A stretch of 64,000 bases of DNA from Crassaminicella thermophila (lineage in GTDB: Bacteria > Bacillota > Clostridia > Peptostreptococcales > Thermotaleaceae). Of the stretch, positions 1 to 64,000 are shown one piece after another; the stretch's first letter is position 1; each line of letters begins with the position of its first letter. A model generated the notes under the pieces. That model made no database searches. It had not been told where the DNA came from and saw nothing but the letters and a program-made list of their open reading frames with translations. The position numbers and the translations under genes are program-made. Location of the stretch: positions 1,245,026 through 1,309,025 of the forward strand of contig NZ_CP042243.1 of the NCBI RefSeq assembly GCF_008152325.1, read 5' to 3'.

Positions 1-726
1 ATTGCCATGTTTTCGTGCTCTAATTTTATGTACACTTTTTACGCCATCGATTGATAAGGAGATTTTTTTTATATTATGAATAATCTCTTGAGATGGAGCA
101 GTATCCATTAATTCTGTTACGGCATCCCAATATATAGAAAATGCAGCCTTCATAATCATTAAAGCAACGATAAGACCGGCTATTGGGTCTAAAATAGGAA
201 AACCCATAACTGCTCCTGTAATACCAATAAGTGCTGCTATGGAAGAAAATGCATCTGTTCTATGATGCCATGCATCAGCTATTAATGCTTGGCTCTGAAT
301 TTTTGTGCCGATACTTACTGTATAGCGATACATCCATTCTTTTACCAGAATAGATAATAATGCAGCCCAAATGGCTATGGATTCTGGAGGTTTTAAGTTT
401 GGGTTTTTTAGAGATTTATAAGCAGACATTCCAATACCTATAGCAGTTATAAACAGGATAATAGCAACAATTTTTGCAACAATTGATTCAGCTTTGCCAT
501 GACCGTAGTGGTGTTTTTCATCAGGAGGTTGATGGGAGATTTTTATACTATGAAGTACAGCAATTGTAGAAATAATATCAGAACCAGAGTGTAGGGCATC
601 TGCAATCATAGCTGTACTACCAGCTAATAATCCAACAATAGCTTTCAAAGAAGTTAAAAGAATATTTCCTATGATACCAATCCAAGAAGCTTTTTTTCCT
701 AATAAGAGTCTTTCGTTATCATTCAT
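1..726 (-). CDS. Cation diffusion facilitator (CDF) family metal transporter, C-terminus outside window
   Basis: Inner-membrane divalent metal/proton antiporter of the CDF (FieF/YiiP) family, expected to export Zn, Fe or Mn. The 242 visible residues contain several hydrophobic segments and the two metal-site motifs of the family in helices 2 and 5: H46-xxx-D50 (in ALHSGSD) and H154-xxx-D158 (in DAWHHRTDAF). The start of the C-terminal cytoplasmic domain is visible (IDGVKSVHKIRARKHG) and the gene then runs off the window. I chose the ATG at 726 because AAAGGA lies 9 bases before it; the in-frame ATG at 735 would touch that site. The metal cannot be read from sequence. Confidence 0.93.
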   Translation of the reverse strand, partial: MNDNERLLLGKKASWIGIIGNILLTSLKAIVGLLAGSTAMIADALHSGSDIISTIAVLHSIKISHQPPDEKHHYGHGKAESIVAKIVAIILFITAIGIGMSAYKSLKNPNLKPPESIAIWAALLSILVKEWMYRYTVSIGTKIQSQALIADAWHHRTDAFSSIAALIGITGAVMGFPILDPIAGLIVALMIMKAAFSIYWDAVTELMDTAPSQEIIHNIKKISLSIDGVKSVHKIRARKHGN

Positions 727-837
727 GGTTTTCATTCCTTTCTAATAAAGTTTATTTATTAGTATGTTTTTAGATTATAAATTAAATGTTTCTATTTTGT
801 CAAATCTAATATATTCTTGAAAATTCTGTAAATACAA

Positions 838-868
838 TAAAGGACTTTACATGACGAAAAGTCCTTTT
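838..868 (-). terminator. Intrinsic terminator of the GNAT-like gene
   Basis: The arms around 838-848 and 857-868 (AAAGGACTTT / AAAAGTCCTTT) form a hairpin between the two reverse-strand genes. On the reverse strand it is followed by a T-rich stretch. Confidence 0.65.
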
Positions 869-876
869 AAAAACTC

Positions 877-1338
877 TTAAATTGGTTTTATATTTTGAAT
901 AAATTTAGGTTTTAAGGATACAATCATTTTATGAATACCAATCTGCTTAAAACCATTTTTTTTACAAAGGCCTATATGAAACTTTTGATTGATATTAAAA
1001 ATGAGCATTTCAAAATCTAAATATTGCACATGATTTATAATAATTCTAAGAATTTTTTCATCCAGTTTTTGTTTTCTTAAATTTTCTGGAAAGACAAAAT
1101 CGTCAATAACGATGTAAGGATAGGGTTCTGTACATTTGTCATAAAAACTTATAGTTATATATAATGTGTTATTTGCTTTGTACTTAAATATCCAATTATT
1201 ACAAGAAGTTTTAGTAAATATTTGACATGTAAATGAAATTTTACAAATCCTACCAAAAGTTTTTGATAAATGCATTAACTTAATAGGGTTAATTTTTTCA
1301 TAAATAGGAATTGTTTTTCTTATGTGTGAATACATCAT
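877..1338 (-). CDS. GNAT-like acetyltransferase, divergent
   Basis: A 153-residue soluble protein that I place only tentatively in the GNAT N-acetyltransferase fold. The C-terminal half has the usual pattern: a hydrophobic strand (YIVIDDFVF, about 75-84), a degenerate acetyl-CoA loop region (ENLRKQKLDEKIL) where the family normally has R/Q-x-x-G-x-G/A, then a strand and a late CKKNGF (125-130) resembling the common FYxKxGF motif. The loss of glycines in the loop means the activity is uncertain. AGGAGG lies 8 bases before the ATG at 1338. The gene diverges from the DEAD-box gene and ends at a hairpin before the CDF gene. The substrate is unknown. Confidence 0.5.
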   Translation of the reverse strand: MMYSHIRKTIPIYEKINPIKLMHLSKTFGRICKISFTCQIFTKTSCNNWIFKYKANNTLYITISFYDKCTEPYPYIVIDDFVFPENLRKQKLDEKILRIIINHVQYLDFEMLIFNINQKFHIGLCKKNGFKQIGIHKMIVSLKPKFIQNIKPI

Positions 1339-1519
1339 AATATATACCTCCTAAGTAAAATATATGAATAATATTTAAAGATTATTACTACTTGTATAAA
1401 AGTATATAAAATAATGTAAAATGTATATTAAATGTAAGTATAGAAAAAAATATTTGCAAAAGGCAGTAGATACATTTATAATGAACAAGAATGAAAAAAT
1501 AGGGAGAGATAAAATTATA

Positions 1520-3103
1520 ATGAACAATATTACATTTGAAGAATTAGGATTAAGAAAAGAGATTATAAGAGCTATAGATGATTTAGGGTTTGAGGAGCCA
1601 ACGCCGATCCAAAAATCTGCAATTCCATATATGCTACAAAAAAAGGATATTATTGGGCAGGCTCAAACAGGAACTGGTAAAACAGCTGCTTTTGGAATGC
1701 CAATTATTCATAATATACAAGCAGATATTAAGGCTCCTCAAGCATTGATTTTAACACCTACGAGGGAATTAGCTATTCAAGTAGCTGATGAAATAAGAAA
1801 ATTTTCAAAATATATACACGGCGTAAAAACTTTAGCTATTTACGGTGGCCAGCCTATTGAACGTCAGATTAAAGCATTGAAAGCAGGTGTTCAAATTATA
1901 ACAGGTACTCCGGGAAGATTATTAGATCATATACGTAGAAGAACCATAAGATTAAATGAAATTAATATAGTTGTTTTAGATGAAGCAGATCAAATGCTGG
2001 ATATGGGTTTTCAAGAAGATATAGAAAATATACTAAAAGAAATTCCTAAAGAGAGACAAACGGTGCTTTTTTCAGCTACAATTCCTAAAGAAATAGAAGC
2101 ATTAGCTAAAAACTATCAAAAAAATCCAAAGAAGGTAAAAGTAGTCCATGAGAAGCTTACAGTACCTCTTATTGAGCAATACTATTTTGAAGTAAAGGCT
2201 CGTGAAAAGCTAGAAGTATTATGTAGAGTATTAGATATGGAAAAAGAAGGGTTATCAGTAATATTTTGCAGAACTAAAAAAGGTGTTGATGAACTTGTTG
2301 AAAGTCTTCAAAGCAGAGGTTATTTTGCAGAAGGAATACATGGAGATTTAAAACAAGCCCAAAGAGATCGAGTAATGAAAAAATTTAGAGAAGGTACAAT
2401 AGAACTACTTGTAGCTACTGATGTAGCGGCTAGAGGTATTGATGTAGAAAATGTAGAAATGGTTATTAATTATGATATTCCTGAGGATTTAGAATATTAT
2501 GTACATAGAATAGGAAGAACAGGAAGAGCAGGAAAAGCTGGAGTAGCATATACTTTTGTGACAGGAAAACAGATAAGATTATTAAAAAGCATTGAAAAAT
2601 TCACAAAAACGAAAATAAAAAGAAAAAAGGTACCAACTATAAATGATTTAGCAGAAAGGCAAAGAGAACTTTTCTCTAATCGAATTATCAAGGTCATTGA
2701 AGAAGGACATTTAGGCCCTTATACTTCAATGATTGAACGTCTTGCAGAAGAATATAGTTCCATTGATATTGCAGCAGCTTTAGCAAAAATTATTATGGAA
2801 AAGAATAGAGTAGAGCTAGAAGAAGTAAAAGATCCCTTTGAGAATACAGGTGCTACTGAGTCAGGCATGGCTAGAATCTTTTTAAACATAGGTAAAAGGG
2901 ATAGAGTAAAGGTGGGAGATATCCTTGGTGCTATTGTTAATAAAGCGAAAATAGAAGGTAGTAGCGTAGGGACTATCGATATGTTTGATAAATTTACTTT
3001 TGTTGAGATTCCAATAGACCTTGCAGCAAAATTTACAAGTAATATTAATAAGATTAGAATTAAAGGGAAAAAAATAAAAGCAGAACCTGCAAATAGTAGA
3101 TAG
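1520..3103 (+). CDS. DEAD-box ATP-dependent RNA helicase with DbpA-type RNA-binding domain (CsdA/DeaD-like)
   Basis: ATP-dependent RNA helicase for RNA remodelling, ribosome assembly or cold adaptation. From the ATG at 1520 the protein has 527 residues: Q motif (PTPIQ), Walker A AQTGTGKT at about 48-55, DEAD at about 154-157, SAT at about 185-187, HRIGRTGR near 331, and a C-terminal domain (about 448-525) typical of the DbpA/CsdA RNA-binding fold (MARIFLNIG, KVGDILGAI, TFVEIP). An upstream GTA-AAATG start at 1421 is open, but the first 33 residues are unlike the family and AGGGAGAG sits 11 bases before 1520. The C-terminal domain suggests CsdA/DeaD rather than an RhlE-type protein. It is monocistronic, with its own terminator. 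Confidence 0.95.
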   Translation: MNNITFEELGLRKEIIRAIDDLGFEEPTPIQKSAIPYMLQKKDIIGQAQTGTGKTAAFGMPIIHNIQADIKAPQALILTPTRELAIQVADEIRKFSKYIHGVKTLAIYGGQPIERQIKALKAGVQIITGTPGRLLDHIRRRTIRLNEINIVVLDEADQMLDMGFQEDIENILKEIPKERQTVLFSATIPKEIEALAKNYQKNPKKVKVVHEKLTVPLIEQYYFEVKAREKLEVLCRVLDMEKEGLSVIFCRTKKGVDELVESLQSRGYFAEGIHGDLKQAQRDRVMKKFREGTIELLVATDVAARGIDVENVEMVINYDIPEDLEYYVHRIGRTGRAGKAGVAYTFVTGKQIRLLKSIEKFTKTKIKRKKVPTINDLAERQRELFSNRIIKVIEEGHLGPYTSMIERLAEEYSSIDIAAALAKIIMEKNRVELEEVKDPFENTGATESGMARIFLNIGKRDRVKVGDILGAIVNKAKIEGSSVGTIDMFDKFTFVEIPIDLAAKFTSNINKIRIKGKKIKAEPANSR

Positions 3104-3132
3104 ACAAGGATTTTTCTTTGTCTATTTTTCTT
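3099..3132 (+). terminator. Intrinsic terminator of the DEAD-box helicase gene
   Basis: TAGACAA(G) / CTTTGTCTA arms followed by TTTTTCTTT. The 5' arm overlaps the TAG stop codon. Confidence 0.8.
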
Positions 3133-3221
3133 TATGTCAGAATAAAAAATAAATATAGTATAATAAATATATAATTATATGAAATGTTTTAAAGATTTAT
3201 ACAAATGGAAAGAGGGTGGAG

Positions 3222-3566
3222 ATGATTCAAAAGAGATTCTATACCGATATGAATGTTTTAAAATCCATTTCAAAACCGTTTAAAAGAATAGGTGTACTGC
3301 ATAAACTAATAAAGGATCCTAATGTATCATTTTACAAAAAAATAATGCTTATAGGTGGATTAATATATGTCATTAGTCCTATAGATATTATTTCAGATCC
3401 TATTTTAGGCTTTGGATTTATAGATGATGCTGTATTAATGGTATATATTATTTCAAAAATATCAGACCAATTAGATAAATATATAGAAAAAGATTATGGA
3501 AAATTTAATAAAGAGAAGATTATTGAAGATGTAGAATATAAAGTACATGATGAACACGAACATTAA
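3222..3566 (+). CDS. YkvA family (DUF1232) small membrane protein
   Basis: A 114-residue protein with the DUF1232/YkvA signature: a basic amphipathic N-terminus, then IMLIGGLIYVISPIDIISD and a second hydrophobic segment GFIDDAVLMVYIIS, separated by the conserved SPIDxxxD and DD residues, and a charged C-terminus ending in EHEH. The family function is unknown. A GTG at 3216 is also in frame, but AGAGGG (3211-3216) sits 5 bases from the ATG at 3222, which I prefer. It lies alone between the helicase terminator and hpt; a TATAAT at 3159-3164 may be its -10. Confidence 0.85.
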   Translation: MIQKRFYTDMNVLKSISKPFKRIGVLHKLIKDPNVSFYKKIMLIGGLIYVISPIDIISDPILGFGFIDDAVLMVYIISKISDQLDKYIEKDYGKFNKEKIIEDVEYKVHDEHEH

Positions 3567-3605
3567 TTAGATATTTAAAAATAATATACACATAATAATG
3601 AATTA

Positions 3606-3614
3606 TGTTATAAT
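3606..3614 (+). promoter_or_regulatory. Extended -10 promoter element for hpt
   Basis: TGTTATAAT (TG, one base, TATAAT) ends 31 bases before the chosen hpt start. It also argues against the longer hpt reading frame starting at 3598, since that start would lie upstream of the -10. Confidence 0.55.
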
Positions 3615-3645
3615 AACCTTATCAAAAATAAGAGAGGTGAATGCT

Positions 3646-4185
3646 TTGAAATTAGATGTAGCACAAATTTTATTTTCAGAACAAGAAATTGAAGAAAAAG
3701 TAGCTGAATTAGGAAAGCAAATTACGAAAGATTATGAAGGAAAAGATTTGATATTAATAGGTGTTCTTAAGGGTGCAAATATTTTTATGAGTGATTTAAT
3801 GCGAAAAATAGACATACCAGTGACAATTGATTTTATGGCTGTATCTAGTTATGGTTTATCAACAGAAAGTTCAGGGGTTGTAAAAATTTTAAAAGATTTA
3901 GATCAAAGTATAGAAGACAAACATGTGATTATTATAGAGGATATTATAGATACAGGACTTACATTGCACTATTTATGTGAAAATTTATTATCTAGAAAGC
4001 CAAAAAGCTTAAAAATTTGTACATTATTAGATAAGCCTGAAAGAAGAAAAGTCGATATTAATATTGATTACAAAGGATTTGATATACCAGATGAATTTAT
4101 TATTGGATATGGAATTGATTATGCTGAAAAATATAGAAATCTTCCATATGTAGCTACTTTAAAGAGAGAAGTTTATGAAAAATAA
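3646..4185 (+). CDS. hpt: Hypoxanthine phosphoribosyltransferase
   Basis: Cytosolic purine salvage enzyme that joins hypoxanthine (often also guanine) to PRPP to give IMP or GMP. The 179-residue length from the TTG at 3646 matches the family. The PRPP loop IIIEDIIDTGLTL lies at about 95-107, LIGVLKGANIF near 36-46 is the other conserved phosphate-contact segment, and VDFMAVSSYG-like sequence precedes the mobile loop. AGAGAGGTGA sits 5 bases before the TTG. Frame is open back to 3598, but that N-terminus is not family-like. The gene is followed by hairpins and then a 57-residue ORF. PyrR, another PRT-fold protein in this window, is clearly distinct. Confidence 0.95.
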   Translation: MKLDVAQILFSEQEIEEKVAELGKQITKDYEGKDLILIGVLKGANIFMSDLMRKIDIPVTIDFMAVSSYGLSTESSGVVKILKDLDQSIEDKHVIIIEDIIDTGLTLHYLCENLLSRKPKSLKICTLLDKPERRKVDINIDYKGFDIPDEFIIGYGIDYAEKYRNLPYVATLKREVYEK

Positions 4186-4191
4186 GTGATC

Positions 4192-4215
4192 TTAAAGAAT
4201 AAAAAAATTCTTTAA
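4192..4215 (+). terminator. Hairpin after hpt, weak terminator candidate
   Basis: Perfect 9-bp arms TTAAAGAAT / ATTCTTTAA around an A6 loop, just after the hpt stop. No T-run follows, so termination would be weak. Confidence 0.4.
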
Positions 4216-4216
4216 T

Positions 4217-4255
4217 TCCTATACTAATACCGAAACTTATTCAAAAAGTATAGGA
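4217..4255 (+). promoter_or_regulatory. Inverted repeat covering the ribosome binding site of the 57-residue ORF
   Basis: TCCTATACT (4217-4225) and AGTATAGGA (4247-4255) are perfect 9-base inverted repeats with a 21-base loop. The 3' arm contains most of the AGGAG ribosome binding site of the ORF starting at 4264, so the folded RNA would hide it. Regulation is inferred from the pairing only. Confidence 0.5.
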
Positions 4256-4263
4256 GTGATATA

Positions 4264-4437
4264 ATGGTACAGAATCCAAATTTTGAAGAAATCAAAGAAA
4301 GATTTAGAAATGCAAATGTTGATGAAAAAATAAGAATATATACTACTACTCAAGGATTAACGGTTGATCAATTCAAAGAATTATTAAGAATGTTTCCTCT
4401 TCAATATTTAGATAAGCTAGAGAGAGCAATGGCATAG
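4264..4437 (+). CDS. Small hypothetical protein, 57 residues
   Basis: I do not recognise this protein. It is a real gene by its signals: AGGAG 5 bases before the ATG, codon use like its neighbours, and a clean terminator directly after the stop. It is charged and soluble, with no membrane segment. It begins MVQNPNFEEI, has a predicted helical N-terminal third rich in K, E and R, the central stretch IRIYTTTQGLTVDQFKELL, and ends DKLERAMA. The TVDQFKELLRMFP part looks like a short helix-loop-helix. It lies between hpt and a flavoprotein gene, with its ribosome site in an inverted repeat. Confidence 0.75.
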   Translation: MVQNPNFEEIKERFRNANVDEKIRIYTTTQGLTVDQFKELLRMFPLQYLDKLERAMA

Positions 4438-4442
4438 TATTT

Positions 4443-4471
4443 AAAAAGAACCACTAAGTGGTTCTTTTTGA
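4443..4471 (+). terminator. Intrinsic terminator of the 57-residue ORF
   Basis: Perfect 13-base arms AAAAAGAACCACT / AGTGGTTCTTTTT with a one-base centre, ending in a T-run. Confidence 0.85.
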
Positions 4472-4499
4472 TATAGTATCTTTTTATTGTTTTAGTCTA

Positions 4500-4528
4500 T
4501 TGTTTTATGTACATATTATACTTATAAT
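4500..4528 (+). promoter_or_regulatory. Sigma-A type promoter for the flavoprotein gene
   Basis: TTGTTT (4500-4505), 17 bases, TATAAT (4523-4528), placed 55 bases before the TTG start at 4584. Confidence 0.55.
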
Positions 4529-4583
4529 ATATAAGTAATCAATATTTTAACTTTATTAATTGATTTTATAGGAGGATATTTTT

Positions 4584-5156
4584 TTGAAGGCATTAGTTAT
4601 TTTAGGAAGTCCAAGAAATAAAATGAATACAGATATAATATTAAACAAGGTAATAGAAGGATTAGAACATAAAAAGGTTTTTGTTGAAAAGATTGAACTT
4701 AAAAAATTAAATATTAAACCGTGCATATCTTGTTATGCTTGTGCAAAAACAGGTATTTGCTATATAAAGGATGATATGCAGAAAATATATGATAAATTTG
4801 ATAAAGCTGATATTGTTGTGGTGGCTTCTCCTTTATATTTTAATTCTGTGACGAGTATTACAAAAACTATGATAGATAGATGTCAAGTGTTTTGGTCTAG
4901 TAAATATGTTTTAAATAATCCATCTATTGATAGATATAAAAAGAGAATGGGAATGTTTATTTGTACTGCTGGTGGAGTGCAAAAAGAAAATGGTTATTTA
5001 GGTGCTACTCTTGTAATGGATCTATTTTTTAAAGCAATAAATACAGAATATAAGTATAATTTTCTTATAGATCATACAGATGATGTATTTGTTAAAGATC
5101 GGCCTGATGTACTTAAAAAAGCTTTTGAAATGGGGAAAAAATTAGCTGAAATTTAA
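4584..5156 (+). CDS. Flavodoxin-fold NAD(P)H-dependent reductase, iron-sulfur flavoprotein-like
   Basis: A 190-residue FMN-binding flavodoxin-like protein. It opens with the FMN phosphate loop of the family (VILGSPRNKMNT, 5-16). C47, C50, C53 and C59 form a compact CX2CX2CX5C motif as in archaeal and clostridial iron-sulfur flavoproteins, so a [4Fe-4S] cluster is possible. ASPLYFNSVTS follows at about 91-101, and ICTAGGVQ near 130-140 is the second flavin loop. It starts at TTG 4584 with GGAGG 8 bases upstream. Donor and acceptor are not readable; small electron-transfer or redox-stress roles are usual in anaerobes. It is monocistronic. Confidence 0.85.
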   Translation: MKALVILGSPRNKMNTDIILNKVIEGLEHKKVFVEKIELKKLNIKPCISCYACAKTGICYIKDDMQKIYDKFDKADIVVVASPLYFNSVTSITKTMIDRCQVFWSSKYVLNNPSIDRYKKRMGMFICTAGGVQKENGYLGATLVMDLFFKAINTEYKYNFLIDHTDDVFVKDRPDVLKKAFEMGKKLAEI

Positions 5157-5187
5157 TTAATTGCTCGAAAAATTATAATTATTCATT

Positions 5188-5214
5188 TTGATAAAACTAT
5201 ATATGTGATATAAT
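5188..5214 (+). promoter_or_regulatory. Promoter of the pduL-like gene (extended -10)
   Basis: TTGATA (5188-5193) and TGATATAAT (5206-5214). The spacer is only 15 bases, but the TG extension compensates. Confidence 0.5.
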
Positions 5215-5278
5215 GTATTCGTATTGCTATAGTTACCTATACATAAATCATTACATATAAACGAAGGAGTGAATTTTT

Positions 5279-5854
5279 ATGTCAAACAATTTTGTGCCTG
5301 TTGGATTATCCAATAGACATCTTCACTTAAGTCAAGAACATATTGAAATTTTATTTGGAGAAGGTTACGAGTTAACAAAATTTAAAGATTTAAGTCAGCC
5401 TGGACAATACGCTTGTAATGAAAAAGTTGATATTGTTGGACCAAAAGGAACACTTAAAGGAGTAAGAATTTTAGGACCAGCAAGAGGAAAAACTCAAATT
5501 GAGATCTCTCTTGCAGATGGATTTGTTTTAGGAGTAAAACCACCAGTAAGAGATTCTGGAGATTTAGCAGGAAGCCCAGGAGCGAAAATTGTTGGACCAA
5601 AAGGTGAAGTAACAATTGAAGAAGGGGTTATTGCAGCTGCTAGACATATTCATATGCATACTTCAGATGCAGAGAAATTTGGGGTAAAAGATAAGGATAT
5701 TGTTAAAGTAAAAGTTGAAGGTAAAAGAGGAATGATTTTTGAAAATGTGTTGGTAAGAGTACATCCAACATATGCACTTGAAATGCACGTTGATATGGAC
5801 GAAGGAAACGCTGCAGGCATTAAGAATGGTGATATGCTTGAGGTTTTAAAATAG
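5279..5854 (+). CDS. pduL: Phosphate propanoyltransferase/phosphotransacetylase of the PduL family
   Basis: Zinc enzyme that exchanges acyl-CoA and phosphate to form an acyl phosphate and CoA; in fermenters it feeds acetate or propionate kinase. At 191 residues it has the usual PduL length. The two zinc-binding clusters are intact: NRHLHL with H14 and H16, and ARHIHMH with H123, H125 and H127. The conserved PVRDSGDLAGSPG segment (about 89-101) with R91 is also present. There is no encapsulation peptide-like extension and no propanediol or microcompartment gene nearby, so this is a free cytosolic housekeeping type. ATG at 5279 follows AAGGAGTGA. Confidence 0.92.
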   Translation: MSNNFVPVGLSNRHLHLSQEHIEILFGEGYELTKFKDLSQPGQYACNEKVDIVGPKGTLKGVRILGPARGKTQIEISLADGFVLGVKPPVRDSGDLAGSPGAKIVGPKGEVTIEEGVIAAARHIHMHTSDAEKFGVKDKDIVKVKVEGKRGMIFENVLVRVHPTYALEMHVDMDEGNAAGIKNGDMLEVLK

Positions 5855-5864
5855 TTTATAAATG

Positions 5865-5894
5865 AAAAGAATGGCTTTTGTGCCATTCTTTTTT
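5865..5894. terminator. Bidirectional terminator between pduL and ychF
   Basis: AAAAGAATGGC / GCCATTCTTTT arms with a short loop and a T-run on the forward side; the A-run before the stem serves the convergent ychF. Confidence 0.85.
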
Positions 5895-5914
5895 ATATAC
5901 TTATTAATTTTTAT

Positions 5915-7006
5915 TTACACGTTAAATCTAAACAATATTACATCTCCATCTTGTACGACATAATCTTTTCCTTCTAGTCTTACTAGACCCTTTTCCTTTG
6001 CATTTGCCATGCTTCCTGCTGCAACTAAGTTATCAAAGCTAATGGTTTCAGCTCTGATAAATCCTCTTTCTATATCTGTGTGAATCTTTCCAGCTGCTTG
6101 AGGTGCTTTTGTACCTATTTTTATAGTCCATGCTCTTACTTCTTGTGGACCAGCTGTTAAGAAACTTATAAGACCAAGCAATCTATATCCAGCTTTGATT
6201 AATTTATCAAGGCCAGATTCTTCAAGTCCTAATTCTTCTAAAAATTGAGCTTTTTCTTCATCATCAAGCTCTGATATTTCTGATTCAATTTTAGCACATA
6301 CTACAACAACTTCTGCATTTTCAGTTTTAGCATGTTTTCTTACTTCTTGAACCATTGCGTTATCATTATCTTCTAATAAATCTTCTTCAGAAACGTTGGC
6401 AACATAAATGATTGGCTTATAAGATAACAAACTAAATCCTTTTATCATTTCTTGTTCATCTTCTGTTAAATCTAGAGTTCTAGCAGATTTTCCTTCTTCA
6501 AGAGTTTGTTTGATTCGTTCTAATAAATCTAATTCTTTTTGTAAAGATTTATCACCTTTAAGTAATTTTTTTGTTTTTTGAATTCTTCGATCAATTACTT
6601 CGATGTCTGAAAAAATTAATTCTAAATTTATTGTTTCAATATCTCTTAAGGGACCTACGCTACCTTCTACATGTACAATATTTTCATCTTCAAAACATCT
6701 TACTACATGAATAATTGCCGCAACTTCACGGATATGAGATAAGAATTTATTTCCTAAACCTTCTCCTTTGCTTGCTCCTTTTACAAGACCTGCAATATCG
6801 TAAAATTCAATAGCAGTAGGAACTACTTTTTGCGAATCATACATTTCTCTTAATATTTCTAGTCTTTTATCAGGAACGGAAACAACGCCAACATTTGGTT
6901 CTATGGTACAAAATGGATAGTTTGCTGATTCAGCACCAGCTTTTGTGATAGCATTAAACAGTGTACTTTTTCCTACGTTTGGTAAACCAACGATACCTAA
7001 TTTCAT
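5915..7006 (-). CDS. ychF: YchF/OLA1 family redox-regulated ATPase
   Basis: Obg-family P-loop nucleotidase that binds ribosomes; despite the GTPase-like fold the family prefers ATP. The 363-residue length is standard. G1 is GLPNVGKST at about 6-14; the switch region YDIAGLVKGASKGEGLGNKFL is canonical; the G4 site reads NVSEED in place of NKxD, the change linked to ATP specificity. A coiled-coil insertion (about 130-190) and a C-terminal TGS domain (FLTAGPQEVRAW onward) follow. GGAAG lies before the ATG at 7006. It is transcribed convergently to pduL as a single gene. Confidence 0.97.
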   Translation of the reverse strand: MKLGIVGLPNVGKSTLFNAITKAGAESANYPFCTIEPNVGVVSVPDKRLEILREMYDSQKVVPTAIEFYDIAGLVKGASKGEGLGNKFLSHIREVAAIIHVVRCFEDENIVHVEGSVGPLRDIETINLELIFSDIEVIDRRIQKTKKLLKGDKSLQKELDLLERIKQTLEEGKSARTLDLTEDEQEMIKGFSLLSYKPIIYVANVSEEDLLEDNDNAMVQEVRKHAKTENAEVVVVCAKIESEISELDDEEKAQFLEELGLEESGLDKLIKAGYRLLGLISFLTAGPQEVRAWTIKIGTKAPQAAGKIHTDIERGFIRAETISFDNLVAAGSMANAKEKGLVRLEGKDYVVQDGDVILFRFNV

Positions 7007-7162
7007 TCGTAACTCTTCCTTTCAAACGATCTATGTGATTTTTATACAAATTAAATTATAACTGATAAAGTTGAGTAGTTCAACAAAAACAAATTATATA
7101 CCTATATAAATAGAATATATTTAAATAAAATACTTATACTATTTATAAAAATAAAAGGGAAG

Positions 7163-7375
7163 GTGAAAAAAATAGACAGAAAAGAGCAAATCAAAGAAAT
7201 TCTTTATTATGTAGATAATCATAGAGATGAACATATTAGCAGGAATATTTGTGCTAGAATATTAGGAGAAACTGATAGAGTTAGCATTGATGATGAAATG
7301 ATTAGAGAGTTAAAAGTAAAGTTACCAACAACAAAGCAAGAGGAAATCACATCGATATATAAAGCTATTCATTAA
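7163..7375 (+). CDS. Small hypothetical protein, 70 residues
   Basis: I do not recognise this protein. It is charged and soluble, starts MKKIDRKEQIKEILYYVDNH and ends EITSIYKAIH, with no membrane segment. The pattern of alternating charged and aliphatic residues suggests a helical bundle. The reading frame opens at GTG 7163, which follows AAAAGGGA very closely (about 2 bases), so initiation is not ideal and the exact start is uncertain. A strong terminator follows the stop, which supports a real transcription unit diverging from ychF. Confidence 0.6.
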   Translation: MKKIDRKEQIKEILYYVDNHRDEHISRNICARILGETDRVSIDDEMIRELKVKLPTTKQEEITSIYKAIH

Positions 7376-7395
7376 TAAAGCATTATGATTAAGAG

Positions 7396-7425
7396 AAAGA
7401 TAGGACAGTTGATCCTATCTTTTTT
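7396..7425 (+). terminator. Intrinsic terminator of the 70-residue ORF
   Basis: Perfect 10-base arms AAAGATAGGA / TCCTATCTTT with a 7-base loop and a T-run. Confidence 0.85.
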
Positions 7426-7473
7426 CATATTTAATTGAAAAAATCAATAGAATGAAATAGGAGGTGAATTTTT

Positions 7474-8665
7474 TTGAAAATGATAGAAAATATAAAAACG
7501 TTTTTTTTGTCTATTATATTTGCTATATTTATTTTATGTTATTTTGTATCTTTTGGTATGCTCGAAAGATTTTCAATTATTATGATAACTTTGTTTATTT
7601 ATACCTATATAAGGAATATAAAAAAAATTACTATGAAGTGTCATTGTACTGTATTTACTGGAATTGTTTTAGGAATTATTTTATGTAGTTATATTTTGTT
7701 TTTTTTTGAATACAAAAATGATATTAAAAAGGAACCAAGTACTATTAGTAAGAATGAAAATACAGCTGTATTATTATTGTTTGATGGAGAACCGGAAAGG
7801 TATGATTTACCTGTTCTTTTGAAAAATATGCATACTAATGATAACTTAAAAAATAGAATTTATATTCCTTTTAGATTGTACCAGTACAAAAGAGCTTATG
7901 AGCACATAGGAATCAGTAGATACAATGATATAAGTAAAAATTTAAGGGAAAAGCTGTTAAAGCACTTAGATGAGGGGTATGATGTTTATGTTGCTTATTT
8001 AAATAACAAACCATATTATAAAGAAATAATTTATGAAAAAATAATAAAAGAAAATTATAGTAAGGTTATTGTTGCACCAATTTTTTTGACAGAATCAAAA
8101 GCTTATAAACGAGCTGTCTATGACTTAGAAATGGAAAATTTATATGCTAGTAACGGTATGTTAAAATTTATGTCGCCTCTTTGGGATAGTGAAAAAACTG
8201 CAAAATCTATTGTAAAACAAGTATGCAAAATAAACTCTAAAAAGAATGAGGTAGGAATTGTTTTTAATAGCTAGAGATTCTGAAAGTATGAATAGAGAAA
8301 ATTTTGATGCGAAAGTAATTAATCAAGAACAATCATTTATGGAAAAGATAAAAACATTGCTTATTGAAAATGGTTTTGAGGATAGGAAAATAAAATTTAC
8401 AGGATTGGACTTTCATGAGTTAGAAATAAAAAAAGTTATAGGAGAACTCCAACAATATGGTGTTGGAAAAATATTATTAATAGGGGTAAATGATATTACT
8501 GATAAAATAGAAAATCAATATAAATTGGAAAGATTCATTGAAAAATTCAAAAGGACAGAAGATATAGATATTTGCTATATAAAAGGATGGGGAGAAAGTG
8601 ATTTGCTTATAGAAGAATTAGAATTTAGAATAAGACTAATGAATGTAGAAAAGTGGAATGAATAG
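7474..8665 (+). pseudogene. Membrane-anchored ferrochelatase/CbiX-like protein, split by a +1 frameshift
   Basis: Two adjacent reading frames read as one protein. The first (7474-8274, TTG start 7 bases after GGAGGTGA) has two or three N-terminal hydrophobic segments (about 10-35 and 50-75) and then a domain like ferrochelatase/sirohydrochlorin chelatases: VLLLFDGEP, YDVYVAYLNNKPYY, IVAPIFLTESKAYKRAV, MSPLWD. It stops just after EVGIVF. The second (to 8665) picks up in the next frame with IARDSES and QYGVGKILLIGVND. Dropping one T from the T5 run at 8261-8265 restores EVGIVLIARDSES and one protein of about 396 residues. Canonical metal-ligand histidines are not evident, so chelatase activity is uncertain. 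It precedes the M16 peptidase pair. Confidence 0.7.
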
Positions 8666-8782
8666 CAATAAAGAAAGCATAAATGTGTATATAATGGATA
8701 ACATAAACTATAATAAATAGTGACAAGCATGCGAATTTACGTTATAAATAGATTAGGGAAAATAAACCAAGGAGGGATAAAT

Positions 8783-10063
8783 TTGCTAAATAGATTGAAA
8801 ACTATAAAAATAGGGAAAAAAATAAAATTACATATGATCAAAACTGATAAATTTAAAACTAACTTAGTAAGTGTATATTTTCAAAGACCATTAGTAAAGG
8901 AAGAAGTTACAAAAAATGCTTTATTATCTATGGTATTACCGAGAGGTACGAAAAGCTACATAAGCTCAAAGGAAATTTCTAAAGCATTAGAGGGACTGTA
9001 TGGTGCTTTTATAGGGTGTGATGTAGCAAAAAAAGGTGAAAGAAACATTATTCAGTTTAGAATGCAGCTTGTGAATGACAAATATGTAGAGGACAAAGAG
9101 GTATTCATAAAAGGTATGCAGATTCTAAATGAGTTTATACATGATCCGTATTTGGTAGATGGTTGCTTTAAAAAAGATTATGTAGACCAAGAAAAAGAAA
9201 ATTTAATTAAAAAGATTGAGGGACGCAAAAATGATAAAATGAAATATTCGTATGAGCGATGTATAGAAGAAATGTGCAAAAATGAGAATTATTCTTTGTA
9301 TGAATATGGAAGTATAGAGGATTTAAAAAACATTTCAAATGAATCTTTATATGAGCACTATAAAAAAATTATTCATTCTACACCTATTGATATTTGTGTC
9401 GTTGGAGATTTTGATGAAAAAGAAATGGAAAGTTTAATTGCAAAAAAGCTTAATTTTAAGCAAGAAGGAGTAATATCAGTAGAAAGAGAGAAGATTGAAT
9501 GTATTCCTGATGATGTAAAAATTATTGAGGATGAGATGGATATAAATCAAGGAAAGTTAAATCTTGGATATAGAACTAATATACCTTTTGAAAGTGAACT
9601 TTATTATCCTTTGTTGGTATATTCAAATATCTTTGGGGGAGGACCTAACTCAAAGCTTTTCAAAAATGTAAGAGAAAAAGAAAGCCTTTGCTATTATATA
9701 TTTTCAAGGGTAGAAAAATTTAAGTCATTAATGTTAATTGGTTCAGGCATAGAATTTAATAATTATGACAAAACAGTTTCATTAATCAAACAGCAAATGG
9801 AAGAGATGAATAGTGGTAATTTTTCTAATGAAGATATAGAAAGTGCTAAAAATTCAATTATTACTTCTATTCGATCCATGACAGATAGTCCTTATATGCT
9901 TGCTGATTTTTATTTTAGCCAAGCTATAAGTAATAATGAGGATACATTGGATGAGATGATTAAAAAGATTAGAACAGTAGATAAAGAACAAATTATTACA
10001 GCAGGAAAATCCATTAAATTAGATACAATATACTTCCTAAAAGGTAAAGGGGAGGTTCGATAA
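8783..10063 (+). CDS. M16 peptidase-like protein, YfmF type (inactive partner)
   Basis: A 426-residue M16 (insulinase/pitrilysin-like) protein of the YfmF class, the non-catalytic partner of a YmfH-type protein. In Firmicutes this pair has been linked to EF-P 5-aminopentanol modification. The HxxEH zinc motif is absent where expected (YISSKEISKALEGLYGAF), in keeping with the class. The C-terminal half carries FGGGPNSKLFKNVREKESLCYY, the usual substrate-side motif. TTG at 8783 has GGAGGG 6 bases upstream; an earlier ATG-type opening at 8720 has no such site. It is 2 bases from the next gene, so the two are co-translated. Confidence 0.88.
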   Translation: MLNRLKTIKIGKKIKLHMIKTDKFKTNLVSVYFQRPLVKEEVTKNALLSMVLPRGTKSYISSKEISKALEGLYGAFIGCDVAKKGERNIIQFRMQLVNDKYVEDKEVFIKGMQILNEFIHDPYLVDGCFKKDYVDQEKENLIKKIEGRKNDKMKYSYERCIEEMCKNENYSLYEYGSIEDLKNISNESLYEHYKKIIHSTPIDICVVGDFDEKEMESLIAKKLNFKQEGVISVEREKIECIPDDVKIIEDEMDINQGKLNLGYRTNIPFESELYYPLLVYSNIFGGGPNSKLFKNVREKESLCYYIFSRVEKFKSLMLIGSGIEFNNYDKTVSLIKQQMEEMNSGNFSNEDIESAKNSIITSIRSMTDSPYMLADFYFSQAISNNEDTLDEMIKKIRTVDKEQIITAGKSIKLDTIYFLKGKGEVR

Positions 10064-10065
10064 AT

Positions 10066-11361
10066 ATGACAATTAAACAAATTGAAAGTAAACTGTTAAA
10101 AGAAAAAATGGTATTAAAAGAATTACAAAATGGTTTAAAAATATTTTTTATGCCAAAGGAAGGTTATACAAAACAATATGCAATATTTGCAACAAATTAT
10201 GGTTCTAATGACAGTAAATTTATTGTGCCTGGAGAAAGTGAGGTAACAAAAGTTACTGATGGAATAGCGCATTTTTTGGAACATAAGTTATTTGAAGAAG
10301 CTGAAGGAAATATATTTGATAAGTTTGCTGAACTAGGTTCAAATGTAAATGCTTACACAAATTTTACTTCAACTTGCTATTTATTTTCATCTACAGATAG
10401 GTTTTATGAGAACTTAGAGCTTCTAGTAAAGTTTGTACAGTCTCCTTATTTTACTGATGAAAATGTAGAGAAGGAAAAAGGGATCATTGGACAAGAAATA
10501 AAGATGTATGATGATAACCCAAACTGGAAAGTATTTTTTAATGCATTAAAAGCTATGTATCATAATCATCCAGTAAAAATTGATATTGCAGGAACGATTG
10601 AGAGTATTTCTAAAATAACAAAAGAAGATTTATATAAGTGTTATAATACTTTTTATGATCCATCAAACATGATTATCTTTGTTATAGGAGATGTAGATGA
10701 GAATAAGGTCTTTTCTATAATAGAAAAAAATCAAAAAAAAGAAGAAAAAGTAGAAAAGAAAATAGAAAGAATTTATCCAGATGAACCAGATACAGTAGTA
10801 CAAAATATTATTGAAGAACAACTAGATGTATCTATTCCTTTATTCAATATAGCTTTTAAGGATACAAATAATGGTTTGAATGGTCGTGCTCTTTTAGATA
10901 AAGATATATCTACAAAAATATTATTAGACATGTTATTTGGCAAAAGTTCAGATTTGTATACGAGCCTTTACGAAGAAGGATTGATTAATGACACTTTTGA
11001 AAATGAATATACAGGGGAGATAGATTATGGATATTCTATGTTAGGAGGAGAATCTAAAAATCCTAAAAAAGTTTTAGATAAAGTACTAGAATATATAGAA
11101 AATATGAAAAATAAAGGATTAAGTAGAGAAGATTTTGAAAGAATTAAAAAGAAACACATAGGGCAGCATTTAAGTTATTATAATTCTGTAGAATTTGTAG
11201 CAACGACTTTTGTAGCCTATCATTTTAAAAATATAAATATTTTTGATTATATTGAAGCATTAAAGAACATAAAATTTGAAACTATTCAAGATAGATTCAA
11301 AGAACATTTTAATGCTAAAAGATGTATCTTGTCTATTATAAGTCCAAAAACCTTTGAATAA
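10066..11361 (+). CDS. M16 family metallopeptidase, YmfH type
   Basis: Zinc metallopeptidase of 431 residues. The inverted zinc motif H69-F-L-E-H73 (in IAHFLEHKLF) is intact and E144 (in GQEIKMYDD) is in place as the third ligand. ENIPYxNP-like and DVS-type segments make up the second M16 half (IPLFNIAFKD onward). It follows the YfmF-type gene by 2 bases behind GGGGAGG. The family pair is associated with EF-P modification in Bacillus and with peptide turnover elsewhere; the substrate here is unknown, and efp is not in the window. Confidence 0.9.
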   Translation: MTIKQIESKLLKEKMVLKELQNGLKIFFMPKEGYTKQYAIFATNYGSNDSKFIVPGESEVTKVTDGIAHFLEHKLFEEAEGNIFDKFAELGSNVNAYTNFTSTCYLFSSTDRFYENLELLVKFVQSPYFTDENVEKEKGIIGQEIKMYDDNPNWKVFFNALKAMYHNHPVKIDIAGTIESISKITKEDLYKCYNTFYDPSNMIIFVIGDVDENKVFSIIEKNQKKEEKVEKKIERIYPDEPDTVVQNIIEEQLDVSIPLFNIAFKDTNNGLNGRALLDKDISTKILLDMLFGKSSDLYTSLYEEGLINDTFENEYTGEIDYGYSMLGGESKNPKKVLDKVLEYIENMKNKGLSREDFERIKKKHIGQHLSYYNSVEFVATTFVAYHFKNINIFDYIEALKNIKFETIQDRFKEHFNAKRCILSIISPKTFE

Positions 11362-11390
11362 AATAATAAAATTAATTATAATAGATTTAA

Positions 11391-11415
11391 TGGTTGTCAG
11401 TATTTCTGACAACCA
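11391..11415 (+). terminator. Hairpin between the M16 pair and lgt
   Basis: Perfect 10-base arms TGGTTGTCAG / CTGACAACCA with a 5-base loop. It is followed by AAAATATTTT rather than a T-run, so it could be a weak terminator or an mRNA processing/stability element. Confidence 0.45.
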
Positions 11416-11440
11416 AAATATTTTAAAGGAGTGATTTGAT

Positions 11441-12178
11441 TTGGATCCAGTAGCTTTTAAGTTGTTCGGATTAGAGATAAGATGGTATGGAATTATTATT
11501 TCAATAGGAATGGTATTAGGAACAATAATAGCAATAAAAAGAGCGAAAAAAGAAAATATTTCTGAAGAAAAGGTTCTTGATTTACTCCTATTTGCAATTC
11601 CTTCAGCAATCATTGGAGCAAGAGCTTATTATGTAATTTTTAATTGGAAATATTATGCTGGAGATATTTTTAGTATTTTAAACATCCGAGGAGGAGGCTT
11701 AGCAATCCATGGAGGAGTTATAGGAGGGGTTTTGGTAGGTTATCTTTATTGCAAGAAGCAGAACATTTCATTTAGAAAAATGGCAGACATATGTGCTCCA
11801 AGTATCATATTAGGACAAGCAATAGGAAGATGGGGAAATTTCGTAAATCAAGAAGCTTATGGAGGACCGACAGATTTACCTTGGGGAATTATGATAAATG
11901 GTGTAAAAGTACACCCAACATTTCTATATGAATCAATATGGGATTTTTTAGTGTTTTGTTTTTTGATTTGGTATGATAAAAGGAAAAAATTTGAAGGTGA
12001 ATTGATTTTATTTTATGCAGCTTTATATTCTGTAGCAAGATTTTTTATTGAAGGCTTAAGGGTAGATAGTTTAATGCTTGGACCATTTAGAGTAGCTCAA
12101 CTGGTAAGCATAACAGCTATTTTATTAGCAGGTACTATTATCTATATTGGTAGAAAAAATACGTCTAAAATAGGCTGA
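11441..12178 (+). CDS. lgt: Prolipoprotein diacylglyceryl transferase
   Basis: Integral membrane enzyme that moves diacylglyceryl from phosphatidylglycerol to the lipobox cysteine of prolipoproteins, for example the PstS protein encoded here. The 245-residue polytopic protein has the family landmarks: RWYGIIISIGM near the start, GGLAIHGGVIGG around 87-98 with the catalytic-region histidine, and the Lgt signature GRWGNFVNQEAYG at about 128-140. It ends with a helix following FIEGLRVDSL. TTG at 11441 follows AAAGGAG with a spacing of about 9. LspA, which acts next, is encoded at 54.9 kb. Confidence 0.97.
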   Translation: MDPVAFKLFGLEIRWYGIIISIGMVLGTIIAIKRAKKENISEEKVLDLLLFAIPSAIIGARAYYVIFNWKYYAGDIFSILNIRGGGLAIHGGVIGGVLVGYLYCKKQNISFRKMADICAPSIILGQAIGRWGNFVNQEAYGGPTDLPWGIMINGVKVHPTFLYESIWDFLVFCFLIWYDKRKKFEGELILFYAALYSVARFFIEGLRVDSLMLGPFRVAQLVSITAILLAGTIIYIGRKNTSKIG

Positions 12179-12246
12179 ATTTGTTGAAAAAGTATATACT
12201 GACGATAAATGTAATTGAATTGTAACATGATTGTCATATTATACAA

Positions 12247-12275
12247 TTGACATATTTTTTAAATCATAATACTAT
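12247..12275 (+). promoter_or_regulatory. Sigma-A type promoter for the Spo0E-like gene
   Basis: A perfect TTGACA (12247-12252), 17 bases, then TACTAT (12270-12275), about 50 bases before the ATG. Confidence 0.55.
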
Positions 12276-12325
12276 ATATTTGTGTTAAATTTTGTGAACA
12301 AATTGATAGATTATGGGGTGTAGAG

Positions 12326-12469
12326 ATGCCAAAAGGGAATATAGAAAAATTACAGTATAAGTTGAACCATCTTATAGAATTAGAATACAACTATGAAGAA
12401 ATTTATAATATCAGTGTTGAGTTAGATAAACTTATTGTTGCTTTTTATAAAAATAAAATGATTAAATAA
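12326..12469 (+). CDS. Spo0E family aspartyl-phosphate phosphatase-like protein
   Basis: A 47-residue protein matching the small Spo0E family, which dephosphorylates Spo0A-P and so restrains sporulation entry. The signature SxxLD is present as ISVELDKLI, preceded by an amphipathic helix LQYKLNHLIELEYNY and followed by AFYK, the usual helical hairpin layout. The length is typical for clostridial members. GGGGTG precedes the ATG at 12326. It is flanked by its own promoter and terminator, between lgt and the dcw cluster. Whether Spo0A is the target is an inference from the family. Confidence 0.85.
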   Translation: MPKGNIEKLQYKLNHLIELEYNYEEIYNISVELDKLIVAFYKNKMIK

Positions 12470-12486
12470 ATATAATGGTTTAGATG

Positions 12487-12520
12487 AAACCTTTAAGTAT
12501 TTTGAGCTTAAAGGTTTTTA
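12487..12520 (+). terminator. Intrinsic terminator of the Spo0E-like gene
   Basis: Perfect 11-base arms AAACCTTTAAG / CTTAAAGGTTT with a 9-base loop and trailing T's. It insulates the dcw cluster from upstream transcription. Confidence 0.8.
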
Positions 12521-12602
12521 TTATTGTTTTAAATAGTATTTTATACCTATAAAAAAATAGATTTCACTAGAAGGATTTTTTATAAAGTTATAGAAATAAT
12601 TT

Positions 12603-12632
12603 AGAAGTGGTGAGAAGTGGTGGAAAGTGGTG
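12603..12632 (+). promoter_or_regulatory. Triple direct repeat, probable MraZ operator
   Basis: AGAAGTGGTG, AGAAGTGGTG and GAAAGTGGTG stand head to tail with an exact 10-base period just before mraZ. MraZ proteins bind short G-rich direct repeats with one-turn spacing in their own promoters (TGGGN in E. coli, AAAGTGG-type in mycoplasmas). Confidence 0.75.
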
Positions 12633-12659
12633 GCTTTTTCCCAAAATGGGGTGGGAAAT

Positions 12660-13091
12660 GTGTTTATTGGAGAATATTTTCATACAATTGATACAAAGGG
12701 AAGAGTAATTATCCCTTCTAAATTTCGAGAAGAATTGGGAGAAAAGTTTATAATAACAAAGGGGTTAGACAACTGTCTGTTTGTGTATCCACAAGAAGAA
12801 TGGAAAAACCTTGAAAACAAGCTCAAACAATTACCTTTAACAAGTAGAGATGCTAGAGCTTTTGTAAGATTCTTTTTTTCAGGAGCAACGGAATGTGAAT
12901 TAGATAAACAAGGAAGAATAACCATTCCACCAAACTTAAGAAATCATGCTAAGGTTGATAAGGAGATTGTAACAATTGGGGTTTCAACAAGGGTAGAAAT
13001 TTGGAGTAAGCAACAGTGGGAACTTTATAATGAAACTGCTGATTTAAGCTATGATGATATTGCTGAAAAAATGGTTGAGCTAGGAATCTAA
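12660..13091 (+). CDS. mraZ: Transcriptional regulator MraZ
   Basis: First gene of the dcw cluster; a ring-forming DNA-binding protein that represses its own operon. The 143 residues hold two SpoVT/AbrB-like half-domains, each with the DxxxR DNA-contact motif: [16 protein letters not shown] near the start and [15 protein letters not shown] at about 83-97. An in-frame GTG exists at 12627, but it lies inside the direct repeats; GGGGTGG is 5 bases before the GTG at 12660, which gives the family-typical N-terminus [11 protein letters not shown]. rsmH follows after 57 bases, so co-transcription is likely. Confidence 0.95.
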
Positions 13092-13148
13092 ATATTTTAT
13101 TAAAGAAAGACAGATACTACTTTTAAAACTAAGAAAGCAGGTGACAAT

Positions 13149-14084
13149 TTGAATTTTGAACATGTATCAGTACTACTAGAAGAGACAATTGAAAATCTTA
13201 ATATAAAATCGGAAGGAATTTATGTAGATGGCACATTAGGAGGCGGAGGTCATGCATCTGAAATATGTAAAAAATTAAGCGAAAATGGATTGTTTATTGG
13301 AATAGATCAAGATGAAGATGCGTTAAATGCTGCAGGAAATAGATTGGGAAAATATGAGAATAGAAAGATTTTTGTGCATGATAATTTTTCAAATATAAAG
13401 AATATATTATTTGAGAAAAATATTAAAGGTATTGATGGGGTTGTACTTGATTTAGGGGTGTCATCTTATCAGTTGGATGAAGCAAGTAGAGGTTTTTCAT
13501 ATATGCAAGATGCACCTTTAGACATGAGAATGGATCAAAGAAAAGATTTTAATGCAAAAGATGTGGTGAACAATTATGATGAGAAAGAATTGGAACGAAT
13601 TATAAAAGAGTATGGAGAAGAAAGATGGGCAAAGAGGATAGCAAATTATATTGTTAAGGAAAGAAGTAAAAAACAAATTAATACTACGGGAGAATTAGTT
13701 GAAATAATAAAAAATGCTATTCCAGCTTCAGCAAGACGTACTGGCCCACATCCGGCAAAACGTACTTTTCAAGCTATCAGAATAGAAGTAAATAATGAAC
13801 TAGGTATACTAGAGCAAACCATTCGTGATATATCAGAAGTTTTAAATCCTGGTGGTCGAATTTGCATTATTACATTTCATTCCTTAGAAGATAGAATTAT
13901 TAAAAATGTTTTTAAAGATTTAAGTACTGCATGTAAGTGTCCGCCTGAATATCCAATATGTCAATGCAAAGGAAAAGCAATTTTAAAGAGAATAACAAAA
14001 AAACCAATTCTGCCATCATCGAAAGAATTAGAAATGAATCCACGTTCTAGAAGTGCAAAACTTAGAGTAGCAGAAAAACTTTAA
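13149..14084 (+). CDS. rsmH: 16S rRNA (cytosine-1402 N4)-methyltransferase
   Basis: SAM-dependent enzyme that methylates N4 of C1402 in the decoding centre of 16S rRNA. The 311-residue length is standard. The start region EHVSVLLEE, the SAM loop [13 protein letters not shown] (about 27-39), [11 protein letters not shown] (about 99-109), RGFSY, PLDMRMD and the late HSLEDR segment are all recognisable. A cysteine-rich insert ([14 protein letters not shown]) precedes the C-terminus. TTG 13149 follows AGCAGGTGA. It is the second dcw gene. Confidence 0.97.
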
Positions 14085-14105
14085 AAGTTCTAAAAGGGGG
14101 AAGGG

Positions 14106-14609
14106 GTGAATAATTTGGTATTAGCACAAAGAAAATATAATTATCTTGAAGAACAAGCAGAAGATAAAAAGCAGAAACAGTATAAAGAGATTAAGAACAA
14201 AAAAAACAAAGAAATAAAAGCTATTCATAAACTACAAATGATTTTTAGTTTAATAGTCATTGCAAGTTTATGTATAGGAATCATATTTGGATATGTGAAG
14301 CTTACAGAGTTAAAATATAAAATTAACGGCTTAAACAAGGAAATAAAACAGTTAGAAGCACATATTGAAAATTTGAGAGTTGAAGTTGAAGGCATAAAGA
14401 GAAGTGATATTATCGAAAAAAAGGCAAAAGAAGAGTTAGGAATGCAATTTGTAAAAAAAGAACAGATGGTATATTTAAATATAAATAGTGATAATATTGT
14501 AAATAGATCAAATGAAGAAAAAAAAGAAGCAAATAAAAATATGAACGATACTAGTTTGTTAACAAGTGTAAAAGGAAAAATTAATAAGATTCTTGCACTA
14601 TTAGATTAG
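14106..14609 (+). CDS. ftsL: FtsL-like cell division protein
   Basis: Bitopic membrane protein of the FtsL/DivIC type by position and build: a basic cytoplasmic N-terminus of about 44 residues, one membrane helix (about 46-65, IFSLIVIASLCIGIIFGYV), then an extracellular coiled coil (LKYKINGLNKEIKQLEAHIENL) and the terminal ELGM(Q)FVKKEQMVYL segment seen in the family. It should bridge FtsQ/DivIB, DivIC and the septal transpeptidase. Sequence identity in this family is low, so the call rests on order and topology. The GTG at 14106 follows AAGGGGGAAGG; a TTG at 14115 is the alternative start. Confidence 0.85.
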   Translation: MNNLVLAQRKYNYLEEQAEDKKQKQYKEIKNKKNKEIKAIHKLQMIFSLIVIASLCIGIIFGYVKLTELKYKINGLNKEIKQLEAHIENLRVEVEGIKRSDIIEKKAKEELGMQFVKKEQMVYLNINSDNIVNRSNEEKKEANKNMNDTSLLTSVKGKINKILALLD

Positions 14610-14639
14610 ATTGGATTCAAAATAGGGGGGACAGTAGAA

Positions 14640-16640
14640 TTGGCAACACCTACTATTGCTAATAAGAAAAGATTGGTTTTCTTTCTGTTTTTTGTAAGCT
14701 TTGCTTTATTTTTGTTAATATTCAGGATTGGATGGATTCAAATTGTAAAGGGAGAAAAATATAGACAACTTGCACATATTCAGCAAACAAGAGATATTCC
14801 GATTCCTGCTAAGAGAGGGATTATATATGATCGAAAAGGAACAGAATTAGCCATTAGCGCAAGTACGAACACAGTTTGGGCAAGACCTGCAGAAGTTGCA
14901 AGTTCAGGTAAAGTTGATGAAATTTCTAAAAAGTTATCTGAAATTCTTGAAATGGATGAAAAGGAGATAAAAGAAAAGTTATCGAAGAAGAATGTTGGAT
15001 TAATTAAGATAAAAAAATGGATTGATAAAGATAAGGCAGATGCTATTAGAAAAGAGAAGCTAGAAGGAATATGGATTGCAGAAGATAATAGAAGACATTA
15101 TCCTTTTGGAAACTTTGCTGCACATGTGATTGGTCATACAACAGATGATAATCAAGGTCTTGTAGGTATTGAGCGTGAGTATGACAAATATCTAAGTGGC
15201 TTACCAGGAAGATGGATAAAAAATACAGATGCAGCTGGAAGACAATTACATTATGGGATAGAAAAATATTATGAAGCAGAAAATGGACTAAACGTTGTAC
15301 TAACAATTGATGAAGTCATACAACACTTTACGGAAAAGGCAATAGAGGATGCATTAGCAAAAACACAAGCAAAGAGAGTTTTTGCTATTGTAATGGAACC
15401 GAAAACAGGTGATATTTTGGCTATGGCGGTTAAACCTGATTATGACCCAAATAAGCCAAGAATACCATTAGACGAAAATAAACGAAGATTGTATGAAACA
15501 TTAGATAATAAAGGTAAACAGAAAATTTGGAATGAAATGTGGAGAAATCCAATAATCAGTGATACGTATGAACCGGGGTCTACATTTAAGCTAATTACAT
15601 CAGCTGCAGGATTAGAAGAAGGAGTTGTTACACCAGATTCACCTTTTTATTGTAAGGGATATATTGTTGTATCAGGACAAAGGTTAAAATGCTGGAGATA
15701 TTATCGGCCTCATGGAGCAGAAACTTTTACGCAAGCAGTGCAGAATTCTTGTAACCCTGTATTTGTTGAAGTTGCACAAAGATTAGGGCTTGACAAATAT
15801 TACGAATACATAGAAGCTTTTGGCTTTAATAAACCTACAGGAATTGATCTGCCAGGTGAAGGGCGAGGGATTATTCAAAATAAAAAGTATGTAGGGCCTG
15901 TAGAATTAGCTACAATATCTTATGGTCAAGGGATATCTGTAACACCTCTTCAGTTAATTAATGCTATATCAGCTATTGGTAATGATGGAAAATTAATGGA
16001 GCCAAGAATTGTTAAAGAATTAGTAGATGATTCAGGCAATGTAATTCATAGATATGAGCCAAAGATGATTAGACAAGTAATATCAGAAAAAACTGCTAAA
16101 GAATTACGTTTGATTATGGAAACGGTTGTTACAGAAGGATCAGGTAAAAAAGCGTATATACCTGGATATAGAGTAGGAGGAAAAACTGGAACAGCAGATA
16201 AAATTGTAAATGGAAGATATGCTAAAGGAAAAGTATATTCCTCTTTTGTTGCATTGGCACCAGTTGATGATCCAAAGCTTGCGGTATTAGTGGTTATAGA
16301 TGAACCACAAGGTGTTCATTTTGGTAGTCAAACGGCAGCTCCGGTTGCACATGATATTATAAGAGATTCTTTAAGGTATTTAGAAGTTGAGCCAAAGTTT
16401 AATGAAGATGAAACTAAACAATATGAAAAGCAGGAAGTAGTTGTGCCTGAGGTTAGAAATTTATCTTTAAAAGATGCTGCAAAGGTTTTAGGAGAATGTA
16501 AACTACAATACGAAACAGAATCTTTAAATGTTGAAAATCCAGATGCTGTTATTATTGATCAATTTCCAAAACCAGGGGCAAAAATACCAGAAAAATCTAT
16601 TATTATTCTATATTTAAAAAAAGATAATAACCTAAATTAG
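14640..16640 (+). CDS. Class B penicillin-binding protein, SpoVD/FtsI type, with one PASTA domain
   Basis: Septal or spore-cortex peptidoglycan transpeptidase anchored by an N-terminal helix (about 12-31). The 666 residues hold the dimerisation domain (RDIPIPAKRGIIYDRKG at about 50 onward), the transpeptidase domain with S314-T-F-K317, S370-C-N372 and K515-T-G517 all intact, and one C-terminal PASTA domain (about 600-665, PEVRNLSLKDAAKVL). A PASTA tail is found in SpoVD and in some PBP2B proteins. As the only such gene in this cluster it may serve division, sporulation or both. TTG 14640 has AGGGGGG upstream. Confidence 0.93.
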   Translation: MATPTIANKKRLVFFLFFVSFALFLLIFRIGWIQIVKGEKYRQLAHIQQTRDIPIPAKRGIIYDRKGTELAISASTNTVWARPAEVASSGKVDEISKKLSEILEMDEKEIKEKLSKKNVGLIKIKKWIDKDKADAIRKEKLEGIWIAEDNRRHYPFGNFAAHVIGHTTDDNQGLVGIEREYDKYLSGLPGRWIKNTDAAGRQLHYGIEKYYEAENGLNVVLTIDEVIQHFTEKAIEDALAKTQAKRVFAIVMEPKTGDILAMAVKPDYDPNKPRIPLDENKRRLYETLDNKGKQKIWNEMWRNPIISDTYEPGSTFKLITSAAGLEEGVVTPDSPFYCKGYIVVSGQRLKCWRYYRPHGAETFTQAVQNSCNPVFVEVAQRLGLDKYYEYIEAFGFNKPTGIDLPGEGRGIIQNKKYVGPVELATISYGQGISVTPLQLINAISAIGNDGKLMEPRIVKELVDDSGNVIHRYEPKMIRQVISEKTAKELRLIMETVVTEGSGKKAYIPGYRVGGKTGTADKIVNGRYAKGKVYSSFVALAPVDDPKLAVLVVIDEPQGVHFGSQTAAPVAHDIIRDSLRYLEVEPKFNEDETKQYEKQEVVVPEVRNLSLKDAAKVLGECKLQYETESLNVENPDAVIIDQFPKPGAKIPEKSIIILYLKKDNNLN

Positions 16641-16665
16641 TTTTACAAAATAATAATAAAATATA

Positions 16666-16674
16666 TGTTATAAT
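16666..16674 (+). promoter_or_regulatory. Extended -10 element just upstream of the pre-murE hairpin
   Basis: TGTTATAAT (TG, one base, TATAAT). No good -35 lies at standard spacing. Transcription from here would start about 10 bases before the hairpin at 16692. Confidence 0.4.
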
Positions 16675-16691
16675 GGAAACAAATAAAATAG

Positions 16692-16741
16692 AAAAGGCAA
16701 CTTAAATCGAAGTTATATTACTTTGAATTAAGTTGCCTTTT
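16692..16741 (+). terminator. Very stable terminator/attenuator hairpin before murE
   Basis: AAAAGGCAACTTAA (16692-16705) pairs with TTAAGTTGCCTTTT (16728-16741), and after one A/A mismatch the inner segment 16707-16713 pairs with 16720-16726, giving about 21 base pairs around a 6-base loop, with a short T4. It separates spoVD from murE. Confidence 0.75.
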
Positions 16742-16816
16742 AATGAGTTTTGTTTATGATTAAGCATCTAAGTCTATAATATAAAAATAGGAAATATTTA
16801 CATAAGGAGAGATATT

Positions 16817-18277
16817 ATGAAAATCAATGAATTGTTGAATAATGTATCAATTATTGAAACAATAGGAGATATGGATATAGATATAGAAGGGATTGCATAT
16901 GATTCTAGAAAAGTTAAAAATAATTATGTATTTGTTTGTATCATTGGAATAAAAACTGATGGACATAATTATATTGATCAAGCAGTTAAAAATGGGGCAA
17001 AAGTTTTAATATTGGAAAAAAATATTGCACCAATAGAAGGGGTTACGATTATAAAAGTAGAAAATAGTAGAAAAGCTTTGGCAATAATTTCATCTAATTT
17101 TTTTAAAAATCCAACAAAAAGCATGAATATAATAGGGGTTACTGGTACTAATGGAAAAACAACTACAACACATTTGATAAAAAATGTTTTAGAAAAAAAT
17201 GATGTAAATTGCGGATTGATAGGAACCATATCATATCAAATTTTAGATAAAGAATATAAAGCAAATAATACAACACCTGAATCTTTAGAATTACAAAAAT
17301 TATTTCAAGAAATGAAAGATGCTAATGTAGATACTTGTGCTATGGAAGTTTCATCTCATTCACTAGAGTTAGATAGAGTAGCAGGAATTAACTATAAAAT
17401 AGGTGTATTTACAAATTTAACAGCAGATCATATGGATTTTCATAAAACAATTGAAAATTACAAAAATGCAAAAGCAAAACTTTTTTATCAGACCTCTTTA
17501 GCGAATATTATAAATATTGATGATAAATATGGATATGAGATTGCTGATGAAATAAAAAAACTAAATACGAAGCTTGTAACATATGGGATTAACAAAAAGG
17601 CAGAGGTCTATGCAGAGGATATCTGTATTTTTTCAAAGGGTTGTTCATTTACATTAGTTACACCTAAATTTAAGGGCAAGTTAAAAATCACAACTCCAGG
17701 AATGTTTTCAGTATATAATGCTTTAGCAGCTATAGCAGTATGCTATGTTTTAGGGTATAATTTTGATCAAATAAAAAAAGGGATTGAATCTGTAAAGGGT
17801 GTTTCAGGCCGTTTCGAAACTGTAGAAAATACAGGTGATGTTACAATTATTGTTGACTATTCTCATACACCAGATGCATTGGAAAATGCATTAAATACAA
17901 TAAAACAATTTGTAGAGGGAAAAATCATAACAGTATTTGGATGTGGTGGAGATAGAGATAAGATTAAAAGACCTATGATGGGAGAAACTGCTGGTAAACT
18001 TTCAGATTATTGTATTATTACAAGTGATAATCCTAGGTCAGAACAACCGGATGCAATTATTAAAGATATTGAAGTAGGAATAAAAAAGACAAATTGTAAA
18101 TATAAAATGATAGTAGATAGAAAAGAAGCAATAAGAGAAGCAATAAAAGTTAGTGAATCTAAGGATATTATATTAATTGCAGGAAAAGGTCATGAAACCT
18201 ATCAGATTATAGGAGATAAAATAATTGATTTTGATGATAAAAAAGTAGCTCAGGAAATACTGAGGGAGGAAAGATAA
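16817..18277 (+). CDS. murE: UDP-MurNAc-tripeptide synthetase, meso-diaminopimelate type
   Basis: Cytosolic Mur ligase that adds the third residue to UDP-MurNAc-L-Ala-D-Glu. The 486 residues hold the N-terminal UDP-binding domain, the ATP loop GVTGTNGKTTTTH (107-119), the central MEVSSHSL segment, and D404-N-P-R407 in the C-terminal domain, the motif that selects meso-A2pm over L-Lys. GKGHETYQ near the end is canonical. ATG at 16817 follows AAGGAGAG. murF starts 3 bases after the stop. Confidence 0.97.
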   Translation: MKINELLNNVSIIETIGDMDIDIEGIAYDSRKVKNNYVFVCIIGIKTDGHNYIDQAVKNGAKVLILEKNIAPIEGVTIIKVENSRKALAIISSNFFKNPTKSMNIIGVTGTNGKTTTTHLIKNVLEKNDVNCGLIGTISYQILDKEYKANNTTPESLELQKLFQEMKDANVDTCAMEVSSHSLELDRVAGINYKIGVFTNLTADHMDFHKTIENYKNAKAKLFYQTSLANIINIDDKYGYEIADEIKKLNTKLVTYGINKKAEVYAEDICIFSKGCSFTLVTPKFKGKLKITTPGMFSVYNALAAIAVCYVLGYNFDQIKKGIESVKGVSGRFETVENTGDVTIIVDYSHTPDALENALNTIKQFVEGKIITVFGCGGDRDKIKRPMMGETAGKLSDYCIITSDNPRSEQPDAIIKDIEVGIKKTNCKYKMIVDRKEAIREAIKVSESKDIILIAGKGHETYQIIGDKIIDFDDKKVAQEILREER

Positions 18278-18279
18278 AA

Positions 18280-19665
18280 ATGAGGTTGACTATACAAGAA
18301 GTAATTGAAGCTACAAATGGCGAACTTATAAGAGGTGATAAGAAAGATATTGTTATTGGAGTTTCAACTGATTCAAGAAGCATAAACAAAAATGAGTTGT
18401 TTATTCCTTTGATCGGAAAAAAATTTAATGGTCATGATTTTATTGAAAATGCTATAAAATTAGGTGCTAGCGCTATACTGACAAGTCAGAGAATTAAAGA
18501 GAATAAATTAGATTATGTATCTGTTATTAAAGTAAAAGATACTCTAAAAGCTCTTCAAGATCTTGCAAGATATTATATATCAAAATTTAATATAATTGTT
18601 ATAGGGGTTACAGGTAGTACAGGAAAAACTTCAACGAAGGATATGATTTATTCTGTATTATCAAAAAAATATAAGGTTTTAAAGAATCAAGGAAATTTTA
18701 ATAATCACATAGGTTTGCCATTGACTGTTTTTGATTTGAAAAAAGAGCATGAGATAGCCATACTAGAAATGGGAATGAGTGGATTTGATGAAATTGATTT
18801 GCTTGCAAATATAGTTAAACCTAACATTGCAGTAATTACAAATATTGGATTATCTCATATTGAAAATTTAGGATCGCAAGAAAATATTTTAAATGCTAAG
18901 ATGGAAATAACAAATTACTTTGATGAAACGAATACATTAATTGTAAATGGGGATGACCAATTGTTAAAGAATATAGAAAACAACGGGATAAATTTTCATA
19001 AATACTTTGTAGGCTTAGGAACAAATTGTAATTATCAAGCTGTAAACATAAATGATTTAGGTGAAGATGGAATTAGTTTTGATGTGCTTATAGATAAAAA
19101 AGCATATCCATTTAGATTAAATGTTCCTGGAATACATAATGTATATAATGCTTTATATGCAATTGCTATTGGCAAGATTTTAAATGTTGATATAAAATTG
19201 ATTTATGATGGGATAAAAGATTTTAAAGGAAGCAAAATGAGATTAAATATATTAACTACAAATGAAGAAATTAAAGTTATTAATGATGCTTACAATGCAA
19301 GTCCTGATTCAATGCGTGCTGCAATAGCTGTATTAAGTAAGATGAGCAAAAACAGGAGAATTGCAGTCCTTGGGGATATGCTTGAAATGGGAGAATATTC
19401 AACGAAAGGGCATTATGATGTAGGTATTGAAGTAGCGAAACAGTCTGTAGAATTATTAATTACGATTGGTGAAAAGGCAAAAAATATTGCAAAGGGTGCT
19501 ATTGAAAATGGTTTTGATAAAAAAAATATATTTCTATGCAAAAACAATAAAGAAGCTATCAATATTTTAAAAGATTTACTACAAAGAAAAGATGCTGTAC
19601 TGATAAAGGGATCAAGGGGAATGCGAATGGAGGAAATTGTAGAATACATACAAGAGAGGAGTTAA
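18280..19665 (+). CDS. murF: UDP-MurNAc-tripeptide-D-alanyl-D-alanine ligase
   Basis: Mur ligase that adds D-Ala-D-Ala to complete the UDP-MurNAc pentapeptide. The 461 residues show the family order: N-terminal domain with STDSRSI, ATP loop GVTGSTGKTSTKD (109-121), EMGMSGFDEIDLL, NDAYNASPDSM (the MurF hallmark), then a C-terminal domain with VLGDMLEMG. It starts 3 bases after murE and is translationally coupled. Confidence 0.97.
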   Translation: MRLTIQEVIEATNGELIRGDKKDIVIGVSTDSRSINKNELFIPLIGKKFNGHDFIENAIKLGASAILTSQRIKENKLDYVSVIKVKDTLKALQDLARYYISKFNIIVIGVTGSTGKTSTKDMIYSVLSKKYKVLKNQGNFNNHIGLPLTVFDLKKEHEIAILEMGMSGFDEIDLLANIVKPNIAVITNIGLSHIENLGSQENILNAKMEITNYFDETNTLIVNGDDQLLKNIENNGINFHKYFVGLGTNCNYQAVNINDLGEDGISFDVLIDKKAYPFRLNVPGIHNVYNALYAIAIGKILNVDIKLIYDGIKDFKGSKMRLNILTTNEEIKVINDAYNASPDSMRAAIAVLSKMSKNRRIAVLGDMLEMGEYSTKGHYDVGIEVAKQSVELLITIGEKAKNIAKGAIENGFDKKNIFLCKNNKEAINILKDLLQRKDAVLIKGSRGMRMEEIVEYIQERS

Positions 19666-19669
19666 TTAG

Positions 19670-20632
19670 ATGATACAATATAAGCAACTAATAACAACAA
19701 TAGTCATTTCATTCTTTATTACACTAATTTTAGGACCAATTGTTATACCTATATTACAAAGATTAAAGGTAGGACAAAGCATAAGGGATGAAGGGCCAAA
19801 AACACATATGTTAAAATCAGGAACGCCAACAATGGGTGGATTGATTATGATTACTGCTATTTGTGTAACAACTTTAACATCTGGAATGTTAAATAGAGAC
19901 TTATATGTTATTTTATTTGCAACAATTTCTTTTGGGCTAATAGGATTTATAGATGATTTTATAAAAGTAGTATTAAAAAGAAACTTAGGACTTAAAGCTT
20001 ACCAAAAATTGATTGGGCAAATTATTGTTGCTATAATAATAGCTGTTTATCAGTCTTCTATATCTATATCTAGTACAAAAATATTCATACCATTTATGAA
20101 TCAATATTTGGATTTTGGTATTTTATATATTCCATTTATTGCTACAGTTGTAGTTGCGACAGCAAATAGTGTGAATCTAACAGATGGTCTTGACGGGTTG
20201 GCTGCAGGGGTTACATTGATTGTTTCATCTTTTTTCAGTTTAATAGCAATGAATTGGGGATATCCTAGTATTGCTGTATTTTGTGGAGCGTTAACAGGAG
20301 CATGTTTAGGGTTTTTAAGATTTAATGCTCATCCAGCGAAAGTATTTATGGGAGATACTGGTTCTATGGCATTAGGTGGTGCCATTGCAACTATTGCAAT
20401 TCTTATGAATTTAACCCTCCTAATTCCTATTGTGGGAGGAATTTATTTTGTAGAAGCATTGTCTGTTATATTACAAGTAGCATCTTATAAGATAACAGGA
20501 AAAAGAATTTTTAGAATGAGTCCACTTCATCATCATTACGAACTAAAGGGGTGGAAGGAAACTAAAGTTGTTGTTGTATTTTGGTCTGTTACCCTATTAT
20601 TGTGTATAGTAGGACTATTTAGTTTAAATTAA
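19670..20632 (+). CDS. mraY: Phospho-MurNAc-pentapeptide translocase
   Basis: Polytopic membrane enzyme that transfers phospho-MurNAc-pentapeptide to undecaprenyl phosphate, forming lipid I. The 320-residue protein has about ten hydrophobic segments and the catalytic cytoplasmic motifs: GPKTHMLKSGTPTMGG, IDDFIKVVLKRNLGLKAYQK (with the DD pair), NLTDGLDGLAAG and NAHPAKVFMGDTGSMALGG, ending with MSPLHHHYELKGW. It lies 4 bases after murF. Confidence 0.98.
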   Translation: MIQYKQLITTIVISFFITLILGPIVIPILQRLKVGQSIRDEGPKTHMLKSGTPTMGGLIMITAICVTTLTSGMLNRDLYVILFATISFGLIGFIDDFIKVVLKRNLGLKAYQKLIGQIIVAIIIAVYQSSISISSTKIFIPFMNQYLDFGILYIPFIATVVVATANSVNLTDGLDGLAAGVTLIVSSFFSLIAMNWGYPSIAVFCGALTGACLGFLRFNAHPAKVFMGDTGSMALGGAIATIAILMNLTLLIPIVGGIYFVEALSVILQVASYKITGKRIFRMSPLHHHYELKGWKETKVVVVFWSVTLLLCIVGLFSLN

Positions 20633-20675
20633 TATTTAAAATAAAAGTATAAAGACATGAAAGCGGGTGTATACA

Positions 20676-22034
20676 TTGGTAATAAAAGACAAAAGGGTTT
20701 TGGTTATTGGCTTAGGGATCTCAGGCATACCAACAGTAAATACTTTACTATCATTAGGAGCAAAGGTAACAGTTAATGATAAGAAAACACAAGAAGAGCT
20801 TAAAGATATATTAAAAGAATTAGATACTAATAAAGTAGATCTTATATTAGGGAAACACCCAGAAAATATGGCTCTTTTTGATTTGATTATATTAAGTCCT
20901 GGTGTGCCAACAGATTTAATGTTTATTCAAGAAGCAAGAAAAATGGGTGTAACAATTATGGGAGAATTAGAATTAGCATATAGATTATGTGAAGGAAAAT
21001 TTGTTGCAATAACTGGTACAAACGGAAAAACTACTACAACTGCATTAACAGGAGAAATATTTAAAAATGCGAAAAAAGAAACATATATTGTAGGAAATAT
21101 TGGTATTGCAGCAATATCTAAAATTCAAGAAGCGAGTGCTGATGCAATAATGGTAACAGAGGTGAGCAGCTTTCAGCTTGAAAGTATTATAGATTTCAAA
21201 CCAAAGATTGCAGCTATTTTAAATATCACACCAGATCATTTAAATAGACACAAAACAATGGAAAACTATATTAAAGCAAAATCAAATATATTTAAAAATC
21301 AAGATAAAAATAATTATTTAGTATTAAATGTAGATAATGAAATAACTTATGAATTGAGAAGTTTAGCCAAATCTATTGTAATACCTTTTAGTAGAAAACA
21401 AAAACTGGAAAAAGGAGCATATGTTATAGATGATTATATTGTTATAAAAGAAGAGAATAAAAAATATGAAATTATATGTAAAGTAGATGAATTGAAAATA
21501 CCAGGAAAACATAATTTAGAAAATGCATTAGCAGCAGTTGCTATAGCACATTGGTCAGGTATTGATAATAAAACGATAGCAGATACATTAAGAAATTTTA
21601 GAGGTGTTGAACATAGAATAGAATTTGTAGCAGAAATTGAGGGTGTAGATTTTGTTAATGATTCAAAGGGAACAAATCCTGATGCAGCTATTCGTGCCAT
21701 TGAAGCTATGAAAACACCAATTGTTTTAATCGCTGGAGGAATGGATAAAGGAAGCGATTTTAATGAGTTTTTACATTCGTTTCAAGGCAAGGTGAAATAC
21801 TTGGTTTTATTAGGAGAAACAGCACAAAAAATTAAAAAGACAGCTCAAAAGAATGGATTTTATGAAATAAGCATTGTAGAAAATATGGAACAAGCAGTAC
21901 AATTAGCTGCTAAGGTTGCACAAGTAGGCGATACAGTATTATTATCACCTGCATGTGCAAGTTGGGATATGTATCCTAGTTTTGAAGTTAGGGGTAAGCA
22001 TTTTAAAGAATGTGTAAATAAATTAAGGGGGTAA
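20676..22034 (+). CDS. murD: UDP-MurNAc-L-alanine:D-glutamate ligase
   Basis: Mur ligase that adds D-glutamate to UDP-MurNAc-L-Ala. The 452 residues start with a Rossmann-like segment VLVIGLGISG, carry the ATP loop ITGTNGKTTTT at about 110-120, and contain VTEVSSFQLE, NITPDHLNRH and the late NDSKGTNPDAA and SPACASWDMY motifs of MurD. A GTG at 20667 is in frame, but AGCGGGTG would overlap it; the TTG at 20676 has proper spacing. It is part of the mur run. Confidence 0.96.
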   Translation: MVIKDKRVLVIGLGISGIPTVNTLLSLGAKVTVNDKKTQEELKDILKELDTNKVDLILGKHPENMALFDLIILSPGVPTDLMFIQEARKMGVTIMGELELAYRLCEGKFVAITGTNGKTTTTALTGEIFKNAKKETYIVGNIGIAAISKIQEASADAIMVTEVSSFQLESIIDFKPKIAAILNITPDHLNRHKTMENYIKAKSNIFKNQDKNNYLVLNVDNEITYELRSLAKSIVIPFSRKQKLEKGAYVIDDYIVIKEENKKYEIICKVDELKIPGKHNLENALAAVAIAHWSGIDNKTIADTLRNFRGVEHRIEFVAEIEGVDFVNDSKGTNPDAAIRAIEAMKTPIVLIAGGMDKGSDFNEFLHSFQGKVKYLVLLGETAQKIKKTAQKNGFYEISIVENMEQAVQLAAKVAQVGDTVLLSPACASWDMYPSFEVRGKHFKECVNKLRG

Positions 22035-22039
22035 TAGAA

Positions 22040-23143
22040 ATGGCAAAAAAGAAGTCCAGTGATTTTACCCTTTTACTTACAGTTTTAATACTAGTTATAA
22101 TAGGAATTATTATGGTGTTTAGCTCAAGCCATTACTATGCTTTATCTAAAATGAATGATTCTTATCATTTTCTAAAAAGAGAGTTAATGTGGGCTACATT
22201 AGGGCTTTTAGGTATGTTTTTTACAATGAATTTTGATTATTGGAAATATAAGAAATTAGCACCATATGCTTATATTTTTAGTATAATTCTATTAATACTC
22301 GTGTTAACACCACTTGGTATGGAAATTAACGGTGCAAAAAGATGGTTAGGTGTAGGAGGATTTACAATTATGCCAGGAGAAGTTGCAAAAATTTGTGGAA
22401 TTATTTTTGCAGCAAATTATCTTTCTCGAAAGCCAGAAAAGATAAAAAAGTTTTTACAAGGTGTAGTTCCATGCTTATTTATTATTGGGATATATTTTTC
22501 ACTAATTATATTGCAACCAAATTTAAGTACTGCAGTTACTATAAGCGGTATTATTGGGTGCATGATGTTTGTAGCAGGTATGAGGTGGGCACATGTATCA
22601 CTCATGGGGCTTAGTGGCGTCGGTTTATTAGTCGTTTTGATTCTACTAGAACCTTATCGTATGAGAAGATTAACTGGATTTTTAGATCCTTTTGCAGATC
22701 CTCAAGGTACCGGATATCAGGTGATCCAATCTTTATTAGCATTAGGATCAGGAGGATTGTTTGGTGTAGGACTTGGAAAAAGTATTCAAAAATATCTGTA
22801 CATACCTGAGCCTCAAAATGATTTTATATTTGCTATTATTGGTGAAGAATTAGGTTTTGTTGGTTGTGTTACAGTGATTATTTTATTTCTTCTGTTGATT
22901 TGGAGAGGAGTAAGAATTGCAATTAATGCACCAGACCTATTTGGCTGTTTGCTTGCTACAGGTGTAACATCAATGGTAGCAGTACAAGTTATTATTAATA
23001 TTGCAGTTGCTACATCTTCCATGCCTGTTACCGGAATTCCATTACCATTTATTAGTTGGGGAGGAAATTCATTGGCAATATTTATGTCAGCTATTGGTAT
23101 TTTATTAAATATATCTAGATATTCGAATTTAGATAGGAGTTGA
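22040..23143 (+). CDS. SEDS family peptidoglycan glycosyltransferase, FtsW/SpoVE type
   Basis: Ten-helix SEDS polymerase that extends glycan strands from lipid II together with a class B PBP, presumably the SpoVD/FtsI encoded upstream. The 367 residues include VFSSSHYYAL near the start, NGAKRWLGVGGFTIMPGE, the long extracellular loop with DPFADPQGTGYQ and GSGGLFGVGLGKS, and PEPQNDFIFAIIGEELGF (a catalytic-region hallmark), then PFISWGGNS. The position between murD and murG fits either FtsW or SpoVE, and sequence alone does not separate them. Confidence 0.95.
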   Translation: MAKKKSSDFTLLLTVLILVIIGIIMVFSSSHYYALSKMNDSYHFLKRELMWATLGLLGMFFTMNFDYWKYKKLAPYAYIFSIILLILVLTPLGMEINGAKRWLGVGGFTIMPGEVAKICGIIFAANYLSRKPEKIKKFLQGVVPCLFIIGIYFSLIILQPNLSTAVTISGIIGCMMFVAGMRWAHVSLMGLSGVGLLVVLILLEPYRMRRLTGFLDPFADPQGTGYQVIQSLLALGSGGLFGVGLGKSIQKYLYIPEPQNDFIFAIIGEELGFVGCVTVIILFLLLIWRGVRIAINAPDLFGCLLATGVTSMVAVQVIINIAVATSSMPVTGIPLPFISWGGNSLAIFMSAIGILLNISRYSNLDRS

Positions 23144-23147
23144 AGTA

Positions 23148-24254
23148 ATGAAAATATTAATTTCAGGTGGAGGAACAGGTGGGCATATATATCCAGCAAT
23201 TGCAATAGCTAATAAAATAAAAGAGGAAATCAAAGGTGTTGAAATATTATTTGTAGGTACGCAAAATGGATTAGAAAGTAAACTTGTACCAAATGCAGGA
23301 TATAAACTTGAAAGAATAACTGTTAGTGGATTTAAAAGAAGTTTATCATTTGATACAGTAAAATCTGTGAGAGATCTATTTTTAGGAATAAAAGATGCTA
23401 TAAAAATAATAAAAAAATTCAAGCCAGATTTGGTAATAGGGACTGGAGGATATGTATGTGGCCCAATTGTTTTTATTGCATCTTTGTTAAATATTAAAAC
23501 TGTAATACATGAACAAAATGTTATTCCGGGGATTACAAATAAAATACTGGGTAAATTTGTTAATAAGATATTAGTGAGTTTTGAAGAGTCAAAACAATAC
23601 TTTAATTATAGTAATAAAATCGTAGTTACAGGAAATCCTGTAAGAAAGGATTTTATTGATATAGACAAGACACAATGCCGAAAAGCTTTAGGAATTTATG
23701 ATGAGCGTTTTGTTATAATGTCCTTTGGGGGAAGCAGAGGAGCAGAAAAAATAAATGAAACGATGATTGAAGTTTTGAAAAAATTTAATGGAAGCAAGGA
23801 CATAACTATTATTCATGTGACAGGAAGCATACACTATGAAGCAACACTCAAAAAATTAAATAAAAATAATTTTAAAATGAAAGATAATATTATTGTTAAA
23901 GAATATATTTATGATATGTCTAAATATATGGGAGCTTGTGATTTAGTTATATGTAGATCAGGAGCTATTACACTAGCTGAAATTACAGCTATGGGTTTAC
24001 CAGCTATTTTAATACCATCACCCTATGTAACCAATAATCATCAAGAATTAAATGCTAAGGTATTGGAAAAAAATGGTGCTGCTGTTTTAATACCAGAAAG
24101 GGAGTTAACTGATAAAAATATAGTAAACTTAGTAGAACTATTTCTAAGAGATAGAAATAGGATAAAAGAAATGGCAAACAAAAGTAAAACATTGGCAAAA
24201 CCAAATGCTACAGATATTATTTATACTAATATCTTAAATTTATTTAAATTATAG
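23148..24254 (+). CDS. murG: UDP-GlcNAc:lipid I N-acetylglucosaminyltransferase
   Basis: Peripheral membrane GT28 enzyme that makes lipid II from lipid I and UDP-GlcNAc. The 368-residue protein opens with the glycine-rich loop SGGGTGGHIYPA (6-17), then has TGGYVCGP, HEQNVIPG, TGNPVR and the C-terminal UDP-binding segment CRSGAITLAEITAMGLPAILIPSP. It starts 4 bases after the SEDS gene behind TAGGAG. The 140 bases after it hold no gene. Confidence 0.97.
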   Translation: MKILISGGGTGGHIYPAIAIANKIKEEIKGVEILFVGTQNGLESKLVPNAGYKLERITVSGFKRSLSFDTVKSVRDLFLGIKDAIKIIKKFKPDLVIGTGGYVCGPIVFIASLLNIKTVIHEQNVIPGITNKILGKFVNKILVSFEESKQYFNYSNKIVVTGNPVRKDFIDIDKTQCRKALGIYDERFVIMSFGGSRGAEKINETMIEVLKKFNGSKDITIIHVTGSIHYEATLKKLNKNNFKMKDNIIVKEYIYDMSKYMGACDLVICRSGAITLAEITAMGLPAILIPSPYVTNNHQELNAKVLEKNGAAVLIPERELTDKNIVNLVELFLRDRNRIKEMANKSKTLAKPNATDIIYTNILNLFKL

Positions 24255-24394
24255 AATGATTTTGTATGTTTGTTATCGTAACACCTTCGAGAATTATGCA
24301 TAAAATGGTTAATATATTATATCTTTGTTATGTTTATTTATATATAAATAGATTTAATAATTGTATTTAGGAAGATATCTCGGAGGTGGACTAT

Positions 24395-25648
24395 GTGAGT
24401 AAATTACTTATTCGAGGCAGAAATAAGTTAAATGGGCAAATAAGGATTGGAGGTGCAAAAAATGCTGTACTTCCAATCTTAGCTGCTACAGTATTAAATG
24501 GAGGAGAAAACATACTATTCGACTCTCCGGATCTTAGAGATGTTCATTCAATGATTGAAATTTTAAGATCTATTGGATGTAAAGTGAGCTTTGAAAATTC
24601 TGTGTTAACAGTTAATTCAAGTACACTTTCATCACATGAGATTCCTGAGCACTTAGTAAGAGAAATGAGATCTTCTATATTTTTAATGGGACCTATGCTA
24701 GGCAGATGTGGTAAAATTAAAATAAGTTATCCAGGTGGTTGTGAAATAGGTCCTAGACCAATTGATCTTCATTTGAAAGCTTTAAGAGAATTAGGTGTTA
24801 AGATTACTGAAGCCCATGGTTTTTTGGAATGTGAGGCAATAAAATTAGAAGGAAAAGAAATACACTTAGATTATCCGAGTGTTGGAGCAACTGAAAATAT
24901 AATGCTAGTGGCGGTTTTGGCAAAAGGAATAACAAAAATCAGAAATGCTGCTAAGGAGCCTGAAATTGTTGATTTGCAGAATTATTTAAATAGAATGGGT
25001 GCAAAAATAAGAGGAGCCGGAACAAGTGAAATTATTATTGAAGGTGTTGATAAACTATATGGTTTAGAGCATAAAATTATTCCAGATAGGATTGTTGCAG
25101 GAACAATAGCTACTGCAGGGGCAATAGCTGGAGGAGAAATTATACTAAATAATGTAGTTGTTGATCATATGAAGCCTATTTTATTAAAATTAAAAGAAGC
25201 AGGTTGCTGGGTATTTGAGAAAAACAATAGTTTAAAAATAAAATCATCTCAAAGGCTTAAAGCAGTGGAGATGACTAAAACATTACCTTATCCTGGGTTT
25301 CCAACAGATATGCAGGCTCAGTTTATGGCTTTAATGACTATTGCTCGGGGGACTAGCATAATTACTGAAACAGTTTTTGAGAATAGATTTAAACATGTAG
25401 ATGAGTTAATAAGAATGGGTGCTAAAATTAAAATTGATGGTAGAGTCGCAGTTATTCAAGGAGTTAAAAAACTTACTGGAGCAAAAGTTTTTGCAAAGGA
25501 TTTGAGAGGAGGAGCAGCTTTAGTATTAGCAGGTCTTACAGCTGAAGGAACAACAATAGTTGACAATATTAAACATATAGATAGAGGATATGAACAATTA
25601 GATAAAATGCTTAAGGAATTAGGTGCAGATATTAAAAGAATTGATTAA
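24395..25648 (+). CDS. murA: UDP-GlcNAc 1-carboxyvinyltransferase
   Basis: First committed enzyme of peptidoglycan precursor synthesis; it transfers enolpyruvate from PEP to UDP-GlcNAc and is the fosfomycin target. The 417 residues carry GGAKNA with K22, and the active-site loop PGGCEIGPRPID with C116, the cysteine modified by fosfomycin. FPTDMQAQ and VFENRFKHVDEL lie in the second half. GGAGGTGG is 5 bases before the GTG at 24395; the GTG at 24386 falls inside that site, so I rejected it. A hairpin follows the stop. Confidence 0.97.
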   Translation: MSKLLIRGRNKLNGQIRIGGAKNAVLPILAATVLNGGENILFDSPDLRDVHSMIEILRSIGCKVSFENSVLTVNSSTLSSHEIPEHLVREMRSSIFLMGPMLGRCGKIKISYPGGCEIGPRPIDLHLKALRELGVKITEAHGFLECEAIKLEGKEIHLDYPSVGATENIMLVAVLAKGITKIRNAAKEPEIVDLQNYLNRMGAKIRGAGTSEIIIEGVDKLYGLEHKIIPDRIVAGTIATAGAIAGGEIILNNVVVDHMKPILLKLKEAGCWVFEKNNSLKIKSSQRLKAVEMTKTLPYPGFPTDMQAQFMALMTIARGTSIITETVFENRFKHVDELIRMGAKIKIDGRVAVIQGVKKLTGAKVFAKDLRGGAALVLAGLTAEGTTIVDNIKHIDRGYEQLDKMLKELGADIKRID

Positions 25649-25671
25649 GAGACAGCTTTTGCTGCTCTTAA
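25645..25671 (+). terminator. Hairpin between murA and ftsQ without a T-run
   Basis: TTAAGAG-A-CAGC / GCTG-CTCTTAA pair perfectly except for one bulged A, with a TTTT loop. AGTAATAAAA follows instead of T's, so this may be a processing or partial termination site. It overlaps the murA stop codon. Confidence 0.4.
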
Positions 25672-25719
25672 GTAATAAAATAATAATGGACGAACCCTTA
25701 AGTTAAAAGGTGAGGAAAT

Positions 25720-26484
25720 ATGTGCAGATATAATAAGGATATAGATAAAAATGTAAAAAGAAAAAAAAATGCCATGATTTTTATGGTTATGTTGTTGCTA
25801 TGTATTGTTTCTTTCATAATAATATTCAAAACAGATTTATTTACTGTAAAATATGTAGAGGTTGGTGGAAATCATATTGTTACAAAGGATGAAATAATCA
25901 ATATATCCGGAATCATTTTTGGCAATCATATCTTCAAAGAAAATATTAATAGTATAAAATCAAACTTATATAGAAATCCATATATAAAGACAGTTCAGGT
26001 GAAAAGGAAATTACCAAATAAAATAATTATTAGTGTGGTAGAAAGAGAAGAAGCAGCAGCTATTCCATTTATGAATGAGTTCTTGATTATAGATGAAGAT
26101 GGAATGGTTCTAAGATCTTCACGCAGTAATACATCACTTGATAATGAAAATTTAAAAATTATAAAGGGTTTTGAATTTTCTAATTTTATGGAAGGAGCAA
26201 TTCTTGAAGTAAAAGATAAAAGTAAATTAAAAAAAGCTTTAGAAGTTGCAAGAAAAATTAATGAAAACCAAATTGTAATTACTGAATTAGATGTATCAGA
26301 TAAGAAGGATGTTGTTGTAAAACTTACGAATGAGTTAATATGTAGAATTGGAGAAGGAAACAATTTGAATTATTCTTTAAAAGTATTAAAAAAAATACTA
26401 GAAGACCTAAAACAAAAAAATATTATAAGAGGTGTTATTGATATGAGTCATGAAGGCTATCCAAGCTATAGACCTGTAGAATAG
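25720..26484 (+). CDS. ftsQ: Cell division protein FtsQ/DivIB
   Basis: Bitopic divisome protein. A short basic cytoplasmic tail is followed by one membrane helix (about 20-38), then a POTRA domain (about 42-112; TVKYVEVGGNHIVTKDEI, NLYRNPYIKTVQVKRKLPNKI), then the beta domain, ending near GYPSYRPVE. At 254 residues it has the usual size. It scaffolds FtsL/DivIC with the septal synthase. ATG at 25720 follows AAAGGTGAGG. The DUF881 genes follow directly. Confidence 0.93.
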   Translation: MCRYNKDIDKNVKRKKNAMIFMVMLLLCIVSFIIIFKTDLFTVKYVEVGGNHIVTKDEIINISGIIFGNHIFKENINSIKSNLYRNPYIKTVQVKRKLPNKIIISVVEREEAAAIPFMNEFLIIDEDGMVLRSSRSNTSLDNENLKIIKGFEFSNFMEGAILEVKDKSKLKKALEVARKINENQIVITELDVSDKKDVVVKLTNELICRIGEGNNLNYSLKVLKKILEDLKQKNIIRGVIDMSHEGYPSYRPVE

Positions 26485-26495
26485 GAGGAGATAGC

Positions 26496-27233
26496 ATGAA
26501 AAATATCAAAGCACAGCTAGCTATTGGACTTGTATGTGTTGTATTAGGATTGGTGTTAGCTCTACAGTTTAAAACAGTACAAAATAACTATTTAGGAGGA
26601 GCTGCACCAGCACAAAAAGCTCAAGAACTAGCTGCAGAACTTAAAAAAGTTAGAGAAGAAAAAGAAGCATTAATGAGTGAAGTAAATGCTTTAGAAGGAA
26701 AAATAAAAGAAATAGAAGAAGCTGAATCAAAGGAGAATGTTCTAGTAAAAAATATGAGTGCAGAACTTGAAAAGTATAAGATTATTTCAGGTCTAAGAAA
26801 GGTAAAAGGACCAGGAGTTGTTGTAGTAGTTGATGATCCACCTATTGATCCTGAATATTCATCTGATGTAAGTATTATCATGTATAACTATGATTTACTG
26901 TTAAGTTTAATTAATAAATTAAATGATGCAGGAGCAGAAGCTATTTCAATAAATGAACAAAGATATGTTTCACGTACAGAGATAAGTCTTGCAGGAAGTA
27001 ATGTCAATATAAATTCAGTACCTACAGCGCCTCCTTTTGTTATAAAGGCCATAGGAAATCCAGATACGCTTGAATCAGCACTAAATATAAGATTTGGTAT
27101 TGTTGACCAGATGAAAAGCGAACGATATAATCTACAAGTATCAGTAAAAAAGCAAGATGAAATTATTATTCCTAGATATAATGAAATTATAAAATTTAGA
27201 TATGCTAAGCCCGTTGAGGATATGGAACAATAA
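26496..27233 (+). CDS. DUF881 family membrane protein (YlxW/YlxX-like), first copy
   Basis: A 245-residue single-pass protein: an N-terminal membrane helix (about 6-24, AIGLVCVVLGLVLALQF), a coiled coil (about 42-80), then the DUF881 domain with GLRKVKGPGVVVVVDDPP, NLLxLINKLNDAGAEAISINEQR and PPFVIKAIGNPD. The homologous Bacillus genes ylxW and ylxX lie at the same place between divIB and sbp. The biochemical role is unknown. ATG 26496 follows AGGAGG. Confidence 0.92.
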   Translation: MKNIKAQLAIGLVCVVLGLVLALQFKTVQNNYLGGAAPAQKAQELAAELKKVREEKEALMSEVNALEGKIKEIEEAESKENVLVKNMSAELEKYKIISGLRKVKGPGVVVVVDDPPIDPEYSSDVSIIMYNYDLLLSLINKLNDAGAEAISINEQRYVSRTEISLAGSNVNINSVPTAPPFVIKAIGNPDTLESALNIRFGIVDQMKSERYNLQVSVKKQDEIIIPRYNEIIKFRYAKPVEDMEQ

Positions 27234-27246
27234 TTGAGGTGAATCC

Positions 27247-27969
27247 ATGAAGGGGAATGTATGGAAATTTAATATTTTAATGTTTTGTATATTACTAGGA
27301 TTACTGATTTCTTTGCAGTTTAAAAATGTGAAAGGAGAATTTTTATTTGTACCATTAAAAGTTATTCATGAGTATAAATTAGCTATTGAAAGTGAAAAAA
27401 AAGAAATTGAAAATATTAAAGAAATTATTGAAGATAGAAAAAAACGTATTGCAGAATATGAAAAAATAAAAGAAGAGGGCGGTAAATTTAAAGAAACCAT
27501 TTCAGAAGAATTAAAAGAACAAAAATTAATTAGTGGCTTTGTAGATATAGAAGGGCCTGGAATTGTCTTAACTTTAGATGATGGAACGAGAGAATTATTT
27601 GAAGGAGAAGATCCAAATAATATTTTAGTTCATGATATAGATGTTTTAAATATTATTAATGATTTGAAAGTAGCTGGAGCAGAAGCAATATCTATTAATG
27701 GACAGCGCTTATTAGGAAATAGTGAAATAAATTGTGCAGGGCATACGATTCGTATTAATAATCAATTTTTTGCACAACCTTTCATTATTAAAGCTATTGG
27801 AGATGCGAAAAAGCTTGAAGCGGCTTTAATTGCACCTGGAACATACGGAGAATTATTAAAAGAATTTGGGCTTTATGTTGAAGTAAATACGAGTGTTAAT
27901 ATTAAAATACCTAAATATTCAGAGGAATTAGATTTTAGGTATTTAAAAGTATCAGAAGAAGGTGAATAA
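27247..27969 (+). CDS. DUF881 family membrane protein, second copy
   Basis: A 240-residue paralogue of the preceding gene with the same plan: N-terminal helix (about 8-25, MFCILLGLLISLQF), charged coiled coil (about 40-85), then LISGFVDIEGPGIVLTLDDG, LKVAGAEAISINGQR and QPFIIKAIGDAKKLEA. Tandem DUF881 genes before sbp are the usual Firmicute order. ATG 27247 follows GAGGTG. The 3' end overlaps the start of sbp by 8 bases. Confidence 0.92.
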   Translation: MKGNVWKFNILMFCILLGLLISLQFKNVKGEFLFVPLKVIHEYKLAIESEKKEIENIKEIIEDRKKRIAEYEKIKEEGGKFKETISEELKEQKLISGFVDIEGPGIVLTLDDGTRELFEGEDPNNILVHDIDVLNIINDLKVAGAEAISINGQRLLGNSEINCAGHTIRINNQFFAQPFIIKAIGDAKKLEAALIAPGTYGELLKEFGLYVEVNTSVNIKIPKYSEELDFRYLKVSEEGE

Positions 27970-28312
27970 ATTGTTTATTGCAATGATTGGTTTGATTATA
28001 GGCATTATTCTAGGATGGTATCTCCCTGTGACATACCCTACATCATATTCACTATATATGTCTGTTGCAATATTGGCAGCCCTTGACTCAGTTTTTGGAG
28101 GATTAAGAGCTCACATGGAAGGAAAATTTAATGCTACTATATTTGTATCAGGTTTTTTTGGGAATGCTATTTTAGCTGGGGTTTTAGCTTATATAGGTGA
28201 TAGACTAGGTGTTCCATTATATTATGCTGCAATTTTTGCATTTGGAGGAAGATTATTTGACAATTTTGCTATGCTTAGAAGACACTTTATTGAAAAAATT
28301 GGACAAAAATAA
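27962..28312 (+). CDS. sbp: Small basic protein (Sbp, DUF1290)
   Basis: A 116-residue polytopic membrane protein of the Sbp family, with about three or four hydrophobic segments: FIAMIGLIIGIILGWYL at the start, LYMSVAILAALDSVFGGLRA in the middle and FGNAILAGVLAYIGDRLG. Basic residues cluster at the C-terminus (LRRHFIEKIGQK). The function is unknown; the gene is constant in Firmicute dcw clusters just before ftsA or ftsZ. The start overlaps the DUF881 gene, which suggests coupling. ftsA is missing downstream. Confidence 0.9.
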   Translation: MNKLFIAMIGLIIGIILGWYLPVTYPTSYSLYMSVAILAALDSVFGGLRAHMEGKFNATIFVSGFFGNAILAGVLAYIGDRLGVPLYYAAIFAFGGRLFDNFAMLRRHFIEKIGQK

Positions 28313-28514
28313 AGTTTTTTTATAAAAAAAAAGGATATTTTAATAATACGTTGAATTTAATTATAATGGAAAATAATATTGTTTAAATTTAGGTTGAAAG
28401 AGGATGGGATAATTGATAAAGATCCTTGATACATAGAACTTAGTTTTTATTGAAATGAAAACAATTTAGCTACAATACTTGAATATATCATAGCTGTTTG
28501 AAGGAGGTAAATTT

Positions 28515-29582
28515 ATGTTAGAATTCGACGTAGATATGGAACAGTTTGCACAAATAAAAGTTATAGGAGTTGGTGGTGGCGGAAATAATGCTGTCAATAG
28601 AATGATTGAATCTCAGCTTAAAGGAGTACAGTTTGTAGCAGTAAATACTGATAAACAAGCTTTATTTACATCTAAAGCTGAATATAAAATACAAATAGGA
28701 GACAAGCTTACAAAAGGATTAGGTGCAGGGGCGAATCCAGAAATCGGGAGAAAAGCTGCTGAAGAAAGTAGAGAAGACATTTGTCAGGCACTACAAGGAG
28801 CGGACATGGTATTTGTAACTGCTGGAATGGGTGGTGGAACCGGAACAGGTGCAGCTCCAGTTGTAGCGCAAATTGCTAAGGAGATGGGAATTTTAACAGT
28901 TGGGGTAGTGACAAAGCCTTTTACTTTTGAAGGGAAAAGAAGGATGCAACATGCAGAGATGGGAATTGAGCAATTAAAAGATAAAGTAGATACTTTAGTA
29001 ACTATTCCAAATGACAGGTTACTTCAAGTAGCAGAAAAGAAAACATCTATTATGGATGCTTTTAAAATTGCTGATGATGTATTAAAACAAGGTGTTCAAG
29101 GTATATCTGATTTGATAGCTGTTCCTGGTCTTGTAAACCTAGATTTTGCTGATGTTAAGACTATTATGTTTGAACAAGGACTTGCACATATGGGTGTAGG
29201 TAAAGGGGTAAGTGGAGAGAATAGAGCAGCGGAGGCTGCTAAACAAGCTATTCAGAGTCCTTTGCTTGAAACTTCTATTGAGGGTGCAAAGGGTGTGTTA
29301 TTAAATATTACAGGGGGACCAAATTTAGGATTATTTGAGGTAAATGAAGCAGCTGAACTGGTCGCACAGGCAGCAGACCCAGATGCAAATATTATTTTTG
29401 GTGCTGTTATTGATGAAAATCTAAAAGATGAATTAATTATTACTGTAATAGCTACTGGATTTGAAAATAAAAGAAAGCCTGTTGAAAAAGCTTCAAAAGA
29501 GGCTGAAGAAATAAAAAATGAAGTAGAGATCAATTCATTAAATGATGATTTAGATATTCCTACATTTTTAAGAAGAAGATAG
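28515..29582 (+). CDS. ftsZ: Cell division GTPase FtsZ
   Basis: Tubulin homologue that polymerises into the Z-ring. The 355 residues include [17 protein letters not shown] near the start, the tubulin signature [10 protein letters not shown] (106-115), NFADVKTIM with the T7-loop region, and the conserved C-terminal tail peptide [11 protein letters not shown] that binds membrane tethers. With no ftsA in the cluster, SepF (encoded at 50.7 kb) is the obvious tether. GAAGGAGG precedes the ATG. A 202-base leader separates it from sbp. Confidence 0.98.
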
Positions 29583-29587
29583 AAATT

Positions 29588-29617
29588 AAGGTCGTTTAGT
29601 AATCTAAACGACCTTTT
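29588..29617 (+). terminator. Intrinsic terminator of ftsZ
   Basis: Perfect 12-base arms AAGGTCGTTTAG / CTAAACGACCTT with a 4-base loop and T's. It ends the dcw transcription before the sporulation genes. Confidence 0.85.
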
Positions 29618-29651
29618 GTCGTATTGTGAAAAAAATTTAAAGAAATTATAC

Positions 29652-29701
29652 TTTTTCGACTTCAGAGAATGACAAAGTTTTAATACGAATTTAGGTATAA
29701 T
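29652..29701 (+). promoter_or_regulatory. Probable spoIIG promoter with Spo0A-box-like sites
   Basis: The -10 TATAAT (29696-29701) and -35-like ATGACA (29669-29674) are 21 bases apart, close to the long 22-base spacer of the Spo0A-dependent Bacillus spoIIG promoter. On the reverse strand CTTTGTCATT overlaps this -35 and AAGTCGAAAAA lies just upstream; both resemble the 0A box TTTGTCRAA. Confidence 0.5.
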
Positions 29702-29771
29702 AGTCATAAATCATAGGACAATTGAATAATTGTGTAACAAGTGGAATGATCTCCTAAATGGAGGAATGTAT

Positions 29772-30668
29772 ATGTTTGAAGTTTATGCAGAGTATCTATT
29801 TATTGAGAATTTACTTATGAATTGGCTAATACTTCATTTGACAGGATATTTTTGTAAAGTTCAAAATTCAAAATTTAGAATTTGGATAGGTGCTACTATT
29901 GGAGCATGTTATGCATTTGTATTTTTTTTCCCTTCTTTTAGTTTTATGTATACTTTTTTAATGAAAATTATTGTTTCAATATTTATTATTATTATTACTT
30001 TTTCACCATACAAATTTAAAGAATTTGTAAAATTATTAGCAATTTTTTATCTTATATCTTTTATGTTTGGAGGAGCTGCATTTGCTTTATTTTACTTTAC
30101 TGATTTTAAAGGATTATTAAGTAACGGAATATTTTATATTAAAAATTTTACAATAAAATTATTGATATATTCAGGGATTATTGCTTATATACTAATTCGT
30201 TTTTGTTGGGAATATATACAAGTAAAGATTTCAAGGGAAAAAATATACATTCCAGTATGGATTGAGGTTGAAAATAATATTAGCAAGTTAAATGCTCTAT
30301 TAGATACAGGAAATTCGCTTTCAGACCCATTGTCAAAATATCCAGTAATTGTTGTTGAGTATAGTGCTATTAAAGATTTGCTACCAGTAGATGTACAAAA
30401 TATTTTTAATCATTCTCAAGATGTCAATTTAGATTTAATAACAAAAATGCTTCAGTCATCAAAATGGATTAATAGATTTAGATTTATACCTTTTAAGTCT
30501 TTAGGAAAAGAAAATGGAATGTTAATGGGATTTAAACCTGATAGTGTAAAATTAAAAGATACAAAAAAACTAAAGTGCATAAAAAATATTGTTATAGGAG
30601 TTTATACAAAAAAATTATCTGAAGATGGAGATTATACTGCTTTATTACATCCTGATATTCTCAAGTAA
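29772..30668 (+). CDS. spoIIGA: Sigma-E processing peptidase SpoIIGA
   Basis: Membrane-embedded aspartic protease that cleaves pro-sigma-E in the mother cell after the SpoIIR signal from the forespore. The 298 residues comprise an N-terminal five-helix membrane domain (about 1-150) and a C-terminal cytoplasmic protease domain with the single active-site motif D178-T-G-N (in [13 protein letters not shown]); the enzyme acts as a dimer. The frame opens at 29730, but GGAGG is 7 bases before the ATG at 29772, giving the family N-terminus [13 protein letters not shown]. sigE follows after 28 bases. Confidence 0.94.
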
Positions 30669-30696
30669 TCCACTCATCAAAGGGGGAGGCGTTATA

Positions 30697-31431
30697 GTGT
30701 TAGAAATTATTAAAAAGATAAAGCTAATATATAGGATTATTTACTTTAAAATAATTAGAAAATTCAATATAACGAATGAAGAAAATATATTTTATATTGG
30801 AGGTAGTGAAGCGTTACCTCCACCTTTAAGTCCAGAAGAAGAATTATTTCTCGTTGATAGACTAAGGCAAGATGATGGGGGGATAAGGACTGTATTAATA
30901 GAGAGAAATTTAAGACTTGTAGTTTATATAGCAAGAAAATTTGAAAATACAGGAATTGGAGTAGAAGATTTAATATCAATTGGAACGATAGGATTAATAA
31001 AAGCAGTGAATACTTTTGACCCAGAAAAAAAGATTAAATTAGCTACATATGCATCAAGATGTATAGAAAATGAAATCTTAATGTATTTAAGAAGAAATAG
31101 TAAAGCAAAGGCTGAAATTTCATTTGATGAACCTTTAAATATTGATTGGGACGGGAATGAATTGCTTCTTTCAGATATATTAGGGACGGATAATGACTTG
31201 ATATATAAGTTTTTAGAAGAAGAAGTAGATCGAGAATTATTAGAAATAGCATTAAAAAAGTTATCAAGTAGAGAAAAAAAAATAATGGAGTTAAGATTCG
31301 GATTAAATAATGGAGAAGAAAAAACCCAAAAAGAGGTTGCAGATATGCTAGGGATTTCTCAGTCATATATTTCTAGATTAGAGAAAAGAATAATTTCAAG
31401 ATTGAGAAAAGAAATTAAGAGATTAACATAA
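30697..31431 (+). CDS. sigE: RNA polymerase sigma-E factor precursor
   Basis: Early mother-cell sporulation sigma factor, made as an inactive precursor. The 244 residues begin with a basic-hydrophobic pro-sequence (about 1-30) that leads into [18 protein letters not shown], the region cut by SpoIIGA. Region 2 ([37 protein letters not shown]) and region 4 ([31 protein letters not shown]) are complete. GTG 30697 follows AGGGGGAGG; the open frame from 30625 overlaps spoIIGA and is not the start. spoIIGA-sigE form the spoIIG operon. Confidence 0.97.
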
Positions 31432-31456
31432 GCAGTGGTGGCACTGCTTTTTTATT
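31432..31456 (+). terminator. Intrinsic terminator of spoIIG
   Basis: GCAGTG / CACTGC with a GTGG loop and a T-run, directly after the sigE stop. It separates sigE from sigG. Confidence 0.75.
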
Positions 31457-31471
31457 TTTATATGATTAAAA

Positions 31472-31501
31472 GTATAAAGAAAAAACAATAGGGCAATAAT
31501 T
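31472..31501 (+). promoter_or_regulatory. Sigma-F (or sigma-G) type promoter of sigG
   Basis: GTATA (31472-31476), 15 bases, GGCAATAATT (31492-31501): a complete match to the Bacillus sigma-F consensus GYWTA-n15-GGnrAnAMTW. A second GGGCAATAAT sits 21 bases further down without a matching -35. Confidence 0.65.
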
Positions 31502-31543
31502 TTTTGTAAGGGGGCAATAATCCATAGAAATGGAGGAATTGTC

Positions 31544-32317
31544 ATGCACATCAATAAAGTAGAAATCTGTGGAGTAAATACATCTAAATTACCTGTTTTA
31601 ACAAATGAAGAAATGAAAAAGTTGTTTGAAAGAATTTATCAAGGAGATTTATCAGCTAGAGAAGAGTTTATTCAAGGAAATTTAAGATTAGTATTGAGTG
31701 TAATACAAAGGTTTAATAATAGAGGAGAACATGTTGATGATTTGTTTCAGGTTGGATGTATTGGCTTAATTAAAGCTATAGATAATTTTGATTTGAGTCA
31801 TAATGTTAAATTTTCTACATATGCAGTTCCAATGATTATAGGAGAAATAAGAAGGTATTTAAGAGATAATAATTCGATACGTGTTAGTAGATCATTAAGA
31901 GATACAGCATATAAAGCATTACAAGTGAGAGATCAATTAATCAATAAAAATTCTAAGGAACCTACAATAACAGAAATTGCAAAAGAATTAAATGTTCCAA
32001 GAGAGGATGTTGTATTTGCATTAGATGCTATTCAAGATCCAATATCATTGTTTGAACCTATATATCATGATAGTGGAGATGCTATTTTTGTAATGGATCA
32101 AGTAAGAGATGAAAAAAGTGAAGATGAAACTTGGTTAGAAGGAATTGCACTTAGAGAAGCATTAAGAAAGCTAAGTGATAGAGAAAAACATATTCTGACT
32201 TTAAGGTTTTTTGAAGGTAGAACCCAAATGGAAGTTGCTGAAGAGATAGGAATTTCCCAAGCACAAGTTTCAAGATTAGAAAAAACTGCATTAAAGCATA
32301 TGAGAAAGTATATTTAA
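31544..32317 (+). CDS. sigG: RNA polymerase sigma-G factor
   Basis: Late forespore sigma factor, 257 residues, no pro-sequence. The N-terminus MHINKVEICGVNTSKLPVL is the family hallmark (a SpoIIAB/Gin contact region). Region 2 (LFQVGCIGLIKAIDNFDLSHNVKFSTYAVPMIIGEIRRYLRDN), region 3 and region 4 (LSDREKHILTLRFFEGRTQMEVAEEIGISQAQVSRLEK) are complete. GGAGG lies before the ATG. It sits downstream of sigE as in Bacillus and Clostridia, but has its own forespore-type promoter. Confidence 0.97.
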   Translation: MHINKVEICGVNTSKLPVLTNEEMKKLFERIYQGDLSAREEFIQGNLRLVLSVIQRFNNRGEHVDDLFQVGCIGLIKAIDNFDLSHNVKFSTYAVPMIIGEIRRYLRDNNSIRVSRSLRDTAYKALQVRDQLINKNSKEPTITEIAKELNVPREDVVFALDAIQDPISLFEPIYHDSGDAIFVMDQVRDEKSEDETWLEGIALREALRKLSDREKHILTLRFFEGRTQMEVAEEIGISQAQVSRLEKTALKHMRKYI

Positions 32318-32352
32318 AACAAAAGCAAAAAATTTGCTTTTGTTTTTTTTAT
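32318..32352 (+). terminator. Intrinsic terminator of sigG
   Basis: Perfect 12-base arms AACAAAAGCAAA / TTTGCTTTTGTT with a 3-base loop and a T-run. Confidence 0.85.
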
Positions 32353-32424
32353 GTAAATGATTCATATATTTTTAGTCAAGCTTATATATTATTACAAAGA
32401 CAAAAAGATAAAGTAGGTGATAAA

Positions 32425-32697
32425 ATGATTAGTACTTCAGATTTGAGAGAAAAAGAGATTATTAATATAATTGATGGCAGACGATTAGGATTTATATCTG
32501 ATATTGAAGTAAATTTAGAAAAAGGTAGGATAGAGGCTTTGATTGTACCTGGACCTGGAAAAATTCTAGGTATATTCGGAAAAGATAATGATTATGTAAT
32601 TACATGGAGAGAAATAAAAAAGATAGGAGTAGATGTGATACTTGTTGAGTTGAAAAATGAAATTATAACAAATGAAGTAGAAGAGGAAAAAAACTAG
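32425..32697 (+). CDS. YlmC/YmxH family sporulation-associated PRC-barrel protein
   Basis: A 90-residue PRC-barrel-like protein. MISTSDLREKEIINIIDGRRLGF and the strand-rich ALIVPGPGKILGIFG followed by YVITWREIKKIGVDVILVE are typical for the YlmC/YmxH family, whose Bacillus members lie in sporulation operons and have no known biochemical role. The C-terminus is acidic-basic (TNEVEEEKN). It lies between sigG and nrdR, the common clostridial order. AGGTGA is upstream of the ATG. Confidence 0.9.
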   Translation: MISTSDLREKEIINIIDGRRLGFISDIEVNLEKGRIEALIVPGPGKILGIFGKDNDYVITWREIKKIGVDVILVELKNEIITNEVEEEKN

Positions 32698-32773
32698 TGG
32701 ACATACTATATTTGGCATATTATAATTTGAGTAACACTATTAGATAACTATTGCTGTATAGGGGGGATAATAA

Positions 32774-33229
32774 ATGAATTGTCCATTTTGTGAATACTTT
32801 GATACAAAAGTTGTTGATTCAAGACCTACTGAAGAAGGCCAAGCTATCCGAAGAAGGAGAGAATGTGGAAAATGCAAAAAAAGATTTACTACTTATGAAA
32901 AAATAGAAGAAATTCCTTTGATTGTAATAAAGAAGGATGGAAATAGAGAAGCCTATAATAGAAATAAAATACTTAATGGAATTATTAGAGCTTGTGAGAA
33001 AAGGCCAGTATCTATGAAAGCTATTGAAAGTATTGTTGATGATATTGAGAAAAATTTACATAACACCATGGAGAAGGAAATTAAAAGTACCTATATTGGT
33101 GAACTAGTAATTAATCATCTAAAGGATTTAGATGAAGTTGCATATGTTAGGTTTGCATCTGTTTATAGGCAATTTAAAGATATTAATACTTTTATGGAAG
33201 AATTAAGAAAGATGTTAAATGAAAAATAG
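32774..33229 (+). CDS. nrdR: Transcriptional repressor NrdR
   Basis: Zinc- and ATP/dATP-responsive repressor of ribonucleotide reductase genes. The 151 residues comprise the N-terminal zinc ribbon (C3, C6 and CGKC at about 31-34; CPFC...[13 protein letters not shown]) and an ATP-cone (about 46-136, [20 protein letters not shown]). Length and order match the family. AGGGGGG lies before the ATG. No NrdR-box pair is obvious in the window, and no nrd gene is here, so its targets lie elsewhere. Confidence 0.97.
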
Positions 33230-33240
33230 TTTTTATCATG

Positions 33241-33270
33241 TAGCAAGTTATAAAATAACTTGCTATTATA
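33241..33270 (+). terminator. Terminator-like hairpin after nrdR
   Basis: Perfect 10-base arms TAGCAAGTTA / TAACTTGCTA with a 5-base loop, followed by TTATATTT. Confidence 0.6.
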
Positions 33271-33288
33271 TTTAGGAGGATTGAAAAA

Positions 33289-34107
33289 GTGAATGGTTTC
33301 AAAAAAAATATAACAAAAAGTGGTGTTGTATATTTTTCAATACCAAATTTTGATAATACAGGATTGGTAAAAAGTTGTTTTACAAGTAGGGTTGGAGGGG
33401 TAAGTAAGGATGAATATAATTCTTTAAATCTTGGATTAAAGACCTGTGATAAAAAAGAAAATGTTATAAATAATTATAGATTAATATGTGAAGCTTTAGA
33501 TATACCAATGAGTAAATTAGTTTGTTCTGATCAAGTCCATGGAGATAATATAAAAATTGTAACAGAAAAAGACTGTGGAAAAGGGATTCTAAAGTATAGT
33601 GATATAATTGGTGTAGATGCATTGATTACAAATATAAAGAATGTTGCTTTAGTGACAGTATACGCTGACTGTGTGCCTATTTTTTTGTTGGATCCAATGA
33701 AAAAAGTTATTGCTTTAATTCATGCAGGTTGGAGGGGAACCGTTTCAAAAATTGCAAAGAAGGTTGTTAAAAAAATGATGGAAGAGTTTAATAGCAAGCC
33801 AGAGGAATGTCTTGCTGCTATTGGTCCATCCATAGGAAAATGTTGTTACGAGGTGGATAAAGGAGTTATAGATAAATTTAACGAAAATTTTACAAATCTT
33901 GATAAGTTCGTAATTTCTAAGGGAAATAATAAATATATGTTGGATTTATGGGAAGCCAATAAAATTGTATTGAAGGAAATCGGAATTTTAGAAAGAAATA
34001 TTATTATAAGTGGTATGTGTACAATGTGTAATAAAGAAATATTTTTTTCTTATCGCAAAGCTAATGGTATAACAGGCAGAATGGCGGCAATAATGGAATT
34101 AAGATAA
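33289..34107 (+). CDS. pgeF: Peptidoglycan editing factor PgeF / laccase-domain (YfiH) protein
   Basis: Cu/Zn-dependent laccase-fold protein of 272 residues. H84 (in CSDQVHGDN), C128 (in YADCVPI) and H145 (in LIHAGWRGT) form the metal site of the family. Described roles include removal of misincorporated residues from peptidoglycan precursors and, for relatives, purine nucleoside phosphorolysis; which applies here cannot be read. GTG 33289 has AGGAGG 9 bases upstream. It is placed between nrdR and phoP. Confidence 0.93.
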   Translation: MNGFKKNITKSGVVYFSIPNFDNTGLVKSCFTSRVGGVSKDEYNSLNLGLKTCDKKENVINNYRLICEALDIPMSKLVCSDQVHGDNIKIVTEKDCGKGILKYSDIIGVDALITNIKNVALVTVYADCVPIFLLDPMKKVIALIHAGWRGTVSKIAKKVVKKMMEEFNSKPEECLAAIGPSIGKCCYEVDKGVIDKFNENFTNLDKFVISKGNNKYMLDLWEANKIVLKEIGILERNIIISGMCTMCNKEIFFSYRKANGITGRMAAIMELR

Positions 34108-34129
34108 GTAATTAGAAGGAGAGGTATAA

Positions 34130-34822
34130 ATGAATAAAAAAAAAATTTTGGTAGTGGATGATGAACAGCATATTATAGAGTTAATCCAATTTAATTTAGA
34201 AAACAGTGGGTTTGATGTAATTACTAGCGAAAATGGAGAAGATGCTATAAGAATTGCAGAGGAAGAAATGCCGGATGTTATTCTTTTAGATTTAATGTTA
34301 CCAGGAATAGATGGTTTTGAAGCTTGTAAAAAAATTAGAAACAATGATAAAACGAGGAAAATTCCTGTGATTATGCTTACTGCTAAAGGAGAAGAAATGG
34401 ATAAAGTATTAGGATTAGAATTAGGCGCAGATGATTATTTAACAAAGCCTTTTAGTGTTAGAGAGCTGATTGCTCGAATTAAAGCAGTCCTAAGAAGATT
34501 TGAAGAAATTCCTAAAGAAGCAATAAAAACTATTAAAATAAATGATATTGTTATTGATATAGAAAAACATGAGGTATCAAAAAATGGTGAAGTAATAGAA
34601 TTGACACTAAAGGAATTTGAGTTATTAAAGATTCTAGCAAAAAATAGGGGAAAAGTTTTATCAAGAAATTTTCTGTTAGATGAAGTTTGGGGATATGATT
34701 ATTTTGGAGAAACACGAACAGTAGATGTTCATATTAGACATTTACGAAGAAAAATAGAAGATAATGATAAATATCCAATTTATATTGAAACCATCAGAGG
34801 AATAGGGTATAAGATGAAATAG
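34130..34822 (+). CDS. phoP: Phosphate response regulator, PhoB/PhoP family
   Basis: OmpR/PhoB-type response regulator of 230 residues. The receiver domain carries D10-D11, the phosphoacceptor D54 (in LLDLMLPG), the T/S near 82 (MLTAK) and the K of LTKPFSV; the C-terminal winged helix (about 130-230) includes LTLKEFELLKILAKN and DVHIRHLRRKI. It lies directly upstream of phoR and the pst genes, which have Pho boxes, so phosphate limitation is its likely signal. AAGGAGAGG precedes the ATG. Confidence 0.94.
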   Translation: MNKKKILVVDDEQHIIELIQFNLENSGFDVITSENGEDAIRIAEEEMPDVILLDLMLPGIDGFEACKKIRNNDKTRKIPVIMLTAKGEEMDKVLGLELGADDYLTKPFSVRELIARIKAVLRRFEEIPKEAIKTIKINDIVIDIEKHEVSKNGEVIELTLKEFELLKILAKNRGKVLSRNFLLDEVWGYDYFGETRTVDVHIRHLRRKIEDNDKYPIYIETIRGIGYKMK

Positions 34823-34831
34823 GTGGAGCTT

Positions 34832-36625
34832 ATGCAAAAGAAAATTTTTATGACATATACAGTTCTTATATTATTAGGAATAATTTTTACAGGATTATTA
34901 ACACTTAATTTTGTGAGAACAAGCTACATTGAAAATATTGAAAACAAGTTAATAACTAATGCTAATTTAATAAATAAGTTTATAGAAGAAAAAACTAGTA
35001 AAATGCCTTTTGATAATATAGATTTTTCAAAATATGCTCATGAATATGCTAAAGAAATTAATTCAAGAGTAACAATTATTAGTACGGATGGAATTGTTAT
35101 GGGAGATTCTGAAATAGCATTGAAAGATTTACCTAAAATAGAGAATCACTTATATAGACCAGAAGTTCAAAAAGCTTTGAAGGGGAAAATAGGAAAAAGT
35201 AAAAGAAAAAGTACAACAACGAACATAGAATATGTTTATATTGCAGTACCAATAACAATAGAAAATAAAATTTATGGCATAACACGATTGGCTTTTCCTT
35301 TAACAGAGATCTACAAGCTTAACTATAAGCTTTTACAGAACACATTTATTGCTGCTCTTTGTGGATTATTCGTAACAATTATATTAGGATATAGGTTTGT
35401 AAATAAGGTAACAAAGCCTATTCAGGAAATTACAAAAGCTGCAAAAAAAATTGCCCATGGTAAGTTTAATAATAAAGTTTATATTAAAAGCGATGATGAA
35501 ATTGGATTATTAGCTGATACTTTTAATATTATGACAGAAAAATTGAATGATACCATATCAGAAATAAGAGATAAAAATACAAAGCTTCAATCTACATTAG
35601 CAAGTATGAATGAAGCTTTATTTGCTATTGATAAATCTTATAAGATTATGTTAATCAATCCTGTAGCAAGATCGTTATTTAATATTCAGGATGAAGATGT
35701 ATATGGAAAACATATTTTAGAAGTTATTAGAAATAATAAGCTGCATGATGTTTTAGAAGATATACTTGAAAATAAGAATATAGGAGAAAGAGAAATAACT
35801 ATAGATTATCCAGAAACGAAAATATTAAAAATTTATACAAATTTTATAAGATTAGATATGGATCCGAATAGAATTATAGGTGTTATGGCTTTAATACAAG
35901 ATATAACAGAAATGAGAAAATTGGAAAAAATGCGTACAGAATTTGTAGCTAATGTATCACATGAGTTAAAAACTCCATTAACATCTATAAGTGGGTTTAT
36001 TGAGACATTAAAAAGTGGAGCAATAGATAATGAAAAAGTAAGAAATAGATTTCTAGATATTATTGATATAGAAACAGAAAGGCTTACAAGGTTAATCGAT
36101 GACTTGCTTACTCTTTCTTCTATTGAAAATCATAAATTTGCTACAAAAAAAGAAGAAATTAATATTAATGAAATTATAAATGAAACTAATGTAATGGCTG
36201 AAGCTTTAGCAAAGCAGAAACAAATAACCTATAATACAGAATTAGAATCTAATCTTCCATCTATTTATGGAAATCGCGACTGGTTTAAGCAAATGATTCT
36301 CAATCTTGTTGAAAATGCGATTAAATATACACAAGAACAGGGACAAGTTAAACTTTTCGTTTATGAAAGGTATAATAATATTTTTATAGTAGTAAAGGAT
36401 AATGGGATAGGTATACCGAAAGAGGACATTCCTAGATTGTTTGAGCGTTTTTATAGAGTAGATAAAGCAAGATCAAGAAAGATAGGAGGTACAGGATTAG
36501 GCTTAGCTATTGTTAAGCATATTGTATTGTCATTTAATGGAGAGATTAAGGTAAACAGCCAATTGGGAAAAGGCTCTGAGTTTATTGTGAGAATTCCAAT
36601 ATCTGAAAGAGAAAAACTAGCATAG
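34832..36625 (+). CDS. phoR: Phosphate sensor histidine kinase PhoR
   Basis: Membrane sensor kinase of 597 residues: helix 1 (about 7-27), extracellular sensor (about 28-165), helix 2 (about 168-187), HAMP (about 188-240), PAS (about 250-360), HisKA with H377 (in NVSHELKTPLTSI), and HATPase with NLVENAIKYT, DNGIGIP and GGTGLGLAIVKH. It phosphorylates PhoP. GTG 34823 is also in frame, but AGGTGG fits the ATG at 34832. It follows phoP without a gap and ends in a strong terminator. Confidence 0.94.
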   Translation: MQKKIFMTYTVLILLGIIFTGLLTLNFVRTSYIENIENKLITNANLINKFIEEKTSKMPFDNIDFSKYAHEYAKEINSRVTIISTDGIVMGDSEIALKDLPKIENHLYRPEVQKALKGKIGKSKRKSTTTNIEYVYIAVPITIENKIYGITRLAFPLTEIYKLNYKLLQNTFIAALCGLFVTIILGYRFVNKVTKPIQEITKAAKKIAHGKFNNKVYIKSDDEIGLLADTFNIMTEKLNDTISEIRDKNTKLQSTLASMNEALFAIDKSYKIMLINPVARSLFNIQDEDVYGKHILEVIRNNKLHDVLEDILENKNIGEREITIDYPETKILKIYTNFIRLDMDPNRIIGVMALIQDITEMRKLEKMRTEFVANVSHELKTPLTSISGFIETLKSGAIDNEKVRNRFLDIIDIETERLTRLIDDLLTLSSIENHKFATKKEEININEIINETNVMAEALAKQKQITYNTELESNLPSIYGNRDWFKQMILNLVENAIKYTQEQGQVKLFVYERYNNIFIVVKDNGIGIPKEDIPRLFERFYRVDKARSRKIGGTGLGLAIVKHIVLSFNGEIKVNSQLGKGSEFIVRIPISEREKLA

Positions 36626-36640
36626 TTTTTCTCTTTTTTT
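36606..36640 (+). terminator. Intrinsic terminator of phoPR
   Basis: Perfect 14-base arms AAAGAGAAAAACTA / TAGTTTTTCTCTTT with a 3-base loop and T-run. The 3' arm begins at the phoR stop codon. Confidence 0.85.
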
Positions 36641-36692
36641 AACATTCATTTAACAATCCCTTTATTTTGATTTAACATAACAAGGTTATACT
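36639..36692 (+). promoter_or_regulatory. Pho box and promoter of pstS
   Basis: TTAACA at 36639, 36650 and 36672, with degenerate TTTATT at 36661, gives four half-sites with an exact 11-base period, the layout bound by PhoP dimers (TT(A/T/C)ACA with 5-base gaps). TATACT (36687-36692) is the -10. Confidence 0.8.
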
Positions 36693-36759
36693 CAATATGT
36701 AAAGTTTGAGAGTTAAGAAATGCATGAATTTTAAAGCAAAAAGAATGGGGGAAAGTAAA

Positions 36760-37623
36760 ATGAAAAAGTTTTTATCAGTAGCATTAATATTAATGTTAGC
36801 AGTAACAATGTTAGCAGGTTGTGGCAGTAAAGGGGATACAACTACAGAAGAAAAAACAACTGAAGAGGCATTATCAGGAAAAATTGTAATTGCAGGATCA
36901 ACATCTGTACAGCCATTATCAGACGAGTTAGCAGCGGCATTTATGGAAAAATATCCGAAAGTATCTATTGAAGTACAAGGTGGAGGTTCAAGCGTTGGAG
37001 TAAAATCAGCAGCAGACAAAATTGCAGATATAGGAGCTTCATCAAGAGAAGTAAAAGATTCAGAAAAAAAATTAGGATTAAAAGAGTATGTTATTGCCAA
37101 AGATGGTATTGCTGTTGTTGTAAATCCATCAAATGAGGTGGAAGATCTAACACTAGAGCAAATAAAGAAAATATTTACAGGAGAAATTACAAACTGGAAA
37201 GAAGTAGGAGGAAAAGATCAATCAATAACAGTAGTAAGTAGAGAAGAAGGTTCTGGTACAAGAGGTGCTTTTATAGAAATAACAAAAGTAGAAGAAAAGA
37301 ATGCTGAGGGTAAAAAAGTTGACAAAACTACTGTAAACGCATTAGTACAGCCATCAACAGGAGCTGTTAAGCAAACAGTTGCAAATACTCCAAATGCAAT
37401 TGGCTACATTTCAATGGGAGCTTTGGATAAAGCAGTAAAAGCAGTAAAAGTTGAAGGGGTAGAGGCTACAGAAGCGACTGCGAAAGCAGGGACTTATAAA
37501 ATAGCAAGACCATTTTTATATTTAACAAATGGAGAAGAATCAGAAGTTGTTAAAGCATATATTGAATTTGTTTTAAATGAAGGGCAAGAAATTGTTAAAG
37601 AAGAATTTATTTCAGTAAAATAA
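36760..37623 (+). CDS. pstS: Phosphate-binding lipoprotein PstS
   Basis: Extracytoplasmic high-affinity phosphate receptor of the Pst ABC importer. The 287 residues start with a lipoprotein signal MKKFLSVALILMLAVTMLAGC, with lipobox LAGC and C21 as the Lgt substrate. The mature part has the phosphate-contact segments GSTSVQPLSDELA, GGGSSVGVKSA, GASSREVK and SREEGSGTRGAF. The frame opens at 36706, but GGGGGAAAG 5 bases before the ATG at 36760 and the signal peptide fix this start. A hairpin separates it from pstC. Confidence 0.96.
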   Translation: MKKFLSVALILMLAVTMLAGCGSKGDTTTEEKTTEEALSGKIVIAGSTSVQPLSDELAAAFMEKYPKVSIEVQGGGSSVGVKSAADKIADIGASSREVKDSEKKLGLKEYVIAKDGIAVVVNPSNEVEDLTLEQIKKIFTGEITNWKEVGGKDQSITVVSREEGSGTRGAFIEITKVEEKNAEGKKVDKTTVNALVQPSTGAVKQTVANTPNAIGYISMGALDKAVKAVKVEGVEATEATAKAGTYKIARPFLYLTNGEESEVVKAYIEFVLNEGQEIVKEEFISVK

Positions 37624-37668
37624 GCATAAGGACAGTTATAAACTGTCTTTATGCTTATTATGTTTTTA
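37621..37668 (+). terminator. Long hairpin between pstS and pstC
   Basis: 17-base arms TAAGCATAAGGACAGTT / AACTGTCTTTATGCTTA (one G-T pair) with a 3-base loop, then a weak T-stretch. Likely terminates much of the pstS message, so PstS can exceed the permease. Confidence 0.7.
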
Positions 37669-37691
37669 CAATGTTTATTATGAATATATAG

Positions 37692-37729
37692 TTAACATAA
37701 ATTTAACGTAAAGTTAATCTAAATATAAA
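37692..37729 (+). promoter_or_regulatory. Second Pho box and promoter upstream of pstC
   Basis: TTAACA (37692), TTAACG (37703) and TTAATC (37714) repeat with an exact 11-base period; TATAAA (37724-37729) is a possible -10. It allows pstCAB-phoU its own PhoP control. Confidence 0.7.
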
Positions 37730-37790
37730 AAAAGAAGATTAATATAGTTTTGGGAGGATTAAGAGGAAAAAATTTGGGAGGAGTCTTATA

Positions 37791-38675
37791 ATGAAAAAAT
37801 ATGAGAAAATAATAGAATTTATTCTCTTATTTTGTGCAACAGTGGCAACTTTATCAGTATTTATCATTACACTTTTTATTTTTAAAGAGGGAGTACCTAT
37901 CCTTAAGGATTATGGTTTGATGAATTTTATTTTTGGGAAAACATGGAGTCCTACAAATGGTTATTACGGTGCTTTTCCGATGATAATGGGGTCAATATCA
38001 GTAACATTAGGGGCATTAATAATTGGAGTTCCAATGGGAATAACTTGTGCAATATTTTTAGCAGAAATTGCACCGAAATCTGTAGTGAAAGTATTTAAAC
38101 CTGCTGTTGAACTATTAGCAGGAATACCGTCTGTTGTATACGGATTCTTTGGTTTAAATATTTTTGTTCCATTGATCCGAACACACATATTGCCTATTGT
38201 ACAAAAAATAAATCAAGATGCCTATACTTCAGGATATAGTATCTTAGCAGGAGCTGTTATACTTGCAGTTATGATATTACCAACTATTGTAAATATTTCT
38301 GAAAATGCAATAAGATCTGTTCCAGTTGAGTATAAACAGGGATCATTAGCTTTAGGAGCATCACATATTGAAACGATTGCAAAGGTAATTGTACCTGCAG
38401 CTAAATCAGGTATTATTACATCTGTTGTTTTAGGAATGGGGAGAGCTGTTGGTGAAACGATGGCAGTAATTCTTATAACAGGTAATATGCCTAAAGTTCC
38501 AGGGAGTATATTAGATTCTGTTTCTACTATGACAGGTACAATTGCTATGGAAATGGGGTATGCAACACCTATACATCAAAAGGCATTATTTGCTACAGGG
38601 ATTATATTGTTTGTATTTATTATGTTATTAAACATAACTGCAACAGTTACAATGAAGAGATTGGGGGCAAGGTAG
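37791..38675 (+). CDS. pstC: Phosphate ABC transporter permease PstC
   Basis: Integral membrane subunit of the Pst importer; 294 residues with six predicted helices. An N-terminal helix is followed by GVPILKDYG, FPMIMGSISVTLGALIIGVPMGI, GIPSVVYGFFGLN and the ABC-coupling EAA loop (YKQGSLALGASHIETIAKVIVPAA). GRAVGETMAV is the family signature. GGAGGAG lies before the ATG. pstA follows after 4 bases. Confidence 0.96.
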   Translation: MKKYEKIIEFILLFCATVATLSVFIITLFIFKEGVPILKDYGLMNFIFGKTWSPTNGYYGAFPMIMGSISVTLGALIIGVPMGITCAIFLAEIAPKSVVKVFKPAVELLAGIPSVVYGFFGLNIFVPLIRTHILPIVQKINQDAYTSGYSILAGAVILAVMILPTIVNISENAIRSVPVEYKQGSLALGASHIETIAKVIVPAAKSGIITSVVLGMGRAVGETMAVILITGNMPKVPGSILDSVSTMTGTIAMEMGYATPIHQKALFATGIILFVFIMLLNITATVTMKRLGAR

Positions 38676-38679
38676 AGAC

Positions 38680-39573
38680 ATGGTTGCGAATACAAAGTTT
38701 TATACAGAAAAACTCATTAAGCGTGGTTCAAAAAGGAAAATCAATATAAAAGAGAAAATAGTTTATTATTGGATATATCTTGTAGCAACATTAACGATTT
38801 TAGCCTTATTATCTATTATTGGATATGTACTCATAAATGGAGCAAAACATGTAAACTTAGATTTTTTCATACAAGAGCCAAAAAGCATGGGAAGAAAAGG
38901 TGGTATTTTTTCTATTATTGTTGGAACCATATATTTAACATTGGTATCTATTGCTATTGCAACACCCATAGGAGTATCTGCTGCCATTTATTTAACAGAG
39001 TATGCAAAAGAAAACAAATTCATAAAAATTATAAGATTTGGTACAGAAACATTAGCAGGAATACCTTCTATTATTTTCGGTTTGTTTGGATTTGTATTTT
39101 TTGTCATCTTTTTAGGATTTAGATGGTCCATATTATCAGGAGGATTAACACTTGCATTGATGATTTTACCTACATTAATTCGTGCTACAGAGGAAGCTAT
39201 TAAAACAGTACCAAAGTCATATAGAGAAGGCAGTTTAGCACTTGGGGCAACAAAATGGCAAACTATTGTAAAGGTAGTTCTACCTAGTAGTATTCCGGGA
39301 ATACTTACAGGATTAATACTAGGCGTTGGTAGAGCTATAGGAGAGACAGCTGCGGTAATGCTTACGGCAGGAAGTTCTTTAGGAGTACCTGAATCAATTA
39401 TGGATCCAGCTAGAACTATGTCTGTTCATTTATATTTATTAGCATCTGAAGGATTATCACAGGAAAAAACATTCGCTACGGCTTCTGTATTAATTATACT
39501 TGTTTTGTTTATTAATTTCTTAGCAAATATGGTCGGAAATAGATATATGAAGAATACAAAGGCTTCAGCCTAG
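38680..39573 (+). CDS. pstA: Phosphate ABC transporter permease PstA
   Basis: Second membrane subunit of the Pst importer, 297 residues, six helices. A basic N-terminus is followed by a helix, [41 protein letters not shown], the EAA loop ([24 protein letters not shown]) and [10 protein letters not shown]. It is paired with PstC by matching EAA loops. The gene sits 4 bases after pstC and 14 before pstB. Confidence 0.96.
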
Positions 39574-39587
39574 AAAGGAGTTATAAA

Positions 39588-40349
39588 ATGTCAAATTTTC
39601 CCAAGATTAAAGTGAAAAATTTAAACCTTTTTTATGGAGATTTTCAAGCATTGACAGATATAAACATGGATATTATGGAAAACAAGATTACTGCTCTTAT
39701 AGGACCTTCTGGTTGTGGAAAATCAACATTTTTAAGAACATTAAATAGAATGAATGATTTAATAGATAATGTAAAAATCAATGGGCAGATATTATTAGAC
39801 GGGATAGATATTTATAGTGATGAATGTGATTTAATGGGCTTAAGAAAAAATGTTGGTATGGTTTTTCAAAAGCCAAATCCTTTTCCAAAATCAATATATG
39901 AAAATATAGCATATGGACCTAAAATACATGGAATTAAACAAAAATCTAGATTAGATGAAATTGTAGAAAAAAGTTTAAGGGGAGCAGCTTTGTGGGATGA
40001 AGTAAAGGATCGATTAGATAAACCAGCTCTAGGGCTATCTGGTGGACAGCAGCAAAGATTGTGTATAGCTAGATGTTTAGCTGTTGAGCCAGATATAATA
40101 TTAATGGATGAACCTACATCAGCCTTAGATCCTATATCTACTTTAAAAGTTGAAAATTTACTAGATGAGCTAAAAAAAGATTATACTATTGTTATTGTTA
40201 CCCATAATATGCAGCAAGCAGGAAGAGTATCAGATTATACATCATTTTTCCTAAATGGTGAAATTATTGAAACTGACTTAACGGATAACATTTTCTCAAA
40301 GCCTAAAGATAAGAGAACAGAAGATTACATTACAGGAAGATTTGGTTAA
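39588..40349 (+). CDS. pstB: Phosphate ABC transporter ATPase PstB
   Basis: ABC ATPase of the Pst importer, 253 residues. Walker [10 protein letters not shown] (39-47), Q-loop [22 protein letters not shown], signature LSGGQQQRL, Walker [14 protein letters not shown] and the switch H of VTHNMQQA are all present. [16 protein letters not shown] is typical of PstB. AAAGGAG precedes the ATG. PhoU follows. Confidence 0.97.
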
Positions 40350-40370
40350 AATACAAGGGGGGATGTATAT

Positions 40371-41021
40371 ATGCCACGATTACAATTATCAAATGAATTA
40401 GAAAAGCTGCATAAGGACTTGTTAAAATTAGGAATTATGGCTGAAGAAGCAATTCTTGATGCAATAAAGTCTTTAAAAGATAAAGATGTAGCATTAGCTG
40501 AGAGGATAATAAAGGGTGATAAAGCTATAAATAATTTAGAAGAAGAAATTGAAGATAAGTGTATAAAATTAATAGCTACACAACAACCTATGGCAATAGA
40601 TTTAAGAGAAATTTGTTCCATCTTAAGGTTAATTGCAGACTTAGAAAGAATGGCTGATCATGCTGTTGATATTGCTAAAATAACGATAAAACTATCCGGA
40701 GAAAAATATATGAAATCACTGATAGATATACCAAGAATGGCAGATTTAGCAACAGATATGGTAAGAAAAGCTTTGGATGCATTTGTTAAGAAGGATATTC
40801 AACTTGCAAAAGATACTTGGGCATTAGATGAAATCGTAGATGATATATATAAACAAATATATAGAGAATTATTAACTTATATGATGGAAGATCCAAAAAA
40901 AATTACCCAATCTACGTATTTCTTATTTATTTGTTCACATATTGAAAGAATAGCAGATTATGCAAAAAATGTCTGCGAAAAAGTCGTGTATATTCAAACA
41001 GGTGATTATTGGATGAAATAA
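40371..41021 (+). CDS. phoU: Phosphate signalling regulator PhoU
   Basis: Cytosolic three-helix-bundle repeat protein, 216 residues, that links Pst transport status to PhoR and blocks autokinase when phosphate is plentiful. Two homologous halves carry metal-binding acidic motifs of the type E-x-x-x-D/E-D; LxxxLxxxGxMAEEAILDAI, LIADLERMADHAVDIAKITI and SHIERIADYAKNVCE are diagnostic. ATG 40371 follows GGGGGG. It is the last gene of the Pho unit. Confidence 0.95.
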   Translation: MPRLQLSNELEKLHKDLLKLGIMAEEAILDAIKSLKDKDVALAERIIKGDKAINNLEEEIEDKCIKLIATQQPMAIDLREICSILRLIADLERMADHAVDIAKITIKLSGEKYMKSLIDIPRMADLATDMVRKALDAFVKKDIQLAKDTWALDEIVDDIYKQIYRELLTYMMEDPKKITQSTYFLFICSHIERIADYAKNVCEKVVYIQTGDYWMK

Positions 41022-41022
41022 T

Positions 41023-41068
41023 AAGAAGGAAACCATTCTAATTTTTAGAATTGGTTTTCTTTTTTTAT
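41023..41068 (+). terminator. Intrinsic terminator of the pst operon
   Basis: An interrupted stem of about 15 base pairs between 41027-41041 and 41045-41060 (one bulged T), with a T-run. It directly follows the phoU stop. Confidence 0.8.
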
Positions 41069-41155
41069 TTAGTATATAAGATAATTTTTTCATAAAACCC
41101 ATTGAATAACAAATAATAATATAAGCATATATAAAATGAAAATAGGAGGTTGTTT

Positions 41156-42091
41156 ATGGGGAAATTTAGTGTTCAAATTATTTTATCTTTAATAATGGGC
41201 CTACTAGCGAGGCTTTATATGATTCGAATTGATCAAAGACAATATCCTAGTTATCCACAAGGATTGATTTCTCATTTAACATTAGGAGTGATTGCAGCTT
41301 CATTAGGAGCAGTAGCTTTACCTGCGTTAGTACAAAAAGAATTTGGAGCAGTAACATTTTTGGCTTTAGCTGCTCAGCAATTCAGAGATGTACGAAATAT
41401 GGAAAGACAAAGTCTTGATAATATTGAACCGACAGAGCTAGTACCTAGAGGAACTGCATATATTGAAGACATTGCTAAAGCTTTTGAAGCAAGAAATTAT
41501 ATGGTAATTATTACTTCATTAGTAACAAGTATTACAGTATATATTATAAAATTATTAAAATTGTCTGTTTATATTCAAGTATTCTTTGGCATATTAGTAG
41601 GATCTATGATTGCATTAGCTTTAAAAAGATTATTATCAAGGCAGTTAATTATGGAAATAGCAGAGGTAAAACCTGCCAATATTCATTTTGATGGACCGTT
41701 ACTTATGGTAAATGATGTTGTGATTATGAATATTGGGTTGAAAGGATCAAGGAAAATTTATGAGGAAAATGGTATAGCTGTTGAAATTATTCCTAATGAT
41801 GCTAATGCTAGAGCAACCCTTGCCAATATTGGTCAAAGACAGGCGATTCAACACAATGCAGCAATACAACTAGGAATTAGAAAGGATGTAGATGAACCAG
41901 ATTTTACACCTATCGCTAGAAGAAATCCTCACAATGGAAATATTGTTATGGCTATAATACCGATGGAGCCTAATGTAGAATTGCTTGTTGAAGCAGTAAA
42001 TAAAACACCTGTTCTTGAAACAGCGAAGAGAAAACCTTTAGAGTCAAAATTAGGAAATCAAGAAAATGATAGATTGAAAGGAGAACTTTAA
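41156..42091 (+). CDS. YIEGIA family membrane protein, sporulation-associated
   Basis: A 311-residue membrane protein of the YIEGIA family, named from a conserved motif that reads TAYIEDIAKAFEARNYM here. The N-terminal part has about three hydrophobic segments (FSVQIILSLIMGLLARLYM; LTLGVIAASLGAVALPALV), with a further pair near 120-165, followed by a cytosolic C-terminal domain ending in a charged tail. Homologues in Bacilli and Clostridia occur in sporulating species next to der; the function is not established. AGGAGG is 6 bases before the ATG at 41156. The stop overlaps the next start. Confidence 0.88.
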   Translation: MGKFSVQIILSLIMGLLARLYMIRIDQRQYPSYPQGLISHLTLGVIAASLGAVALPALVQKEFGAVTFLALAAQQFRDVRNMERQSLDNIEPTELVPRGTAYIEDIAKAFEARNYMVIITSLVTSITVYIIKLLKLSVYIQVFFGILVGSMIALALKRLLSRQLIMEIAEVKPANIHFDGPLLMVNDVVIMNIGLKGSRKIYEENGIAVEIIPNDANARATLANIGQRQAIQHNAAIQLGIRKDVDEPDFTPIARRNPHNGNIVMAIIPMEPNVELLVEAVNKTPVLETAKRKPLESKLGNQENDRLKGEL

Positions 42092-42285
42092 TGGATTTTG
42101 GAATTAAAGATAATATTATTGCTATTGTTACTATTGATAGAAGTATGATTTCAACTACAACAGTACCAGTTTTTTATGCAAAAACTGAAGAAGAACAGGA
42201 AAAAATTGCACTTTTGGTATCTAAAATAACAATGGGAATGGTTCATGATCTTGAAAATGGTTCATATGTTATTGTAAAGCATTAA
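42091..42285 (+). CDS. Small capping-type partner of the YIEGIA protein
   Basis: A 64-residue soluble protein that always travels with YIEGIA genes in my recollection and is named as a capping complex subunit for YIEGIA in family annotation. It reads MDFGIKDNIIAIVTIDRSM, TTVPVFYAK and ends LENGSYVIVKH, a pattern of alternating strands. The ATG overlaps the upstream stop (TAATG), so the two are translationally coupled and presumably form one complex. A biochemical role is unknown. Confidence 0.8.
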   Translation: MDFGIKDNIIAIVTIDRSMISTTTVPVFYAKTEEEQEKIALLVSKITMGMVHDLENGSYVIVKH

Positions 42286-42359
42286 GGATGTAAATAAGCT
42301 TGACGATGTATAAAGATACGTGATATATTACTAATCGTGATGTATGATAAGTTGTTTTA

Positions 42360-42368
42360 TGATATAAT
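42360..42368 (+). promoter_or_regulatory. Extended -10 promoter element before the DUF512 gene
   Basis: TGATATAAT, 45 bases before the GTG at 42413. The -35 is poor. Confidence 0.5.
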
Positions 42369-42412
42369 ATTAGTATCAGGTATTAAAACTAGATTTTAAG
42401 TAGGTGTATGTT

Positions 42413-43732
42413 GTGGCAGAAAATGAACAGAAAAATGTTATTTCAAAGGTTTATGAAAAAAGTAAAGCACAAAAATTAGGGATAGAGAAGGGCGATAAAC
42501 TTCTTAAAATAAATGGTTGCTATATTGAAGATATTATTGAATATATGTTTTTATTATCAGATGAATATATAGAATTAGAGGTAAAAAAAAAGGATGGATC
42601 TATAAAGAGATATTCAGTGTATAAAGAGTTTGATGAAGATTTAGGTATTGAATTTGTGAATCCTATTATAGATAAAGCGAAAAGTTGCAGAAATAAATGT
42701 GTCTTTTGTTTTATAGATCAATTACCTCCTAATATGAGAAAAACCCTATATTTTAAGGATGATGATTCAAGACTTTCATTTTTGCAGGGAAACTTTATAA
42801 CACTTACAAATATGTCTGAACAGGATATAGAAAAGATTATAAGATATAGAATCAGTCCTATAAATATTTCTGTTCATACAACAGATCCAGAACTTAGGGT
42901 AAAGATGTTGCATAACAAGAAAGCTGGAAGGATATATGATATTCTTAAGAGATTTTCTGATGCATATATAAGAATGACTGGACAGATTGTATTATGTCCT
43001 GGTATTAATGATAAAGAGAATTTAGATAAAACAATTAAGGATTTATCTAAGCTTTATCCTAATATGGAAAGTGTTGCAATTGTACCAGTAGGAATAACAA
43101 AGTTTAGAGAAGGTTTATTTCCTTTGACTATCTATAATAAACAATCAGCATTAGAGGTAATAAAGCAGGTAGAAAATTTGCAAAAAATTTTTTTGAGAGA
43201 GTTAGGTACACATTTTGTTTATTTATCAGATGAATTTTATGTTTTAGCAGATAAAAAATTACCTGATTATGATGATTATGAAGGGTTTCCACAAATAGAA
43301 AATGGTGTAGGTCTTATGGTAAGATTTGAACATGAAGTTATTACTGCTTTACAAGAGCTAAATATAACTATTTCAGAACCAAAAAAAATCAGTATAGCTA
43401 CAGGTAAATCTGCAAAAGCATTTATGACAAATTTGTGTAAAAAAATTGAGAAAAAGTTTTATAATATAAAAATTAATGTATTTGAGATAAAGAATAATTT
43501 TTTTGGTGATACAATAACTGTAACTGGATTGATAACAGGTACAGATTTAATTGAACAATTAAGAGAAAAAGCATTAGGAGATAAATTGATTATACCGGCA
43601 TGTATGCTAAAAGCAGAAGAGCCAGTTTTTTTAGATGATGTAACTGTTAAGGATTTAGAAAAAATATTAAATATAAAAGTAGTTGTTTCAAAAGTAGATG
43701 GAAAAGATTTTGTTAATAAGATATTAAAATAA
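42413..43732 (+). CDS. DUF512 radical-SAM-like protein with N-terminal PDZ-type domain
   Basis: A 439-residue protein of unknown function conserved next to der in Clostridia. A PDZ-like segment (about 1-70, [28 protein letters not shown]) precedes a cysteine motif C92-x3-C96-x2-C99 (in [19 protein letters not shown]), which fits a radical-SAM [4Fe-4S] site, then the DUF512 domain with [16 protein letters not shown] and late [19 protein letters not shown] 42404 is also in frame; AGGTG is better spaced for the GTG at 42413. The substrate is unknown. Confidence 0.88.
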
Positions 43733-43754
43733 TTTGAATTTTGGAGGTGTTAAA

Positions 43755-45077
43755 ATGGCAAAACCTGTTGTAGCAATTGTTGGAAGACCTAATGTAGGGA
43801 AATCTACGTTTTTTAATAAACTTGCTGGAAAAAGAATAGCCATAGTCGAAGATAAACCTGGCGTTACAAGAGATAGGATTTATGCTGATGTAGAATGGTT
43901 GAATTATAATTTTACGCTTATTGATACAGGAGGATTGGAACCTGAATCAAAAGATATAATTTTATCACAAATGAGAGCACAGGCAAAGATAGCTATTGAA
44001 ACTGCAGATGTTATTGTTTTTATGGTTGATGGTAGAACAGGATTAGTAGCAGCTGATGAGGAAATTGCTAATTTATTAAGAAAAACTGGAAAACCTGTTC
44101 TTTTGGTAGTAAATAAAGTTGATACAAGTAAACTACCTGATTCTTTCTATGATTTTTATCAGTTAGCTCTTGGAGATCCAGTTCCAATATCTTCAACAAA
44201 TGCTTTAGGGTTAGGAGATTTGCTTGATGAGATTGTCAAGAGATTTCCTAAAAATGATGTTGAAGAATATGAAGATGAGGCAATAAAGGTAGCTGTTATT
44301 GGAAAACCAAATGTAGGTAAATCTTCTATTATAAATACAATTTTAGGAGAAGAGAGAGTAATTGTAAGCGATATTGCTGGGACTACTAGAGATGCTATTG
44401 ATACACCATTTGTTCATGGAAATGATAAATATGTTTTTATTGATACAGCAGGAATTAGAAGAAAAAGTAGAGTAGTTGAAGATATTGAAAAATACAGTGT
44501 TGTTAGATCTCTTGGAGCAATTGATCGAGCAAATGTATGTATAATGATGATAGATGCTACAGAAGGAGTAACGGAGCAAGATAAAAAAATTGCAGGATAT
44601 GCTCATGAAGCAGGAAAAGCTACTGTTATTGTTGTAAATAAATGGGATGCTGTAAAAAAAGAAACAAATACTATGAATGAATATGTAAAAGAAATTAGAA
44701 ATCAATTGTCATTTATGTCATATGCACCAATTTTATTCGTTTCAGCAGTTACAAAACAGAGGGTACATAAAATTCTTGAAACAGTTAAATTTATTTCTAA
44801 TCAGCATTCAATGAGGGTTCCAACAGGTAGATTGAATGATGTAATTAATGAGGCAATTTTATTGAATCAACCACCATCTGATAAGGGAAAGAGATTAAAG
44901 ATATACTATGTTACACAAATTTCTGTTCGTCCACCTGTATTTGTCATATTTGTTAATGATAGGGAATTAACACATTTTTCTTATACTCGCTATATTGAAA
45001 ATAAAATCAGGGAGGCATTTGGATTTGAAGGAACGCCAATTAGTATTTTATATAGGGAGAAGGGGGAAGAAATATAA
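43755..45077 (+). CDS. der: Ribosome biogenesis GTPase Der (EngA)
   Basis: GTPase for 50S subunit maturation with two tandem G domains. The 440 residues hold G1 GRPNVGKST (9-17), DTGG, NKVD in the first domain; GKPNVGKSS near 181, DTAGIRRKS and NKWD in the second; then a KH-like C-terminal domain (about 350-440) ending [17 protein letters not shown] lies before the ATG at 43755 (the frame is open from 43734). The last A of its stop is the first base of plsY. Confidence 0.98.
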
Positions 45078-45655
45078 TGCTTTTAAAAACGGTAGCAGTA
45101 ATTATTAGTTACTTATTAGGGAATATTTCTACTTCCATAATTTTATCGAAATTTTGGGCAAATATAGATATAAGAAACTATGGAAGTGGAAATGCTGGAA
45201 CTACTAATGTTTATAGAACCCTAGGGGCTAAGGCTGCTGTATTAACTTTGATTGGAGATGCATTAAAAGGAGTTTTTGCTGTATGGATAGGAAGTAAATT
45301 TGGGGGAGAAAGTTTAGCACTAATTTGCGGAATTATAGTTATTATTGGACATAATTGGCCTGCTTTATTTGGATTTAAAGGTGGAAAAGGGATAGCTACA
45401 ACTATAGGAGTAGCTTTAACGATTAATCCTTTAGTTGCACTTATTTGTATATTAATTGCTGTTTTAATTTTAATAAAAACAAAATATGTATCATTAGCCT
45501 CAATGATTGGAATTAGTTTATTACCATTATTACTGTTATTTGATAATGGTTCAATGCATTTTTTATTTGGACTTGTCTTAGCTGGTATGGCGATATATAG
45601 ACACAGGTCAAATATAGAAAGGTTGCTTCGTGGTACGGAATCTAAAATTAGGTAA
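45077..45655 (+). CDS. plsY: Acyl phosphate:glycerol-3-phosphate acyltransferase
   Basis: Five-helix membrane enzyme that acylates glycerol 3-phosphate from acyl phosphate, the first step of phospholipid synthesis. The 192 residues contain the three conserved loops: YGSGNAGTTNVYRTLG near 35-50, HNWPALFGFKGGKGIATTIG near 93-111, and IYRHRSNIERL near the end. The start overlaps the der stop. gpsA, which makes its glycerol 3-phosphate, follows. Confidence 0.97.
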   Translation: MLLKTVAVIISYLLGNISTSIILSKFWANIDIRNYGSGNAGTTNVYRTLGAKAAVLTLIGDALKGVFAVWIGSKFGGESLALICGIIVIIGHNWPALFGFKGGKGIATTIGVALTINPLVALICILIAVLILIKTKYVSLASMIGISLLPLLLLFDNGSMHFLFGLVLAGMAIYRHRSNIERLLRGTESKIR

Positions 45656-45682
45656 AATTTATATTAATAGGGGGCTTTATGA

Positions 45683-46711
45683 ATGAAGTCAAGTATTTGT
45701 GTAATTGGTGCAGGAAGCTGGGGAACAGCTCTAGCTATTTCTCTTTCTAAGAAAGGACATAATGTGAGATTATGGATGAGAAATGAAGAACAATTATTGC
45801 AAATGAAAAAATCTAGAGAAAATATTAAGTATTTACCAGGTGTAATTTTGCCTGATAATATCAAATTATTTCATAATATTCTTCATGCTGTGAAAGATGC
45901 AGATATTATATTATTAACAATATCTTCTCAGGCTGTTCGGGAAACAATCAAAAAGTTTAAGGAAGCAGTGCATGATAAGCAGATTATTGTAAATGCAGCA
46001 AAAGGATTAGAAAATAATACGTTGCTTAGGATATCGGAAGTGGTAAAGGAAGAGCTTTCACAAAATGCATTTGCAGTTTTATCAGGACCTTCTCATGCAG
46101 AGGAAGTATGTAGAGATATGCCTACTACATTGGTTGTAGCATCAGATTCAAAATCTATTGCCGAGTACATACAAGATGTATTTATATCTCCAAAATTAAG
46201 GGTATATACAAACCCTGATGTTATTGGTGTTGAGCTTGGAGGATCATTGAAAAATGTAATTGCTTTAGGAGCAGGTATATCAGATGGTTTGGGGTTTGGA
46301 GATAATGCAAAAGCTGCACTTATGACTAGAGGGATTGCAGAAATTGCTAGACTTGGGCAAGCTATGGGAGCAGATATTAATACTTTTGCTGGTTTAACAG
46401 GTATTGGAGATTTAATTGTAACTTGTACTAGTATGCATAGTCGAAACCGAAGATGTGGTATTGAAATTGGTAAAGGAAAAAAGTTAGAAGAAGCGGTCAA
46501 ATCAATAGGAATGGTAGTAGAAGGAGTAGTTACTACAGAGGTTGCATATAAATTGTCTATGAAATATGGTGTAGAGATGCCAATTACTACGGAGATTTAT
46601 AATATACTTTATAAAAATAGTGATGCAAGGGAAGCTGTAGTAAATTTAATGATGAGAAGTAAAACACATGAAATTGAAGAAGTGGTTATAAATAAAAAAT
46701 TTAATTGGTAA
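45683..46711 (+). CDS. gpsA: Glycerol-3-phosphate dehydrogenase [NAD(P)+]
   Basis: Cytosolic dehydrogenase that reduces dihydroxyacetone phosphate to sn-glycerol 3-phosphate for phospholipids. The 342 residues open with the Rossmann loop GAGSWGTAL (8-16), then SGPSHAEEV, the catalytic-lysine region [30 protein letters not shown], and [17 protein letters not shown] is 8 bases before the ATG at 45683. It supplies plsY, encoded just upstream. Confidence 0.98.
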
Positions 46712-46720
46712 TATGATAAT

Positions 46721-46754
46721 AAAAAGATAGCTATGAAAGTAGCTATCTTTTTAT
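46721..46754 (+). terminator. Intrinsic terminator of gpsA
   Basis: Perfect 13-base arms AAAAAGATAGCTA / TAGCTATCTTTTT with a 6-base loop. Confidence 0.85.
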
Positions 46755-46892
46755 TTTAAAAGTCATAATATTATATACTTGTTCATATATATATATTGTT
46801 AGTACATTCCTATAATGGAGACAGCGTACGATTTTTATAGAATTGTATTTTAATTTTAAAATAAAAATTTATTATTAAAGGGGTGAGCATAA

Positions 46893-48372
46893 ATGGAAAA
46901 ATTCGATATATATAATGATATTGCAGAACGGACACAAGGAGATATTTATATAGGCGTTGTAGGACCAGTTAGAACAGGCAAATCCACATTTATCAAAAGA
47001 TTTATGGATCTATTGGTTATACCTAATATTGAAAATGCATATAGAAAGGAAAGAGCAAAAGATGAACTACCTCAAAGTGGTGCTGGTAGAACAATTATGA
47101 CTACAGAACCTAAATTTGTGCCAAATGAAGCTATAGAATTAACACTAAAAGATAATGCAAAATTTAAAGTTAGGCTTGTGGATTGTGTTGGTTATCTAGT
47201 AAATGGTGCAATTGGACACGAAGAAAATGGAAAGGCTAGAATGGTAACAACACCTTGGTATGAGAAAGAAATTCCATTTGAAGAAGCTGCAGAGATAGGT
47301 ACGAGAAAAGTGATTACAGACCATTCTACTATTGGATTAGTTGTTACAACTGATGGTACAATAACAGATATTGAAAGAAGTGACTACATAGAAGCAGAAG
47401 AAAGGGTAATAAGAGAGTTAAAAGAGTTAAATAAGCCATTTGTTTTAATTTTAAATTCTACAAAGCCTACAGATTCAGAAACAATTGAATTAAAAAAACA
47501 ATTAGAGGAAAAATATAATGTACCAGTTATTCCAACTGATTGTGCAAAAATGAATATAGAGGATATAAACAGTATATTAGAGAATGTTTTGTTTGAGTTT
47601 CCAATTAAGGAAATTAATATTACACTTCCAGGATGGGTAGAAGGACTAGAAACAGATCATTGGCTGAAGGATAAAATTATTTATGCGGTAAAGCAATGGG
47701 GGCAAGAAGTTAAAAAGATAAATGATGTAAGGAATGAAGTAGCTAAATTTATAGATATTGAAGTAATATCAGAAGCAAACTTAACTGATATTGCGTTAGG
47801 TGAAGGAATTGCACATATTGAAATGAAAACAAAAGATGGATTATTTTATAATATTTTAGAAGAAATGACGGGATATAAAATTGAGGGAGATCATCAATTA
47901 TTAGGGCTTATTAAGGAATTTTCAAGAGCAAAAAAAGAATATGACAGAGTAGAGAAAGCATTAAAGGATGCAAAAGAAACAGGTTATGGTTTAGTTGCGC
48001 CAAGTCTTGAGGAGCTTGAATTACAAGAACCAGAAATTTTCAGACATGGAAATAGATTTGGAGTGAAATTAAAAAGCTAATGCGCCATCACTCCATCTGA
48101 TAAGAACAGATATTGCTACAGAAGTATCTCCAATTGTTGGAACTGAAAAGGAAAGTGAGGAATTACTAAAATATTTATTAGATGAATTTGAATCTGATCC
48201 AACGAAAATATGGGAGACAAATATGTTTGGAAAATCATTGCATGATATGGTAAAAGAACAACTACAGCATAAATTATTTATGATGCCAGAAGATGCAAGA
48301 TTTAAGATGCAAAAGACATTGCAAAAAATTATTAATGATGGTAGTGGTGGCTTAATTTGTATTATTTTATAA
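46893..48372 (+). pseudogene. spoIVA: Spore coat morphogenetic ATPase SpoIVA, interrupted by a +1 frameshift
   Basis: Mother-cell ATPase that polymerises on the forespore surface and anchors the coat and cortex assembly. The intact part (46893-48080) has the Walker A GPVRTGKST near the start, VRLVDCVGYLVNGA and the middle domain, and stops after FGVKLKS at 48078-48080. Past the stop the next frame continues the family C-terminus: ANAPSLHLIRTDIATEVSPI, VGTEKESEELLKYLL, GKSLHDMVKEQL and a final GSGGLICIIL. Removing one A from the A5 run at 48071-48075 gives exactly 492 residues, the normal SpoIVA length. The lost segment includes the region needed for SpoVM interaction. Confidence 0.9.
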
Positions 48373-48402
48373 TAGATAGGGAGGACTCCCTATCTATTTT
48401 AT
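48371..48402 (+). terminator. Intrinsic terminator of spoIVA
   Basis: Perfect 12-base arms AATAGATAGGGA / TCCCTATCTATT with a GGAC loop. It starts at the restored-frame stop codon, further evidence that the gene extends to 48372. Confidence 0.85.
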
Positions 48403-48409
48403 TTCTTAC

Positions 48410-48437
48410 TTGAAAAAATTACATGTTTGTGTATAAT
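48410..48437 (+). promoter_or_regulatory. Sigma-A promoter of tRNA-Pro
   Basis: TTGAAA (48410-48415), 16 bases, TATAAT (48432-48437); the tRNA starts 17 bases on. Confidence 0.65.
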
Positions 48438-48453
48438 AATAGTGTAATTGTAT

Positions 48454-48530
48454 CTGGGTGTGGCGCAGTTTGGTAGCGCGCTAGAATGGGGTTCTAGAGG
48501 CCCCGGGTTCAAGTCCCGGCACTCAGACCA
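48454..48530 (+). tRNA. tRNA-Pro (anticodon GGG)
   Basis: All arms fold: acceptor CTGGGTG / CACTCAG, D stem GCGC / GCGC, anticodon stem CTAGA / TCTAG with the loop ATGGGGT, T stem CCGGG / CCCGG with TTCAAGT, discriminator A, and an encoded CCA. The loop gives anticodon GGG after U33, with G37 as in other proline tRNAs. It reads CCC/CCU. Confidence 0.95.
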
Positions 48531-48534
48531 TATT

Positions 48535-48581
48535 ATAAAAACATTAAAGCTATGAGAAATCATAGCTTTAATGTTTTTATA
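48535..48581 (+). terminator. Terminator of tRNA-Pro
   Basis: Near-perfect inverted repeat of about 20 base pairs (AAAAACATTAAAGCTATGA and its complement) with a GAAA loop and a T-run, directly after the tRNA. Confidence 0.85.
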
Positions 48582-48620
48582 TAATATGTAACAGATATAG
48601 AAAGTTTTTAAATTTGTTTT

Positions 48621-48650
48621 AGCTGCTTTAAAAGTAGCTTTTTTATTTTT
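48621..48650 (+). terminator. Second terminator-like hairpin
   Basis: AGCTGCTTT / AAAGTAGCT (one G-T pair) with a T-run. No gene lies between it and the tRNA terminator, so it is a back-up or belongs to a small transcript. Confidence 0.5.
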
Positions 48651-48747
48651 GTGGTAGGACTGAAAAACTAATTTTAAACAAAATGAAGGAAAATGAATAT
48701 AAGTGAAGAATTATAAACATAAAAAGTAAATATAGTAGGTGAAGAAA

Positions 48748-50013
48748 TTGATAAAAAAACTACGTAATAGACGAAAAAAAAATAATAGGATTCGCTATTT
48801 TTTCTTTGCTATTATTATTTTTTATTTATTAATTAAATTTCTACCTATGCTTGTATCTTCTTCAAATGAGACAAGCATTGCTAAGTATGGAAATGTTCAA
48901 ATAGTTGACCGTCTAGATTGTTATATTATCAGAAATGAAAATCTGGTAAAAAGTAATATGGAAGGTGAAATAAAATATTTTGTTCAGGATGGGCAAAGAG
49001 TTGAAAAAGGATATAAGGTGGCTGAAATATATAGAAATAGTGTTGATGATATTACGAGAAAGAAATTAGAGGTAATCAAGGAAAGAATAGAAAATATAAA
49101 ACAGAATGAAAATAATTTATTTCAAAGTGATATCCAAAAAATTGATGGGGAAATAAATAAAATAATAAGTGAAATAAAACAATATAAGCAAATAGGAAAT
49201 CTTTCTAAAATTGAGCAATTAAAAAAAGAACTCAACAGTAAGTTAGAGAAAAAGAGAATTATTGTGGGGGATAAAAGTTTTGCAGGAAAAAATTTAAAGG
49301 CTTTAAAGGTAGAACAAGAAGTATTAGAAGAGAAAATAAATAATTCAATTAGCTTGGTAAAAAGTCCTGAAGCTGGTATTATTAGCTATAATATTGATGG
49401 ATATGAAACAATATTGACTCCAAGAAATATGGCAACTATAAAACTGGAAAATCTAAAAAATATCCATACTGAAATAACAGATTTAAGAGTCAATAAAGTA
49501 ATTTTTAATCAGCCATTATTTAAAATAGTAGATAATAATGTATGGTATATAATTAGTTGGGTTGATGATGCAGCTTTAGAAAATTATAAAACTGGAAAAA
49601 TTGTAACTTTTAAATTCCCTTATAGAGAAGTGAAGGGAAAGATATATAAAATTATAAAAAATAAAAATGATAATATGATAATATTTCAACTAGATCAGTA
49701 TGTAGAGAACTTTTTTAGTTTAAGAAATATTAATCTAGATGTGGTTGTAGTAAATTATGAAGGGTTGAAAATACACAAAGATAGTGTTATTGAAAAAGAA
49801 GGAATAAAAGGAGTATATGTACTTGATATAAATAGATATGCGATTTTTAAACCAATAAAAATAATTGGATATGATGATGATTATGTAATTATTCAAAGTA
49901 ATGTTTTTTATAAAAAGGATGGAGAAAATATAAAGAGAGTAAAAACTGTAAAACTATATGATGAGATTGTTAGAAATGCTTCTAAAGTGAAAGAAGGACA
50001 AATGATATATTAA
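48748..50013 (+). CDS. HlyD-like membrane protein at the head of the ylm/sepF cluster
   Basis: A 421-residue single-pass protein: a very basic cytoplasmic N-terminus, one helix (about 17-37, YFFFAIIIFYLLIKFLPMLV), a biotinyl/lipoyl-like half (GEIKYFVQDGQRVEKGYKVAEIY), a long helical hairpin (about 100-195), the second half (LVKSPEAGIISYNIDGYE) and a beta-barrel region with a late VYVLDINRYAIFKPI. This is the HlyD/membrane-fusion protein plan, but no ABC exporter is near. TTG at 48748 has AGGTGA 6 bases upstream; the GTG at 48739 overlaps it. Conserved beside sepF genes in related Clostridia, as far as I recall; function unknown. Confidence 0.8.
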   Translation: MIKKLRNRRKKNNRIRYFFFAIIIFYLLIKFLPMLVSSSNETSIAKYGNVQIVDRLDCYIIRNENLVKSNMEGEIKYFVQDGQRVEKGYKVAEIYRNSVDDITRKKLEVIKERIENIKQNENNLFQSDIQKIDGEINKIISEIKQYKQIGNLSKIEQLKKELNSKLEKKRIIVGDKSFAGKNLKALKVEQEVLEEKINNSISLVKSPEAGIISYNIDGYETILTPRNMATIKLENLKNIHTEITDLRVNKVIFNQPLFKIVDNNVWYIISWVDDAALENYKTGKIVTFKFPYREVKGKIYKIIKNKNDNMIIFQLDQYVENFFSLRNINLDVVVVNYEGLKIHKDSVIEKEGIKGVYVLDINRYAIFKPIKIIGYDDDYVIIQSNVFYKKDGENIKRVKTVKLYDEIVRNASKVKEGQMIY

Positions 50014-50031
50014 TAGATGGAGGGAAAGTTT

Positions 50032-50727
50032 ATGACATATATAAAAAGAAATATACTCAACATAAAAAAAGAAATTTACGAAACATGTAATAAGATTGGA
50101 AGAAAACCAGATGATATTCAATTAATTGCTGTTACAAAGACAGTAGATAGTGAAAGAATCAATGAAGCCATTATGCAGGGAATAACGGACATAGGAGAAA
50201 ATAGGGTACAGGAGATAATGAAAAAGTATGATGATGTATCAAATGTGGGTTGGCATTTAATAGGACACTTACAAACCAATAAAGTAAAGTACATCATTGA
50301 TAAAGTAAAAATGATTCATTCCCTAGATAGAATAAATTTAGCTGAGGAAATAAATAAAAGAGCTAAGCAACATAATAGGATAATGGACGTACTAGTTCAG
50401 GTGAATGTTGCTAATGAAGAAACAAAATTTGGTTTAGATTGCAGTGAAGTGTATGAGTTTCTTGAAAGGATGCAACCATTAGAATATATTCAAGTGAAAG
50501 GTTTAATGACGATTGCTCCTTATGAAGAAAATCCTGAGGATGTTAGGAAATATTTTAAGACATTAAAGGCAATGTTCGAAGAGATTAAAGTAAAAAAATT
50601 ACCGCGTGTGGAAATGAAATATTTATCGATGGGCATGACAAATGATTTTAAGGTTGCTATTGAAGAAGGCTCGAATATGATTCGAGTAGGCACAGGAATC
50701 TTTGGTAGCAGAAATTATAACAAGTAG
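50032..50727 (+). CDS. ylmE: YggS family pyridoxal phosphate homeostasis protein
   Basis: Cytosolic PLP-binding protein that buffers PLP and affects amino acid metabolism. The 231-residue alanine-racemase-like TIM barrel has the PLP lysine K36 in LIAVTKT, then DIGENRVQE, GWHLIGHLQTNKVKY, GLMTIAP and the phosphate-binding SMGMTNDFKVAIEEGSNMIRVGTGIFG. The frame opens at 50017, but GGAGGGAAAG sits before the ATG at 50032. It heads the ylmE-sepF-ylmG-ylmH-divIVA series. Confidence 0.95.
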   Translation: MTYIKRNILNIKKEIYETCNKIGRKPDDIQLIAVTKTVDSERINEAIMQGITDIGENRVQEIMKKYDDVSNVGWHLIGHLQTNKVKYIIDKVKMIHSLDRINLAEEINKRAKQHNRIMDVLVQVNVANEETKFGLDCSEVYEFLERMQPLEYIQVKGLMTIAPYEENPEDVRKYFKTLKAMFEEIKVKKLPRVEMKYLSMGMTNDFKVAIEEGSNMIRVGTGIFGSRNYNK

Positions 50728-50747
50728 ATTTATAAGGAGGAAGCGTT

Positions 50748-51188
50748 ATGGCAAATAAATTTGTAGATAAAGTAAAATATTTTATGGGCTTAGATGATTA
50801 TGATGAAGAAGAGGAAGAAGTAATAGAGTCATCCATTGAGCATGAAGATGATATAACACCTATAGCAAGTAAAAAAAATAAAATTGTAAATATACATACA
50901 ACTACACAAATGAAAGTTGTTGTCTATGAGCCTACTGAATTTGAAGAATCTCCTAGCATTGTAGATAATCTTAAGAATAGAAAACCTGTTGTAATAAATC
51001 TAGAAAAGTTAGATCCAGAATTAGCAAAAAAGATTTTTAATTTTGTAAATGGTGCTGTATATGCTTTAGATGGAAATATTCAAAAAGTTTCAAAAGGAAT
51101 ATTTATTTTAGCTCCTAATAATGTAGATATATCTGGAAATATAAATGAAGAATTAAAAAATAAAGCATTGTTTCCTTGGAATAAATAG
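50748..51188 (+). CDS. sepF: Cell division protein SepF
   Basis: Membrane tether and FtsZ-bundling protein of Gram-positive bacteria. The 146 residues have an N-terminal amphipathic membrane helix (MANKFVDKVKYFMGL), an acidic linker (about 16-45), and the SepF core (about 60-140, PVVINLEKLDPELAKKIFNFVNGAVYALDGNIQKVSKGIFILAPNNV). It may be the main Z-ring anchor, since ftsA is absent from the dcw cluster. AAGGAGG precedes the ATG. Confidence 0.97.
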   Translation: MANKFVDKVKYFMGLDDYDEEEEEVIESSIEHEDDITPIASKKNKIVNIHTTTQMKVVVYEPTEFEESPSIVDNLKNRKPVVINLEKLDPELAKKIFNFVNGAVYALDGNIQKVSKGIFILAPNNVDISGNINEELKNKALFPWNK

Positions 51189-51206
51189 GATATAGGTGGT
51201 GTGAAA

Positions 51207-51470
51207 ATGTGGATGATTAGACAATCAGTAGATTATTTTTTTAGAGTATTAGATTTCTTAATTATTGCAAGAATTTTATTGTCTTGGATAAATCCAAATC
51301 CGAATGCAACTATCCCAAGACTTATTTATCAATTAACAGAGCCAATTTTGGCACCTTTTAGAAATTTATTCTTTCGATTCGGGTTTGGTGGAGGCATGAT
51401 AGATTTTTCCCCCATTCTAGCGGTCTTTTTTCTAGATATTGTAAGAAAACTAGTTGCAGGTTTGCTTTAA
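51207..51470 (+). CDS. ylmG: YggT family membrane protein (YlmG)
   Basis: An 87-residue protein with two hydrophobic segments (YFFRVLDFLIIARILLSWI and FSPILAVFFLDIVRKLVAGLL) and the YggT signature LLSWINPNPNATIPRLIYQLTEPILAPFRNLF. Relatives are implicated in septum, osmotic or plastid division functions. AGGTGG is 7 bases before the ATG at 51207; GTG 51201 and ATG 51213 are alternatives in the same frame. Confidence 0.93.
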   Translation: MWMIRQSVDYFFRVLDFLIIARILLSWINPNPNATIPRLIYQLTEPILAPFRNLFFRFGFGGGMIDFSPILAVFFLDIVRKLVAGLL

Positions 51471-51485
51471 AGAGAGTGTGATATT

Positions 51486-52274
51486 TTGATAAATAAAGAA
51501 GTATTAATAAAACATATTAAAAAGCATGAAGAGCGACAATTGATAATGAAAACATTAAATAAGGTGGAAAGCGTTTTAAAAAGTCATACAATACGGTGTA
51601 CTGATTTTTATGATCCATATCAAATATCGCTGTGTATTCCAATATTAGAGAATATAATGGATATAAAATATGTGATAGAAGGTGGATATGAAAAAGCTGA
51701 AAGAAAGGTAATCATTATTTATCCTGAGTATATGTCATTAGATGAAAAAAATTGCCCAATTAGTGCCATAAAAATTTCTGGCAAGTTTCAAGAAGAAGAC
51801 TTGACCCATAGAGATTTTTTAGGAGCAATTTTAGGATTAGGATTGAAAAGAGAAAAGATAGGGGATATTTTAGTCGGAGATAGGCAAGCAAATATTATTG
51901 CATTTAAAGAGTTAAATGATTTTATTAGATTGAATTTAGAAAAAATATCGAAATACAAAGTGACTGTTGAAGAGTCTTCTTTTCATGATTTAATAAAGGT
52001 ACAAGAAGATTTTAAATTAGTGTATACGACTGTAGCATCTTTAAGATTAGATACTATTGCAGGAGCAGGTTTTGGAGAATCTAGAAATGCAATAGCTAGG
52101 TTAATCAGTAATGATAGAGCAAAAGTAAATTTTAAACCTGTAAATCAGCCTTCATATATTCTTAATGAAGGAGATATCATATCTTTTAAAGGAAAAGGGA
52201 GAATAATTTTAGATACAATTGGAAATAAAACGAAAAAAGATAGATATAAGGTATTAATTAAAAGAATGATCTAA
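51486..52274 (+). CDS. ylmH: YlmH family S4 RNA-binding protein
   Basis: A 262-residue RNA-binding protein with a C-terminal S4 domain (about 180-245, LRLDTIAGAGFGESRNAIARLISNDRAKVNF, LNEGDIISFKGKGRI). The N-terminal domain has GAILGLGLKREKIGDILV. Bacillus YlmH binds the 50S subunit and has been proposed to work in ribosome-associated quality control. TTG 51486 follows AAAGAGAGTG. It lies between ylmG and divIVA as in other Firmicutes. Confidence 0.95.
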   Translation: MINKEVLIKHIKKHEERQLIMKTLNKVESVLKSHTIRCTDFYDPYQISLCIPILENIMDIKYVIEGGYEKAERKVIIIYPEYMSLDEKNCPISAIKISGKFQEEDLTHRDFLGAILGLGLKREKIGDILVGDRQANIIAFKELNDFIRLNLEKISKYKVTVEESSFHDLIKVQEDFKLVYTTVASLRLDTIAGAGFGESRNAIARLISNDRAKVNFKPVNQPSYILNEGDIISFKGKGRIILDTIGNKTKKDRYKVLIKRMI

Positions 52275-52286
52275 GGGAGGGATAAA

Positions 52287-52751
52287 ATGATTACACCACT
52301 TGAGATTCAAAACAAAGAATTCAAAAAGGTACTTAGAGGGTACAAAGAAAGTGAAGTAGATGAGTTTTTAGATAAAATTATTATTGATTATGAGAATTTG
52401 TATAAGGAAAATATAGAGCTAAAAGACAAAATTACGATGCTTAATGAGCAAATTGAAAAATTTGAGAATCTAGAAAAAACACTAAACAACACTCTAGTAT
52501 TCGCACAAAGTACTGCTGAAGAGGTTACACAAAATGCACAAAAACAGGCAGAACTTATTATAAAAGAAGCAGAAGCAAAGGCTGCTAAGATTATTGAAGA
52601 TGCAAATAATGAAGTTTTAAGAATTAAGAGAGAATATGAAGAAGGAAAAAAACAATTACACATTTTTAAAACGAGATTCAAAACATTATTAGAAGCACAG
52701 CTTGAAGCTGTTATAAGTAGTTGTGAAGAAGTAGTTGAAGAAGATGAATGA
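52287..52751 (+). CDS. divIVA: Cell division/polarity protein DivIVA
   Basis: Coiled-coil protein that senses negatively curved membrane at septa and poles. The 154 residues open with the membrane-binding N-terminal domain (ITPLEIQNKEFKKVLRGYKESEVDEFLDKI), followed by a long coiled coil (about 32-140). AGGGAGGG precedes the ATG. It closes the ylm unit, followed by a hairpin. Confidence 0.95.
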   Translation: MITPLEIQNKEFKKVLRGYKESEVDEFLDKIIIDYENLYKENIELKDKITMLNEQIEKFENLEKTLNNTLVFAQSTAEEVTQNAQKQAELIIKEAEAKAAKIIEDANNEVLRIKREYEEGKKQLHIFKTRFKTLLEAQLEAVISSCEEVVEEDE

Positions 52752-52768
52752 TAAGTAATTGTCAAAGA

Positions 52769-52800
52769 AAAATTCTCGTCTTGAACGAGGATTTTATTTT
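52769..52800 (+). terminator. Intrinsic terminator after divIVA
   Basis: AAAATTCTCGT / ACGAGGATTTT with one mismatch, followed by a T-rich tract. Confidence 0.7.
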
Positions 52801-52899
52801 TATAATACAAAAAAATTATATAAGAAAATGTTTATTTATGTAGTATTATACAAATTTCCCAGGCAATAGAATTTATAGCAGGAAAAAGGAGGATTTAAA

Positions 52900-53601
52900 A
52901 TGAAATTAATAGGTATAATAGGAGCAATGGATGAAGAAATACAAATTGTGAAAGAAAAGATGGAATTAAAAGAAAAAGTAGAATTGGCAGGAATGACATT
53001 CTACAAAGGAAATCTTGTTGGTAAAGATATTGTAGTTGTTAGAAGTGGTATAGGGAAGGTTAATGCAGCTGTTTGCACACAAATATTAATTAGTAATTTC
53101 CATGTAGATGCAATTATAAACACTGGAGTAGCTGGAGCTATTCATGATGAACTCGAAGTAGGGGATATTGTTATTTCTAAAGATGTTATTGAGCATGATT
53201 TTGATGTGACAGGCTTTGGAGGATATAAATTAGGGCAAATTCCAAGAATGGATGAATATATATTTAAGGCAGATGAAAAACTTGTTAAAGTAGCTGTAGA
53301 AGCAAGCAAAAAAGAAAGTGTAAAATATAAAACAACAATAGGAAGAATTGTATCTGGAGATGTTTTTGTTGCTTGTCCAGATAAGAAAGGTTTTTTATGG
53401 AAAGAATTTGAAGGTTATTGTGCTGAAATGGAAAGTGCAGCTATTGGACATACTTGTTATTTGAATAAAGTTCCTTTTGTTATTATTCGAGCTATGTCTG
53501 ATAAGGCAGATGGTACTGCTCATGTAAACTTCAATGAGTTTGTCCAAGAATCAGCTAATAACTCAGTGGAAATTGTATTATATATGTTAACACATATATA
53601 A
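52900..53601 (+). CDS. mtnN: 5'-methylthioadenosine/S-adenosylhomocysteine nucleosidase
   Basis: Cytosolic N-glycosidase that splits MTA and SAH to adenine and a thioribose, recycling SAM by-products. The 233 residues show IGAMDEEI at 7-14 with the catalytic glutamate E12, VVVRSGIGKVNAA, NTGVAGAI, AEMESAAIGH (substrate ribose contact) and MSDKADG with the catalytic-region aspartate. AAAGGAGG precedes the ATG. It is a single gene with its own terminator. Confidence 0.97.
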   Translation: MKLIGIIGAMDEEIQIVKEKMELKEKVELAGMTFYKGNLVGKDIVVVRSGIGKVNAAVCTQILISNFHVDAIINTGVAGAIHDELEVGDIVISKDVIEHDFDVTGFGGYKLGQIPRMDEYIFKADEKLVKVAVEASKKESVKYKTTIGRIVSGDVFVACPDKKGFLWKEFEGYCAEMESAAIGHTCYLNKVPFVIIRAMSDKADGTAHVNFNEFVQESANNSVEIVLYMLTHI

Positions 53602-53618
53602 AAAATTAAATAATTACT

Positions 53619-53662
53619 AAAGAGGATAGAATAAGATAGTATGAATTCTATCCTCTTTTTTA
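53619..53662 (+). terminator. Intrinsic terminator of mtnN
   Basis: AAAGAGGATAGAAT (53619-53632) pairs with ATTCTATCCTCTTT (53645-53658) around a 12-base loop, with a T-run. Confidence 0.85.
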
Positions 53663-53812
53663 TTATTTTAAAAATTATAAATATCTTAAAATTGTTGACT
53701 ATTGAGTAATGATATTTTTTTAAAAAGGATATTAGATAAAAAAAGGGGGAAAATACAATTAATATCTAATGGAATAAATGAAAAATATAATAAATAAAAT
53801 GGGGGAATAATA

Positions 53813-54091
53813 ATGGTTGAAAAGAGGCTTTCAAAGATCGAAGAGAAAATTGAAAAAATTTCCAGAGATTTAGAACGAGCAAAGATTGCAGAGTATGCTG
53901 ATATAGTAAATAATCCTAGAAGATTATTGTATCTTAATTTTATTGGTGGATTAGCTAGAGGATTAGGTACAGCTATAGGTTTAACAATTTTAGCAGCCAT
54001 ATTTTTTTATATACTCAAACAGACAGTAGATCTACCTTTAATAGGCAAGTATATTGCTGAACTAATAGAGATTATCGAGAATCATAGATAA
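53813..54091 (+). CDS. DUF5665 membrane protein
   Basis: A 92-residue protein of the uncharacterised DUF5665 family. A charged N-terminal helix (MVEKRLSKIEEKIEKIS, about 1-40) leads to NNPRRLLYLNFIGGLARGLGTAIG and a membrane helix (about 55-75, LTILAAIFFYILKQ), ending with an acidic tail. It has a good ribosome site (GGGGG) before the ATG. The next gene, a TraR/DksA-type protein, starts 14 bases later, so the pair is probably co-expressed. Function unknown. Confidence 0.85.
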   Translation: MVEKRLSKIEEKIEKISRDLERAKIAEYADIVNNPRRLLYLNFIGGLARGLGTAIGLTILAAIFFYILKQTVDLPLIGKYIAELIEIIENHR

Positions 54092-54105
54092 AGGAGGTAT
54101 GCAAC

Positions 54106-54786
54106 TTGAATTCAAATAAGTTGCGTTATTTTAAAGAAAAATTGTTTCAAGAGAAAAAAAATGTACAAAAGGCGTTAGAGAGAATGGATGAAAATGAACC
54201 AAATGCTTCTTTACAAGAGTATTTTGATGAATTATCAGTATATGATAATCATCCAGCTGATATTGCTACTGAAACTTTTCAAATGGAAATGAATTTTAAT
54301 TTAAAAAAAAATGAATCATTATACTTAAAAGAGATTAATAATGCATTACAAAGAATTGAAGAAGGTACTTATGGAAAATGTAGTGTTTGTGGCAAAAATA
54401 TACCAGAGGAAAGACTTGAAATAATGCCTACTGCGGCTAAGTGTATAGAGTGCGAGAAAAATGCTTTTACAGTACATGATGAAATCCATACAAGACCTGT
54501 TGAAGAAGATGTATTAAAACATCCTTTTGGAAGAACATATATGGATACGAATGTTGATTTTAATGGATTTGATGGGGAAGATACTTATCAAGCAGTAGCT
54601 AGGTTTAACAAAACAGATAAACATAATATGGCCCTAGATTGGTATGACAATAATATGTATGACGAAAATGTATCTGGAACAGTAGAATACGTAGACAATA
54701 TTAGCAATGATTTTTATTTAGGTCAGTTAGAAGATGAAGAACGAAAGGATATACCAGATAAACAAAAAAGAAATCAAAAAAAGTGA
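54106..54786 (+). CDS. TraR/DksA-type C4 zinc finger protein (YteA-like, sporulation-associated)
   Basis: A 226-residue protein with an N-terminal coiled coil (about 5-85), the C4 zinc finger C92-x2-C95-x17-C113-x2-C116 (KCSVCGKNIPEERLEIMP), and a C-terminal extension with ARFNKTDKHNMALDWYDNNMY and EYVDNIS, which fits the YteA branch of the DksA/TraR family. Bacillus YteA is in the sporulation sigma-K regulon. RNA polymerase binding is possible but the DksA tip aspartates are not obvious. TTG 54106 follows AAAGGAGG. Confidence 0.9.
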   Translation: MNSNKLRYFKEKLFQEKKNVQKALERMDENEPNASLQEYFDELSVYDNHPADIATETFQMEMNFNLKKNESLYLKEINNALQRIEEGTYGKCSVCGKNIPEERLEIMPTAAKCIECEKNAFTVHDEIHTRPVEEDVLKHPFGRTYMDTNVDFNGFDGEDTYQAVARFNKTDKHNMALDWYDNNMYDENVSGTVEYVDNISNDFYLGQLEDEERKDIPDKQKRNQKK

Positions 54787-54806
54787 AGCATTGCTTCACT
54801 TTTTTG
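54781..54806 (+). terminator. Intrinsic terminator of the YteA-like gene
   Basis: Perfect 9-base arms AAGTGAAGC / GCTTCACTT with a 3-base loop, followed by a T-run. It contains the TGA stop codon. Confidence 0.85.
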
Positions 54807-54858
54807 TAATACTATAAAATCAACTTAGAGAATCTTTATTCTAAATAGTTCTAAATTA

Positions 54859-54867
54859 TGATATAAT
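54859..54867 (+). promoter_or_regulatory. Extended -10 promoter element for lspA
   Basis: TGATATAAT, 32 bases before the lspA ATG; no strong -35. Confidence 0.5.
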
Positions 54868-54898
54868 CAGAGAGACATGTATTTAGGGGGAAGACAGT

Positions 54899-55339
54899 AT
54901 GAATTATTTAATGGTACTATTGATCATTATTTTGGATCAGTTATCAAAATATATAGTGCAAAGCATATTTTCAGTCAATAAATCTATGCCAATTATTGAA
55001 AATATTTTTCATCTTACCTATGTTCGGAATGTTGGAGCAGCCTTTGGTATATTGCAAAATCAAAAAATGTTCTTTGTAATTATTACACTTGTAGTTATTT
55101 CTGGTATAATTCTATTTACCCGTACACAAACGAATATTCATAAACTGGTAGTATACAGTTTAAGTCTTATTGTGGGGGGAGCAATTGGGAATCTAATTGA
55201 TAGAATTAGATTTGGTTATGTAGTAGATTTTTTTGATTTTAGAATCTGGCCTGTATTTAATATTGCAGATATTAGTATAGTAGTTGGAGCAATATTGCTT
55301 TCTTATTATTTAATCATAATAGATAGAGTTCGAAACTAG
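54899..55339 (+). CDS. lspA: Lipoprotein signal peptidase (signal peptidase II)
   Basis: Polytopic aspartic protease that removes lipoprotein signal peptides after Lgt action. The 146 residues have four hydrophobic segments. Catalytic aspartates D101 (in GNLIDR) and D124 (in FNIADISI) are present, as are the family motifs DQLSKYI and RNVGAAFG. AGGGGGAAG precedes the ATG. It is co-located with rluD, the usual Firmicute order. Confidence 0.97.
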   Translation: MNYLMVLLIIILDQLSKYIVQSIFSVNKSMPIIENIFHLTYVRNVGAAFGILQNQKMFFVIITLVVISGIILFTRTQTNIHKLVVYSLSLIVGGAIGNLIDRIRFGYVVDFFDFRIWPVFNIADISIVVGAILLSYYLIIIDRVRN

Positions 55340-55354
55340 AAAGGAAGAATTTTA

Positions 55355-56278
55355 TTGGAAATTGAAAAATTTGTTGTTGATTATATTGATGAAGAAAAAA
55401 GATTAGATATGTACTTATCAAATAAATTAGAAGATATGTCAAGAAGTTTCATACAGAAATTGATTGAAAAAGGTAAAATTAAGATTAATGGAGATGTTGT
55501 ACAAGTAAAAAGATATAAGGTAAAAGAAAATGATGTAATCGAAATTGAAATACCAGATGCTGAGATATTAAATGTTGAACCAGAGAATATACCTATTGAA
55601 ATTATATATGAGGATGACGATTTACTTATAGTTAACAAACCTCAAGGTATGGTAGTTCATCCTGCACCAGGGAATTATAGTGGAACACTTGTTAATGCAT
55701 TATTGTATCATTGTAAAAATTTATCTTCTATAAATGGAGTTATTCGACCAGGAATTGTTCATAGAATTGATAAAGATACAAGTGGACTACTAATGGTAGC
55801 AAAAAATGATATAGCTCATAAAAGCCTTGCAGCACAATTAAAAGAACATTCAATTCATAGAATATATATAGCTTTAGTTCATGGAAATATTAAAGAAGAA
55901 AAAGGAACAATTCATGCGCCTATAGGAAGACATCCTGTAGACAGACTGAAAATGGCAGTTGTTGAGAAAAATGGCAAAGATGCTATTACTCATTTTCGTG
56001 TACTAAAAAGATTTAATAATTATACACTTATTGAAGCTAGATTAGAAACAGGTAGAACGCATCAAATAAGGGTGCATATGGCATATATAAATCATCCATT
56101 AGTTGGAGATCCTGTATATGGACCTAAAAAACCAAAATTTAATTTAAAGGGACAAATGCTTCATGCTAAAACATTAGGATTTATTCATCCAAGTAAGGGC
56201 AATTTTATGGAATTTCAATCAGATTTACCTGATTATTTCCAAAAAATCATAAGAATACTAGAAAATAAGATTAATTAA
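55355..56278 (+). CDS. Ribosomal large subunit pseudouridine synthase, RluD/YlyB family
   Basis: RluA-type pseudouridine synthase, 307 residues: S4 domain (about 14-75, RLDMYLSNKLEDMSRSFIQKLIEKGKIKINGD) and catalytic domain with GIVHRIDKDTSGLLMVAK (134-151), whose D139 is the expected nucleophile. GRTHQIRVHMAYINHPLVGDPVYG is diagnostic. The gene order lspA-rluD-pyrR matches Bacillus ylyB. TTG 55355 follows AAAGGAAG. Confidence 0.95.
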   Translation: MEIEKFVVDYIDEEKRLDMYLSNKLEDMSRSFIQKLIEKGKIKINGDVVQVKRYKVKENDVIEIEIPDAEILNVEPENIPIEIIYEDDDLLIVNKPQGMVVHPAPGNYSGTLVNALLYHCKNLSSINGVIRPGIVHRIDKDTSGLLMVAKNDIAHKSLAAQLKEHSIHRIYIALVHGNIKEEKGTIHAPIGRHPVDRLKMAVVEKNGKDAITHFRVLKRFNNYTLIEARLETGRTHQIRVHMAYINHPLVGDPVYGPKKPKFNLKGQMLHAKTLGFIHPSKGNFMEFQSDLPDYFQKIIRILENKIN

Positions 56279-56290
56279 CAAGGTATATAA

Positions 56291-56861
<571 letters not shown>

Positions 56862-56863
<2 letters not shown>

Positions 56864-56903
56864 AAACAAATCCAAGTCTAGTTTGACTTGGATTTGTTTT
56901 TAT
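56862..56903. terminator. Bidirectional terminator between pyrR and rqcH
   Basis: Perfect 17-base arms (start AAAAACAAATCCAAGTC) around a 6-base loop, with A- and T-runs on each side; serves both convergent genes. Confidence 0.9.
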
Positions 56904-58656
56904 CTAGTATTTCAGTAATATTTTTTCTAGGTGTAATATATACGGTTTTATAATTTTCATATATAACCATTCCTGGTTTTGCACCACTAGGTTTTTTTAC
57001 GTTTTTTACTTGAGTATAATCAACAGGAACATTGCTTGACATTTTTCCTTTGCTGTGAAAAGCAGCAATTTCAGCAGCTTCTAGTATTGTACGTTCTGGA
57101 ATTTCTCTATTATTACATATAACAATAACATGAGAACCAGGAATATCTTTTGTGTGAAACCAAAAATCTTTCTTAGAAGCAGTTTTTAAAGTTAATTGAT
57201 CATTTTGTTTATTATTTTTTCCTACAAGTATTTGAAAACCGTCTGATGAAATGAAAGACAATGGTTTATTTATAGTATTTTTTTTATTAGAAACTAAGTT
57301 TTTCTTCTTTTTAATATAACCTTCTTCTATTAACTCATTTCTGATTTCTTCAAGGTCAGTTAGATTAGAAGCATTTTCAATATCATGTAATAGATTTTCA
57401 AAATATTTAATTTCATAATCTGTTTCTTGTAATTGGTATTGTTTTTCTTTTATTGCATTTTTTGATTTTGTATATTTTTTGAAATAATTTTGTGCATTCT
57501 GAGCAGGAGTTAATTTTGTATCTAATGGAATTTTAACTGTATTTCCATTAGCATCATAAAAATTTACAACTTCTATTTCTGTATCTCCTTTTTTTATAAG
57601 GTGTAAATATGCTGTTAATAATTCGCCAAAGATTTTATATTTCTGAGATTTTGTAGCAGTAATTAATTCTTCTTGAAGTTTTTGTTTTTTGCTATATAAT
57701 TTGGTAATTGTATTTGTAACTAATTTTCTCAAGTCGGTAGATTTTTGTTTTAATCGATTAAATAAATCTTTTTTTATATAGTATTCTTCTAATACATTAC
57801 TAATAGAATTAAAGATAGTAAAATCATAAATAGCTTCATAAGATTTAAGAATTACAGAATAAAAATCAACTATATGTTTGTCATCTTTAGATATAATGAT
57901 ATTTGGTGTAAATGTAGAGCCTATAAAATTTTTCAGTTCAGTCCATAATATTTTATAATGATTATATGATAGATTAGAAATTGGTTCATCATCACAAATA
58001 TTTGCTCTAAAACAAATTTCTTTAGCAGCTAAAGGGCTTATTCCTTGTATAGATGTATAAATTGCTTTGTACACAGGAGTTCCTAAAGTAGCTTTTTCAA
58101 ATAGTAAAATTAGGCTATTAACATTTAAATTTAATGGATTTTCTTTTCCATGTGTTGGTGGGGCTATATAAGGTTTGCCAGGTAAAATTTCTCTATATCT
58201 ATTAATATCTGCAGATATTCTTTTAATACTATCTAATATTTTAATTTTTTTAGATTTATCAAGCAATATTATATTACTATGTTTTCCCATAATTTCTATT
58301 ACTAACTGTTTAATAGATATACAGCCTAACTCATCATAACTTTCTACATCGATCATAATAATTCTTTCAAATTCTTTTTGTCTAATATCTACTATTTTTC
58401 CACCTTGAAGGTGTTTTCTTAGTAACATACAAAACATAGGAGGGACTTGAGGATTTTCTTTATCTCCTTTAGTTAAATGAATTCTTGGATGATTACTGCT
58501 TGCAGAAATAAGTAATTTATATTTTTCTTTAAAGCATCGAATTAAAATATTTATTTCATCCATTTCTGTTTGGTATATTTTATCAATTTTACCATTTATA
58601 ATTTTTTCTTTTAATTCAGTAACGACTGCTGAAATAACCATTCCATCAAAAGGCAT
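56878..58656 (-). CDS. rqcH: NFACT family protein RqcH (FbpA/Rqc2 homologue)
   Basis: Ribosome-associated quality control factor that adds C-terminal alanine tails to nascent chains on stalled 50S subunits. The 592 residues hold NFACT-N (about 1-200, MPFDGMVISAVV, KHLQGGKI), long coiled coils (about 270-430) and NFACT-R (about 450-560, DFWFHTKDIPGSHVI, AAFHSKGKMSSNVPVDYTQVKNVKKP). The tRNA-contact dipeptide is E97-R98 instead of the DR of Bacillus. GGAGG is 7 bases before the ATG at 58656; ATG 58662 is too close to it. Confidence 0.94.
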   Translation of the reverse strand: MPFDGMVISAVVTELKEKIINGKIDKIYQTEMDEINILIRCFKEKYKLLISASSNHPRIHLTKGDKENPQVPPMFCMLLRKHLQGGKIVDIRQKEFERIIMIDVESYDELGCISIKQLVIEIMGKHSNIILLDKSKKIKILDSIKRISADINRYREILPGKPYIAPPTHGKENPLNLNVNSLILLFEKATLGTPVYKAIYTSIQGISPLAAKEICFRANICDDEPISNLSYNHYKILWTELKNFIGSTFTPNIIISKDDKHIVDFYSVILKSYEAIYDFTIFNSISNVLEEYYIKKDLFNRLKQKSTDLRKLVTNTITKLYSKKQKLQEELITATKSQKYKIFGELLTAYLHLIKKGDTEIEVVNFYDANGNTVKIPLDTKLTPAQNAQNYFKKYTKSKNAIKEKQYQLQETDYEIKYFENLLHDIENASNLTDLEEIRNELIEEGYIKKKKNLVSNKKNTINKPLSFISSDGFQILVGKNNKQNDQLTLKTASKKDFWFHTKDIPGSHVIVICNNREIPERTILEAAEIAAFHSKGKMSSNVPVDYTQVKNVKKPSGAKPGMVIYENYKTVYITPRKNITEILDKNKSKSN

Positions 58657-58994
58657 ATGCATTCCTCCAAATATTGATTTTCATCATTAAAGTATATCAT
58701 TCTTTTATAGGTTTTGAAAGTTATCATATAATTGTATATTATTGAAAAAAATAAAGAATATGTAGAAGGTAATATTGAAGTTTTGTATAATATCAATATA
58801 TTGTGTTTATAATCATATTTTAAAAACACTTTTTTAGTTTAAATTTTATTTTTTATAAAAAATATTTTAAACAATTAATAAAAATCTTTTAGAAGTCTTA
58901 ATTTTTGTTAATAAAAATGATATAATTTTAACTTACGAGAGTATTATTAGAAATTTAGTAAGAGTTTTAAAAAAATATGGAAGGATGAAAAATC
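58657..58994. other. AT-rich intergenic region between divergent rqcH and yicC
   Basis: A 338-base region without a convincing gene. Reverse strand: TTTCAA (58714-58719), 17 bases, TATACT (58691-58696) is a plausible rqcH promoter. Forward strand: TGATATAAT (58918-58926) is a plausible yicC promoter. Between them, GTTTAAATTTTATTTTTT (58837-58854) and a near-complement at 58857-58872 form an AT-only inverted repeat. A short reverse ORF here overlaps rqcH out of frame and looks spurious. Confidence 0.5.
58918..58926 (+). promoter_or_regulatory. Extended -10 promoter element for the yicC operon
   Basis: TGATATAAT, 69 bases before the yicC ATG; the -35 region is weak. Confidence 0.5.
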
Positions 58995-59876
58995 ATGATT
59001 AGAAGCATGACAGGATTTGGAAGAGGTGAAGCAAAGGATTTAGAAAGACAGTTTTTAGTTGAAGTAAAATCTGTTAATCATAGATATAATGATATTGTTG
59101 TACGAATGCCGAAGAGACTCATTTATTTAGAGGATAAATTGAAAAATCTTATAAAAAGTGAAATAAAAAGAGGAAGAGTTGAAGTATATGTTACTTTAGA
59201 AAATATTAAAGAAACAGATACAAAAATTTCAATAAATAATTCATTAGCAAAACAGTATGTAGAATGTCTTAGAGAAATTAAAGATGATTTTAATGTAATA
59301 GATGATATTTCTGTTTCACTAATAGCAAAGTTTCCGGATGTTATAAAAGTCGAGCAAATGCAAGAGGATGAAGATGTGATTTGGTGTTGTTTGCAAGATG
59401 CTACAGCTAAAGCATTAGATAAGCTGGTTAATATGAGAATAACGGAAGGAAAGAAATTAGCAGAAGATATTCATAATAGATGTGTATACATATTAGATGT
59501 AGTAAATAAAATCGAAAATCGAGCACCGAATGTTGTTTTAGAGTATAAACAGAAGCTTAAAGATAGAATTAATGAGATATTAGAGGATTCTGTAGAAATT
59601 GATGAAAATAGATTAAATATAGAAATTGCATTAATAGCTGATAAATATAGCATAACGGAAGAAATTGTAAGGTTAAAAAGTCATATCCACCAATTAATAA
59701 AAACTTTAGAAGACAGTCAACCGATTGGACGAAAATTGGACTTTTTGATACAAGAAATGAACAGAGAAATAAATACAGTAGGATCAAAGGCAAATGATTT
59801 AGAAATTACAAATTATGTAGTAGACATAAAAAGTGAATTAGAAAAGATTAGAGAACAAGTGCAAAATATTGAATAG
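58995..59876 (+). CDS. YicC/YloC family endoribonuclease
   Basis: Conserved RNA-binding/RNase protein of 293 residues with YicC N- and C-terminal domains: MIRSMTGFGRGE, VEVKSVNHRYNDIVVRMPKRL near the start and the helical C-terminus with LDFLIQEMNREINTVGSKAND (about 250-272). Members have been shown to cut RNA. It leads the yicC-remA-gmk-rpoZ-coaBC-priA order found in Firmicutes. AGGATG lies before the ATG. Confidence 0.96.
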   Translation: MIRSMTGFGRGEAKDLERQFLVEVKSVNHRYNDIVVRMPKRLIYLEDKLKNLIKSEIKRGRVEVYVTLENIKETDTKISINNSLAKQYVECLREIKDDFNVIDDISVSLIAKFPDVIKVEQMQEDEDVIWCCLQDATAKALDKLVNMRITEGKKLAEDIHNRCVYILDVVNKIENRAPNVVLEYKQKLKDRINEILEDSVEIDENRLNIEIALIADKYSITEEIVRLKSHIHQLIKTLEDSQPIGRKLDFLIQEMNREINTVGSKANDLEITNYVVDIKSELEKIREQVQNIE

Positions 59877-59887
59877 GGGGTTTATAA

Positions 59888-60169
59888 ATGAGTATAAAAT
59901 TAATAAATATCGGCTTTGGCAATATTGTATCAGCAAATAGATTAGTTGCCATTGTAAGTCCTGAATCTGCACCTATCAAAAGAATTATTCAGGAAGCAAG
60001 AGATAGAGGAATGCTGATAGATGCTACTTATGGTAGACGTACAAGAGCTGTAATCATTACTGATAGTGATCATATTATATTATCAGCAGTTCAGCCAGAA
60101 ACTGTTGCTCATAGATTAACAAACAAAGATGAAAATGCAAAAGATACTGCTTACAACGAAACAAAATAG
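59888..60169 (+). CDS. remA: RemA/DUF370 family DNA-binding protein
   Basis: A 93-residue protein of the RemA family, a ring-forming transcriptional activator of matrix and osmoprotection genes in Bacillus. [32 protein letters not shown] and [31 protein letters not shown] are the family hallmarks. Position between yicC and gmk is conserved. Target genes here are unknown. AGGGGG precedes the ATG. Confidence 0.95.
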
Positions 60170-60181
60170 AAGGGGATTCAA

Positions 60182-60802
60182 ATGATGAAAAAAGGATTAT
60201 TAATTGTTATATCAGGACCTTCTGGTACAGGAAAGGGAACTGTATGTAAACAATTATTAAATATCGAAAAAGATATAAAAATTTCAATATCTGCAACTAC
60301 AAGAGAGCCTCGAGTAGGAGAGATAGATGGAGTAAATTATTACTTTATTGATGAGGATATCTTTGAAAAACAAATTGAAAATGATGAATTTCTAGAATAC
60401 GCAAAAGTTTATGATAATTATTATGGAACACCTAAAAAATATGTTATTGAAGAAATAAAGAAAGGAAACAATGTTTTATTAGAGATAGATATTCAGGGAG
60501 CATTACAAGTTAAAGAAAAGTATCCTGAAGGAATATTTATATTCATATTACCTCCATCAATGGAAGAATTAAAGAAAAGAATTATTGGTAGAGGAACTGA
60601 ATCAGAAGCTGATATTAATAAAAGATTTGAAAGTGCTTTTGAAGAGATTAATTATGTAAAAGAATATAATTATTATGTTATTAATGATGAAGTAGAGAAA
60701 GCTGTTGAAAAAATTAGGGGAATTATTAAAGCAGAAAGTTGTAAAGTTACTGATAATATAGAAGAAATTATATCAAGATATAAGGAGGAGTTATCATGTT
60801 AA
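60182..60802 (+). CDS. gmk: Guanylate kinase
   Basis: Cytosolic nucleotide kinase converting GMP to GDP with ATP. The 206-residue protein has the P-loop SGPSGTGKGT (about 11-20), the GMP-binding TTREPRVGEIDGVNYYF, LEYAKVYDNYYGTPKKYV and the lid segment. Either ATG of the tandem pair at 60182 and 60185 may start it. Its end overlaps rpoZ by 7 bases. Confidence 0.97.
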   Translation: MMKKGLLIVISGPSGTGKGTVCKQLLNIEKDIKISISATTREPRVGEIDGVNYYFIDEDIFEKQIENDEFLEYAKVYDNYYGTPKKYVIEEIKKGNNVLLEIDIQGALQVKEKYPEGIFIFILPPSMEELKKRIIGRGTESEADINKRFESAFEEINYVKEYNYYVINDEVEKAVEKIRGIIKAESCKVTDNIEEIISRYKEELSC

Positions 60803-60999
60803 ATCCATCAATCAATAAATTAATGGAAAAAGTAGATAGTAGATATACATTAGTTATAGCTGCTGCAAAGAGAGCAAGAGAAATTATTGATGGAGATGAA
60901 AAATTAACAAACGTTGAATCAAATAAACCTGTAACTATTGCTACTTATGAAATTGCTAATGATTTAATTAAATATAAAAGACAAGAGTTAGAAAAGTAA
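60796..60999 (+). CDS. rpoZ: RNA polymerase omega subunit
   Basis: A 67-residue omega subunit that stabilises the beta-prime subunit. MLNPSINKLMEKVDSRYTLVIAAAKRAREI is diagnostic, followed by NKPVTIATYEIANDLIKYKRQE. The ATG overlaps the gmk end and AAGGAGG lies within gmk, so translation is coupled. Confidence 0.95.
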   Translation: MLNPSINKLMEKVDSRYTLVIAAAKRAREIIDGDEKLTNVESNKPVTIATYEIANDLIKYKRQELEK

Positions 61000-61011
61000 T
61001 GAGGTGTAGAT

Positions 61012-62208
61012 ATGCATAAGAATGTGATAGTCGGTGTAACTGGTGGTATTGCAGCATATAAAGCAGCAGATGTTGTAAGTCGATTGAAAAAATTAGGTAT
61101 GAATGTAAAAGTAATAATGACTAAATCTGCTCAACAATTTATAAATCCACTTACATTCCAATCTTTATCTCAAAATTATGTTGTAACAGATATGTTTGCA
61201 GAGCCCAAAACATGGGATGTTGAACATATAGCTCTTGCAAAATGGGCAGAGTTATTTTTAGTTGTACCGACAACAGCAAATGTTATTGGAAAAATAGCTA
61301 ATGGTATAGCAGATGATATGCTAACAACAACAATAATGGCTACAAGAGCAAAAGTTTTAATGGCTCCAGCTATGAATACAAATATGTATAATAATATAAT
61401 TGTTAAGCAGAATATTGAAAAATTAAAAGATTTTGGCTATTATTTTGTTGAGCCAGTAACAGGTAGACTAGCTTGTGGAGATGTTGGAAGTGGGAAGCTT
61501 GCTGAACCAGAAAAAATTGTAAAAGAAGCTGTAAGACTATTGCAAGATAAAAAAGACTTAAAAGGGAAAAAAATTCTTATTACAGCAGGTCCTACTAGAG
61601 AAGCTATTGATCCTGTAAGATATATTACAAACCATTCATCAGGGAAAATGGGATATGCTATAGCAGAAAGAGCACTTGATAGAGGAGCGGAAGTATTATT
61701 AATTTCAGGGCCAACCAATTTAAAAGCTCCTGTAGGTGTAAATAAAATTGATGTAAATACGACTAATGAAATGTATGAAGCTGTATTAAAGTCTTTTGAA
61801 TGGGCAGATGTTGTTATAAAATCAGCTGCAGTTGCAGACTACCGTCCAGCTATGGTTGCAGAAAATAAAATTAAAAAAGATGATAATGATTTTTCTATTA
61901 AGCTTGTTAGAAATCCTGATATATTAAAAGAGTTAGGTAAACGTAAAAAGGATAATAAGATACTTGTTGGGTTTGCGGCTGAAACACAAAATTTATTTCA
62001 TAATGCTAAAAACAAGATACAAAATAAAAATTTAGATTTTATAGTAGCTAATGATCTGACAAAGGAAGGTGCTGGATTTAAGAGTGATACAAATATTGTG
62101 ACTATAATAGATAAAAATGGCCAAACAAAGCACTATGAAAAGATGCCAAAAATAGATTTGGCTGAAATTATACTGGATAAAGTAAAAAGCTTATTAATAG
62201 AGGAGTAG
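61012..62208 (+). CDS. coaBC: Bifunctional phosphopantothenoylcysteine decarboxylase/synthetase
   Basis: Two-domain coenzyme A enzyme, 398 residues. The N-terminal FMN flavoprotein decarboxylase (CoaC, about 1-185) has GVTGGIAAYKAAD, H72 of the HFCD motif, and PAMNTNMY; a cysteine loop RLACGDVGSGKLAEP follows. The C-terminal CoaB domain has ITAGPTREAIDPVRYITNHSSGKMGYAIAE, SAAVADYRP, KLVRNPDIL and VGFAAET. ATG 61012 follows GAGGTG. Confidence 0.97.
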   Translation: MHKNVIVGVTGGIAAYKAADVVSRLKKLGMNVKVIMTKSAQQFINPLTFQSLSQNYVVTDMFAEPKTWDVEHIALAKWAELFLVVPTTANVIGKIANGIADDMLTTTIMATRAKVLMAPAMNTNMYNNIIVKQNIEKLKDFGYYFVEPVTGRLACGDVGSGKLAEPEKIVKEAVRLLQDKKDLKGKKILITAGPTREAIDPVRYITNHSSGKMGYAIAERALDRGAEVLLISGPTNLKAPVGVNKIDVNTTNEMYEAVLKSFEWADVVIKSAAVADYRPAMVAENKIKKDDNDFSIKLVRNPDILKELGKRKKDNKILVGFAAETQNLFHNAKNKIQNKNLDFIVANDLTKEGAGFKSDTNIVTIIDKNGQTKHYEKMPKIDLAEIILDKVKSLLIEE

Positions 62209-62224
62209 GGGAACCTGCTCCTTT
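62201..62224 (+). terminator. Weak terminator-like hairpin after coaBC
   Basis: AGGAGTAGG / CCTGCTCCT (one T-G pair) with a 4-base loop. The T-tract is short and interrupted, so read-through to priA is likely. Confidence 0.45.
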
Positions 62225-62258
62225 AATCTTAAATGAAATGAGCCATGGGGGAAATTCT

Positions 62259-64000
62259 ATGGAAAAAATAGAGTTTGTAAAAGTGATTGTTAATAATAAA
62301 AGTAAAAAGACGGACATGGAATATACCTATAGAGTTCCTAAAGTATTGGAAGACAAAATAAATTTAGGATCTAGAGTTATTATTCCTTTTGGAAAAGGAA
62401 ATAAGCTAATAGAAGGATTTGTAGTAGATATAGTGAACTTAGTGGATATTGATAATGATAAGATAAAATATATTAATGAAATTGTAGATGATACTATTTT
62501 ATCTAAAGAATTGATAGGTTTATGCAGATGGATGAAAGAAAAATATATGTGTAGATTTATTGATGCTATTCAGTGTATAACGCCTACTGGAGCATCATTA
62601 AAATCAAAAAGAACTATAACATTATGTAATAATGTTAAAGAACAATTTCTATATAACTACAAACTTTCAGATAAACAAAATGAATTAATAAAAATATTGT
62701 TAGAGCGAAAAAGTGTAACAGAAGATTTTTTGAAAAGATATTTAGGTTATAAAGATATTAATAGACTTATTAAAAGTTTAGAAGAAAAAAATATTGTTAC
62801 TGTACGGGATTCTCTAAAGAGTAATGTAAATAAAACATTTGAAAAAATTATTAAGCTTTCAGATAGAGAAGATTTATCATTTTTAATAAATAAATTAAGT
62901 AAAAGAGCTAAAAAACAAAGAGAAATTTTAATGTATTTGAGTAAACATAATCAAGTAGAATGGAGTAAATTAAGGAAACAAATGGATGTAGCAACAAATA
63001 CAATCAATTCTCTTGCAAGTAAAGGATTGATTGAAATTATTATGGTGCAAAAAAGGCGTGAACCGTACGAATATATGAGAATTTCTTCTACAGAGCCATT
63101 AACACTTACAAAGGAACAATCTAATGCAATCGATCAGATTATTCCATATATTTATCAGAATACTTATAAACCTTTTTTAATTCATGGGGTTACAGGAAGT
63201 GGAAAAACAGAAGTATATATGCAATTAATTGATAAGATATTAAAGCAATCAAAAGAAGCGATCGTACTTGTTCCAGAAATAGCTTTAACATCACAGATGA
63301 TTGAACGATTTAAAGGAAGGTTTGGTGATGTTGTTGCTGTATTACATAGTAGACTATCATTAGGAGAAAGGTATGATGAATGGAATAGAATAAAAAAAGG
63401 AGAAGTAAAAATCGTTATTGGTGCTAGATCAGCTGTTTTTGCACCTTTTAGAAATTTGGGAATGATTATTATAGATGAAGAGCATGAGTATACATATAAA
63501 TCTGAGTACAGTCCAAAATATCATGCAATTGATGTGGCAAAATATAGATGCCAAATGAATAATGCAGTTCTACTTTTAGGTTCAGCTACTCCTTCTATTG
63601 AAAGTTATATGAAAGCAGAAAAAGGAGAATATTGTAAGATACAAATGATGAGTAGGTTTAATAATAATCCTTTACCAAAAATAGAAATTGTAGATATGAG
63701 AAATGAATTAAATAAAGGGAATAAGAGTATTTTTAGTGAAAGTTTATATAATGGGATTAAAGAAAATTTAAATAAAGAAGAGCAAATCATACTTTTTTTA
63801 AATAGAAGGGGTTATTCTACTTTCATATCATGTAGAAATTGCGGATATGTAGTAAAGTGTCCACACTGTGAGATATCTCTTACGTATCATGTGAATTCTA
63901 ATGATGTGTCATGCCATTATTGCGGATTTACAAGAAATCCACCAACAATATGTCCAGAATGTAGAAGTAAATATATAAAATATTTTGGAGTAGGTACTGA
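62259..64000 (+). CDS. priA: Primosomal replication restart helicase PriA, N-terminal part
   Basis: DNA helicase that reloads the replisome at stalled forks; the gene runs past the window end (580 codons visible, in one unbroken frame). Visible parts: 3'-DNA-binding and winged-helix domains (about 1-290), Walker A GVTGSGKT (310-317), DEEH at 406-409, GSATPS, and the zinc-binding cysteine segment starting SCRNCGYVVKCPHC and CHYCG...CPEC. AGCCATGGGGGAAA precedes the ATG at 62259. It lies downstream of coaBC as in other Firmicutes. Confidence 0.96.
   Translation, partial: MEKIEFVKVIVNNKSKKTDMEYTYRVPKVLEDKINLGSRVIIPFGKGNKLIEGFVVDIVNLVDIDNDKIKYINEIVDDTILSKELIGLCRWMKEKYMCRFIDAIQCITPTGASLKSKRTITLCNNVKEQFLYNYKLSDKQNELIKILLERKSVTEDFLKRYLGYKDINRLIKSLEEKNIVTVRDSLKSNVNKTFEKIIKLSDREDLSFLINKLSKRAKKQREILMYLSKHNQVEWSKLRKQMDVATNTINSLASKGLIEIIMVQKRREPYEYMRISSTEPLTLTKEQSNAIDQIIPYIYQNTYKPFLIHGVTGSGKTEVYMQLIDKILKQSKEAIVLVPEIALTSQMIERFKGRFGDVVAVLHSRLSLGERYDEWNRIKKGEVKIVIGARSAVFAPFRNLGMIIIDEEHEYTYKSEYSPKYHAIDVAKYRCQMNNAVLLLGSATPSIESYMKAEKGEYCKIQMMSRFNNNPLPKIEIVDMRNELNKGNKSIFSESLYNGIKENLNKEEQIILFLNRRGYSTFISCRNCGYVVKCPHCEISLTYHVNSNDVSCHYCGFTRNPPTICPECRSKYIKYFGVGT

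Follow-up and report, generated by a model that had tools for sequence, protein, structure and literature searches.

The sporulation gene spoIVA of Crassaminicella thermophila is interrupted in the deposited genome sequence, which raises the question whether the organism carries a broken gene, bridges the break during expression, or has an intact gene that the assembly misrepresents. In the stretch of 64,000 nucleotides analyzed here (referred to as the window), an ATG opens a spoIVA frame whose stop codon (48078-48080) lies just 3' of a run of five adenines (A5); positions 48060 to 48080 read GGA GTG AAA TTA AAA AGC TAA. Directly behind the run, the next frame continues with ANAPSLHLIRTDIATEVSPIVG...GSGGLICIIL up to a stop codon at 48370-48372. 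The coordinates of all features are compiled in Table 1.

Comparison with the NCBIfam model TIGR02836 (492 positions) placed the two pieces flush, with neither gap nor repeat between them. The first piece scored 647.9 bits (cut-off, 459.9), and the second matched far beyond chance even by itself (E = 2.3e-47). Combined, they make up a full-length match to this equivalog model above its cut-off, yet not in a single uninterrupted frame, as the continuation after the first stop codon lies in the next phase. As written, the first frame encodes the ATPase domain (PF09547) and 158 of the 179 positions of the middle domain (PF20438). The final 22 middle-domain positions and the entire SpoIVA_C domain (PF20439) are missing from it and lie in the second piece. 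A hairpin with a 12-bp stem reaches into the restored stop codon and has a T-rich stretch behind it. The preliminary description of the locus, which had placed the break at the A5 run 98 codons before the proper end and had proposed a canonical C terminus in the next frame, a restored protein of exactly 492 residues, and a terminator hairpin at the restored stop, is thus borne out.

Table 1. Features of the spoIVA locus and breaks within conserved families found in the genome survey (positions are those of the window unless another locus is named)
Feature	Position	Strand	Basis or content
spoIVA, first piece	46893..48080	+	395 aa as written; TIGR02836 1-394, PF09547 1-237, PF20438 1-158
A5 run, point of frame change (spoIVA break in the survey)	48071..48075	+	sequence, alignment with relatives
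spoIVA, second piece in the next frame	48076..48372	+	98 codons plus stop; TIGR02836 395-492, PF20439 1-76
Terminator-like hairpin, loop of 4, T-rich tail	48371..48398	+	folding, -15.8 kcal/mol
tRNA-Pro (GGG), next downstream gene, neighbor outside the finding	48454..48530	+	
NuoF-like subunit, break	L108 near 16990	-	family model spans junction
PtsG, break	L109 near 3345	+	family model spans junction
IspH-S1, break	L114 near 6842	-	family model spans junction
Nicotinate phosphoribosyltransferase, break	L115 near 3597	-	family model spans junction
DUF4430 protein, break	L108 near 744	+	family model spans junction
Chemotaxis receptor, break	L110 near 18852	+	family model spans junction
PrdR-like regulator, break	L106 near 11960	+	family model spans junction; not at an A-run

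The nearest relatives of the genome are Marinisporobacter, Anaerophilus, Thermotalea, and Geosporobacter. A SpoIVA match was obtained in 24 of the 40 relatives searched, and each of these 24 harbors an open frame of at least 492 amino acids with no internal stop. Nearly all spoIVA loci fetched by homology keep one frame throughout an alignment that spans the 492 codons completely or almost completely, while the few shorter alignments end at the edge of a contig or stretch or lose the match earlier. The comparison with relatives that had been proposed earlier therefore found spoIVA uninterrupted wherever sequence covers the gene, and the break shared by none. At the break site, TTA AGA GCN is the sequence of most close relatives, and CTA AAA GCN that of some more distant ones. 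Among the aligned loci, the A-run is not conserved, being absent from most close relatives.

These alignments bear on the idea that +1 ribosomal frameshifting or transcriptional slippage at A5, programmed or tolerated, yields full-length SpoIVA, a reading that we consider very unlikely. An A-run is present, the C-terminal codons are conserved, and conserved frameshifting does exist in the lineage (larC, see below). A conserved translational event is nevertheless close to excluded because none of the aligned relatives shares the break, in agreement with the lower rank that the preliminary description had given to such an event; selection would have no conserved site to act upon. The shift required in spoIVA is +1, whereas -1 frameshifting is what known A-rich heptamers such as A_AAA_AAG promote. 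Moreover, none of the A-rich heptamers in the published list occurs at the spoIVA site (TTA AAA AGC), and A5 is shorter than published slippage runs, which exceed seven adenines (PMC3711429). The 70 bases downstream of the break fold at -11.3 kcal/mol, a raw folding value to which we give no weight, and AGC, used at 5.4 per thousand codons, is uncommon but not absent in the genome.

Compared to the nearest relative, the displaced 98 codons show 94.9% amino acid identity, versus 86.9% for the upstream part, and their changes are concentrated in third positions with the usual excess. Hence, the sequence downstream of the break displays no decay or relaxed constraint and is at least as conserved as the part upstream. 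The C-terminal part of spoIVA has therefore remained under selection into the very recent past, or is so still.

The relaxed constraint of a pseudogene is thus missing, although the absence of decay would also fit a very young mutation, which would look alike. The main rival explanation, possible but rather unlikely, is accordingly that the sequenced culture or strain acquired a genuine frameshift very recently. The deposited sequence does read A5, loss of sporulation genes in laboratory culture is well known, and cultivation without selection for spores could permit such a loss. Without the C-terminal domain, sporulation would stall, leaving a misassembled coat and no heat-resistant spores. 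This sits poorly with C. thermophila, a vent bacterium and moderate thermophile for which terminal endospores have been described. Neither C. sporogenes (PMC11076785) nor C. difficile (PMC6436350) forms heat-resistant spores without SpoIVA, spoIVA mutants of the former showing coat swirls (PMC11076785), and in B. subtilis, SpoVM is bound by the C-terminal region of the protein (PMC6436350). If PF20439 were truly lost, proper assembly of the coat would be expected to fail. With a real break, the strain would be predicted to be spore-less, and spoIVA would be marked as a pseudogene by automatic annotation.

The frequency of comparable breaks was estimated across the genome, which comprises 3,083,380 bases in two contigs of 3,046,753 and 36,627 bases. 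The survey covered the window and 40 evenly spaced 20-kb stretches (864 kb, about 28% of the genome). A coding-frame model trained on long open reading frames (ORFs) served to list those frame changes that have no plausible start codon; the candidates were inspected by eye, making the classification partly manual, and family models were then used to determine whether one family extends across the junction. This coding-frame scan with family profiles revealed eight breaks within conserved families, seven of them at short A-runs (most of the eight at A4 to A8), with frame shifts of both signs. The breaks fall in metabolic and housekeeping genes, and each is isolated, with intact sequence on either side. 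An independent homology test recovered three of the eight, namely, those in spoIVA, IspH-S1, and nicotinate phosphoribosyltransferase. Within the window, no break besides that in spoIVA was recognized in about 51 kb compared, so that the lone break is compatible with the estimated rate and lends it no local support. Extrapolation of 8 breaks per 864 kb gives roughly 29, or about thirty, indels per genome.

Two further possible breaks, in a Cache-type sensor (L110, about 16200) and an HNHc_6 gene (L117, about 15186), were not included in the count, as none of the family models was shown to cross the junction. Among the rejected candidates, those in L108, L126, and L139 were dismissed as insertion sequence (IS) elements with orfA/orfB frameshifts. 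The coaBC-priA, ecfA1-ecfA2, and csaB-tagA candidates (named by eye) are neighboring genes without a strong start, L111 16560 is a split into two genes that has a start codon of its own, L129 6720 is a tRNA region, and position 43680 of the window reflects antisense matches. Three near-identical IS3-like transposase genes were observed (L108 8744-7422, L126 8342-7374, and L139 11173-12357); each is divided into two frames around TTTTTTAAAAAAG, the arrangement that a programmed orfA/orfB frameshift would produce. As a separate observation, the first 20 kb of the 36,627-base contig (L092) had almost no DNA match in a plasmid collection, except for 59 bases that coincide with a gene annotated as phage major capsid; this second replicon may be a phage-like plasmid.

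As a control, the identical scan was applied to 480 kb of one relative (G010) and 460 kb of another (G007), which yielded 9 and 14 candidates, respectively. By inspection, these were neighboring genes or IS elements, and unclear pairs, e.g., cas1-cas2 (named by eye), turned out to be separate genes. No break inside a conserved gene was recognized by this manual classification in the 940 kb, compared to eight in 864 kb of C. thermophila, an excess of isolated indels over the relatives. Assuming equal rates, the chance that all eight fall in this genome is about 0.003, a figure that, given the manual classification, serves as a guide and not as a formal test. If the spoIVA frameshift were a genuine mutation, the seven other breaks within conserved families in the sampled 28% would need a separate explanation.

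Such an explanation could be sought in a mutator or phase-variable lineage in which A-run lengths switch, spoIVA included, and the several breaks at A-runs in both directions fit this idea, which we nevertheless regard as extremely improbable. The mismatch repair gene mutS is open at full length (904-amino-acid frame), and so is mutL (638-amino-acid frame). Because both genes are whole, a general indel mutator is not indicated, and their integrity likewise argues against a genuine mutation in spoIVA. To our knowledge, runs of 4 to 5 adenines are not typical phase-variable tracts. Phase variation typically targets surface genes, whereas the breaks found here are in metabolic genes.

Since eight breaks were found versus none in the relatives, the sequence downstream of the spoIVA break shows no decay, and mutS and mutL are intact, we favor a sequencing error: the extra base in spoIVA is probably an uncorrected single-base assembly error. 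The preliminary description had left the choice open between sequencing error, loss of sporulation, and a translational event; these options stand, and the present data add a preference for the first. The seven breaks besides spoIVA are likely assembly errors as well, leading annotation to call genes broken. That they are errors and not mutations of the sequenced culture is what we infer from their pattern. With an erroneous base in the assembly, the organism itself would have a regular spoIVA of 492 codons and produce normal SpoIVA, an ATPase which polymerizes around the forespore and is anchored via its C-terminal region.

The rest of the sporulation program was also considered. A family-model scan found spoIIGA, sigE, and sigG whole in the window, so that the earlier statement that the surrounding spore genes are intact holds for those scanned. 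A sipL-like gene with a 531-amino-acid frame and three SipL repeats is present. The sigK gene is interrupted by an insert of 2,549 bases (L132 17020-19568; G000:C1:1442020-1444568) in which an intact ORF, opposite in orientation to sigK, encodes a serine recombinase of 511 amino acids; all other ORFs of the insert are 118 amino acids or shorter. AATGAAAT is found at both ends of the insert, and joining of the flanks gives an in-frame, canonical-looking SigK. The insert looks like a very small skin-type element. An excisable insert in sigK together with an intact recombinase ORF suggests that sporulation is maintained. As the other sporulation genes appear maintained, an intact spoIVA is favored but not proven. 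Spores could in principle still be made with a real A5 if recoding by ribosome or RNA polymerase at short A-runs restored the frame; this would have to be unusually frequent, across several broken-looking genes, and seems hardly credible to us.

If the spoIVA break is an error, about thirty genes in this genome may be wrongly called broken. This matters wherever metabolism or sporulation ability is inferred from this genome.

Set against known systems, the locus resembles the SpoIVA family (TIGR02836; PF09547, PF20438, and PF20439) in holding all three domains at full length, spread over two frames with 492 codons, and differs from it by the frame change after codon 394, which occurs in this record alone. 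A second comparison is provided by larC of the same genome (L123 near 10296, minus strand; G000:C1 2859848-2861040), whose LarC1 and LarC2 frames are split at an A9 run. As in spoIVA, two overlapping frames jointly encode one protein. Nine of the relatives searched share the larC split at about the same codon, and a few encode the protein in one frame. The larC split is a conserved frameshift, probably programmed, and shows the trace to be expected of true programmed frameshifting; the spoIVA split, in contrast, is at A5 and in this genome alone. LarC presumably corresponds to DUF111. An analysis of 1,106 prokaryotic genomes for frame transitions treated a DUF111 cluster as recoding and assigned singletons of category (i) to sequencing error and not to genuine indels (PMC3711429). 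Gene fragmentation by indel errors that persist in bacterial long-read assemblies has been described (PMC12007338). The cause of the breaks in C. thermophila, unlike there, is deduced from the sequence pattern alone, and this pattern matches the described errors in consisting of isolated one-base indels, mostly in homopolymers, that affect conserved genes with intact flanks and occur in excess over related genomes.
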